From a virus: 41,253 bases of DNA. The position numbers and the translations under genes are program-made. The stretch covers positions 1-41,253 of IMG/VR virus record IMGVR_UViG_3300013010_000028, one strand, 5' to 3'. The stretch's first letter is position 1; each line of letters starts with the position of its first letter. Below are positions 1 to 41,253 of the stretch, one piece after another. The notes beneath the pieces are model-generated. The model saw nothing but the letters and a program-made list of their open reading frames with translations. It did not search any database and was not told where the DNA came from.

Positions 1-71
1 GCCCCACTCACAATATTTACAAGGTTCCTACTGTCATCAATAACCGTAGTACCATTAACTTTAATCGCCAT
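1..71 (-). CDS. Start of a virion/fibre-type gene, cut by the window edge
   Basis: Only the first 23 codons are present. They read MAIKVNGTTVIDDSRNLVNI and continue past position 1. The ATG at 69-71 is preceded by a strong ribosome binding site, GGAGGAAC, at 78-85 on the minus strand. It follows the large tail fibre gene, whose stop lies at 90-92, so the two are probably co-transcribed. An N-terminus of this type (short beta-strand, 'NGTTVIDDSRNLVNI') is familiar from fibre or structural proteins of marine phages, but this is too little sequence to name a function. Confidence 0.6.
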   Translation of the reverse strand, partial: MAIKVNGTTVIDDSRNLVNIVSG

Positions 72-89
72 CTTCGTGTTCCTCCACTA

Positions 90-3000
90 TTATCTGTTAA
101 GTTGTGCTTTAAGCTCGTCAATCTGAGCCTGTTGTTCCTTAATGGCTTCAATCAAGAGAGCCACCATATTTCCGTATTTAACTGACTTGATGCCTTGGTC
201 ATTTGTGCTGACTACATCCGGCAGTACATCTTCCACTTCCTGAGCGATTACGCCGACCTCTGAGTTGCCATTCTCTAGCCAATCAAATGAGACACCACGC
301 AGGGACTTAACGGCATCCAGAGAGCCTGTGAGCGTCTCTACGTTGGTCTTGAGGGTAGCGTCTGAGGTGGTGTTGAAGTTGGAAGCTGAAACAGTTCCAG
401 AAGTATCAACAGACATCATCGTTGTGCCATCGCTGCCACGTTGAACTTGGAAAGTACCTGAACTGTTACACCCAATAAACTGGCCTGTTGTAGATGTATT
501 GTACTGCAAGTACATCTGAACATCACCATTTGCGGCAGATAATCTAGCTGGGACAACACCTGATTGAGCAGTAACATCTATCATGTAAGATGGTGAGCTA
601 TTGTTAATACCCAGCTTACCGCTGCTTGAAATCCGCATACGTTCTGTGAGTGTTCCAGACGTATTAGCTACTTGGACAACAAATGAGGCATTGTTTGCTG
701 TCGCAGCGGATGTCTGCTGAAGCCCAACTAAACGCACCGCCTCAACTGAATTGCTGCTTCCCGCAGGAGCCAGAACTAAACCTACACCACGACCTGCGCC
801 GCCGTTCCCACTACTGGCAACAGTAAAACGTGTATCAATCCCTGCTGAATTTCCACCCGTGATTTGGCCTGTGCCTAAAACATCAATCTTATGGCTAGGC
901 GAACTCGTCCCAATGCCCAACCGTCCGCTGTTGTCCAGCCTCATATGTTCTGATACACCTTGACCAAAACTTAGGTAAGAGCCTGACCCAGCATTTCCAG
1001 TATCATATCCTTCAATGTATTGCTGACCAGAGTTACCAATATTTATGCGACCCCTGCCAGAGTTTCCGCTATAGTCATCAAGAGTAACTAAACCCGTGAT
1101 GCCTACGCCTGTGCTGGTGGTGGCGAGTTTAGCTGCGTTGTCGTAGTAAAGAGTTACAGCACCATCTATATCAAACGTAGCCATCAATTCTGATGTGCCT
1201 TTGTCGATACTTACACCAGTGCCATCACTTGTGATGTGTAATTTGCCAGTGCCAACATCTTGAACGTAACTGTTGTTTGCGTTGTGGTAAATCTGTAGGT
1301 CAGACCCTGCGCCAAACACAGCCTTATCGTTATCACCAAAGTTAATGTCTGCGGAGGTAGAGATGCCATCTGTAGTCAGCACACCAGTGATGTCTACGCC
1401 TGTGGCGGTGGTATCTATATTAGGTCCCATACTATTTAACCATGTGGCTCCATCCCAGACATATAAGCCTTGGTCAGGAGCAGAGATATCATACCATGCA
1501 TCTCCCAAATCTGGGGTTGATGGAGCAGAAGTGGAAACAATTGCACCGATACCTTGTATACCCTGTTCACCTTGTATTCCTTGAATACCTTGGATACCTT
1601 GAGGTCCTTGATCACCGGTATCGCCCTTTGGTCCTTGTATACCCTGTTCACCTTGTAATGAATCTAACCATTCAGTTACTGTTCCATTAAATCCTTCTGC
1701 AATTGCAACTTGATAAGCACTTAATCCGTCTGGACCAACGATTCCAGGTGATAAGTCTATCCAGGCTTCCACTGGTCCAGCATATACATACGCTCTGCCA
1801 GTGTTCAAAGTATCAAACCATATATCTCCTTCTTTTGGAGCAGGCGATGTCGGAGCATTGTCAGAAAGAGTAACAGCAGCACCAACATATGTTAACAGTC
1901 CAGTTGATGGATCCCATTCTAATTCCGAACTGTCTGCGCCAATAGCGATAGAGTCTCTTGCCCGCTGCGTAGTAAAGTAAAGATTATTTGTGCCCTCAGT
2001 TAAGTCATTAGTTGTGTAAGGTATAGGACGATAGTTTGATTCATCGTTTGTGAATTCCCATATATCACTAGTTTCGTTCCATCTAATCGCAGGAGTAAAC
2101 AAAGATCCTCGATTTATCTCGATTCCAGAATTCTCAGATGGAATTGAACCAGTGTAGTTACTATTTAAAGTAATAATATTATCTGCCAATAATATAGTTT
2201 CTGTGTCCACAGTTGTAGTTGTACCATTTACAGTTAAATTGCCATTGATAGTTGTGTTCTGTGCTACAGTAAGATCGCCCAACGTTATAGTATCACCAGT
2301 AAGATAATCAATTGTGAACTTATCTAAATTATCACCTATTAATATATCACCATTAACATCTATACGCATCCGATGTACTGCTTCAGTGAAAAAATCTAAT
2401 TGATTATTGTCAGCGCCAGGCGATGTTTCTGAAATAATGTAAGTATTTTGGTCAACGTCTTTAACACCACCTAGACTTCCCCAATTATTTCCGTCATATC
2501 CTTCAAATGTTTGATCTCCAGTATTGTATCTAATTTGTCCTTGTGCAACTGCTATAGGAACTCCAACTTCTCCTGGTCTCTGTGCACTAGTACCAACTGG
2601 CAATCTCAACGCATTAGTACTAATTATACTAGTATAATCTTGGATAGTCGTAATTCCAGAAGAAACATCTACAGTAAAGTTGCCTTGGCCTATATCAAAT
2701 GTAGTGCTATCAAATGTAAAATTAACATCATCTTCTAATTCACCATTTATTCCAGCAATAACAATTCTATTGTCTGTTAAATCTTCGATGTTTGTACTTG
2801 CTGCTGTTAGTTGACCATCAATATCAGTACTACCTGCTATTTGCGTAGTGCCACTACTCTGTACTACAGTGAAGTTGCCTTGACCTATATCAAATGTAGT
2901 GCCATTAAATGTAAAATTAGCATCATCTTCTAATTCGCCATTTATTCCAGCAATAACAATTCTATTGTCTGTTAAATCTTCTACATTAGCAGATGCCATA

Positions 3001-3782
3001 GAAGATTGACCATCTACATCAAAGTCTCCCGATGTATACATATTACCAGTCGCAACATCTACTGTAAAATTACCCTGGCCGATGTTAAATGTGCTTGCGT
3101 CCATAGTAAAGTTGGCATCATCTTCTAATTCGCCATCAACGCCAACAATAACAATTCTATTATCAGTTAAATCTTCTACATTAACACTTGCTAATGTTGA
3201 TTGGCTGTCAACATCCAATGTTCCTAGTATTTGTGTATTTCCACTAGACTGCTGTACAGTAAAGCTACCTTGTCCTATATTAAATTCGGTTGCATCAAAT
3301 GTAAAATTTGCATCATCTTCTATCTCGCCATCGACACCAACAATAACAATTCTATTATCAGTTAAATCTTCTACATTGACACTTGCCAATGTTGACTGTC
3401 CATCAACATGTAATGTGCCATTAATAAGAGTATCACCGGTTGCATGAAAATTTCGTACAACTAAATCAGTGCCACGTGTACTCCAACTATCGATAGTTTC
3501 ATCCCAAACATAAAATACATTATCTTCATCGCCACGAAATATTTCAAATCCTACATCTTCTGTAGGAACACCGGTATGGTCATAATTCATACCTACGATA
3601 GGATCTGCTATGAATAAGTCAGTTGTATCAATTGTAGTTACTGTTCCGTTAACATCTAGATTACCTTGAATTACTACATCTCTATTAACTTTTAAATCTC
3701 TATTGATTTGCACATCTTCTTGTGCAATAACTCTTTCACCGCTCAAAAACAGTCTGTCGCCAAATTTAATTTGTTCTGCCAT
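90..3782 (-). CDS. Tail fibre protein with repeats, collagen-like segment and C-terminal S74 chaperone
   Basis: A 1230-aa fibre. After an N-terminal part of about 120 residues come four near-identical repeats of about 65 aa (residues ~122-381), each with the core 'EDLTDNRIVI'. A further beta-rich section follows (~430-600), then a collagen-like Gly-X-Y stretch (~715-745, GEQGIQG/GPKGDTG type) and long beta-rich segments. The last ~95 residues are an intramolecular chaperone of the peptidase S74 family: SDATLKTNV with the usual Ser and Lys, 'GVSFDWLENG', 'VGVIAQEVEDVLPDVV' and a terminal coiled coil. In that family the domain trimerises the fibre and then cuts itself off before the Ser. The start has a good ribosome binding site (AGGAAG) and a late-type promoter about 35 nt upstream. 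The first half of the window stretch (the C-terminal part) looks more GC-rich than the repeat part, suggesting a mosaic origin. The receptor is unknown. Confidence 0.9.
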   Translation of the reverse strand: MAEQIKFGDRLFLSGERVIAQEDVQINRDLKVNRDVVIQGNLDVNGTVTTIDTTDLFIADPIVGMNYDHTGVPTEDVGFEIFRGDEDNVFYVWDETIDSWSTRGTDLVVRNFHATGDTLINGTLHVDGQSTLASVNVEDLTDNRIVIVGVDGEIEDDANFTFDATEFNIGQGSFTVQQSSGNTQILGTLDVDSQSTLASVNVEDLTDNRIVIVGVDGELEDDANFTMDASTFNIGQGNFTVDVATGNMYTSGDFDVDGQSSMASANVEDLTDNRIVIAGINGELEDDANFTFNGTTFDIGQGNFTVVQSSGTTQIAGSTDIDGQLTAASTNIEDLTDNRIVIAGINGELEDDVNFTFDSTTFDIGQGNFTVDVSSGITTIQDYTSIISTNALRLPVGTSAQRPGEVGVPIAVAQGQIRYNTGDQTFEGYDGNNWGSLGGVKDVDQNTYIISETSPGADNNQLDFFTEAVHRMRIDVNGDILIGDNLDKFTIDYLTGDTITLGDLTVAQNTTINGNLTVNGTTTTVDTETILLADNIITLNSNYTGSIPSENSGIEINRGSLFTPAIRWNETSDIWEFTNDESNYRPIPYTTNDLTEGTNNLYFTTQRARDSIAIGADSSELEWDPSTGLLTYVGAAVTLSDNAPTSPAPKEGDIWFDTLNTGRAYVYAGPVEAWIDLSPGIVGPDGLSAYQVAIAEGFNGTVTEWLDSLQGEQGIQGPKGDTGDQGPQGIQGIQGIQGEQGIQGIGAIVSTSAPSTPDLGDAWYDISAPDQGLYVWDGATWLNSMGPNIDTTATGVDITGVLTTDGISTSADINFGDNDKAVFGAGSDLQIYHNANNSYVQDVGTGKLHITSDGTGVSIDKGTSELMATFDIDGAVTLYYDNAAKLATTSTGVGITGLVTLDDYSGNSGRGRINIGNSGQQYIEGYDTGNAGSGSYLSFGQGVSEHMRLDNSGRLGIGTSSPSHKIDVLGTGQITGGNSAGIDTRFTVASSGNGGAGRGVGLVLAPAGSSNSVEAVRLVGLQQTSAATANNASFVVQVANTSGTLTERMRISSSGKLGINNSSPSYMIDVTAQSGVVPARLSAANGDVQMYLQYNTSTTGQFIGCNSSGTFQVQRGSDGTTMMSVDTSGTVSASNFNTTSDATLKTNVETLTGSLDAVKSLRGVSFDWLENGNSEVGVIAQEVEDVLPDVVSTNDQGIKSVKYGNMVALLIEAIKEQQAQIDELKAQLNR
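2640..3419 (-). repeat. Four tandem ~65-aa repeats inside the tail fibre gene
   Basis: Residues ~122-186, 187-251, 252-316 and 317-381 share the pattern V/I-D-(G/S)-Q-(S/L)-(T/S)-x-A-S-x-N-(V/I)-EDLTDNRIVI, then 'DGE/NGE.EDD.NFTF' and 'F.IGQG.FTV'. The DNA copies are similar but not identical, which fits old duplication with drift. Such repeats set shaft length and are prone to copy-number change by recombination. Confidence 0.85.
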
Positions 3783-3815
3783 CTTTACTTCCTAATACAA
3801 TGTTTTATATAATTG

Positions 3816-3823
3816 TATTTATC
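3816..3823 (-). promoter_or_regulatory. Late-type promoter box GATAAATA before the tail fibre gene
   Basis: On the minus strand the sequence reads GATAAATAC, about 34 nt before the fibre start codon. It matches 7 of 8 positions of the T4 late -10 box TATAAATA, and the same box recurs before other virion genes in the window. There is no sigma70 -35 at the right distance, as expected for gp55-type promoters. Confidence 0.6.
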
Positions 3824-3854
3824 AGTTATATAATATATACATAATACAGACACC

Positions 3855-3880
3855 AAAAAACCCGGGAGAATTCTCCCGGG
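3855..3880 (-). terminator. Intrinsic terminator after gp23
   Basis: A perfect 20-nt palindrome, CCCGGGAGAATTCTCCCGGG (3861-3880), is followed on the minus strand by six T residues. It lies 29 nt beyond the gp23 stop codon. It would end the head-gene transcript before the tail fibre, which has its own late-type promoter. Confidence 0.9.
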
Positions 3881-3909
3881 TCTAATTATTTTAGTCGTTT
3901 AAGTAAAAC

Positions 3910-5067
3910 TTATACGAATGCTAGGTTTGATACAGCGATTTTTGAAACGTAATCTGCTGCGTTGCCTAGTGATGATGCTGTGTTTGTTAGCTCAACGTAA
4001 CCGTAGCGTGTCATGAATGATACTACTGGCTCGAATGATGCTGGATCAACAACAACGCCTGATGACATTAGAGGTACATATGGGCAATAGAATGCTGCTG
4101 CATCGATTTCGCCTTGACCTTTGTAGCCTAGAAGTACTGGTGCATCGTCTGCTGCATATGTGTTTACATAGATACGCATTGTGCCATTTAGAGTACCAAC
4201 GAATTTTGTATTTGTTGGTGCTTCGAATGTGCCTTCTGTTGTACGTGCAAATGCTGATGTAGTTGCTGACTGTAGCACTGTTAGTGCTGACGGTGAAACA
4301 ACTGCCCAGTTTGCTGCACCGCGACGAGTGCGCTGTGCTACTAGGTTAGCCTGCTGGTTGATTAGCGTTGCTAGAACTGCATGCTTGTCACCTACGAATG
4401 TTGGTGTACCAGTGAATGTCTGTGACATGTCAAATGATGCGCCTTGTGTCGCTAGATTTTCTAGTGAACCTAGAACTTCTTGGTCGATTTCAGCAGTGAT
4501 TTCCATAGCAAGTGCTGCCATGATTTCTGCTTCGATGTCTAGACCGTGCATTGCGTTTGCGTCTTGTGCCGCTTCGAATGTCCAACGTGCTGATAGTTTG
4601 CGTGTTTTTGCTTCTACTGTCTGCTTTAGGACTTGGATTGACATACGGTTACCCGCAGTACCTTCCATTGATGCTGTTGCTGCTGGTGCGCCATTTGCGT
4701 CACCTGAGTAGTTCTTAGCAATCTCAAATGGTGATAGAGCTTCCGCACCTGCTGTTACGCCTGCTGCTGTGTCTGAATAACGAACACGTAGCGTGTGGAT
4801 TTGACCTACTGGACCTGTCATTGGCTGAACGCCGATGATTTCGTTTGCAATAACTGTTGGCATAACGCGACGGATAACTGGTAGGATCACTTTGTTTAGT
4901 GTCGCAATGTTACCTGACTGTGTTGCGCCTGCTGTTGCTGACTCGTTAAGAGCAACTTTTGTATTTTCTAGAACTGATGACATTACATCGCGTTTTGTTC
5001 CTTCTAGACCTTCTAGAAGTGCTTCACGTGTTGTATCCCAGTTGTTACCTTCAAAAAGATTTTCCAT
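3910..5067 (-). CDS. 23: Major capsid protein (gp23-like)
   Basis: 385 aa, forming the hexamers of the icosahedral head. Its N-terminal region carries the T4-family block 'SGNIATLNKVILPVIRR' followed by 'IIGVQPMTGPVGQIHTLR', and the C-terminus keeps 'PVVSFMTRYGYVE'. In T4 the capsid protein is cut by the gp21 protease after an L/I-x-E motif. Here 'ALNE/SATAG' near residue 43 is a good candidate, since it sits just before the conserved block. It is shorter than T4 gp23 (521 aa) and lacks some of the insertion material. It has a strong ribosome binding site (AGGAGATAAAAAG). It is the last gene of the head operon, after gp22, and is followed by a strong terminator. A late-type box overlaps the gp22 stop codon just upstream. 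Confidence 0.95.
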   Translation of the reverse strand: MENLFEGNNWDTTREALLEGLEGTKRDVMSSVLENTKVALNESATAGATQSGNIATLNKVILPVIRRVMPTVIANEIIGVQPMTGPVGQIHTLRVRYSDTAAGVTAGAEALSPFEIAKNYSGDANGAPAATASMEGTAGNRMSIQVLKQTVEAKTRKLSARWTFEAAQDANAMHGLDIEAEIMAALAMEITAEIDQEVLGSLENLATQGASFDMSQTFTGTPTFVGDKHAVLATLINQQANLVAQRTRRGAANWAVVSPSALTVLQSATTSAFARTTEGTFEAPTNTKFVGTLNGTMRIYVNTYAADDAPVLLGYKGQGEIDAAAFYCPYVPLMSSGVVVDPASFEPVVSFMTRYGYVELTNTASSLGNAADYVSKIAVSNLAFV

Positions 5068-5088
5068 CTTTTTATCTCCTGTAATAAG

Positions 5089-5096
5089 TGTTTATA
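5089..5096 (-). promoter_or_regulatory. Possible late promoter box TATAAACA before gp23
   Basis: The minus strand reads TATAAACA, one base away from the T4 late box, overlapping the gp22 stop codon. It would place transcription start about 15 nt before the gp23 ATG, with the ribosome binding site just inside the leader. A separate strong promoter for the capsid gene is typical of T4-like phages, but the match is imperfect. Confidence 0.4.
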
Positions 5097-6204
5097 GTCC
5101 TGCTAATTTCTTTAGCACAACAATATTAGCATCGTCACTTGATGATCTGGATGTATCAACAGATACTTCGCGGTCACCAGTACGTTCTGTAACTTTGCTT
5201 TCAGTTAGGGTTGTTTTTGTTTCTGCATGCGCAGTAACATTTTCATTTAAAACTGCTGGTAGATATTTCTTAAAAGCAGCCTTTAATTTTGAAGTTTTTA
5301 CTGATTCTAATAAATCAGACATTACTCTGCGTTTCTCGCCTGCTAGTGGTGATAATAGAGAATCCATCTCGGTTTTACGAGACATGCGATCTTCCATTAC
5401 ACGCTGCTTGCGTGATGCTTCAATAATAGCTGCTTCTTTATCAGCAATCATTTCTTCTAGTTCTGCAACTTTTTGCGCAGATTCGTTTAGTTTGCCGTTC
5501 ATTTTTGCGACTTCAGTGCCTTCATTTAATTGCGAAGACATAAATTCACCTGCAAATGCTTCGAACAACTTGCGACCAAATTCATTTTCTTTGGCTGCTG
5601 TGATGTCCTCTTTAAGTGCAGTTAATTCTGAACGTAGAGCGTTAGAAATTGTACTTTCTACTAACTCTGCTGAACGTTTAACAAAAGACTCTTTTGTTTT
5701 CAAAAGTAGTTCTTTGCCTTCTGCTACCATACGTACTTTAGTTTCTACTAATTCACGTTTGTCATTATGGAACTCTGCAAGTTCACGTGCTAATTGTTTT
5801 GTAACGAATTGCTTAGTTTTATCTAAGTTCTCTGATACTTTCACACGGTCGTCACGTAGTTCTTTGACTTCGGTTGCAAGTTGAGAAGTAATGAATTTTT
5901 CAAGGATTTTAGCGTGTTCAGAAATTGCTTTCTTATACGCAACTCGTTCTGCGATTAGAGATTCGCGATCAGTTTTGAATTCTTCCATCTCAGCACGGAT
6001 TGCTGTTTCCAACATATTATCCATAGCTTCAACGATAACACCTTTATCGTGTTCGAATTTTTGAGCGAACTCTTCACGCAACTCGGCTGTAATTTCCTCT
6101 CTTGCTTCATTTAGTTTTGCTTCCATAGCCTCTGTGATAGCAGCACCAGCCTCTTCGGATAGTGCGCCGGACTCTAGAAGGTTAGCAAGGATTTCGTTTG
6201 CCAT
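5092..6204 (-). CDS. 22: Prohead core scaffold protein (gp22-like)
   Basis: 370 aa, almost entirely charged and helical, with long stretches of coiled coil and no obvious catalytic motif. This is the expected composition of a T4-type scaffold, which fills the prohead and is degraded by gp21 during maturation. It lies between the protease and capsid genes, as in T4. Several L-x-E type sites (the gp21 cleavage pattern) are present. The start codon follows a good ribosome binding site (AGGAGAAG), and only 14 nt separate it from the gp21 stop. Identification rests on composition plus synteny rather than on a sharp motif. It is longer than T4 gp22 (269 aa). Confidence 0.85.
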   Translation of the reverse strand: MANEILANLLESGALSEEAGAAITEAMEAKLNEAREEITAELREEFAQKFEHDKGVIVEAMDNMLETAIRAEMEEFKTDRESLIAERVAYKKAISEHAKILEKFITSQLATEVKELRDDRVKVSENLDKTKQFVTKQLARELAEFHNDKRELVETKVRMVAEGKELLLKTKESFVKRSAELVESTISNALRSELTALKEDITAAKENEFGRKLFEAFAGEFMSSQLNEGTEVAKMNGKLNESAQKVAELEEMIADKEAAIIEASRKQRVMEDRMSRKTEMDSLLSPLAGEKRRVMSDLLESVKTSKLKAAFKKYLPAVLNENVTAHAETKTTLTESKVTERTGDREVSVDTSRSSSDDANIVVLKKLAGL

Positions 6205-6218
6205 TGTTGCTTCTCCTG

Positions 6219-6848
6219 TTAAAGTTTTAATTCACGAATGAATTTAACTATTTGTTCTGATAAGTGCTGTTGTGCAGCCTTATCACTGTGTGCATGTTGT
6301 GCAAGTTTCCAAGCTTGGTAACCGCCTTTCATGTTCATCAATCCCTCGTAGATTGCTTTCGGGTACGCATCAGGTGCACTCGGTTGCGCTACGATATCTA
6401 CTGTGACAATTTCGAAGTTTTTCACATTTCCACTGTTATCAACTTCACCAGAACCTCTTGATGAGACACCTAATGTAGCGCCTGATTCGATTAATGTTCT
6501 AATGATGTTACCCATGGGTGTAGGAACAATTTTCAATTTGCCATAGCCGTTGGGACCATCCATCCACATGTTCTCAATCATATGAGATACACGGTCAACA
6601 TTTACTGTTAACTCTGGCGGGTGGTCGCATTCTCCAAGAACTGGAAAGCCTTCAGAAATTTTCTTCTGGACACTTTCCACTGCTCTTGAGATTTCAGAAA
6701 CTGGATAAACACGCTGGTTAGCATTTTTAACGCCGCCTTGGACGAAAATACCTTCCATGAACATACTCTTTTCACCATTTTCATTCTCAACGATACGTGA
6801 TTGTACGCCCGCTTGATTATGAGATAGCGTTTCAATAAGTATTGTCAT
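6219..6848 (-). CDS. 21: Prohead protease (gp21-like)
   Basis: 209 aa, very close to the T4 length of 212. The protease matures the prohead by cutting scaffold, core and capsid proteins. The expected serine-protease elements of the phage prohead protease fold are visible: a His in 'LGECDHPPE' (H76), a Ser in 'GVSSRGSG' (S129/S130) and 'VDIVAQPSAPDA' around residue 151. The N-terminal 'GGVKNANQRVYP' is also typical of this family. It is flanked by the acidic core protein and gp22 on the same strand. The ribosome binding site is AGGAGAAA, 6 nt before the ATG. Confidence 0.93.
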   Translation of the reverse strand: MTILIETLSHNQAGVQSRIVENENGEKSMFMEGIFVQGGVKNANQRVYPVSEISRAVESVQKKISEGFPVLGECDHPPELTVNVDRVSHMIENMWMDGPNGYGKLKIVPTPMGNIIRTLIESGATLGVSSRGSGEVDNSGNVKNFEIVTVDIVAQPSAPDAYPKAIYEGLMNMKGGYQAWKLAQHAHSDKAAQQHLSEQIVKFIRELKL

Positions 6849-6872
6849 TGTATTTCTCCTGATCTCTGTGGA

Positions 6873-7676
6873 TTACTTTGCAGGTTTCATTGCTGGTGCA
6901 GATTTATTACCTGACACATTAACGTTGCCTGTATTCATATCTTTTGCTGCTTCACCTGTGCCGCCTGATGTGTTACCATCATTTGTTTTTACTGGTGCTG
7001 CATTTGAATCATCGCCGGGACGCTTTGCGTTTGCATTGACTGTTGATGCTACATTATCGCCATCATCACCTTCTGATGCTGATACCGGTGTTACATATTC
7101 ATTCAACTCTTCGTCGTCTGCTGACTCTTCTAAGTCTTCATCGTCTGATTCTTCTAGTTCTAGATCGATTGATTCGTCCATATCCATTTCATCTTCTGCA
7201 TCATCTTCTGCATCATCTTCCATGTCCATTTCGTCTTCATCGTCGCCTGCCATAATTTTTTCAAATTCGGCTTCTAGTTCTGCTAATGCTGACTCTAAAT
7301 CATCTACACGTGTTTCAACATCATCTTCAGAATCATCATCCATATCACCCATTTCTAGGTCATCTAATGCTTCATCATCTTCCATCTCGTCTTCGTCATA
7401 GAATTCTTCTGATTCAATTTCTGCAGCATCTGCTTCTAATTCTGCAGCATCATCATCATCATCTGATTCTAGTGAAAGTTCGCCTTCTTCTAGTTCTTCT
7501 TCTGACTCGTCTAGATCCTCAAGGTCTTCTTCTACAACTTCATCACTTTCGTTCAAAAGTTCCTCGTGGATTTGACGAGCGTTCTCTACGATAAAATCAT
7601 GTAGTAGCTCTTCTGCTGCTGCACGTTCTTCGTTGATAAGAAGTTCTAGTACCTGTTCTAGTTTGCTTCTTGACAT
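6873..7676 (-). CDS. Highly acidic prohead core protein in the gp68 position
   Basis: 267 aa. Residues 1-45 form an amphipathic helical head ('KLEQVLELLINEERAAAEELLHDF' pattern, rich in Leu/Glu). Residues ~45-185 are extraordinarily acidic, with runs of Asp/Glu such as 'DDDDD' and 'DMEDDAEDDAEDEMDM' and almost no basic residues. The tail (~190-267) is low-complexity Gly/Ala/Asn/Lys. It lies between the small gp67-like gene and gp21, the place of T4 gene 68. T4 core proteins are packed in the prohead and chopped by gp21, and acidic internal peptides remain with the DNA. A similar fate is inferred here. It has its own late promoter and a hairpin in its leader (GCCAC/GTGGC, 7703-7724). The name gp68 is positional only. 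Confidence 0.65.
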   Translation of the reverse strand: MSRSKLEQVLELLINEERAAAEELLHDFIVENARQIHEELLNESDEVVEEDLEDLDESEEELEEGELSLESDDDDDAAELEADAAEIESEEFYDEDEMEDDEALDDLEMGDMDDDSEDDVETRVDDLESALAELEAEFEKIMAGDDEDEMDMEDDAEDDAEDEMDMDESIDLELEESDDEDLEESADDEELNEYVTPVSASEGDDGDNVASTVNANAKRPGDDSNAAPVKTNDGNTSGGTGEAAKDMNTGNVNVSGNKSAPAMKPAK

Positions 7677-7754
7677 ATTATGTCTCCTTATCTAAAGTTA
7701 AAGCCACGCCAAAATAATAGTGGCAAGGTTGTAGAAACACTCTTGTTTCAAAAG

Positions 7755-7762
7755 TATTTATA
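7755..7762 (-). promoter_or_regulatory. Late-type promoter box TATAAATA before the acidic core gene
   Basis: An exact match to the T4 late box on the minus strand (TATAAATAC), 79 nt upstream of the acidic core protein start and downstream of the terminator at 7792-7820. The leader of about 70 nt contains a 5-bp hairpin and a good ribosome binding site. Confidence 0.75.
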
Positions 7763-7791
7763 AGTAAATTTTTAATTGATTGGGAAATAGC

Positions 7792-7820
7792 AAAAAAACA
7801 GCTATTTTATCTGTTTTTTT
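7792..7820 (-). terminator. Intrinsic terminator between the gp67-like and acidic core genes
   Basis: The arms AAAAAAACAG (7792-7801) and CTGTTTTTTT (7811-7820) pair perfectly around a 9-nt loop. Both strands end in a T run, so it could work in both directions. It separates portal/gp67 transcription from the downstream core gene, which restarts at its own late promoter. Confidence 0.75.
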
Positions 7821-7889
7821 AGTCGTAGAGATATTTAGTCCACTTAATATAGTTAAAACATACAATATAATTAAAATATTAAATATATT

Positions 7890-8105
7890 TTACATCTCAG
7901 TAGCAGATGAATCAGATGAACTACCATATTGTGTTTTTAACTGTTCACTCTTTAAACTTTTTTCATAATTACGATAATCACGTATTTTTCTAAGTTTGGA
8001 TAAATGCCGCAAAGTTAAACGAACCTTTCTGGTATCGTCTAAACTTGCAACTACCGACTTATCTTCAGTAGGATCATAATTTTCTTTTAATTCTGAATAT
8101 CTCAT
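7890..8105 (-). CDS. Small prohead core protein in the gp67 position
   Basis: 71 aa, beginning MRYSELKENYDPTEDKSVV, with a basic middle ('RKVRLTLRHLSKLRKIRDYRNYEK') and a Ser/Asp tail. It sits directly downstream of the portal gene, as T4 gene 67 does, and is about that size (T4: 80 aa). It probably helps form the prohead core, but no diagnostic motif is seen. The start is unusual: a perfect late promoter box ends 5 nt before the ATG, so the transcript from that promoter would begin at the A of the start codon. The nearest AGGAAG is 13 nt from the ATG, too far for a good ribosome binding site. Confidence 0.6.
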   Translation of the reverse strand: MRYSELKENYDPTEDKSVVASLDDTRKVRLTLRHLSKLRKIRDYRNYEKSLKSEQLKTQYGSSSDSSATEM

Positions 8106-8110
8106 ACTAG

Positions 8111-8118
8111 TATTTATA
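8111..8118 (-). promoter_or_regulatory. Late-type promoter box TATAAATA overlapping the portal stop codon
   Basis: A perfect T4 late box on the minus strand, overlapping the TAA of gp20 (8114-8116). With T4 spacing (box at -13 to -6) the transcript would start at position 8105, exactly the A of the next gene's ATG. Confidence 0.7.
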
Positions 8119-9793
8119 CTTCCTGGTCAGTTTCTGCATTTTCTGAACCATCAATCACTGAACCATCTTCTGCATCGTCAGTATCAGTTTCATCAAAATC
8201 AAAATCACCACCACCAAAATCAGAATCCGATGGGGCAGAACCAATATCTTTCATGCCAAACGTTTCTTCATTTTTTGAAGAGATATCATTTTCTTCTCGC
8301 CACATTCTTTCATTTTCAAGTATTTCATCTTTTGATAAGCCTAAGAAACGTTCAAGCGCAAATCTTTTACTAATATAATCAGCACCTTCAATACTAGAAA
8401 ATACATTCATTGCAACCGCATCAACTTCAGACTGACGGAACTTACCAAAATTTTGTGGATCATTGAATTTAATATCAAATAATGAACTTTCAACTTGAAC
8501 TCCACGATGCTTTAAAAACATCTTAAATTCTCTGTCAAACTCATCAACAATTAATGATTGAATACGCTCACAAAACTTAGTAAATCTAAATTCTTCGATC
8601 ATTGCAGTACCAACACGACCATCGTTGTAAATTCCACTATCCCCACCTTGACCAAGATATGACGTAGGTACACGCAATCCACGCATTAACTTATCATTGA
8701 AATATTTCAAATCATCAATCTGCCCTAAGTTCTCGCCACCAGGAAGAGTTTCAACTTTAGATCCACGTCCCTCTGCTGTTTGTGCAAAGAAATAGTCTTC
8801 CATTATCGATAAAGGATTATATGCGCTATCAGTTACTGTCTGTCCACCTCCAGTTTTGGATGGAATGCGTCTTTGATGAATTTCGCCTTTAATACGTTCT
8901 AAATGTGCACGGGCCTTATGTGTTGGCATAGATCCAACATCAATGTAAAATACACGGCGTTCTGGTGCACGTTGCACACGATAGATAAGAATAGCATCTT
9001 CTAATAATTCTTTTTGCTTATAAACTTTAAAGATAGGCTCTAAAATAGAGTTACCGAAAGGCCAGAAACCATCAACGCCCTCATTCAGTGAAATATGAAT
9101 TACATGATTGGCATCCACGGGTGTGGATTTCTGTTCATTTGCAAACTTGGCACCTGCACCGCTATTATATCCCTGCATCGTGTTGCCATTCAATGATGGT
9201 GCTCCCATTGAACCTACACCATGATTTGTTAATTTACTTTGATCTGCTGTAACATTCATACTTTCAATATTGATATCCATATCTTTAATATAGTATGCTT
9301 CTATCTTCTTGCCTTTGCCTTCGTTTACAATTACTTTATCAACTTTTGCAGGATCAACCCAATATAATTTATATGTTTCCGGATCTCTGACAAACATTTG
9401 ATCACCATATTTGATAGCATTTCGAAATATACGGAATATACGTTTGTTTAATTTATTAAGACTTACCCATTGTTTAAGTGTACGATTAATAACATCACTT
9501 TCACTTTCAGTAGGTTCACTACTAAAATTTATTTCAAAAGGAATATTATTCTGTTCATCTCTTAGTGTAGAAAATTCCGCAATAACATCAAGTGCAGCAT
9601 TAACCTCACTATCTAAGTCCATTTGATCATATTGGCCATACCGCTGTACACGATTAGGCTGTCCTTGATAAACTTCAGGTAACCAACTACTATAACGTTT
9701 GTTGGAAGCTTCACTTCCGTTATCAGTGTTTGTACTCGGTGACCGCTGCGGTAAACCATCATACGTTTTAAAATATTTTTTCCAAGTTGCCAT
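8114..9793 (-). CDS. 20: Portal vertex protein (gp20-like)
   Basis: 559 aa (T4 524). It forms the dodecameric ring at the head vertex through which DNA enters and to which the neck attaches. T4-type portal signatures are visible: 'DLDSEVNAALDVIAEF', 'FRNAIKYGDQMFVRD', 'LYWVDPAKVDKV', 'LIYRVQRAPERRVFYIDVG', then 'KTGGGQTVTDSAYNP' and 'LPGGENLGQIDDLKYF', with 'LRVPTSYLGQG' toward the C-terminus. The last ~60 residues are acidic, Gly/Asp-rich and probably flexible. It begins the head block and is followed by core proteins, gp21, gp22 and gp23 on the same strand. The start has AGGAATTAAAT before the ATG, and a host-type promoter may lie directly upstream. Confidence 0.95.
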   Translation of the reverse strand: MATWKKYFKTYDGLPQRSPSTNTDNGSEASNKRYSSWLPEVYQGQPNRVQRYGQYDQMDLDSEVNAALDVIAEFSTLRDEQNNIPFEINFSSEPTESESDVINRTLKQWVSLNKLNKRIFRIFRNAIKYGDQMFVRDPETYKLYWVDPAKVDKVIVNEGKGKKIEAYYIKDMDINIESMNVTADQSKLTNHGVGSMGAPSLNGNTMQGYNSGAGAKFANEQKSTPVDANHVIHISLNEGVDGFWPFGNSILEPIFKVYKQKELLEDAILIYRVQRAPERRVFYIDVGSMPTHKARAHLERIKGEIHQRRIPSKTGGGQTVTDSAYNPLSIMEDYFFAQTAEGRGSKVETLPGGENLGQIDDLKYFNDKLMRGLRVPTSYLGQGGDSGIYNDGRVGTAMIEEFRFTKFCERIQSLIVDEFDREFKMFLKHRGVQVESSLFDIKFNDPQNFGKFRQSEVDAVAMNVFSSIEGADYISKRFALERFLGLSKDEILENERMWREENDISSKNEETFGMKDIGSAPSDSDFGGGDFDFDETDTDDAEDGSVIDGSENAETDQEV

Positions 9794-9813
9794 ATTTAAT
9801 TCCTATAAGTCTT

Positions 9814-9842
9814 ATACTAACATATTATTTAACAAAAGTCAA
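9814..9842 (-). promoter_or_regulatory. Possible sigma70-type promoter before the portal gene
   Basis: On the minus strand TTGACT (9837-9842) is separated by 17 nt from TAGTAT (9814-9819). The -35 matches 5 of 6 bases and the -10 matches 4 of 6. It would give a leader of about 14 nt with the ribosome binding site. A late-like AATAAATT also occurs a little further upstream, so the true promoter class is open. Confidence 0.4.
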
Positions 9843-9868
9843 TATAATATTAATTTATTACGTTTTCA

Positions 9869-11947
9869 TTATTTTAAAGCATTCGTTAATTCGTTGACAC
9901 TAGTTATTAACTTATCAATTCCTGCATTATGTGCCTGTACCACATCACTATTCCAATAGTTGCCAGGTAAATATGAATCATCTTGCTTCTTTTCACCCAA
10001 AGCGTGTATAATTGCTCTTGCAAATTTTTCTGGATCGTCTGATATATCTAATTGTTTTTCCATTTCTTGCATCGCTTTAATAACATCTAGTGGATCAGTC
10101 AGTTGATCAGCCAGCGATCTTATTGCCTGTAAGCCCTCTAATTTCACTACATTATTTGTATCCCTGGCTGAAGGGGTCCCACCTTGACCAATTATAGTTT
10201 GATTCTTTAGTTCCAGGGCCCCTGAGACATCAGTGCTTTCTTCCGCATCGAACCCCATGTTGGGATTTGTCAAGGTCAGATCTGCGAATTGTACTCCGCC
10301 AGCCGCTGTCATATTCACTACGGTACGAGCAGCTAATTCGAATTTTCTCACCTCACCCCGAGCCGAAGCTGTCCCAGCACCTAAATTTGCAACTTCGCGT
10401 GTTAATATTAATGATGATTGTACCAGCTGGTTCAATGAGCGACTTAAATCGGTTGCATTTAACACTAGTGTCTCATTTGCCTCTGATACAATCTTAGAAT
10501 ATCTTTCTGCTTCTCTATAATTAATTATCGCTTTATCTTCTTTAGATAACGGTACTTCGCCCTTGTCAGCATCCCCAACTGTCTGTCTCATTGCTGCAAT
10601 CTGCGTAATGAGAGCCTGTATCATACCTTCATTTAAATTTACTAATCCTTTGTTGTCTCTTGCAAATTGTATTATCGCATCAAATTGTGGTCCCATGGTT
10701 GCATATAATGCATTTGCAGCTTCTGGTCCTTGTGTTCTGGCAGTCTCTGCCATTTGTGTTATAAGGGGTAAAAGTTTTTGACCAATTACGTCACCTTGTA
10801 ACTGCTGCGCAACATCGGTCTGTAAAAAGTCCTGTGTACTACCTGCTGCCATGGCAGTTGCAATACCCGTACCCAATATAGTTCCCTCTCCGCCAAAACG
10901 GCCAACCATTGCTTCTACATTTTTTCGCATTTCAGGTTCCATTAGTGCCAGTTGCGATGCAAATTGATCTTGTTTTAACGTGTCAGCAATCATATTAGCA
11001 GCATCTTGTAGATTTATTTTCATAACATTTGAAGTGGAAACCACTGTGTCCATAAAATTATCCATGCCCATACGCATCTGATTATCTGACAATTTATCCA
11101 ATTGCCCAATTGAACGTACAGATTCCATATATGATCCTGCAATTTCAGCAACCTCACTAAATTCCATACCAAATCGTCGCATCATGTCGGAATTACCTTC
11201 GCCTGATTTTGCCAAACGATTCGCAAACTCCATAGATGCCTTAACCCCAGTAATACCGACTGCTTGAGAAAATTGCCTTGTGAATTCTGCTGCTTCTCCA
11301 AAGGTAAAATTAGAACGTGATATAGTTTTTGATAATCCTATTAAACCCGCTCCTGCAGAATCCATACCTGCAAGTAGACCAGATTGTCTCATTTCTTGTG
11401 CCATGTCGTACCTAGATGTGGCACCTTCAATTGTTTTAGAATTTGCAGTATTAATAAAGCCCACAGCCGTTCCAATCGTAGCAGCCAAAGTTTTTATATC
11501 ACCCCATAACCCACCAGCCTGGTGCGCAGAAGATTCTATGTTAGCACGTAAATTTGCTTCAGCAGTTGTCAATCCTAGCTTTTCATACTCTGCTATACGA
11601 TTGGCAACATCTAATTGTTTTTTAGCAGTTCTATTTGTATCACTTAATATATTAGTTAGTGATGCAAGAAATCCAGTTTGTTTTGTAACAATACTTGCAT
11701 TGGTTGCACTACCTTTTTTTACTGCATCCGCAGTTTCTTTTGTACTGATTACTAGATCGGCAAGTAAATTTGATGATTTAGTTTCGCCGGTTGACAGTTT
11801 AGATAATACAGTCATTATTTGTCTGTTAACTTGGACATTACTACTAAATCCAGAATTTAGAGCATTTAATACCTGCTGCTGTGTTGCTTCGTTGCTCCAC
11901 TCTGGTACGCCAGCCCCCAAACCTGCAATATATACATCTTCTGCCAT
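9869..11947 (-). CDS. 29: Tape measure protein (gp29-like)
   Basis: 692 aa, almost all alpha-helical and rich in Ala, Gln, Thr and Asn, with long heptad-like regions and a short hydrophobic segment ('LAATIGTAVGFINTA', ~155-170). These are the usual features of a tape measure protein, which spans the tail tube lumen and fixes tail length. T4 gp29 has 590 aa. The best context evidence is the adjacent, divergently transcribed gp26/gp51 gene, since tape measures normally sit beside their chaperones. The ribosome binding site is GAGAGAAAG before the ATG, and a late-type box lies about 79 nt upstream. No enzymatic domain is visible. The assignment rests on composition, length and position, not on a specific motif. 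Confidence 0.7.
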   Translation of the reverse strand: MAEDVYIAGLGAGVPEWSNEATQQQVLNALNSGFSSNVQVNRQIMTVLSKLSTGETKSSNLLADLVISTKETADAVKKGSATNASIVTKQTGFLASLTNILSDTNRTAKKQLDVANRIAEYEKLGLTTAEANLRANIESSAHQAGGLWGDIKTLAATIGTAVGFINTANSKTIEGATSRYDMAQEMRQSGLLAGMDSAGAGLIGLSKTISRSNFTFGEAAEFTRQFSQAVGITGVKASMEFANRLAKSGEGNSDMMRRFGMEFSEVAEIAGSYMESVRSIGQLDKLSDNQMRMGMDNFMDTVVSTSNVMKINLQDAANMIADTLKQDQFASQLALMEPEMRKNVEAMVGRFGGEGTILGTGIATAMAAGSTQDFLQTDVAQQLQGDVIGQKLLPLITQMAETARTQGPEAANALYATMGPQFDAIIQFARDNKGLVNLNEGMIQALITQIAAMRQTVGDADKGEVPLSKEDKAIINYREAERYSKIVSEANETLVLNATDLSRSLNQLVQSSLILTREVANLGAGTASARGEVRKFELAARTVVNMTAAGGVQFADLTLTNPNMGFDAEESTDVSGALELKNQTIIGQGGTPSARDTNNVVKLEGLQAIRSLADQLTDPLDVIKAMQEMEKQLDISDDPEKFARAIIHALGEKKQDDSYLPGNYWNSDVVQAHNAGIDKLITSVNELTNALK

Positions 11948-12005
11948 AAACTTTCTCTCTTTTTTAGTTATATTAGCATATAATAATAGTGTTAAATACT
12001 ATTAT

Positions 12006-12013
12006 AATAAATA
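12006..12013 (+). promoter_or_regulatory. Late-type promoter box AATAAATA before gp26
   Basis: The plus strand reads TAATAAATAAG about 39 nt before the gp26 start, matching 7 of 8 positions of the late box. It lies back to back with the minus-strand box at 12026-12033, so the junction may fire both gp26/51 and the tape measure. Confidence 0.45.
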
Positions 12014-12025
12014 AGTTATCAAGTG

Positions 12026-12033
12026 TATTTATC
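12026..12033 (-). promoter_or_regulatory. Late-type promoter box GATAAATA before the tape measure gene
   Basis: The minus strand reads GATAAATAC, the same variant as before the fibre gene and the plus-strand baseplate operons. It lies about 79 nt upstream of the tape-measure ATG. Confidence 0.6.
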
Positions 12034-12051
12034 ATCAGTAAAGGAAATACA

Positions 12052-12891
12052 ATGAATCAAGAAAATCCATTAAATAAATATTTTAGAAAGCCAAAGATAT
12101 ATGTTACATTACCAACCGGTGGCAGATTTAATCCAGAATTAAAAACGACATTACTTGATGAAGTAGGGGTAAGTGCAATGTCTGCAATTGATGAAATTTC
12201 ACTAAGAAATCCAGAATCACTACTTAATGGAGAAGCGATTAAAAGTGTTATCGAAAGTTGTGTGCCGACGGTTGGCGATCCTATGAAATTATGTAATATT
12301 GACATAGAAGCATTATTCTTGGCGATCCAATATGCTACGTATGGAAATGATCTAACACACGAACATACGTGCGAAAACTGTAAAGAAATAGCAGAATACA
12401 AAATAGACGTTAATGAAATACTCAATCGTTTTCCCGACATAGACTATATAGATCCAATTCTTTTTGAAGATGTGAATATTCACATTAGACCACCAACGTT
12501 AGAAAATGTAACACGTATGGCTCTAATAGAGTTAGAACAGAAAAAAATCATACAAAATTTGCAAAAAGTAGATGATGATACTTCAGACATGGATATTGCA
12601 AGTAAATTTTATACAAGTTTTAAAAAAATCGCAACATTCAATGTAGATATGCTTGCAAATGCCATTAGTAGAATCGAATCACCTGAGGCTGTAGTAACAG
12701 ATACTATGATGATATCCGAGTTTCTACAAAATGTACCTACAACTGTAGTACATCAATTGAATCGTTCAATTGAAAAGATCGCTGAAAAACCCAAAGACAT
12801 AAACAAAATGCAATTCAAATGCGAAGGTTGCGGTAATGTAGATGATATTTATATGGAGATTAATCCTATAAATTTTTTAGAAGCTGGCTAG
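12052..12891 (+). CDS. 26: Baseplate hub / tape-measure chaperone (gp26-like), zero-frame product
   Basis: 279 aa from the ATG at 12052, chosen because AAAGGAAA lies at the right distance; an upstream ATG at 11989 has no such site. The N-terminus 'NPLNKYFRKPKIYVTLPTGG' is the characteristic start of T4-type gp26 proteins in marine phages. Two Cys pairs, 'CENC' (~104-107) and 'CEGC' (~261-264), could form a zinc ribbon. T4 gp26 (208 aa) works with gp51, gp28 and gp29 in hub and tape-measure assembly. The zero frame ends only four codons after a TTTTTTA slippery heptamer, and the gp51 homologue continues in the -1 frame. A late-type box lies upstream, and the gene diverges from the tape measure. 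Confidence 0.88.
   Translation: MNQENPLNKYFRKPKIYVTLPTGGRFNPELKTTLLDEVGVSAMSAIDEISLRNPESLLNGEAIKSVIESCVPTVGDPMKLCNIDIEALFLAIQYATYGNDLTHEHTCENCKEIAEYKIDVNEILNRFPDIDYIDPILFEDVNIHIRPPTLENVTRMALIELEQKKIIQNLQKVDDDTSDMDIASKFYTSFKKIATFNVDMLANAISRIESPEAVVTDTMMISEFLQNVPTTVVHQLNRSIEKIAEKPKDINKMQFKCEGCGNVDDIYMEINPINFLEAG
12873..12879 (+). promoter_or_regulatory. Programmed -1 frameshift site T TTT TTA joining gp26 to gp51
   Basis: In the gp26 frame the codons are aaT TTT TTA, a canonical X XXY YYZ heptamer; the sequence UUUUUUA is also used by HIV-1 gag-pol. The zero-frame stop TAG follows after GAA GCT GGC. Slipping back one base enters the gp51 frame at AGA (12879). A Shine-Dalgarno-like GGAG lies 14 nt upstream (12855-12858), as at dnaX. 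A 6-bp stem with one G.U pair can form just downstream (12883-12888 with 12901-12906). Confidence 0.82.
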
Positions 12892-13109
12892 TATCAGCAA
12901 GTCAGCAGGAAATTATAGAAAAATCAAAAAAATACGAAATAGAGCTTGACAAGTTTCATAAAGATATGTTAAAGTTAACATGGTATATGAGAGGGGGAGT
13001 AAGTATATCAGAATTATATGATATGGAAGCGACCCATATATCTCATATTACATCAATTGTTGAAAGCAATTTCGAACTTAGTAAACAAGCAGGAGTGCCA
13101 ATACTATAA
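12879..13109 (+). CDS. 51: gp51-like domain, translated only by frameshifting from gp26
   Basis: 76 codons in the -1 frame relative to gp26. The sequence includes 'LDKFHKDMLKLTWYMRGG', 'SISELYDM' and a C-terminal 'SKQAGVPIL'. The Phe-His-x-Asp-Met...Trp-Tyr-Met-Arg-Gly-Gly motif is what I recognise as gp51, the T4 baseplate hub assembly factor. No ATG, GTG or TTG exists in this frame between the upstream stop (12863-12865) and the internal Met at 12966, which would cut off the conserved start. The natural product is therefore a gp26-gp51 fusion of about 352 aa. The layout copies the G/G-T tape-measure chaperones of lambda-like phages, where a small fraction of ribosomes shift frame. The partner tape measure lies next door. 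Confidence 0.82.
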   Translation, partial: RSWLVSASQQEIIEKSKKYEIELDKFHKDMLKLTWYMRGGVSISELYDMEATHISHITSIVESNFELSKQAGVPIL

Positions 13110-13120
13110 AAATTAAAAAA

Positions 13121-13144
13121 TTTAACACTTGATATTGTGTTAAA
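13121..13144 (+). promoter_or_regulatory. Inverted repeat over the -35 of the 13.1-kb promoter (candidate operator)
   Basis: The perfect arms TTTAACAC and GTGTTAAA are separated by 8 nt, and the -35 (TTGATA) lies partly in that spacer. A dimeric repressor bound here would block RNA polymerase. On the minus strand the same hairpin is followed by a T-rich run, so a minus-strand terminator is an alternative, although no minus-strand gene ends here. Confidence 0.45.
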
Positions 13145-13157
13145 AATAGTGTATACT
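13129..13157 (+). promoter_or_regulatory. Sigma70-type promoter driving the 13.2-kb structured RNA
   Basis: TTGATA (13129-13134), a 17-nt spacer and TATACT (13152-13157) each match 5 of 6 consensus bases with ideal spacing. Transcription would start near 13164 and run into the hairpin-rich region. It lies just after the gp51 stop codon, so the downstream RNA probably has its own, early-type control. Confidence 0.75.
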
Positions 13158-13176
13158 CAATATTAATAACACAATG

Positions 13177-13215
13177 CTAATATAAATCTAATATAAATCT
13201 AATATAAATCTAATA
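13177..13215 (+). repeat. Three tandem 11-bp units CTAATATAAAT
   Basis: Three perfect copies (13177-13187, 13188-13198, 13199-13209) plus a six-base remnant. Each unit with the next base contains TATAAATC, one base from the late promoter box. They lie just downstream of the sigma70-type start site. They may be leftover late-promoter copies or protein-binding sites. Confidence 0.8.
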
Positions 13216-13228
13216 ATGGGAAATTATA

Positions 13229-13380
13229 ATGACTAATATAAAGCATAGCATAGTGGAACTGTTGATTGGGTTGCCAATCCGGGATTGAATCTGCCAGTAT
13301 TTAAAGATACTGTTGCCGTTGGACTAGTGGGGATGAATTCCTACAATCTTCTCGTTAACCACACATACAAGTATTCATAG
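13229..13380 (+). pseudogene. Possible 48-codon mini-gene broken by a 5-bp duplication
   Basis: An ATG at 13229 opens MTNIKHS and then runs to an early stop. AGCAT is duplicated in tandem at 13242-13251. If one copy is removed, the frame continues through 'SGTVDWVANPGLNLPVF' and 'LVGMNSYNLLVNHTYKYS' to a stop at 13378-13380. A weak GGGAAA lies before the ATG. Because the same bases form several good hairpins, this may simply be an accidental reading frame inside a structured RNA. No homologue is recognised. Confidence 0.25.
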
Positions 13381-13425
13381 TACACAACATCCTCAACTCT
13401 AAAGGTTTTGGATGACCAGTATTAT

Positions 13426-13453
13426 GTGCATTTTGCACACGTGCATTTTGCAC
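13426..13453 (+). repeat. Two tandem identical hairpins GTGCATTTTGCAC
   Basis: Two identical 13-nt units, 13426-13438 and 13441-13453, are separated by AC. Each folds into a 5-bp stem with a 3-nt loop. They form part of the candidate structured RNA. Twin identical hairpins may bind a protein dimer or stack in the RNA fold. Confidence 0.75.
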
Positions 13454-13700
13454 AAACCGATGATAGGCTATTATAGCACTATCGACTTCATAATTCAATT
13501 TTTAATGTGTATAAATTATGAGGTGCCGTTGATCCGAAAGGAGCAATATCGACTTATGGGGGAATCGTCAACCGACCCCGCTGTATCTGGCAGCTAGTTC
13601 GAACACATTAGGTACAAACGATGGACAGATATTATCTGTACAAAAATTTTTACAATTGTCCTGGCAACAGGGCAATTGTGGGCACTTCACAGGACAGAAT

Positions 13701-13910
13701 ATATTATAATTTATAATATTTTATTAATAATATTTAAATATTAATTATTTAAAAAAACAAATACTGAGTTAATTGAATGAGTGAAACGAATGAAATTAAC
13801 GAAAGTATTAGGTCTTTAGACCTTTAAAGATAACTACATAACATATCTACTATAGTTCTACTATAGTTAAATAGATAGTAAAATAATTGTATAGAAATGG
13901 ACAGACATGG
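13701..13910 (+). other. Very AT-rich spacer with small hairpins before the nuclease gene
   Basis: The first 50 nt are almost pure A/T. A 7-bp stem GTTAATT/AATTAAC (~13768-13800) then encloses a loop with GAATGAGTGAAACGAATG, followed by a 5-bp hairpin AGGTC-TTTA-GACCT (13810-13823) and three T residues, a possible weak terminator for the upstream RNA. No open frame worth naming is seen. Confidence 0.4.
13847..13868 (+). repeat. Tandem 11-bp repeat CTACTATAGTT x2
   Basis: Two perfect copies, 13847-13857 and 13858-13868, about 45 nt before the nuclease start. ACTATAGT is itself an inverted repeat, so this could be a pair of operator sites. It could also be simple slippage. Confidence 0.7.
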
Positions 13911-14456
13911 ATGGCAAGTAAAAGTAAAACAAAAGGAAGTAGTTATGAACGTGATGTAGCTAAATTTCTAAGTGAGATATATGGCGACAGTTTTGTACGT
14001 GTTCCTAATAGTGGTGCATATATAGGCGGTAGTAACTTCCATCGTGCACAACATCTAAGCGAAGGCCAAATACGTAGTTTTAAAGGAGATATTGTCCCAC
14101 CAGATGATTGGAAGTATTTTAATTGTGAATGTAAAAATTATGCCGACTTTACATTTCATCATTTTTTTATGAATAAACATATACCAATCTTAGATGAATG
14201 GATCGGACAGTGTCTTGATGTTGCAGAAGATAACGATGTAAATATAATGTTCATTAAAATTACACGCAAAGGTCAATTTGTGTGCTATCCAGAACACATG
14301 TATCTAGCAGGATTTACAACAACTAATTATACGATATATGAAAGTGCAAAGCATGGCAAATGGATTTTTGCTGCGTGGGATCCATTTTGGATGAAGAATA
14401 CAGATAAGATTAAAGAAGCATGTGTCAATGGATTTGACAAAAATTCTTTTTATTAA
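13911..14456 (+). CDS. Putative Holliday-junction resolvase-like / PD-(D/E)XK nuclease
   Basis: 181 aa from the ATG at 13911 (MASKSKTKGSSYERDVAK); a TTG at 13887 would add eight residues but lacks a better ribosome binding site. The order of acidic motifs fits the resolvase-like branch of the PD-(D/E)XK nucleases: 'SYERDVAKFL' (catalytic Glu in the first helix), 'VRVPNSGA', 'GDIVPP' (Asp) and 'FNCECKNY' (E-x-K). Such enzymes cut branched DNA, and in phages they help clear recombination intermediates before packaging. It is a single plus-strand gene that overlaps the convergent membrane-protein gene by 4 nt. The C-terminal half has no recognised motif. Substrate is inferred only. Confidence 0.65.
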   Translation: MASKSKTKGSSYERDVAKFLSEIYGDSFVRVPNSGAYIGGSNFHRAQHLSEGQIRSFKGDIVPPDDWKYFNCECKNYADFTFHHFFMNKHIPILDEWIGQCLDVAEDNDVNIMFIKITRKGQFVCYPEHMYLAGFTTTNYTIYESAKHGKWIFAAWDPFWMKNTDKIKEACVNGFDKNSFY

Positions 14457-14785
14457 CTTTCTAGATAAATCTTTAAAATATATAAACATGTCATAGTTAA
14501 AAATAAGCTTATCGATAGTGCAGGTAAGAATGCAATATTTTTAACCAAAAGTACAAACAACGGAAAGAATACTAAACTCACTAAGACGAATATAATTGTC
14601 TCTTTTGCTAATTGTGAGAATACAGCAATATCAACTCCCGAATAATACATAAAGAGTATACTAACTACACTAGTTAATGGTATACCTAGAATCAAAGCGC
14701 CCAACGTAGGATTTCCACGTTGAGCAACAGTGACTACACTGGCGATAATAATACCACCAATCATTGATTTAAGTATAAATTCCAT
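14453..14785 (-). CDS. Small four-helix inner-membrane protein (GlpM/DUF3147-like)
   Basis: 110 aa with four hydrophobic segments, roughly residues 5-22, 27-48, 62-84 and 87-106. The N-terminus 'LKSMIGGIIIASVVTVAQRG', followed by 'PTLGALILGIPLTS', looks like bacterial GlpM-type proteins of about this length, whose function is poorly known. It is probably a host-derived accessory gene. The ATG overlaps the stop codon of the preceding 62-aa gene (TAATG), so the two are translationally coupled. It ends against the convergent nuclease gene. No lysis or holin role can be shown, although a small membrane protein in a phage always raises that possibility. Confidence 0.6.
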   Translation of the reverse strand: MEFILKSMIGGIIIASVVTVAQRGNPTLGALILGIPLTSVVSILFMYYSGVDIAVFSQLAKETIIFVLVSLVFFPLFVLLVKNIAFLPALSISLFLTMTCLYILKIYLES

Positions 14786-14973
14786 TAGTCTTCTTTTGGG
14801 ATTTTTCTTTTTGGTGGTTTTCTAAATTTATATTTCATATCTGCGGCATCAGTGCCTAAACCTTCAGGAATAGTTTCAATTTTTCCACCATTTTTCAAAA
14901 ATTCTTTAAATGCAATTTCTGCATCATTACGATCTTTTGTTGACTTTTCGGTAGTTTGTCGTGTGATACTCAT
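14785..14973 (-). CDS. Conserved-looking 62-aa hydrophilic protein, function unknown
   Basis: Begins MSITRQTTEKSTKDRNDAE and contains 'AFKEFLKNGGKIETIPEG' in the middle and a basic C-terminus (RKPPKRKIPKED). No membrane segment or known motif is seen. The 'FLKNGGKI..IP' turn followed by a basic tail could be a small nucleic-acid-binding protein, but this is a guess. It has a good ribosome binding site (GAGGAAAA) and a late-type box 29 nt upstream. It is coupled to the GlpM-like gene downstream and separated from the upstream small RNA by a strong terminator. Confidence 0.65.
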   Translation of the reverse strand: MSITRQTTEKSTKDRNDAEIAFKEFLKNGGKIETIPEGLGTDAADMKYKFRKPPKRKIPKED

Positions 14974-15001
14974 AAATTTTTCCTCTACTAGTTTTATTAT
15001 A

Positions 15002-15009
15002 TATTTATC
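15002..15009 (-). promoter_or_regulatory. Late-type promoter box GATAAATA before the 62-aa gene
   Basis: The minus strand reads GATAAATAT, 29 nt before the ATG of the 62-aa gene and downstream of the bidirectional terminator. It would give the 62-aa and GlpM-like genes their own late transcript. Confidence 0.6.
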
Positions 15010-15038
15010 ATAGCATAATATATAAAAATTGTCAAATA

Positions 15039-15067
15039 AAAACCCAGTACTATTAGTACTGGGTTTT
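15039..15067 (-). terminator. Strong bidirectional intrinsic terminator
   Basis: The 12-bp perfect stem AAAACCCAGTAC/GTACTGGGTTTT around TATTA gives a T run on both strands. It ends the candidate small RNA on the minus strand and isolates it from the 62-aa gene. Confidence 0.9.
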
Positions 15068-15147
15068 ATCTCTCTGTTACACAGAGAATGACATAAAAAG
15101 TAGTTGTAATGAGAGTTGAGAGGGTAACAATCTATCTTTTTATGTAT
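15039..15147 (-). ncRNA. Candidate small regulatory RNA of about 108 nt
   Basis: A complete small transcription unit between two genes. A TTGACA-17-TATACT promoter predicts a start near 15147, and an intrinsic terminator ends the transcript at about 15039. Three stem-loops lie in between. A perfect 10-bp stem (ACATAAAAAG with CTTTTTATGT; 15136-15145 with 15091-15100) holds a 35-nt C/U-rich loop. A 7-bp hairpin with a 3-nt loop follows (15071-15087), then the terminator hairpin. The large loop contains two CUCUC blocks and could pair with GAGAG-type ribosome binding sites such as those of gp46, the tape measure and gp25 (7 bp at 29365-29371). There is no open frame with a ribosome binding site inside. 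An attenuated leader for the next gene is the alternative. Confidence 0.72.
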
Positions 15148-15153
15148 GAGTTA

Positions 15154-15182
15154 AGTATATCATATACTTATTTGTATGTCAA
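15154..15182 (-). promoter_or_regulatory. Near-perfect sigma70-type promoter of the small RNA
   Basis: On the minus strand TTGACA (15177-15182), exactly 17 nt and TATACT (15154-15159). The only deviation is one base in the -10. No gene with a ribosome binding site follows before the terminator about 90 nt downstream. Confidence 0.85.
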
Positions 15183-15189
15183 CTATCTT

Positions 15190-15366
15190 TTACATATTGT
15201 TTTTCTTTTCTTGAATTTCTGCTCTGCGAGATTTGGTTAGTTTACCAATTTCACCAAGTGCTTTTCTGGCACGTGCAGCCGCTGCTTTAACACCCTTTTC
15301 TTCGAATGCAGTATGTTCTTTTACATATACTTCAAGTTGCTCTAAAATTTGATCATGATTTGTCAT
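15190..15366 (-). CDS. 58-aa basic Ala/Lys-rich protein (histone-H1-like composition)
   Basis: Starts MTNHDQILEQLEVYVKEH and continues with 'KGVKAAAARARKALGEIGKL' and a basic end (KSRRAEIQEKKNNM). It is helical and positively charged in its second half, similar in composition to small DNA-binding or histone-H1-like proteins found in phages. DNA binding is inferred only. The ribosome binding site AGGAG lies across the gp46 stop codon region, 10 nt before the ATG, so it is the last gene of the gp55-gp47-SDR-gp46 operon. The small-RNA promoter begins right after its stop codon. Confidence 0.75.
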   Translation of the reverse strand: MTNHDQILEQLEVYVKEHTAFEEKGVKAAAARARKALGEIGKLTKSRRAEIQEKKNNM

Positions 15367-15375
15367 TATTTTCTC

Positions 15376-17172
15376 CTATATGACTGTATCTAGTTCAACA
15401 CCGGGTTCTAGTGTTTCTGTTTCTTGTGAAAATGTAGTGAACCCATTTTCTTTTACTACATTTAATACATCACTTACACGTCCTACAAGTTCATCTCGGT
15501 GTGATACCAAGAATAATGAACGTCCACTTTCTCTGACCATCTTTTTAAGAACAGCAAGTGACGCTTCAACACCATTGGTGTCCATTCCACTGTCGATAAG
15601 TTCATCAATGAATAATACATTGATAGTGCTATACAGTGATTCGAATATATCACGGAATGCCCAAGATAAACCTAGAATAAGTCTATTACGCTCTCCTCGT
15701 GATAAATTATCAAAATCTAAATCTCTACCTAATTCTGTAATCTCTACAGTTAGATCACTTTGGAACCGAACTTCGTGTGGAAGTCCTAACTTGTCCAAAT
15801 ATGTTTGTAGTCTTGTATTTAGAAAACTTAAATTTTGGTCGATAATCTTCTTACGAATGAAACTATCTTTATTTGTCAATAATTTTATAAGAAACTCTTG
15901 GTGTTCACGATATGAAACCAATGTGTTCATATTTGTATAGTCCAATTCTTCAAGTGCACTATCTCTCATTTCATTGATTTGATCTTCGTATGGATCTTCC
16001 ATAAGTTTCTTTTGTTCAATTTGTTCTTCTAGTAATCTAACTGAGTTTTGATGTTCATATGCATCATTTACTGTTTTATAGAATACTACAGGCTTAGTAC
16101 CAAGTTCTCCAATGCTTGCAATAACAGATTCGTGTTCCTGTAGTTGTGTATTATTGGCAAGCAATTGCATAGTGGCTTCTTGCTTTTGTTCTTCTTTTGA
16201 TGCAAGAATGCTTTCTTGTTTGTCATCGTGCATTTCTTGACCACAAGCATAACAAGTATGTTCTTTTAGTAACTTGATTTCGTTTTTTAGTTTAGCAATA
16301 ACTTTTTCTTGCTTTGCATCATCTGTATTAATACTTGTAATCCAACGTTTAGATTCATCTAAACGAGTTTTCTTTTCATTGTATTCCAAAGTTAGCGTAT
16401 GATTTTTAATCTCTTCGTCAATATTAATATGTGATAGTGAATTTAATCCACTTTCAAGATCACTAATTTCGCTTTTATGCTTTTCTGTCCATACTCGTTG
16501 GCGCCGTTCAATATCTTTAATAGATTTTAGAATACGTTGATTTGCATCTTCAATAGATTTTAGACGATATTCCTCGTCTTTGATCTTTTCTTTTGTTATT
16601 TTAATATTATCTTTAAGTATATCTGCCTTACGTGATAGTTCTGTAATGCCTAATAATTCTTCAATAATTTCTCTTTGGTCACCTGCTCTCAATGATAAGA
16701 ATGGATCTGTGTATGTATTCAATGCAACAATATGTTTAAACATAGAGTGAGAAATGCCAATGATAGAATCTACTTCTACCTGTGTTTGACGCATTTCACC
16801 TTGTGCTTCATCCTCTACTTCATTTAGATCAATACCATCACGTTTCAATCTGAACACATTGGGTGAGCGACCACGTTCAATACGATAATCGCTGCCATTG
16901 AATTCAAAGTCAACAGTAACAAGCATTCCTTTACTGTTTGTCTTATTGATAAGGTTGTTCTTTTTGATATTCGTTAATGCATTGCCATATAGTCCATATG
17001 ATAGTGCATTAATTAGTGTGGTCTTGCCGGTGCCATTACGTGAACCATCACCTCCTAAGTCTAGGTTATTACCTAAAACCAATGATAGTGAATCTCGTTC
17101 TAAATCAATTGCTTGTGTTACATTACCAACACTCATAAAGTTTCGGATAGTTATATTTTTAATTTTTAGCAA
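15376..17172 (-). CDS. 46: Recombination endonuclease ATPase subunit (gp46, SbcC/Rad50-like)
   Basis: 598 aa from a TTG at 17172. I chose it over the TTG at 17196 because GAGAGAGG lies about 10 nt upstream, inside the end of the previous gene. Motifs in order: 'NFMSVGN' at the N-terminus, a Walker A 'SRNGTGKTTL', a Rad50-type signature Q-loop region 'ALNTYTDPFLSL', coiled coils around a 'CYACGQ' zinc hook, the ABC signature 'LSRGERNRLILGLSW', Walker B 'INVLFIDELIDSG' and 'LFLVSHRDE'. With gp47 it forms the Mre11-Rad50-type complex that resects DNA ends for recombination-dependent replication. Length is close to T4 gp46 (560 aa). It lies in an early-type operon with gp55 and gp47. Confidence 0.93.
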   Translation of the reverse strand: MLKIKNITIRNFMSVGNVTQAIDLERDSLSLVLGNNLDLGGDGSRNGTGKTTLINALSYGLYGNALTNIKKNNLINKTNSKGMLVTVDFEFNGSDYRIERGRSPNVFRLKRDGIDLNEVEDEAQGEMRQTQVEVDSIIGISHSMFKHIVALNTYTDPFLSLRAGDQREIIEELLGITELSRKADILKDNIKITKEKIKDEEYRLKSIEDANQRILKSIKDIERRQRVWTEKHKSEISDLESGLNSLSHINIDEEIKNHTLTLEYNEKKTRLDESKRWITSINTDDAKQEKVIAKLKNEIKLLKEHTCYACGQEMHDDKQESILASKEEQKQEATMQLLANNTQLQEHESVIASIGELGTKPVVFYKTVNDAYEHQNSVRLLEEQIEQKKLMEDPYEDQINEMRDSALEELDYTNMNTLVSYREHQEFLIKLLTNKDSFIRKKIIDQNLSFLNTRLQTYLDKLGLPHEVRFQSDLTVEITELGRDLDFDNLSRGERNRLILGLSWAFRDIFESLYSTINVLFIDELIDSGMDTNGVEASLAVLKKMVRESGRSLFLVSHRDELVGRVSDVLNVVKENGFTTFSQETETLEPGVELDTVI

Positions 17173-17179
17173 AAGTAAT

Positions 17180-17782
17180 CTACCTCTCTCTTGCAAATGT
17201 TCCTGATTGGATTGGATCTAAACTAATCTCATTTATATTAACATATTCCGGCTGAGAAAGCAACCATAAAATAATTTCAGCAATGTATCTAGTATCAATT
17301 AGTTTTCTATCTGGATGTTTTTTAATAACATTTGGAGTAGTTAAACTGCCAGGAGATAACAATGTTGTTTTAACATTAGAACCGCCTATTGCCATATACG
17401 ATAAATCTCTATTATAGTTTTTCAATGCTTTTTTCTCAGTTGGATATTTCCATGTTCTTCCCTTGACACCGGTATCTGCTGTACTTCCTATATGTATAAA
17501 ATATGCAGGAATATTTGCCTCAACCACACGTGTGTACATTGTTTCTGCTAACAATGTCTGCTGAAATTTCCACATCGCAGAACTGTTTATGAATACATTA
17601 TAACCTTCTGAAATAAAAAAATCAGCGAGATTGTTTTGATTTGACTGATTTGTTAATTCCCAGTCATTTGACCTAGAAGCAGTAGTATAATCAATATTAT
17701 CCACACTATCAAAAATATGACATATTTCTTTACAAAGTCCATAATCTTTATTACCTGTTATTAATACTTTTTTATAGGTCAT
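17180..17782 (-). CDS. Short-chain dehydrogenase/reductase-like protein between gp47 and gp46
   Basis: 200 aa. The N-terminus 'KKVLITGNKDYGL' resembles the TGxxxGxG dinucleotide-binding loop. 'VFINSSAM' is in the NAG position, 'FIHIGSTADTG' carries the catalytic Ser (~S100), and 'YPTEK' gives the Y-x-x-x-K pair (Y113, K117). It is therefore probably a complete, small SDR-fold enzyme. The substrate is unknown; a role in nucleotide-sugar or small-molecule reduction is only a guess. It overlaps the gp47 end by 11 nt, and its last codons carry the ribosome binding site for gp46. Its insertion between two subunits of one nuclease complex is odd. Confidence 0.7.
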   Translation of the reverse strand: MTYKKVLITGNKDYGLCKEICHIFDSVDNIDYTTASRSNDWELTNQSNQNNLADFFISEGYNVFINSSAMWKFQQTLLAETMYTRVVEANIPAYFIHIGSTADTGVKGRTWKYPTEKKALKNYNRDLSYMAIGGSNVKTTLLSPGSLTTPNVIKKHPDRKLIDTRYIAEIILWLLSQPEYVNINEISLDPIQSGTFARER

Positions 17783-18785
17783 TATAAATCTCTATCAGAA
17801 CATTCTTATTAAAACTGCCATCAAGTGATGCTAACTGGGACAATACAATTTGGTCAATAGTTTCAAAGTGTATTTCTGCTCCCATATCTTCTTCATGTTC
17901 ATTTGTTTTAACAGGAACAAGAGTTACATCACGTAGTGAATATGTATCAATAAATGTATCTTTGATAAAGTTTGCTTCTTCATATGAAATATCGATATCT
18001 AATGAAATCTTAATTGTTGATTTGGGCAATAGATATTTTGTAGGATTATCAAGTAACTGTGATAATTTGATAGTTTTATATTTTGGTGCATCTTTCCAAG
18101 TAAAAAATTCCGGTTCACCATTCCATTCCAAATACATCCATCCACGATCATCGTCCCACGCATCAGAAAAATTATGTGGAAATGCATTACCAGTATAGAT
18201 GATGTTATCTTTAACTTGTCGCTGATGGAAGTGACCAGTAAATACATAGTCTTGATTTGCAAACATTTCACGCTTCAGACCACCGTGATCTGGCATTTCG
18301 ACCATTGCGTTTAATTTGAATGTAGGTAGTTCAAAGTGTCCAAACATATACTTGGATTTAATATTAGGAACACGCTTCCATTCGTCGCCTACCAACCAAC
18401 TCACTAGAGCCACATCGCCCTTAATAATTGTATTATCAACTACTGTGATATTTTCAAATTCTTTAGCAAACTCCACACTGCTAACCTCACGACTTTCACG
18501 ATAAAATAAATCATGATTGCCTTTGATGAAATAAACATTTTCAAATGCATTATTGAGTTTGCGTAAACTCTCAATTGAATATTTCATAGTTGATATATTT
18601 AAACTAGCACGATTGTGATGCCAATCACCTCCGAATATACAAGTTTCGCATCCACGTTCTTTTGCTTCTATAATAAACCAGTCAACAAAATCACTGCAAT
18701 CTTTATTGTGTTGCTGTGCATTGTTTCGCATTCCAAAATGTATATCTGTAAAGTATGCTAATTTCTTGAATAAATTATCATTCAT
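17772..18785 (-). CDS. 47: Recombination endonuclease subunit (gp47, SbcD/Mre11-like)
   Basis: 337 aa (T4 339). A calcineurin-type metallophosphoesterase with all metal-binding motifs: 'FTDIHFG' (D14, H16), 'FGGDWHHNR' (D54), 'IKGNHDLFY' (N90, H91), 'FGHFE' (H150) and 'TGHFHQRQ' (H185, H187). It is the nuclease half of the gp46/gp47 complex that processes double-strand ends for recombination-primed replication and degrades host DNA in T4. Its start overlaps the end of the gp55 gene by 8 nt, suggesting coupled translation. The operon continues with the SDR-like gene and gp46. Confidence 0.95.
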   Translation of the reverse strand: MNDNLFKKLAYFTDIHFGMRNNAQQHNKDCSDFVDWFIIEAKERGCETCIFGGDWHHNRASLNISTMKYSIESLRKLNNAFENVYFIKGNHDLFYRESREVSSVEFAKEFENITVVDNTIIKGDVALVSWLVGDEWKRVPNIKSKYMFGHFELPTFKLNAMVEMPDHGGLKREMFANQDYVFTGHFHQRQVKDNIIYTGNAFPHNFSDAWDDDRGWMYLEWNGEPEFFTWKDAPKYKTIKLSQLLDNPTKYLLPKSTIKISLDIDISYEEANFIKDTFIDTYSLRDVTLVPVKTNEHEEDMGAEIHFETIDQIVLSQLASLDGSFNKNVLIEIYNDL

Positions 18786-19668
18786 CGTCTGCGTAAATCT
18801 CTTTAATAGTTTCTGTTGGTATTTGATCGTCGGTGATATTAGTTCTAATAATTTTCTTCCATCGTTCCTGTGACTTCATTTCATGTTCAAGTTGTCTAGT
18901 CCAACTGGGTGCCTGTCCTGATTTCTCTAATAGATCATCACGGATACCTTGATTTTTCTTTTCAATATTAAGAACACGTGTGAATGAATTATTAACTGCA
19001 GCAGTATAATAGGCAAATGGATTATCCGATTTTGCTTCATTAAACTGTAGTCCAATCTGTGTCAACTGTAGCAGGGCTTGTCCTCTCATTTCATCAATAT
19101 ATGTATAGCCACGCCAGTTGCCACGCTGCGAATAGCGTTCTACCAGTTTGATATACATATTTGCTAACGTAGCAGTAATCTTGCCAGATGTCAAGTCAAA
19201 TTCTTTATCTTTATTGAAATGTGATATGCCCACCTCAGCAATTTCGCCATTTCTTAGAATATAATGCTTGAATGGTGGAAAGTTTAATTTAACTTTATGA
19301 TCCGCTACTGTCTTGGGATTTAGTTTTCTACCTGGTGCATCTGGTATATGCTCAAATGTCATAACACGAAATACTAATTCTTCTTCATTAAATGAATTTT
19401 TATCTACAGCAAAATCAATTTGTTTTTTCTTTTTATCGGTATTCAAATCCCACGCTGTCTTTTGAATACGATCTGCTTTTGTTTGTCTTGCAACATCAAT
19501 TAATGAATTTATTTCTGTTTTTAAATCTAATTCACCTGAAATATTATCAATGATAACATCGAATTGATTATATAGATCACGATCTTCAAACCACGAAAAA
19601 TTAGATTTTGAAATATGAATTTGCTTTAGCATATCTCGATTGTTTAAATAGTTCTGCCGTCTGGCCAT
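18778..19668 (-). CDS. 55: Late-transcription sigma factor (gp55-like)
   Basis: 296 aa, longer than T4 gp55 (185 aa). The C-terminal half holds the diverged sigma region-2 block I recognise from marine T4-like phages: 'YTYIDEMRGQALLQLTQIGL', 'SDNPFAYYTAAVNNSFTR', 'VLNIEKKNQGIRDDLLEKSG' and 'PSWTRQLEHE'. The extra N-terminal ~150 residues are charged, with 'FPPFKHYILRNG', and have no clear match. In T4 gp55 directs host RNA polymerase to TATAAATA boxes together with gp33 and the sliding clamp. The many (G/T)ATAAATA boxes in this window are its expected targets. The gene has a perfect sigma70 consensus promoter, as suits a factor that must be made before late transcription, and heads the gp47-SDR-gp46 operon. 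Confidence 0.85.
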   Translation of the reverse strand: MARRQNYLNNRDMLKQIHISKSNFSWFEDRDLYNQFDVIIDNISGELDLKTEINSLIDVARQTKADRIQKTAWDLNTDKKKKQIDFAVDKNSFNEEELVFRVMTFEHIPDAPGRKLNPKTVADHKVKLNFPPFKHYILRNGEIAEVGISHFNKDKEFDLTSGKITATLANMYIKLVERYSQRGNWRGYTYIDEMRGQALLQLTQIGLQFNEAKSDNPFAYYTAAVNNSFTRVLNIEKKNQGIRDDLLEKSGQAPSWTRQLEHEMKSQERWKKIIRTNITDDQIPTETIKEIYADDE

Positions 19669-19695
19669 TTTTGTAATCTCCTAATAATTATTACT

Positions 19696-19724
19696 ATTAT
19701 ACACGTTTTTTATATATTTGTCAA
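19696..19724 (-). promoter_or_regulatory. Perfect sigma70 consensus promoter for the gp55 operon
   Basis: On the minus strand TTGACA (19719-19724), 17 nt and TATAAT (19696-19701), all 12 bases consensus with ideal spacing. Transcription starts about 20 nt before the gp55 ATG, just ahead of the ribosome binding site AGGAGA. It is the strongest host-type promoter in the window. Confidence 0.93.
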
Positions 19725-19741
19725 CCTATATTATATTTTTC

Positions 19742-19773
19742 AAATATACGTAGTTTATACAGTGATAAATACT
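19742..19773 (+). promoter_or_regulatory. Late promoter with conserved upstream element, copy 1
   Basis: A 32-bp element: 19 bases from AAATATACG to GTTTATAC, two variable bases and TGATAAATACT. It contains the late box GATAAATA (19764-19771). It is identical at 30 of 32 positions to 29314-29345. It sits 24 nt before the first plus-strand baseplate gene and about 20 nt from the divergent gp55 promoter. The upstream 19 bases may bind a regulator or RNA polymerase. Confidence 0.78.
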
Positions 19774-19796
19774 GATGTAATCTAGGAGAAATAGTT

Positions 19797-20516
19797 ATGG
19801 CGTATAATCCATACAGTGAACAGCAACCGGTGAATATCATTGACCCAAGTGGTCGTTTGAAAGAGAGTGGAATAACTAAGTTTTACTTTCCTTATACGCC
19901 TACAATTTCTAATATTATTAATACAAATTATTCACAAGCGGCCACAACACATTCCAATTTTCAACAAGCATTTTTTGAATCTAGTAGTAATGCATCTTTT
20001 TCCGTTACTGCTCCTATACTAATTGAGAATAAAACCCAAGCGTCTTACATTTTACAGGCGTTAGATTTTTTTAGAGGTTCGATGAAAATGAGATTTGGTA
20101 AAATGGATAAAAATAGAGGATTACCACCACCGGTTCTTAGATTTAATGCACACGGTATATTTCAAAATGTTCCTGTTGTGTTAACTGATTTTACATACAA
20201 CTTGGATGCTGATGTATCTTATATCGAAATAGAAAATGAAAATACTGGAAATTCAAAATTAGGCGGCGTTGCGCAGATGGATATGGCTGATGTGTTAGAA
20301 AGAATGGAGCAGCGACAAGTAGAAGACGGTGTTATGACGGCTGAAGGAAAACTAAGTCCAGCAACCACTAATACATCAAATGGCACAATTAGAATGCCAG
20401 TAAGTGGAACATTTGTATTTTCATTGATGTCTACATATTCTCCTAAAAGTATAAGAGAGAATTTTACATTAGATGAATATTTAAAAGGAAATTTGAGAGG
20501 TAAAGGCTATGTATGA
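19797..20516 (+). CDS. 48: Baseplate tail-tube cap protein (gp48-like)
   Basis: 239 aa. The central block 'ALDFFRGSMKMRFGKMDKN' followed by 'GLPPPVLRFNAHG' and 'VPVVLTDFTYNL' matches what I know of gp48-type tube-cap proteins in marine T4-like phages, which close the hub and start tail-tube polymerisation. It resembles the tube-fold family more generally, so gp54 is the alternative name. It is shorter than T4 gp48 (364 aa). The start has AGGAGAAA before the ATG and a late promoter just upstream. It leads the plus-strand baseplate operon and overlaps gp53 by 8 nt. Confidence 0.7.
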   Translation: MAYNPYSEQQPVNIIDPSGRLKESGITKFYFPYTPTISNIINTNYSQAATTHSNFQQAFFESSSNASFSVTAPILIENKTQASYILQALDFFRGSMKMRFGKMDKNRGLPPPVLRFNAHGIFQNVPVVLTDFTYNLDADVSYIEIENENTGNSKLGGVAQMDMADVLERMEQRQVEDGVMTAEGKLSPATTNTSNGTIRMPVSGTFVFSLMSTYSPKSIRENFTLDEYLKGNLRGKGYV

Positions 20517-20799
20517 TAATAGATCACCATGGAGAAATACTCCAATACTATTTAATAAAATTTTAGACATACAAAAGCCTAGATATATAATTAAAGATCC
20601 TATGGACATTGAGTATACTATTCCACAAAGATTGGATAACAGACCGGATCTTTTAAGTTTTGAGACATATGGCACATCTAAATATTGGTGGATATTTGCA
20701 CTACGTAATCCAGATACTCTTCAGGATCCAATTAATGACTTTATCGCGGGTAAAGTCATACGTATTCCTAAAAAAACTAACATAGATAGAATGGGCTAA
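20509..20799 (+). CDS. 53: Baseplate wedge protein (gp53-like)
   Basis: 96 aa, about half the length of T4 gp53 (196 aa). It carries the gp53 core: 'EYTIPQRLDNRPDLLSFETY', 'KYWWIFALRNPD', 'LQDPINDF' and 'GKVIRIPK', which also resembles a small LysM-like module. gp53 clamps neighbouring wedges together around the hub in T4. It overlaps the preceding tube-cap gene by 8 nt and ends 2 nt before the next large hub gene, indicating tight translational coupling. Confidence 0.88.
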   Translation: MYDNRSPWRNTPILFNKILDIQKPRYIIKDPMDIEYTIPQRLDNRPDLLSFETYGTSKYWWIFALRNPDTLQDPINDFIAGKVIRIPKKTNIDRMG

Positions 20800-20801
20800 A
20801 A

Positions 20802-23800
20802 ATGTCTAATGTACTAAGTATTAGAAATAATAATCCAGGCAATATAAAAAAAAGTGCCACCAATTGGGATGGGCAGATACCGTCTGATGGTAAATTTGTA
20901 AATTTTGCTTCTCCTGAGATGGGAGTACGTGCCATGATGAAAACTTTAATTACATATCAAGATAAACATAATTTATCTACTGTAAGAGAAATAATATCAC
21001 GATGGGCGCCGTATGGCGAAAATGATACAGGTGCATATATTGATTTTGTTTCACAGCGAATGGGTGTTGATCCAGATCATGATCTTGGTGATTTAAAGAA
21101 CAATCAAGCCATTAGTAAAAAACTAGTAAATGCGATTATTAGATTTGAAGGTGATGCCGATGTGCCTGATTATTTCAATGATGCGATTGTAACTAAAGGT
21201 ATATCTCTAGCCGGCGCTGCGCCAGTAACAGTTAGCAATATTACAACTCCTCCTCTGGGCAAGCCGTCCGAAATAGATACAATACCAAGTAGTTTGTTAG
21301 GACCAGATTCCATTCCTGTAGACCAAGAACGTGCTAACATAATAAAAACAGATACTAAAAAAAGTGAAATAGAACAATTAAGAAACCAAAAAGGATTCTT
21401 TAGTGCAGGTGAATTCTCTACATTGAAGGATGTGGTGAACGCTGGCGAAGAACAAGAAATATTTTGGGATAATGAACTTGATAATTATGAAAATTATTCA
21501 TATCATATAGAACTATTCATTGTTCCAAAAGATGAAGCCAATAAGTTTAATGAATCAAGAGATACAACAGATTTCGAAACAACAATAAGAGGCGGATGGC
21601 CGGCAAATGATGTAGATAAAGTAACTATAGCACAAACAGCAACATCTACCGAATTTAACATAGAAAATTTAGTTTTGGAGAATTTAGGTACAGGTGATGG
21701 AAATGTTGCCAAGATGGTAGGAATAGATACACATCTTTCATTTGATATTATTCAAATCGGCAATACTGATCTAAATGATACATTGCACACATTTGCCAAT
21801 CTTATGGGATATTCAGATATTGGTACTGCAGTATATTTTATTAAGATTTCATATAAAGGATATGACAACGACAATCCTACAAACTCAACACCTTTACCGA
21901 TTGTGAAAGTTATTCCATTCTTAATTACTAGTTACAATCAGATCAATACCACAACAAACGCTACTGGAACTACAACTAGTTTGACCGGTACTGCTGTAAA
22001 TTATATTTCTGCTACACATACAGTGAACACAACAAAACACGACTTAACCTTTGATATTAAACCTACATTAAATGAAACATTAAATTCGTTTGTCACGGAA
22101 TTAAATAAAACTTCATCCTTAGGTACTGGATATAAAGAATCTCAAACTGGATATTTAAATAATTATAGTATTGAATTTAGTAAAGATTTCAAAGAACGAT
22201 TTGCACAATCTAAAATGAATAGTGAACTAGCAAATAAAAGTTCAGCAAGTACTGAAATTGGTCGCCGCGCCGCAAACGGATTTAATATTGCGCAGCAAAT
22301 TGGACAAGCAACTGCTGGAATTAGTATTATTCATCTACTTTATGATATTTGTATTCAAGCAACGTTGGTTAAAAATGAACTTTTAGCTAAAAATCCAGGC
22401 TTTTCATACGCAATTCGTATTGTGCCCAGAGTTGTTCAAAAAAAGTATAATATTATTACAAATAAATCTGCGTATGATATTACATATTATGTTACTATGC
22501 ATCGTGAAATAATAATTCAAGATATTTTCGACCAGGGTACAAAAACTGCCCAAACACGAAAATTACTATCTGAAATATTTGATAAAGGTAGATGTAGAAA
22601 ATTATATAACTACGAATATACAGGTCTTAATGACCAAATCCTAGATTTAAAAATATCGTTAGACCGGCAACTTGTAAAAAGTTACAGTGCGCCAGGCGAT
22701 GAATATTCCTGGCATAGGTTTTTAAAAGGTGGGACTGATTTAAGTAAGTTACTAAGTGCAGAACAATTTGCCAGATATAATGAACTCAATGGTATAGCTA
22801 ATAAACTTGATAATACGTTATCGAAACAAAGTACTGATTTAGAACAAAAAAGATCGGATTTGTTAAAACAACAAAACGAAGTATTTCAACGTACACGTAA
22901 TTTAATGATTAATGGCGAAATTGGTGGAACACAAGATGCTGCACAAGTTATGGATCGATATCAGAATATTGATGACAGTAACTTTGGTATGGCTGAATTA
23001 CAAAGACTAAATCCAGATTTATTTGCAACTGTCCAGAGGGAACAAATTGCATCCGCCTATCAAAGATTAGTAGGACTTAAAAAAGCCACACTTGATAATC
23101 TCGAAGGTAAAATTGAAGATACTGTATCAAGTATTAGTAATAATAAAAAACAATTAGAAGAACTTGAAAATATAATAAAAGCGCAAATTGGTGTTGAAGT
23201 TAATAGATTGGATGAAGCCAATAAAGAAAGACAAGAGTTTAATAAAAATGTTCGATCTGAATTATTGGCGCCAATAAATGGAATATCACTAGCAGAAGAA
23301 CTTGGTGCTGATGTTCTCATGGACTCTAATAAATTAGATAATATCGAATATCAATCAATGATGGACGCAATTTCACTGAATGGTATCACATTTGAGCGTG
23401 ACATATTATCTAACATGCGCAATGGTACGGTTGTTTCATCATTTAGTTCAACTGATCAGAGTAATATATCATTGGCAAGAAGTAAATTTAATGAATCTCT
23501 GAATGCTGATCTAAGTATGCAAAAACTTGATATGACTATTAAAGGTGATCCATTCTGGGTTGAATATTATGTTACAGAACAAACAAAAGAAGAGAAGTTT
23601 GGAAACAATAATACTATTGATGATATTAGAGGACACAACGGAAATGTGAATGGCACGAATTACCTGATGTTAATTGTTAACAAAGCAGATGGTGTAGATG
23701 AATTTGATAATATAAAAATTGATAATTTAGATATATTTTTATATATGGTTAAAAAAATTAATAGTACCTTTAGTCGAGGACAATTCACCCAAACATTACA

Positions 23801-25775
23801 CTGTGTTAGACAGCCTATACCCTCGAACTTTAAATCAATTGAAGTTCGAAGAGGTACGGTAGAAGGCGACGGATCTGGTGGCCCTAGTGGCACATCTGTA
23901 TCTACTTTTGGACCAAATGGGGAGTTTGGAGGCATTGTCAATCGTATAGGTGGCGGTAGAGGAAGTGATCCTAGTGTATTTGGTGATCCGTTCGGCACAG
24001 GTGAAAATGATATAACTGGAATTGGAAGTAATACTACTGGTCCTGAATCTGGTAGGAGCGGAGCACTGGATCCTAGAATAGTGGCAGAAAATGCTTTTAA
24101 TACAATGTCAGGCAGTTTATCAACCCTTGCTACTACTATATCTGAATCTTCTATGCCGACTGCTACACAGGCTTCAAGGTTAACTTCGTTATTAAATGAA
24201 GCACAAATGGCTAGTAATTATGGTTCTACTAGTGCAACTGAATCTGTTGAAAATGTAAAATCATTAATGCAAGATACTTTTGGTACTCCTGCTGAGGCAA
24301 GTATAATTCTACAAGAGTTAGAAGATAGCGGAGAAACAGTATCTCCAGAATTGATAGCGTTGTTAAATACTCAAGTGTATGATGGTGAAACTGTCACTAA
24401 TCCTATAGGAGTTGATCCATCTGCTGTTGTTGATGCTATGAGTGAGATTGAAAATTATAATAGGTTAAATACAAGTAGTGTAGATGAGATATCAGTTAGA
24501 CCATCTGACTTCATGACTCCAGTAGTTGATACTGTTTCTATAAATAATACTCCTCCTACCCTGATTGAATTAGAAAATGCAAACATGATGTTAGACGGTT
24601 CACTTCCATTATTATCTACAGAAAGTTATACCGATCCGACACGTCCAATATTGGATTATAATATAACACAATTAGAAGCATTAGATTTGCCCGATGATGT
24701 AGTTAGTGGATACAAAGATGCTGCTTCTACACGAAATGGTATTAAGGTTAGAAAGTATATTGATAGTCTACCACAAGATCAAGCAGAATTATTAAATTCT
24801 ATCGATAGCCCGTATGTAGTTAAAACATTGCCATATGATGCACCAACTATTGCAACGATAGCAGCAACTCCTTTAAAAACACCCAGAGAGGCAATTATAC
24901 AAGCAAGAATTGAAGATGCCCAGACACAAATGATAGCAGAAGCAGGCGGAAGTTATAATGATTTATCTGCTGATGAAAAACGTCATTACGAAAATTTGAG
25001 TGATGCGTATGATGCGATTGATGAAGCCGCACAATTGGATCCCATTCGCAATGAGTCTAAACTACTTAAAATTAATGATGAGTTAGATAAATCTATCAGA
25101 ATATACAATGATAGATTGTCAGGTGGCGACAGTGAATGGAGTTGGAATGAAGAAGAAGCAGAAGAAAAAGAACAATTAGAAACTACAGTATTAGAGAATA
25201 TTTCAAATTTGGATAATGCATACTCTACTCCTATTGCAGATAGAGTGATAGTAGATAATACTGGCAGTGTAAATATTATGAAAGATATGTCAGTTCTTCC
25301 AACTAAACCATCAGATGGATTTTTGCTGCCAATAGATTATTTAAGTGAAAATGAGTTTGAAATAACAGATGAGCATTTAGCACAATACGAATTGGCAGAA
25401 AATAATTGGAATGATTTTAGAAAAGGTGAAAGAGTAAATGTTACCATAGTTGATAGTAATCCTGCAATAGGCACATTTGAATCAAATGTGCTTACTAACT
25501 TTGAAAATCCTGAACTTGCGCAAAGATATGGGATAGATACTACACCGTTACAAGAGGGAGAGGTGATTGCATCAGATGATCCAAGATACTCACAATGGAA
25601 TACGTCAAACTTAGATATGATTAGAAATCAGATTGCTAGTGAACTTCCACTTGTAACAACTGTACTTACTATGAAGTCGAATTCGCAAGACGTGGTTTCT
25701 ACAAAAGATTCTACAGAAATTAAACTGGATATAGCTATTAATGATTTCGTATTATTAGAAGGGCAAGGGGAATAA
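20802..25775 (+). CDS. Giant baseplate hub protein with N-terminal lysozyme-like domain
   Basis: 1657 aa. Residues ~1-125 look like a lysozyme-like peptidoglycan-binding or cleaving domain: 'IRNNNPGNIKK', 'FASPEMGVRAMMKTLITYQ', 'STVREIISRWAPYGEND'. A hub-like core follows. 'ISLDRQLVKSYSAPGDEYSW' (~620-645) and 'IKGDPFWVEYYV' (~915) with 'FSRGQFTQTLHCVRQP' (~1000) resemble gp27-type hub proteins, where the 'GDP(Y/F)W' and 'F..G.F.Q.L...R' pairs recur. Coiled coil lies around 660-830. A Gly/Ser-rich linker (~1025-1090) is followed by about 570 acidic, helical residues of unknown role. It lies between gp53 and the gp5-like spike, the place for a hub. T4 gp27 has only 391 aa, so this is a much enlarged or fused version. 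Confidence 0.6.
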   Translation: MSNVLSIRNNNPGNIKKSATNWDGQIPSDGKFVNFASPEMGVRAMMKTLITYQDKHNLSTVREIISRWAPYGENDTGAYIDFVSQRMGVDPDHDLGDLKNNQAISKKLVNAIIRFEGDADVPDYFNDAIVTKGISLAGAAPVTVSNITTPPLGKPSEIDTIPSSLLGPDSIPVDQERANIIKTDTKKSEIEQLRNQKGFFSAGEFSTLKDVVNAGEEQEIFWDNELDNYENYSYHIELFIVPKDEANKFNESRDTTDFETTIRGGWPANDVDKVTIAQTATSTEFNIENLVLENLGTGDGNVAKMVGIDTHLSFDIIQIGNTDLNDTLHTFANLMGYSDIGTAVYFIKISYKGYDNDNPTNSTPLPIVKVIPFLITSYNQINTTTNATGTTTSLTGTAVNYISATHTVNTTKHDLTFDIKPTLNETLNSFVTELNKTSSLGTGYKESQTGYLNNYSIEFSKDFKERFAQSKMNSELANKSSASTEIGRRAANGFNIAQQIGQATAGISIIHLLYDICIQATLVKNELLAKNPGFSYAIRIVPRVVQKKYNIITNKSAYDITYYVTMHREIIIQDIFDQGTKTAQTRKLLSEIFDKGRCRKLYNYEYTGLNDQILDLKISLDRQLVKSYSAPGDEYSWHRFLKGGTDLSKLLSAEQFARYNELNGIANKLDNTLSKQSTDLEQKRSDLLKQQNEVFQRTRNLMINGEIGGTQDAAQVMDRYQNIDDSNFGMAELQRLNPDLFATVQREQIASAYQRLVGLKKATLDNLEGKIEDTVSSISNNKKQLEELENIIKAQIGVEVNRLDEANKERQEFNKNVRSELLAPINGISLAEELGADVLMDSNKLDNIEYQSMMDAISLNGITFERDILSNMRNGTVVSSFSSTDQSNISLARSKFNESLNADLSMQKLDMTIKGDPFWVEYYVTEQTKEEKFGNNNTIDDIRGHNGNVNGTNYLMLIVNKADGVDEFDNIKIDNLDIFLYMVKKINSTFSRGQFTQTLHCVRQPIPSNFKSIEVRRGTVEGDGSGGPSGTSVSTFGPNGEFGGIVNRIGGGRGSDPSVFGDPFGTGENDITGIGSNTTGPESGRSGALDPRIVAENAFNTMSGSLSTLATTISESSMPTATQASRLTSLLNEAQMASNYGSTSATESVENVKSLMQDTFGTPAEASIILQELEDSGETVSPELIALLNTQVYDGETVTNPIGVDPSAVVDAMSEIENYNRLNTSSVDEISVRPSDFMTPVVDTVSINNTPPTLIELENANMMLDGSLPLLSTESYTDPTRPILDYNITQLEALDLPDDVVSGYKDAASTRNGIKVRKYIDSLPQDQAELLNSIDSPYVVKTLPYDAPTIATIAATPLKTPREAIIQARIEDAQTQMIAEAGGSYNDLSADEKRHYENLSDAYDAIDEAAQLDPIRNESKLLKINDELDKSIRIYNDRLSGGDSEWSWNEEEAEEKEQLETTVLENISNLDNAYSTPIADRVIVDNTGSVNIMKDMSVLPTKPSDGFLLPIDYLSENEFEITDEHLAQYELAENNWNDFRKGERVNVTIVDSNPAIGTFESNVLTNFENPELAQRYGIDTTPLQEGEVIASDDPRYSQWNTSNLDMIRNQIASELPLVTTVLTMKSNSQDVVSTKDSTEIKLDIAINDFVLLEGQGE

Positions 25776-25778
25776 AAT

Positions 25779-27806
25779 ATGTTAAAAGATGAGAATTCAA
25801 ATAGTTTAGCCGGCGCTTTACGAAAAGATAAACAATCAAATCTTAATCCTGCCTTAAAAAATATACAAAGTGGTATATACCATGCTATTACTGTTCCTGG
25901 TATAGATCCTGAAGGCAGAGGCAGATTGGCTGCATATGTTCCTAAATTGGGCGGGAATCCAGAAAATCCTTTGTATTTTCAATATGCTACTCCTTTTGGT
26001 GGTTCAAATGCCATGGGAAGTTATGGACTACACGCAGTGCCACCATCCGAATATATTACGATACTAGTGTTCTTTGCTGATAATGGCGAGTTGAGCGAAG
26101 GTTATTGGTTTGCAGTAGCACAAGAGATACCAGACATTGCATCTGGAGGGGCTAGTGGTCCTCCTAAGATCGATGGTTCTGGTCAAGGTGAAGGTGTATT
26201 TAAAGATCAACCTAGCGCAAAAATAAATAATACTGAATTATCAAAATTACAAGGTGCTAACACATCATCAATTAGCGTTACTCCAACAAATATCGAAGTT
26301 GCTACTGATATTACAGACAGTGGATTAACTCCTAAATTGAATGACAAGGACGGATTAATTAAAGTTACTGAAGATGGTGAAGATCCAGCAGACGAGGTAA
26401 TCACAGGTAGAAATCAACGCAATGCATCTAATAATAGAAATGATCCACGGAAAAGAGATCAGGTACCAGAAAATCATCCAAGAAATATTAATACTGCGAG
26501 ACAGGGTATATATGCGGATGGTGTAAGAGGACAAACAACTGCTTCACCATTACGCAATGCAAGTTATAAAGAACCTAAACCAAATACAGTATTTGGTTTA
26601 AAAACTCCAGGCTCAACAGCTCTTACAATGGATGATGGCAGTGTTGATGATAATGGTTTCGTACATCCAAATCAAATACGTCTTCAAACAGGATCGGGTG
26701 CGAGTGTTATATTAGATGGAACAAATGATTTAATATATATGATTAATAGTACAGGTTCGGGTTGGATAGAAATTGGGTCTGGTGGCGAAGTAATGATATA
26801 TGCACAGGGTTCTATGAGTATGAGAACCGAAAAAGATTTCAACTTACGTGCAGATCGAAATATTAATATAGAGGCTGTTGAAAAAATAAACATTAAATCT
26901 GGTGATGATTTTCAAGTAAATAGTGGAGATCAGATACATTTGAAAAGTGAAGGTTCACAATTCTTTGATAGTGCCGGCAGCAATCATACTAAAGTCGGCA
27001 GTAATATGTATGTGACAACTGGAGGTATATTACATTTAAATGGTCCAACCGCTGCGATATCACCGGGAATTAATACAGTTTCACACAATGATATTCAGAA
27101 TTTAGAATCTACAAAAATAGAAGATAGTATCTTATCTACTATGGTATCACATGAGCCAATGATACGAAATAAGGCAGAACCTGCTAATACTAGTTCACGT
27201 TCAGACGAAAGTAATACAGTGAATGGAGGCACTGTGCCTGCAACTGCTGAAGATCCGAATAGTGTTGCTATAAATGACAGTACTGATGATCCGGAACAAC
27301 AAAAAATAAATGATGAAGCAATTCAAGATCAAGTTGGTAATGGCAACGGACTAGTAACATATGTTAGTGACTTTGCTGGAAGAACACGAAATAAAATCAT
27401 CAGAAATGATTTGTTTAGTATTTTAGAACAGGCGGCTGCATCTGCCGGAGTTGATGTAGTTATATTCTCGGGAGGACAGGATCCTGCTGGACCGGGAGCA
27501 AGACGTACAGGAAGTACTAGACACGATAATGGTTTTGCTGCTGACGTTTGGTTATACAGTGGCGCAGGTAAATTAAGTTCTAGATCAAATGCTGATATAC
27601 CAATAATAAAGAAATTTGCAAAAGCATGTTATTCTGCTGGGGCAAATGCAGTTGGTGTCGGCCCAGGTTATATGAACGATGTTGGTGTGCATGTGGATGT
27701 TGCAACATACAAATCGGATCAAGGCATGTGGGGATCAACACATGGATATACATCTGCGCCTGGCTGGCTAAAGCAGGCGAGAGATGAAGGCGGTTGGAGA
27801 GCATAA
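25779..27806 (+). CDS. 5: Baseplate spike (gp5-like) with C-terminal M15-type peptidase domain
   Basis: 675 aa. Residues ~30-130 form the OB-fold start of gp5-type spikes ('GIYHAITVPGIDPEGRGRLA', 'YATPFGGSNAMGSYGLHAVP', 'ILVFFADNGELSEGYWF'). A linker follows, then a beta-helix needle (~300-435, repeated 'INIEA', 'INIKSGD', 'IHLKSEG', 'MYVTTGG' strands). The last ~160 residues carry 'TGSTRHDNGFAADVW' and 'DVGVHVDVATY', which match the H...D and H-x-D zinc ligands of M15 D-Ala-D-Ala-type peptidases. In T4 gp5 the wall-cutting domain is a lysozyme placed between the OB fold and the needle. Here it is a different enzyme at the far end. Start has GGGGAATAAAAT before the ATG. Confidence 0.85.
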   Translation: MLKDENSNSLAGALRKDKQSNLNPALKNIQSGIYHAITVPGIDPEGRGRLAAYVPKLGGNPENPLYFQYATPFGGSNAMGSYGLHAVPPSEYITILVFFADNGELSEGYWFAVAQEIPDIASGGASGPPKIDGSGQGEGVFKDQPSAKINNTELSKLQGANTSSISVTPTNIEVATDITDSGLTPKLNDKDGLIKVTEDGEDPADEVITGRNQRNASNNRNDPRKRDQVPENHPRNINTARQGIYADGVRGQTTASPLRNASYKEPKPNTVFGLKTPGSTALTMDDGSVDDNGFVHPNQIRLQTGSGASVILDGTNDLIYMINSTGSGWIEIGSGGEVMIYAQGSMSMRTEKDFNLRADRNINIEAVEKINIKSGDDFQVNSGDQIHLKSEGSQFFDSAGSNHTKVGSNMYVTTGGILHLNGPTAAISPGINTVSHNDIQNLESTKIEDSILSTMVSHEPMIRNKAEPANTSSRSDESNTVNGGTVPATAEDPNSVAINDSTDDPEQQKINDEAIQDQVGNGNGLVTYVSDFAGRTRNKIIRNDLFSILEQAAASAGVDVVIFSGGQDPAGPGARRTGSTRHDNGFAADVWLYSGAGKLSSRSNADIPIIKKFAKACYSAGANAVGVGPGYMNDVGVHVDVATYKSDQGMWGSTHGYTSAPGWLKQARDEGGWRA

Positions 27807-28445
27807 ATGATATATGATAAAAGAAAAGGCTCATTATTGAATTATATTCAATTGCCACTACATACTATAACTCCATATGGAACATATTTGGGAACTGGAT
27901 ATGATACCAGTGGTAATCCTACATATATACTATCGTATACACGTGTTACATCATTTGCAGTGAATGAACTAGTATTTTCTAATTTAAGTAAGAACGCCAT
28001 CATTAATGATGTTATTCCTACATTAGAAATAAAAAATGGTATCATAGGTTATAATTATCAGATACCTGATGTAGAATTTAGATATGGGTATATCACATCA
28101 TCTTCAAAAAGAGTTTCCATTGAAAGTCAAAAAATAACAAAACAGTCAGCACAGATAATTTTAGAAAAACAATTACGTGCTATTGGAAATGTGTTAGAAC
28201 AATTCGTGACACAACCATTGGGACAACCTCAATACGATGCATTGCTTCATTATTTTTATTATGAAGGAGTAAGTAAAATACCCGATCATAATATTATTAA
28301 ATTAATTAATAATGAAAAATGGTTTGATGTGACTGATGAAATACAGAGTAATATTAAAAGAAAAAACGGCAAAGTCGATCACCGACTTGCCGCTTTAAGA
28401 ATTCAGACTGCAAAAATGTTTAGTTACGTTCCTGGATTTAGCTAA
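27807..28445 (+). CDS. Small lysozyme-like baseplate or lysis protein (GH24-like fold)
   Basis: 212 aa, starting directly after the spike stop codon. The C-terminal part ('[14 protein letters not shown]', '[18 protein letters not shown]', '[12 protein letters not shown]', '[15 protein letters not shown]') follows the pattern of T4-lysozyme-family (GH24) proteins, where a substrate-cleft helix and 'R..E..' helices recur. The usual N-terminal Glu-(8)-Asp-(5)-Thr triad is not clean: 'LEIKNG' could supply the Glu, but the Asp position reads Asn/Gln and 'RYGY' replaces the Thr-containing loop. It may be an inactive or diverged wall-binding protein. No signal peptide or membrane segment is seen. 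It overlaps the convergent clpP by 4 nt. Confidence 0.5.
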
Positions 28446-29038
28446 ACGGGTCGTTGTTCTATAACTTGGTCTACCAAACCATACGCTAGTGCCTCTTGTG
28501 GATCCATAAAATTATCACGTTCCATTGCTGCCAGCATTTCATCAAGTGTTTTTCCAGAACTATTATGTTTAACATAAATTTCAGTTAGTGAACGTTTCAT
28601 TTTCAAGATTTCTTTAACTTGAATTTCCATATCAGTTGCTTGACCACCTGCCCCGCCACTGGGTTGATGAATCATATGTCTTGCATTAGGCAGAATATAT
28701 CTTTTTCCTGGTGCACCAGCAGTCGCTAATAGTGATCCCATTGAACACGCTTGTCCCATGACCGTTGTACTAACATCTGGCTTAATAAATTGCATAGTAT
28801 CATAAATCGCCATGCCAGCAGTCACTACTCCGCCAGGAGAGTTGATGTAAAAGTGAATATCTTTTTCTGGATTTTCGCTTTCTAAAAATAGAAATTGTGC
28901 ACAAAGTAAATCTGCTTGATAGTCATTGACTTCTCCTGTTAAAAACAGTACACGTTCCTTAAGAAGCCGTGAAAAGATATCATAACTTCGTTCACCATTA
29001 GCAGATTGGTCTACAACCATTGGTACTAGATTTGGCAT
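28442..29038 (-). CDS. clpP: ATP-dependent Clp protease proteolytic subunit (ClpP)
   Basis: 198 aa, full-length compared with mature bacterial ClpP. The catalytic triad is intact: Ser99 in '[11 protein letters not shown]', His124 in 'MIHQPSGG' and Asp175 in 'ERDNF'. '[19 protein letters not shown]' and '[13 protein letters not shown]' are almost as in E. coli. The protein begins [11 protein letters not shown], which lines up with the mature N-terminus of E. coli ClpP, so the propeptide is missing. ClpP forms a tetradecameric barrel fed by a Clp ATPase; the phage must use a host ATPase. It is clearly host-derived. It runs against the baseplate genes and follows a 69-aa gene under an early-type promoter. 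Possible roles are removing host regulators or recycling amino acids. Confidence 0.97.
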
Positions 29039-29041
29039 TAA

Positions 29042-29251
29042 TTATTCCTTGTTTGTTTTTGTAGATTTAAGTTTTCGTATTTCTTCATTTAGTTCTGTAA
29101 TTCGATCATAGGCTGCATATAAATTTTTCTGAAGTTCATTTATTTCCAATCGAAACATTTCTTCTGTAGTTATTGTTTGCATTAATGATACATCACGATC
29201 TTTACTTTTCTTAAAAATATTAAGTGGTATTATTTTATTTTTATCAGTCAT
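29042..29251 (-). CDS. 69-aa coiled-coil protein upstream of clpP, function unknown
   Basis: Starts MTDKNKIIPLNIFKKSKDRD; the second half is a coiled coil ('EMFRLEINELQKNLYAAYDR' then 'ITELNEEIRKLKS'). The ATG at 29251 was chosen because AGGAG lies 8 nt upstream and an early-type promoter just beyond; a longer frame would begin inside the promoter. It is separated from clpP by 3 nt, so the two form one operon. The partnership could mean an adaptor that brings substrates to ClpP, but nothing in the sequence proves it. Confidence 0.7.
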   Translation of the reverse strand: MTDKNKIIPLNIFKKSKDRDVSLMQTITTEEMFRLEINELQKNLYAAYDRITELNEEIRKLKSTKTNKE

Positions 29252-29273
29252 CGATAATACTCCTATTATATTC

Positions 29274-29302
29274 ATAGTATAGTAAAAATTATTAATTGTC
29301 AA
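29274..29302 (-). promoter_or_regulatory. Sigma70-type promoter for the clpP operon
   Basis: On the minus strand a perfect TTGACA (29297-29302) is followed after 17 nt by TACTAT (29274-29279), or after 15 nt by TATACT (29276-29281). It lies just before the 69-aa gene's ribosome binding site. Together with the late promoter at 29314-29345 it forms a divergent early/late pair, as at 19.7 kb. Confidence 0.75.
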
Positions 29303-29313
29303 GTACTTTTTCT

Positions 29314-29345
29314 AAATATACGTAGTTTATACGATGATAAATACT
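29314..29345 (+). promoter_or_regulatory. Late promoter with conserved upstream element, copy 2
   Basis: The second copy of the 32-bp element at 19742-19773 (30 of 32 identical), holding the late box GATAAATA at 29336-29343. It lies 31 nt before the gp25 start and starts the second baseplate operon (gp25, gp6, giant protein). Confidence 0.78.
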
Positions 29346-29376
29346 CTTAACGAAATATTAAAAATTGAGAGAACCA

Positions 29377-29736
29377 ATGGCAGTTAATTTTGCAGGATTT
29401 AGTACAAAAAATAAAAAAGCAATAAATCATAATCTTTATGGCAAAGATTTGATTATTGAAGATTTAATGAATCATTTAATGACGCGCAAAGGCGAGCGTG
29501 TTATGATGCCAACATATGGCAGTATCATTCATGATTTAATTTTTGAACCATTGACGCCGGAAATTAAAGATTTGATTGACATTGATATAAATTCTATAAT
29601 AGATGAAGATCCTAGAGTAATGATTAACACTCTTAATATAACAGACGATGACCACAGTTTAAACATAAAATTATCAGTTTCTATTATTCCAACTGGTGAA
29701 CAAGTTGAACTTACAGTAAATTTAGAAAGAGAATAA
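29377..29736 (+). CDS. 25: Baseplate wedge protein (gp25-like)
   Basis: 119 aa from the ATG at 29377 (MAVNFAGFSTKNKK), chosen for the GAGAGA just upstream; an earlier start at 29365 would overlap this site. T4 gp25 has 132 aa. The family core is clear: 'LIIEDLMNHLMTRKGERVMM', 'PTYGSIIHDLIFEP', then 'DPRVMINTLNI'. gp25 is the lysozyme-fold-like sheath initiator of the baseplate, found in all contractile injection systems together with gp6. It heads the operon with gp6 2 nt downstream. Confidence 0.93.
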   Translation: MAVNFAGFSTKNKKAINHNLYGKDLIIEDLMNHLMTRKGERVMMPTYGSIIHDLIFEPLTPEIKDLIDIDINSIIDEDPRVMINTLNITDDDHSLNIKLSVSIIPTGEQVELTVNLERE

Positions 29737-29737
29737 A

Positions 29738-32700
29738 ATGAGCCAAGAAAGAGTTGATAACTTATTCGCCAGTGAAAGTTGGAGTGCAGTTTATACTGCC
29801 TATAGTAATATTAGTCTCAAAGCATATGATTTTGATACAATACGTGAAGCATTACTTGCTTATGTACAGCAAACATACCCTGATAAATTCAATGATTTTA
29901 TTGCTAGTTCTGAGTTTATTGCAATCTTAGACTTGGTTGCTTATCTAGGTCATTCATTATCTTTTAGATTGGATATGAATACCCGTGAAAATTTCTTAGA
30001 TACTGCAGAACGCCGTGAATCAATTCTTCGAATGGCAAAGAATTTAGGTTATATTAAAACTCGGCCTATCAATGCACGTGGTTATATGAAAATTACTAGT
30101 GTCACCACAAATCAAGATGTAGCAGATAATGAAGGCAATTCTTTAGCAAATACCACAGTCAATTGGAATGATGCAAATAACGCTGATTGGTATGAAAACT
30201 TTATAACAATATTAGACTCATCGTTTTCTAAAAATTCTAAAATTCAAGACCCAATAGCAACTCTAAATATTCTAAACATCGAAAATAATATATATGAAAT
30301 TAATGAAAATCCACAGGTTAAACGTTTTAATTATCCTTTTAATGCAAACATTGCTGGCAGTAATAGAAAATTCGAAACTACTAAAGTAGAGATAGTAGAT
30401 GAAATTATTGGCGAAGCAGAACCCAGATCTTCTAAAAACTTCACAATTATTAATCGTAATGATAATCTAGGACCAGCCAGTGACCGAACTGGATTTTTTG
30501 TATATGCAAAAGCCGGTGAAATGAACTTTAATGATTATACATATGATTTGAAATTATCTAATAGAACACAAAATATTGATGTTATTGATATATCGAACAC
30601 AGACGTTTGGATTCAACGTACAGATAGCAATAGAAATTATACATCCACTGTAACAAAAGTCGATAATGATAGTAGAGAAACTGCTATATATAATTCATTA
30701 AGAACCGGTAGTGGCGATCTAGCAAGTGTTACTACCAATATTGACAATAGTATCGCAATTAATTTTCCCGATGGTATATTTGGTAATGCTGCATATGGAA
30801 ATTATCGTATTTGGTACAGACAAACAGAAAATGTAAATTTCACGGTTAATGCAAACGATATATCAGAAGTTGCAATTACTATACCATATATTGGCGGTGA
30901 TGACCGTCCATATGATCTAACAATAACAATGACCACAACAAGTGACTTTAGTGAAAACTATGCCGCTGAAACATTTGAAAGTGTTAGACGTATTGCACCA
31001 AGAGCATATTACGCACAAGACAGAATGGTAAACGCACAGGATTATAATATATATCCTCTTACTCTTGGTGCAAATGTTATATCAAAATCAAAAGCAATTA
31101 ATACTACATTCTCTGGCAAATCCCGTTTCTTTGAAATGGACGATGTTACTGGGAATCACAGTAATCTAAGTGCGACTGGCACAGATGGTAGTATATTCTT
31201 GGAAGATGATATTATTTCAATGAATCTAAGTTTTAATCGACAGAATGGACAAATTGATAATTTCATTAGAAACAAAATTACTGAAGTATTAAAGCATCCT
31301 AGTCTGATGAATCTATATTATTTCGAAAATATGTATAATCCAGCATCTACCATATTAACACCATCATTGAATTTTACAGTGCGTAGTACTAATGCTAGTA
31401 TAATTGATACAGTATCATCGAACACATTAGGCACAGTATTTCTATATCCTGGTGATCATATTTTAACCCAGAGTGCGAATGAAAAAGAATTATCCTGGAC
31501 TAAAATTAAAAATATTGAAAGTAGCGTTGCTGGATCAGCAGTTGATTCATATTTTATTGAAAATCTTCTACCCGAAACTGCTGGTAGTATTGAAAAAATA
31601 GTACGTGCATATAGATCACGTTTCGAAGCAGATGAAATTAAAAATATTAAAATTAATAAAATAGAAGACTTGTCAATTCAGAGCTTTATCATAAAGTATG
31701 TACCTAAAAGTAATACATCTGTTTGGGAATGGAAATTACACGATGAAGTAAATGATGTTGCATTAGTTGAAGGAAAAGATGTATATATAGAATTCACATA
31801 TATTCCAGGCGTCAGAGAAAATGAAGCAGAATATGTTGCTAGATTTACAGGTAAGAAAATAGTTTTTGATAGTAAAAAACAAGTAAAATTCTTTTATAAT
31901 AATAACAAATTGGTTGTAGATAATGAAACTAGTCTTGCAGAACGAGATAAACTATTTTTGAAATATTATACTACCCTAGCAAATGACAGTTCGTCAGGAC
32001 TTGATGAATTAATTAATATAGGTACTGCACAACTTAGTAATATAGTAGTGCCCGGCGATAATACTGTTACATTTGATGCAGATTTTTCTTCAACTGGAGC
32101 AGTTATTACACATGACTTTGTTAATAATTCTGAAATGTATACCGTTAATAGTACGCAACATAAACTTATATCACCTTTAGGCGTTGAATATCCAATTGCT
32201 CCAGTTGCCCCGTCATCTGATACTGTTATCGGTGAAACACCTGAATACACAGTTAGTTATGATAAAGATAATCTGAGTGACTTATTAACTCTAAATGATT
32301 ATGATGACAATAGTGATGTAGAAAATAGTGATGAATATGTATATTCAACTACGATTGTGACAATTGATGATAGTGGTAATATTCCTGACGGTTTTACATA
32401 CACCAGTACCTATACACCACTTGAATTTGAAAACCAAGGTTTTAAAGGCAACCTAACTAATGCATATTTTGATCTTGCATATCCTAATAATTTTGCGTGG
32501 GTAGACACATCCGAATTGCCATCTGGTAAAACAATAGACACCGCAGAATCAGGTGATACTGGTGTACAAACTGAGTTCGGTAGATCATTTGACGGCGCTA
32601 ATTATGAATTTACTTTTACAGATATGACTGCTAGTGGCTGGTCAATAAGAAATCATAATCTAGATGGAACCGATCCGGATAATCCAGATGATGATGTATA

Positions 32701-34081
32701 TTGGAAACAATTCGCATTCGGCGAAATAAACTTTCCAGCAGATAATATTAATTTAAATAATTTAATATTGACCGATGTTAATAACAATCAAATTAATTTA
32801 ACTGACTGTGAAGTAATACAGAATAATGGATCTTATAAAATTATTTTCTGGACAGTTGATCCAGGAGTAGGTTCAATTATTAATATTAGAAGTATTGGCG
32901 GCACTGCTGAAATTTCAGATTTCTTAGTACGGGTAGAGCGCACTCTATCGCCAAAAGGTTCTGATAGACTACAAGCATATGCGGATGTAGAGTCATATGT
33001 ATATGATTCATATTTAACACCCGCTGGCTACGTTGACTATACAAAAGTTAAATTAACGAGTGTTGATATTGATCGTAATCCACATGGTATGCTGCAAGTA
33101 TTTACTAATATTGATAATGTCGATAATCCTGAATTGGGAGATACATCAGAAGTTGAATTCTCTCACATCGTTTTAGAACAATATACTGATGTTGATGGCA
33201 TTCAATATGAACGTGTTAGTGATCGAATTGTAGCTACAAATCAAGCGCAGTCAGATAGAATACCTGAAACCGCAATAATAAGATTCTATATAGAAAGTAA
33301 TGATCTTGATATTAATGAAGGTGAGTGGCAAAGACGATCTGGCGAAGGATGGGAAGAACTACCCGCCAATCAATATACACTAGTAAACTCACCCGAAAAG
33401 GATAAAATAATTTATGCTGGCAATCAATATAGAATTGTTATAGGTAGAAGTTATGTCGAAGATAAATTCATGACATTCAGATGGGATCACTATGCTGATA
33501 TCGATAAGAGAATTGATCCAAGTACAAGTAATATCATTGATATGTATATATTAAGTACAGATTATGTCAGAAGAGTAAATGCTTGGATAGATGGCGGATT
33601 CTCAGATGTAGTTCCTTTGCCTCCCAATAATTATGAACTAACTAATATCATGAAAGGTATTAATTCCAAAGCAAGTATATCAGATCATATAAGTTATATA
33701 CCGGTTAAGTTTAAATATCTCTTTGGCTCTTTTGCAGCACCCGAAAACCAAACAGTGTTCAAAGTTGTTAAAAAATCAGGCACATCGTATAGCGATAGTG
33801 AAATAAAAACTGCAGTAGCAAATGCAGTTAATACTTTCTTTGATATAGACAATTGGGATTTTGGCGAAACATTCTACTTCTCGGAATTAGCATCTTACAT
33901 TCACACATCATTACCTAATCATATTTCTTCAGTTGTAATTACACCAAAATATCAAACAAGCGAGTTTGCAAACTTGCTAAGTATTACTAGTGAACCTACA
34001 GAAATATTCTTGAGTATAACAACATCTTCAGATGTTAAAATTATATCCAGTATAGTAGCATCAGAATTATTGGGCGAATAA
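29738..34081 (+). CDS. 6: Baseplate wedge protein (gp6-like, baseplate J family), enlarged
   Basis: 1447 aa, more than twice T4 gp6 (660 aa). The N-terminal part is a good match to gp6-type wedge proteins: 'YVQQTYPDKFNDFIASSEFI', 'LVAYLGHSLSFRLDMNTREN', 'TAERRESILRMAKNLGYIKT', then 'INFPDGIFGNAAYGNYRIWY' and 'RIAPRAYYAQDRMVNAQDYN'. These define the iris ring around the hub. The C-terminus is also conserved-looking ('VANAVNTFFDIDNWDFGETF', 'LASYIHTSLPNHISSVV'). In between, residues ~600-1150 are beta-rich, acidic extra material not found in T4. It is cotranscribed with gp25 (2 nt gap) and the giant protein (3 nt gap). Confidence 0.88.
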   Translation: MSQERVDNLFASESWSAVYTAYSNISLKAYDFDTIREALLAYVQQTYPDKFNDFIASSEFIAILDLVAYLGHSLSFRLDMNTRENFLDTAERRESILRMAKNLGYIKTRPINARGYMKITSVTTNQDVADNEGNSLANTTVNWNDANNADWYENFITILDSSFSKNSKIQDPIATLNILNIENNIYEINENPQVKRFNYPFNANIAGSNRKFETTKVEIVDEIIGEAEPRSSKNFTIINRNDNLGPASDRTGFFVYAKAGEMNFNDYTYDLKLSNRTQNIDVIDISNTDVWIQRTDSNRNYTSTVTKVDNDSRETAIYNSLRTGSGDLASVTTNIDNSIAINFPDGIFGNAAYGNYRIWYRQTENVNFTVNANDISEVAITIPYIGGDDRPYDLTITMTTTSDFSENYAAETFESVRRIAPRAYYAQDRMVNAQDYNIYPLTLGANVISKSKAINTTFSGKSRFFEMDDVTGNHSNLSATGTDGSIFLEDDIISMNLSFNRQNGQIDNFIRNKITEVLKHPSLMNLYYFENMYNPASTILTPSLNFTVRSTNASIIDTVSSNTLGTVFLYPGDHILTQSANEKELSWTKIKNIESSVAGSAVDSYFIENLLPETAGSIEKIVRAYRSRFEADEIKNIKINKIEDLSIQSFIIKYVPKSNTSVWEWKLHDEVNDVALVEGKDVYIEFTYIPGVRENEAEYVARFTGKKIVFDSKKQVKFFYNNNKLVVDNETSLAERDKLFLKYYTTLANDSSSGLDELINIGTAQLSNIVVPGDNTVTFDADFSSTGAVITHDFVNNSEMYTVNSTQHKLISPLGVEYPIAPVAPSSDTVIGETPEYTVSYDKDNLSDLLTLNDYDDNSDVENSDEYVYSTTIVTIDDSGNIPDGFTYTSTYTPLEFENQGFKGNLTNAYFDLAYPNNFAWVDTSELPSGKTIDTAESGDTGVQTEFGRSFDGANYEFTFTDMTASGWSIRNHNLDGTDPDNPDDDVYWKQFAFGEINFPADNINLNNLILTDVNNNQINLTDCEVIQNNGSYKIIFWTVDPGVGSIINIRSIGGTAEISDFLVRVERTLSPKGSDRLQAYADVESYVYDSYLTPAGYVDYTKVKLTSVDIDRNPHGMLQVFTNIDNVDNPELGDTSEVEFSHIVLEQYTDVDGIQYERVSDRIVATNQAQSDRIPETAIIRFYIESNDLDINEGEWQRRSGEGWEELPANQYTLVNSPEKDKIIYAGNQYRIVIGRSYVEDKFMTFRWDHYADIDKRIDPSTSNIIDMYILSTDYVRRVNAWIDGGFSDVVPLPPNNYELTNIMKGINSKASISDHISYIPVKFKYLFGSFAAPENQTVFKVVKKSGTSYSDSEIKTAVANAVNTFFDIDNWDFGETFYFSELASYIHTSLPNHISSVVITPKYQTSEFANLLSITSEPTEIFLSITTSSDVKIISSIVASELLGE

Positions 34082-34084
34082 AAA

Positions 34085-37000
34085 ATGGCAAATAATAAAA
34101 TTTATAATCTCTTACCAGTGCACCTGCAGAATAAAGAATTGGAAACAATTTTTGACTCTACATTAGAAAGAGCATTTTCTAAGGGTAATATAGAAAAAAC
34201 TAAAGCGTTTATTGGCAGAAAAGAACGTGGCGTGTATAGTGAAACCGATGCATATGTATCATTTCCAGAGCATCTATTTCAAAGAGACAATTACGGTTTT
34301 GAACCAGTATTCTCAAATACTGCTATAGGAGACAATGTATTTTATGACGATTTATTAAACTCACTGTATAATAAAGGCGCACTTACAAATGATCACAGAA
34401 GATTATTTAAATCGGATGTATATACTATTAACCTACCAGTTGACATTGATAAGTTTATTAATTGGGAATTATATTATTGGATAGATAATGGATTTACTAG
34501 TGAATATGCTCTATATGAATTTAAAGAATATGAAGCAGGACTAACAGGTTGGATAAAACAAAAACCATATGTACTGAAAAGTAATTCTGAATATCTATTA
34601 GCCGAGTATTTGCCTAATTCTTCGTTTGGTGAAGATGGTGATTATGCTATTGTAATACAACAGTCAAGTCTAGTTTATTGGAAAAAGGATAGTATTGAAG
34701 GATGGGCACGTGTTGGTTCTGATGATCCCGGCGCTTCAGCATTTAATGCAACAGACCAAAGACCTATATCGCCCACCATAGGCGATACATATGTAAATAC
34801 AAATGAACTACGTATTACATTATTAAAAAATAATCAAACTTTTGTCCTTAAAGACACTATCTATGATAGATGGAATATTGATGTTAATCCTTATGCACTA
34901 AGATTTTCTGATACATCAGTCGGATTACTAAGTTTAATAGAATACAGAGCCAATTCACAGTCTAGTACACCTGATTGGGAATTATATGACGGTGAAGAAT
35001 TTGTATTTAATTTAGGAAATAGTAACGACACACATTATATAACAATCGATAAAAATACTGATAGAGCAACCAAAACAAATTGGTGGAGTGATAGAAATTC
35101 ATGGTATCATTATGAAGACATTCGTATGTATATTAATGATGATAGTTTGCCTTATGTTAAACAAGCAAAAAGACCAATTATTGAATTTGATAAGAATTTA
35201 GAACTAAGTGATATTAGTAGTGCAGCCGATGCCTGGTCTGTACCAACATTTAAAATGTATGATGCTGAATTAAATTATCTAAATGATTATAAGATATTTC
35301 ATTATGTAGAAGATGAAGATAGTATTATAGATATGTTCTTATCAATTCGTGCATTATTAACACCTGGTGATTATGCCAGTGAATTCACATTTAATATTGA
35401 TATGCCGGATAATACCAGTTTTAAATCTGGAACATCATATCAACAACTTTATATTAAATCAGAATTTGATTATAGAAATTTACGACATGAATATGGATCT
35501 GCAACACACACGCAGTTGGAGTTATTACAAGAACCAAAATCTTCTGAAACAATAGATGTATATGTAGATGGTATTAAACAAATAGGCAACTATGTTTATG
35601 ATTCTAATAGAATTGCATTTTCTGAGCCGGTGACAGGTTATGTTTATGTTGATTTCACGACAAAAGATAATGTTTTTGTTGATGGAGACGGAGCGTGGCA
35701 ACGTGTTGATCCATCACTTGAGTATAATCCAGATAATTTATTTCATAATAATAGAAACTTTACATTTTCTACAGTCTATGAACATATGTTGCGCCAGTTA
35801 TCAACTACAATAGGATTAACAGGAAATCCAAATGCTGTGAATAATTATCGTAATATTGGCGACAACACAGATAAAATGCGCAATAATAAGTATGGCTCTG
35901 TTATGGTTCGCAATAGTATTGATATTAAGAATGCTTATTTTTCAATAACTCGGGACGATTATAATCCATTTGCTGCGGTTGAATATCTTTCAGTGTCGTA
36001 TAATAATTATAAAAATAAATTAATAACAACGATACAGAATATTCTATCTGATGCTGCAAGTACATCTAAATCTGATGATTTTATTCTTGAAGAAGCAATT
36101 GCAGCAATTGCGCTAGTCAAGAGAGAAAACATTAGTGTGTTTACTGGTAGTCGTATGATAAATTATGGTAGTTTTCCAACACATTATATAACTGCGAACA
36201 TTGATCCAGTTGTTCCAGGATCAACAACGCAATTTATACCTGCAAGTATATCCACTGAAATAGTAGACGAAAATAATATATCAGTATATGTCAACGGAGT
36301 ACTTAATACTGATGTTAATTTAATTAACGGTGTTGAAATTTCATTTGGTGATACTGTAATTTCAGATGGAGATGTTATTGAAGTTAGATATTTTAAATTA
36401 ATACAAGAAACATTTATTCCACCTAGCGCGGCAAAACTTGGTATATCTGCTGTTTATAAGCCTAGATATATTATTGATCAAGAATTTAATACCCCACAAA
36501 CAATGATAGTAGGACACGATGGCTCTAAAACATTATGTTGGGGCGATAGAACAGATTCTATTTTATTATTGTTTGAGAAATTAGTTTATAATCGTATAGA
36601 ACAAAATACTAAAAATACAACTCTCGGTAATACAAAATATGGTATGTACAGAGACAGTACTACTGAATATTCATTAAATGAAAAGAAGTTTACAATGTAT
36701 CCATTTTTTAAGAAATGGATGCTGAGAAATAATATCGACAATCTTTATAACACTGATTTTGATGTTGTTGACTATAAGACTTGGAATTATCGTGTGAGCA
36801 ACGATCTTTCTCCTGGATATTGGAGAGGTATATTCCAATATGCTTACGGCACAGACATGCCATTATTAGAACCCTGGGTCACGGTTGGATATAGTACTAT
36901 ACCCGATGGCTTTGAAACTAATCCAGCACGTTACACTGAACTAGAATTCTGGAATGATTTAAAAACAACTTATTCTACAACATGGCCAATTCCAATAGAC

Positions 37001-40000
37001 AACTTTGGTAATTTAAAAAATGTCAATGATTTATTTTTCAATTCTCAATTATCGGCTGATGATACTGCAAAGATGGATCAGGACTGGGAATTCGGAGACG
37101 GCTCGCCAATCGAACAAGCGTGGAGACGTAGCAGTGAATATCCGTTCATTGAATTTTTATTGTCAATGATTACTAAGCCATTCGAAATTATTGATCTATA
37201 TGCAAGTGAATTAAACGGTATTATTAGAATATATCACAAAGTAGAAGGAATTAATACTGATACGATTACAAACGAACAAAACGGTTATGAATTCAAATTA
37301 GGATCTAAGTTAGGTGGGTTTGTTAATAACTTCACATTAAGCAGTGAAAATTCAGCATTATCTAATTCTAGATATACTGAAATACCAAAAGACAACTATG
37401 ACTTGTTCATCCATACAGGTGAACCAAATCGCAGTGAGAGTTTTAGTGCTATTGTAATAGAAAAAGTATCGCTAGATGTATCATATCCGATATATAGTTT
37501 ATCAGATATACAATCTTATCGTCAGGGTGATGTTGTTTATAATTCTTCTGATAATAGATATTATAAAAGAAAAATAGTTCAACCAACAGATAAAGAATTA
37601 TCTACTGTGATTAATTTTGATTACAATGCGTGGACATTGATATCTCAACCACAAGTCAAAAATTACGGATATAGAATTAATGGATATGATGAATTTAATC
37701 CACAATTTTATAGTATGAACTGGGATACCACATCACCGGCCAAATCGTGGAGCACACTAGGAGATGAAGCAATCATTAATGATTGGCAAGCAGGTTCATT
37801 TTACACGCTAGATTCTTACACTGTTTATGATGGGGTACCTTATATTTCTCTCTCGGATCACACCGGTTCTGCAGCGTTTAATGATGACCTGGATGATTAT
37901 TGGAAACGGTTGGTATCATGGCCCAGAGTCAATCAAGTGACTGCAACCGGATACAAGGAAACATTACCAGATCAAATTCGTACCCACAATTATGGCGATG
38001 TACTTTACTCACTTGATGAAATTGCACAACTGTTGATTGGGTATCAAGATTATTTAAATGCGGTGGGTTGGAGTTTCACAGATACAAATGAGTTGGGCGA
38101 AAATGTAGATTTTGAAAACTTATTAGTTAAATTTCTAGATTGGAGTGCAGAAAATCATGATGTAGGTGAATTTATTACTCTAACTCCAATATTATTGTCT
38201 GGTCGTTTCTCTGCACCATACGGTGTTGCAAGTGTACAGCGTGAAACAAATAAGAATTTCTATAGAGTACTTGATAGTGCTGGTAGACAAATATCTAATA
38301 CAGCAATAACATTCTATTCCGATGGCGATGCTATAATGTGGGAATCGACAATTCCAGTTTATGGAATGAAAATTGATATTGTTGATGTTGAACACGCCTA
38401 CGTTGTTGATCGTGTTGACAACTATGGAGATATAATATATGATCCAATCTCACACAATAGAAACTTGCGCATGATTATTGATTGTAACAGAACTAGCGAC
38501 TGGGATGGAACACTAAGTACTGACGGTTATATAGTTTATCAAAACACATTAATACCAAATTTTGAGACCATGGTAGCGGATACCAAGTTCCACAGAGACA
38601 CGATTGTAGACCAAAGTTTATCAAACGTTAATCTCATTAAAGCAAGTCATATAGGATTTACGCCACGAGCATATCTGTCAAATCATTTAATGGAACGCGA
38701 ATCTCAATTAGAATTTTATAAAGGTTTTATCAGTGATAAAGGAACGCCTGGTAGTTTAAATAAAATTGTTAATACCAATTCTAATTTCAGTGAGGTAAGT
38801 TCAAATGACGTATGGGCATTTAAATTAGGCGAGTATGGAAACTTAAATAGAAATGCATCGGTTAGTAAAAATATTAATACTGCGTTGATATACCGTGATC
38901 CGTTCTCTATTACATATGATAATCAAAATTTATTTGAATACAAAACAACTAGAAGAACTACACCTATAAAAACGACAGGATACGTAGATAGCAAAGATGT
39001 GAATTATATTGTTAGAAACTCAACAATATTAGAAACAACGGTAAGTGAAAATTATTATGAAGGTGATTTGGCTTGGATACAATTCGATAATCTTAGAGAT
39101 TGGGATGTAAGAAAACTCAGTGAAGTATCTGAAATATCTTATATCGGTGAAACAGAGGATTCTCAATTATACATTGTTGTCACTTCGTCTATTGATACTA
39201 CAGAAACAGTTTATTTGCGAATAATTAATGAAGAAATTGATCCAGAATTAAACGGATATTATAACATTGTAGACGATGGCACTGAATCATTCGACGGTAT
39301 AACTGTTTACAAATATCTGGTATTTGATACTGATTTTGAACCGGTTACAGTTGAAATCGACGCAAGTTCCCAGAATAGTATATTTGTACCTACCAGTGAA
39401 AATGCTGGCGTTGAAGCAATCAGTCTGAATTCAAATGTACAGATTATTGAAGGTGAAGTTTTAGTTATTGATGGTAATAGTTATACATATATAGAAGATA
39501 CGATTTCTACTACTGATATAACAATTGGCGGTGCAGATGCTACATCTAATCCAATCGTAACATCGGGAGAGCAGATATCTATAATTGTTTATGATCAAAA
39601 TGATATTATAAAAAATACAAACACATTAATAACATTTTCTGGAAACAGCATCCACGCAACTAATAACGTCACCTCAAATGACGGCGATAGCATTACTATT
39701 AATGATGTTGCCCTTGTTGTGGAAGCAACAGATAATGGTACGATTGAAGCAACATCAACACTTACTACAGAAGATAACATAAGTTCAGGTTCTGAATTGT
39801 CTGTACAGGTAGGCAGTGCTGCATCATCAAGTTATGTAATACAGGATATTACAGTAACGGGTACAGTTGTGTCACCAACTTTTGATGAAACTAAATCTAT
39901 TCAAATTAACGGACAAACAATAGCATTTGTTTACAGTGGTACTACTATAACATTAACTGATATAGTAGATACTATTAATATAGCATCTGCAGATGTGAGT

Positions 40001-41253
40001 GCACAAGATATTGGAAACGTATTAGTTTTAACTTCGTCTGCACCTTCGGTGACAATTCAAGGACAAGCAGCAATCGAGTTAGGTTTAATTACTGCAACGC
40101 CATATACAGAAACTAAATTAGGTAATTTGGCAGAACAGATAAATTTACAGGATGATGTTACTGCTAACATTAATGTTGATAAATTGGTTATATCCACATT
40201 GTTGCCTACTATGACACTAGGTGGAAACGAATTTAGTTTGTTTGGTTTTCCTAGTACTACATATCAATCCGAATTGCCGCCTACTGCCGCAAGTATTGCA
40301 CAGCAAATAAATGACTTGAGTATACCAGATGTTAATGCAACAGTTGAAACTGGTAAATTAAAAATTATTTCTATAGGTTCTACGTTGGTGGTATCTGATC
40401 CTTTGAATAATGGATCAATGGTGCGTCTAGGATTCACTTCTAATACGATAACTTCTAACATGTTGGATAATATTGTAGATGATATAAATTCTATACTATC
40501 ACTTGAAACTAATTTAGTTGCTAGTATAGCATTTGTTGATCGATTATTGATATCAGGTGATGAATTTAAGGTAATTATTTCTGATGTAACTGGTAATCCA
40601 CTAGATGATTTAGGAATATCCGAAGGGGAATATTTAACTTCGGGTCTAGCAAATTCATCACTTCTTACATTTAGAGATATAATTAATCAACAATCATCTA
40701 CGTTAACAGCAAGTATATCATCTGATGGACGTTTCATTATAACAAGTCCGGCATTACAATTATCTTTTGCTGGCACTTCTCAAAATTTGTTAGACAAGAT
40801 AGGGTTTTACACAGAATATACCAGTGTTACCAGTAATGCAAACTTTAAAGTTATGAGATGGAAATCAGTTAGATTTACTCCAGGATATAATGGTGCGACA
40901 TTTGATGAATTCTATAATGATTTAGGATTAAATACTGCTAGTAAAATATGGGCAGACTCATATCCCGGTCTAAACGATTGGGCAGTACTGAATAGAACCG
41001 CGATTGGTAATATTGAAATTGTTAATAGAAAAGCAAATGAAGTAGATGTTAGCAATGTTAACAGAGTTATCGTAACAGATGGAGAAGAACATATAATTCA
41101 TACATTGTATGATCCGCTAAACTTAAAATTACCTGGCAAAGTCATGAAAGATATTGATTATGTAGATTGGAATGATCCTGCTAAGTATGATGAATATCTA
41201 AGTAACGATTTGTGGTTAGAAGAACATTTAGGTGAAATTTGGTGGGATACTAC
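34085..41253 (+). CDS. Giant baseplate/tail protein in the gp7 position, cut by the window end
   Basis: At least 2389 aa with no stop before position 41253. It starts 3 nt after gp6 (MANNKIYNLLPVHLQNKELE). T4 has gp7 (1032 aa) in this place; the name here is positional. The body is acidic, Tyr/Asn/Asp-rich and beta-type, typical of a wedge or fibre-bearing protein. Residues ~1920-2260 contain several copies of a ~70-90-aa unit with the pattern '.I.ING..I.F......I...IN' plus 'L.I.S' and 'LG(F/L/I)', similar to the hook-IN type repeats of flagellin-like proteins. Other marine T4-like phages have giant proteins of this class (sometimes called VrlC), which is the other possible name. Ribosome binding site is weak, so translation may be coupled to gp6. 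Confidence 0.7.
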   Translation, partial: MANNKIYNLLPVHLQNKELETIFDSTLERAFSKGNIEKTKAFIGRKERGVYSETDAYVSFPEHLFQRDNYGFEPVFSNTAIGDNVFYDDLLNSLYNKGALTNDHRRLFKSDVYTINLPVDIDKFINWELYYWIDNGFTSEYALYEFKEYEAGLTGWIKQKPYVLKSNSEYLLAEYLPNSSFGEDGDYAIVIQQSSLVYWKKDSIEGWARVGSDDPGASAFNATDQRPISPTIGDTYVNTNELRITLLKNNQTFVLKDTIYDRWNIDVNPYALRFSDTSVGLLSLIEYRANSQSSTPDWELYDGEEFVFNLGNSNDTHYITIDKNTDRATKTNWWSDRNSWYHYEDIRMYINDDSLPYVKQAKRPIIEFDKNLELSDISSAADAWSVPTFKMYDAELNYLNDYKIFHYVEDEDSIIDMFLSIRALLTPGDYASEFTFNIDMPDNTSFKSGTSYQQLYIKSEFDYRNLRHEYGSATHTQLELLQEPKSSETIDVYVDGIKQIGNYVYDSNRIAFSEPVTGYVYVDFTTKDNVFVDGDGAWQRVDPSLEYNPDNLFHNNRNFTFSTVYEHMLRQLSTTIGLTGNPNAVNNYRNIGDNTDKMRNNKYGSVMVRNSIDIKNAYFSITRDDYNPFAAVEYLSVSYNNYKNKLITTIQNILSDAASTSKSDDFILEEAIAAIALVKRENISVFTGSRMINYGSFPTHYITANIDPVVPGSTTQFIPASISTEIVDENNISVYVNGVLNTDVNLINGVEISFGDTVISDGDVIEVRYFKLIQETFIPPSAAKLGISAVYKPRYIIDQEFNTPQTMIVGHDGSKTLCWGDRTDSILLLFEKLVYNRIEQNTKNTTLGNTKYGMYRDSTTEYSLNEKKFTMYPFFKKWMLRNNIDNLYNTDFDVVDYKTWNYRVSNDLSPGYWRGIFQYAYGTDMPLLEPWVTVGYSTIPDGFETNPARYTELEFWNDLKTTYSTTWPIPIDNFGNLKNVNDLFFNSQLSADDTAKMDQDWEFGDGSPIEQAWRRSSEYPFIEFLLSMITKPFEIIDLYASELNGIIRIYHKVEGINTDTITNEQNGYEFKLGSKLGGFVNNFTLSSENSALSNSRYTEIPKDNYDLFIHTGEPNRSESFSAIVIEKVSLDVSYPIYSLSDIQSYRQGDVVYNSSDNRYYKRKIVQPTDKELSTVINFDYNAWTLISQPQVKNYGYRINGYDEFNPQFYSMNWDTTSPAKSWSTLGDEAIINDWQAGSFYTLDSYTVYDGVPYISLSDHTGSAAFNDDLDDYWKRLVSWPRVNQVTATGYKETLPDQIRTHNYGDVLYSLDEIAQLLIGYQDYLNAVGWSFTDTNELGENVDFENLLVKFLDWSAENHDVGEFITLTPILLSGRFSAPYGVASVQRETNKNFYRVLDSAGRQISNTAITFYSDGDAIMWESTIPVYGMKIDIVDVEHAYVVDRVDNYGDIIYDPISHNRNLRMIIDCNRTSDWDGTLSTDGYIVYQNTLIPNFETMVADTKFHRDTIVDQSLSNVNLIKASHIGFTPRAYLSNHLMERESQLEFYKGFISDKGTPGSLNKIVNTNSNFSEVSSNDVWAFKLGEYGNLNRNASVSKNINTALIYRDPFSITYDNQNLFEYKTTRRTTPIKTTGYVDSKDVNYIVRNSTILETTVSENYYEGDLAWIQFDNLRDWDVRKLSEVSEISYIGETEDSQLYIVVTSSIDTTETVYLRIINEEIDPELNGYYNIVDDGTESFDGITVYKYLVFDTDFEPVTVEIDASSQNSIFVPTSENAGVEAISLNSNVQIIEGEVLVIDGNSYTYIEDTISTTDITIGGADATSNPIVTSGEQISIIVYDQNDIIKNTNTLITFSGNSIHATNNVTSNDGDSITINDVALVVEATDNGTIEATSTLTTEDNISSGSELSVQVGSAASSSYVIQDITVTGTVVSPTFDETKSIQINGQTIAFVYSGTTITLTDIVDTINIASADVSAQDIGNVLVLTSSAPSVTIQGQAAIELGLITATPYTETKLGNLAEQINLQDDVTANINVDKLVISTLLPTMTLGGNEFSLFGFPSTTYQSELPPTAASIAQQINDLSIPDVNATVETGKLKIISIGSTLVVSDPLNNGSMVRLGFTSNTITSNMLDNIVDDINSILSLETNLVASIAFVDRLLISGDEFKVIISDVTGNPLDDLGISEGEYLTSGLANSSLLTFRDIINQQSSTLTASISSDGRFIITSPALQLSFAGTSQNLLDKIGFYTEYTSVTSNANFKVMRWKSVRFTPGYNGATFDEFYNDLGLNTASKIWADSYPGLNDWAVLNRTAIGNIEIVNRKANEVDVSNVNRVIVTDGEEHIIHTLYDPLNLKLPGKVMKDIDYVDWNDPAKYDEYLSNDLWLEEHLGEIWWDT

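Follow-up and report, generated by a model that had tools for sequence, protein, structure and literature searches.

A gp26-like gene is followed by an overlapping −1 reading frame

We analyzed a 41,253-nt stretch of viral DNA, the whole of which is referred to here as the window (IMG/VR record IMGVR_UViG_3300013010_000028). The following features lie at the locus:

9869-11947, minus strand: divergent tape-measure-like gene of 692 aa, the likely client of the chaperone (label derived from a profile)
12052-12891, plus strand: gp26-like gene, putative short form (TAC-N) of a tail assembly chaperone, based on PF12322, phrog_150, and an AlphaFold model
12855-12858, plus strand: SD-like GGAG, upstream of both heptamers at a distance of 11 nt from A_AAT_TTT and 14 nt from T_TTT_TTA
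12864-13109, plus strand: −1 frame ORF, whose post-slip residues (12879-13106) would be the C-terminal domain (TAC-C) of the long form
12870-12876, plus strand: slippery heptamer 1, A_AAT_TTT, zero frame, overlapping heptamer 2 and starting 3 nt upstream of it
12873-12879, plus strand: slippery heptamer 2, T_TTT_TTA, zero frame, four codons before the gp26-like stop
12883-12906, plus strand: hairpin with a 7-bp stem (GCUGGCU/AGUCAGC), 3 nt past heptamer 2 and 6 nt past heptamer 1

The gp26-like ORF starts with ATG at 12052, ends with TAG at 12889-12891, and encodes 279 aa; its 3′ end reads ATA AAT TTT TTA GAA GCT GGC TAG. The protein matches PF12322 with an E value of 1.2e-13 (51.8 bits; Pfam gathering cut-off 24.5) and phrog_150, "baseplate hub," with an E value of 6.2e-18. 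Its AlphaFold model has a mean pLDDT of 85.9; a fold search of the PDB with this model returned nothing at E 0.001 or better. Sequence searches of solved structures for this locus gave best E values of 0.13 and 0.15.

A slip into the −1 frame adds 76 residues (RSWLVSAS...GVPIL), giving a long product of 352 aa in all. A preliminary description of this DNA, made from the letters and their open reading frames, had proposed an extension of this length, and the frame is indeed open from 12864 to 13109. The modeled extension is all-helical, with a mean pLDDT of 92.1. In comparisons with relatives, the changes in the −1 frame past the gp26 stop at codon positions 1/2/3 numbered 2/2/9 (L011), 5/3/9 (L012), 5/4/11 (L014), 21/14/35 (L025), and 29/17/32 (L033), a pattern that is protein-like between near relatives and weaker at distance (L033). 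The AT-rich stretch after the −1 ORF contains two perfect tandem repeats, an 11-bp unit, CTAATATAAAT, in 3.5 copies at 13177-13215 and a 15-bp unit, GTGCATTTTGCACAC, in 1.9 copies at 13426-13454. No tRNA genes and no Rfam families at gathering score were detected in the window.

An in-frame slippery heptamer is conserved at the end of gp26-like genes

The comparison was based on 178 gp26-like loci, chosen by similarity to the gp26 protein and not by the junction: 162 from IMG/VR, 15 from phage records, of which two are uncultured, and that of the window. Two of the searches for relatives kept the best 80 of 579 and the best 80 of 598 confirmed, and the counts hold for the loci kept. Dropping L075 and L174, in which the gene runs off the contig, left 176 loci with 162 distinct junctions in 109 clusters. 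L001 (the window itself), L017 (T4), and L100 (RB43) were outside the junction count by design, and R10Z, ACP17, LPCS28, Aeromonas P19, S-PM2, and CBA120 were read additionally, outside the locus and cluster counts.

As the preliminary description stated, the gp26 frame of the window stops four codons past T_TTT_TTA, and this heptamer lies in the zero frame. Beyond that description, we identified the second in-frame heptamer, A_AAT_TTT, that overlaps it. Alignment of the junction in related phages, which had been proposed as a check, revealed that an in-frame heptamer of the form XXXTTTN is conserved near the gene end in 174 of the 176 loci and 107 of the 109 clusters. T_TTT_TT[C/A/T] is present in 158 of the 176 loci, with T_TTT_TTA in 7, all from the window's own lineage, and T_TTT_TTC or T_TTT_TTT in 151 further loci; the other form, A_AAT_TTT without T_TTT_TTx, is present in 16. 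Among phages with T_TTT_TTC are S-SM2, S-PM2, Vibrio phage R10Z, LPCS28, Aeromonas P19, and ACP17. Elsewhere in the same genes, the heptamer occurs at 27 of 26,345 other codon pairs, and T_TTT_TTx at only 9 of 134 other Phe-(Phe/Leu) pairs. Both A_AAT_TTT and T_TTT_TT[C/A] are found in 33/109 clusters, always with a spacing of 3 nt, while 9/107 clusters have A_AAT_TTT alone, including L015, L018, and L019, which are relatives of the window at 61-67% protein identity.

The preliminary description had also considered a sequencing error in the T run. We rejected this explanation, as the gene and the −1 ORF are identical in L010, even though an ungapped comparison of the 6,837-base stretch of L010 with the window finds agreement at only 6,221 positions in the same register, and the T run is kept in five relatives at 91% protein identity.

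Start codons in the −1 frame of the window and its relatives

In the window, the −1 frame has no ATG, GTG, or TTG before its conserved part, in agreement with the preliminary description; the first such codon, an ATG at 12966, already lies within the FHKDM motif, and based on the AlphaFold model a product started there would lack helix 1 and most of helix 2. Up to and including the heptamer, ATG, GTG, and TTG are absent from the −1 frame in 101/107 clusters, and a start is present in 6/107. In the stretch that begins where the −1 frame opens and reaches 60 nt beyond the gp26 stop, there is an ATG in 61/106 clusters, only GTG or TTG in 19, and none of the three in 26; here, as in the folding test below, n is 106 because the −1 ORF of one of the 107 clusters runs off the contig. 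The start positions differ from locus to locus, whereas the heptamer is retained. Homologues with a normal start codon for the gp51 part and no slip site, which the preliminary description had counted against its proposal, exist in T4 but in 0/107 of the clusters with a heptamer.

Downstream RNA structure and an upstream SD-like motif

The stem in the window pairs 12883-12889 with 12900-12906 and has a folding energy of −11.4 kcal/mol (z −3.22 against dinucleotide shuffles); the preliminary description had named a possible downstream stem of 6 rather than 7 bp. Because the distance of the 3′ arm differs among the lineages listed, we used a synonymous null in place of formal covariation. In this null, the −1 frame is recoded with each locus's own codon usage, and the 48 nt past the heptamer are folded. 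Against this stricter null, the stem of the window, evaluated via the identical L010 junction, was borderline (z −1.81; fraction 0.065). Across clusters, the mean z was −2.21 (n = 106), with 59% at 0.05 or less, under a null that disregards the zero-frame overlap past the heptamer (median 3 nt, up to 63). The corresponding values for the window's group were −1.96 (n = 11 clusters) and 36%. In control windows, z was −0.23 at 60 nt further on (n = 106) and −0.25 inside gp26 (490 windows). These data support that the downstream RNA structure is stronger than the protein sequence explains and is apparently selected at the group level.

The GGAG that the preliminary description placed 14 nt upstream of T_TTT_TTA was recovered at 12855-12858. 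To count such motifs, we defined SD-like 4-mers as GGAG, AGGA, or GAGG located 7-16 nt upstream of the T_TTT_TTx register and compared them with a synonymous null (300 simulations). For all clusters, we obtained 48/107 against 26.3 expected (maximum 37). Counting from the first-listed heptamer, which is a GGGTTTx or AAATTTA further upstream in 8 clusters, gave 49/107 against 24.9 (maximum 34). Because most matches come from cyanophage clusters, we split the groups, and the enrichment stands in each of the three: 8/11 against 1.5 expected (maximum 4) in the window's group, 35/41 against 24.0 (maximum 31) in cyanophage clusters, and 5/55 against 0.8 (maximum 4) in the other clusters. From these sequence counts, GGAG appears to be a selected feature of the window's group and not a general one. 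Both elements that the preliminary description named as possible stimulators therefore look selected (z −2.21 for the structure; 8/11 against 1.5 for the motif), and they may act on shifting.

Exceptions and public annotations

The 2 exceptions among the 109 clusters are Listeria phage LIS04 (L094, 2480-3208 and after) and the uncultured LR756508 (L098, 1983-2747 and after), both of which lack the usual heptamer and have the +1 frame open. The C-terminal domain is found in this +1 frame with profile E values of 8.5e-5 in LR756508 and 0.0023 at best in LIS04, and these two phages may use a +1 or −2 shift. In CBA120 (L181, 1507-2313 and after), the domain lies in the −1 frame (E 1.1e-5), and the short form ends without a canonical heptamer.

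In public annotations, the C-terminal domain has no CDS in RaK2, PA5oct, CBA120 (L181), LPCS28 (L184), and Aeromonas P19 (L185), and it is annotated with a late start in Atu_ph07 (L003, 2439-2561) and S-SM2 (L093, 3085-3258).

The long form is the probable counterpart of T4 gp51

The PF12322 profile is matched over its full length by both T4 gp26 (8.8e-64) and T4 gp51 (3.9e-52), and gp51 consists of the PF12322 part and a further C-terminal part, in which residues 147-246 match phrog_634, "baseplate hub assembly catalyst." Since both span PF12322 and gp51 has the extra C terminus, the frameshift product as a whole would be the gp51 equivalent; on this sequence comparison, T4 gp26 corresponds to the short form and the whole of T4 gp51 to the long form. 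T4 thus shares with the window the PF12322 family and a short and a long version but encodes them in two separate, divergently transcribed genes, consistent with the separate genes 26 and 51 that the preliminary description gave for the T4 lineage. In the Straboviridae phages R10Z (L182), LPCS28 (L184), and Aeromonas P19 (L185), the gp26-like gene ends with T_TTT_TTC and has a −1 extension. Because these three keep the frameshift design, the T4 arrangement may be confined to part of the Straboviridae.

The preliminary description had equated the −1 domain itself with gp51. This direct identification was not supported: the window's own −1 domain has no Pfam or PHROG match, and when the first 11 −1 domains were compared with T4 gp51 by hhalign, the probability was 1.7%. 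Fold searches of the PDB and BFVD with the model of the −1 domain returned no match at E 0.001 or better. Only 1 of 38 −1 domain members matches phrog_634, and it is not that of the window. With profile E values set for 10,000 sequences, an HMM of the window-type and jumbo-type −1 domains gave E values of 32 (T4) and 0.043 (RB43) against the gp51 C terminus, while an HMM of the −1 domains of cyanophages and four other T4-like phages gave 3.2e-5 (T4) and 1.9e-7 (RB43). In hhalign, the cyanophage group aligns with the window/jumbo group across 34 columns at a probability of 88%, and 2/65 other −1 domains are detected by the cyanophage profile at E 0.01 or better. What stands of the proposal is an indirect link, in which the window-type domain would be connected through the cyanophage −1 domains to the C-terminal part of gp51; gp51 is not a free small domain. 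According to a passage in PMC3037559, cyanophage gp51 has about 20% of the length of other gp51 proteins and resembles their C terminus, and a frameshifted C-terminal domain annotated alone would look like this.

A long divergent gene precedes the locus

We surveyed the upstream neighbor in those IMG/VR clusters of the range L010-L092 whose sequence extends 2 kb or more upstream (51 clusters). A divergent ORF of at least 300 aa is present in 50 of them, and the counterparts are 682-970 aa long. A profile of these neighbors matches those of Phosso (5.9e-31), 121Q (597; 3.8e-24), and RaK2 (ORF088, annotated as tape-measure-like; 1.8e-20), with the strong matches carrying high composition bias; the match to the gene after the S-SM2 chaperone is weak (E 1.6e-4). 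Neither T4 gp29 (0.53) nor the annotated tape measure of LIS04 (3.2), whose gene directly follows that of the chaperone, is matched by the profile. Searched alone, the window's neighbor detects 12/50 other divergent neighbors (phmmer) and has no match in the phage collection by tblastn; BLASTP with part of the Phosso neighbor gave an E value of 0.003. The gene at 9869-11947 is likely a tape measure, a label that comes from this profile. Where the preliminary description placed the tape measure gene, next door, there is a long, divergent, and conserved neighbor.

Discussion

These analyses make it highly probable that −1 ribosomal frameshifting produces a short and a long form of a tail assembly chaperone at this locus, as in lambda G/GT. 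Given the heptamer in 107/109 clusters and the lack of a usable start, slippage at the T run, as first proposed in the preliminary description, is the likeliest reading, and the resemblance to the lambda design that it noted is supported by short and long reading frames with a common N-terminal part. Most ribosomes would stop at the TAG at 12889 and release the 279-aa short form. A fraction would slip back one base on AAATTTTTTA and make the 352-aa long form with its helical C-terminal domain; the hairpin, 3-6 nt downstream, and the GGAG, 11-14 nt upstream, would presumably help. On the model of lambda gpG/gpGT, the tape measure protein would be coated by a large number of short forms and a small number of long ones, which would recruit tube subunits and afterward dissociate.

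Several public annotations imply that the −1 ORF is instead a separate small gene, re-initiated after the gp26 stop; Phosso, 121Q, S-SM2, and S-PM2, among others, annotate it as its own CDS, and the ATG found near the gp26 stop in 61/106 clusters would suit such a gene. We regard this as very unlikely, given that in 101/107 clusters the −1 frame offers no start up to and including the heptamer, that the first start in the window, at 12966, would yield a protein without helix 1 and most of helix 2, and that start positions vary between loci while the heptamer is constant. Still more improbable is slippage of RNA polymerase on the T run, by which transcripts with an extra base would give the long form without a ribosomal shift. 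In favor of this, the window has a run of T6 at the junction, but the run is only T5 in the loci L018, L019, and L069, which have A_AAT_TTT only, and the in-frame pattern of the heptamer, the SD-like enrichment, and the selected downstream structure point to the ribosome.

Frameshifting could also be real and its products be structural hub subunits, as in the older T4 label, and not chaperones. The gene is called "baseplate hub" in many of the listed phage records, and PMC3004832 cites, in one passage, genetic work that places gp26 in the hub. The same source, however, lists both T4 gp26 and gp51 as hub assembly chaperones and gp51 as absent from the final particle, and the occurrence of two forms next to a long, divergent gene that is probably a tape measure also argues against structural subunits; we therefore consider this reading improbable, if less so than the two above, and retain the chaperone pair as the preferred one.

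A more tentative proposal, to which we give somewhat less than an even chance, is that AAATTTTTT[A/C] is a composite signal in which two overlapping slip sites share one common hairpin. In this phage group, ribosomes could then shift both at Asn-Phe, where A_AAT_TTT is separated from the stem by 6 nt, and at Phe-Leu or Phe-Phe, where T_TTT_TTx is separated from it by 3 nt, and lineages would have switched the site while keeping the long chaperone. If this is true, two junction peptides, ending in INFFR and INFLR, are expected in this phage. The paired slip sites would also provide a natural series in which the ratio of short to long form could be related to the heptamer, its spacing, the hairpin, and the SD-like motif.

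T4-like tail chaperone genes, short and long, are said to have been identified in 2022 by Vladimirov, Gautam and Davidson, with frameshifting reportedly kept in several T4-like groups and T4 itself reportedly using genes 26 and 51. A passage in PMC10885494, citing Vladimirov, Gautam and Davidson (Virology 2022, 566:9-15), states that some T4-like phages use separate short and long genes instead of frameshifting, and one in PMC12846349, citing Vladimirov et al., refers to poly-T stretches as known −1 signals in T4-like TAC-N genes. The preliminary description knew of no published frameshift for gp26 and gp51; judging by these citing passages, the kind is already in print. As characterized there, the T4-like tail chaperones share with the window the short and long forms and the poly-T −1 signals, while the window differs in its uncultured lineage and in a T_TTT_TTA that overlaps A_AAT_TTT. 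Our literature search found no title on the window's lineage, and a paper search on the two heptamers in tail-assembly frameshifting listed one paper, a 2016 review, without those DNA forms. A frameshifted T4-like tail chaperone is thus known in kind, and the details that may be fresh are the paired slip sites and the hairpin.

The slip site of lambda gpG/gpGT differs from that of the window. As described in part of PMC5009743, the lambda G/GT design is widely conserved in long-tailed phages "except T4," and it has in common with the window a short chaperone with a −1 extension that is read only after a shift close to where the first ORF ends; in contrast, the lambda protein belongs to another family, with Cys-x-x-Cys, and the tape-measure-like gene of the window is on the opposite strand. 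The Adele-type phages (Vandenendeviridae), in the account given in a section of PMC12846349, have a GTTTTT −1 frameshift and so share the poly-T slip at the end of TAC-N, and their downstream ORF, too, generally appears in annotations as a gene of its own. They belong to a different phage family, and the likeness noted here is one of design.

Taken together, the sequence evidence suggests that cyanophages, jumbo phages, and T4-like relatives that are uncultured widely possess a frameshifted tail chaperone. T4, with its separate genes 26 and 51, would represent a different solution to the same need, and the long form of the chaperone would be missing or wrongly started in public annotations.
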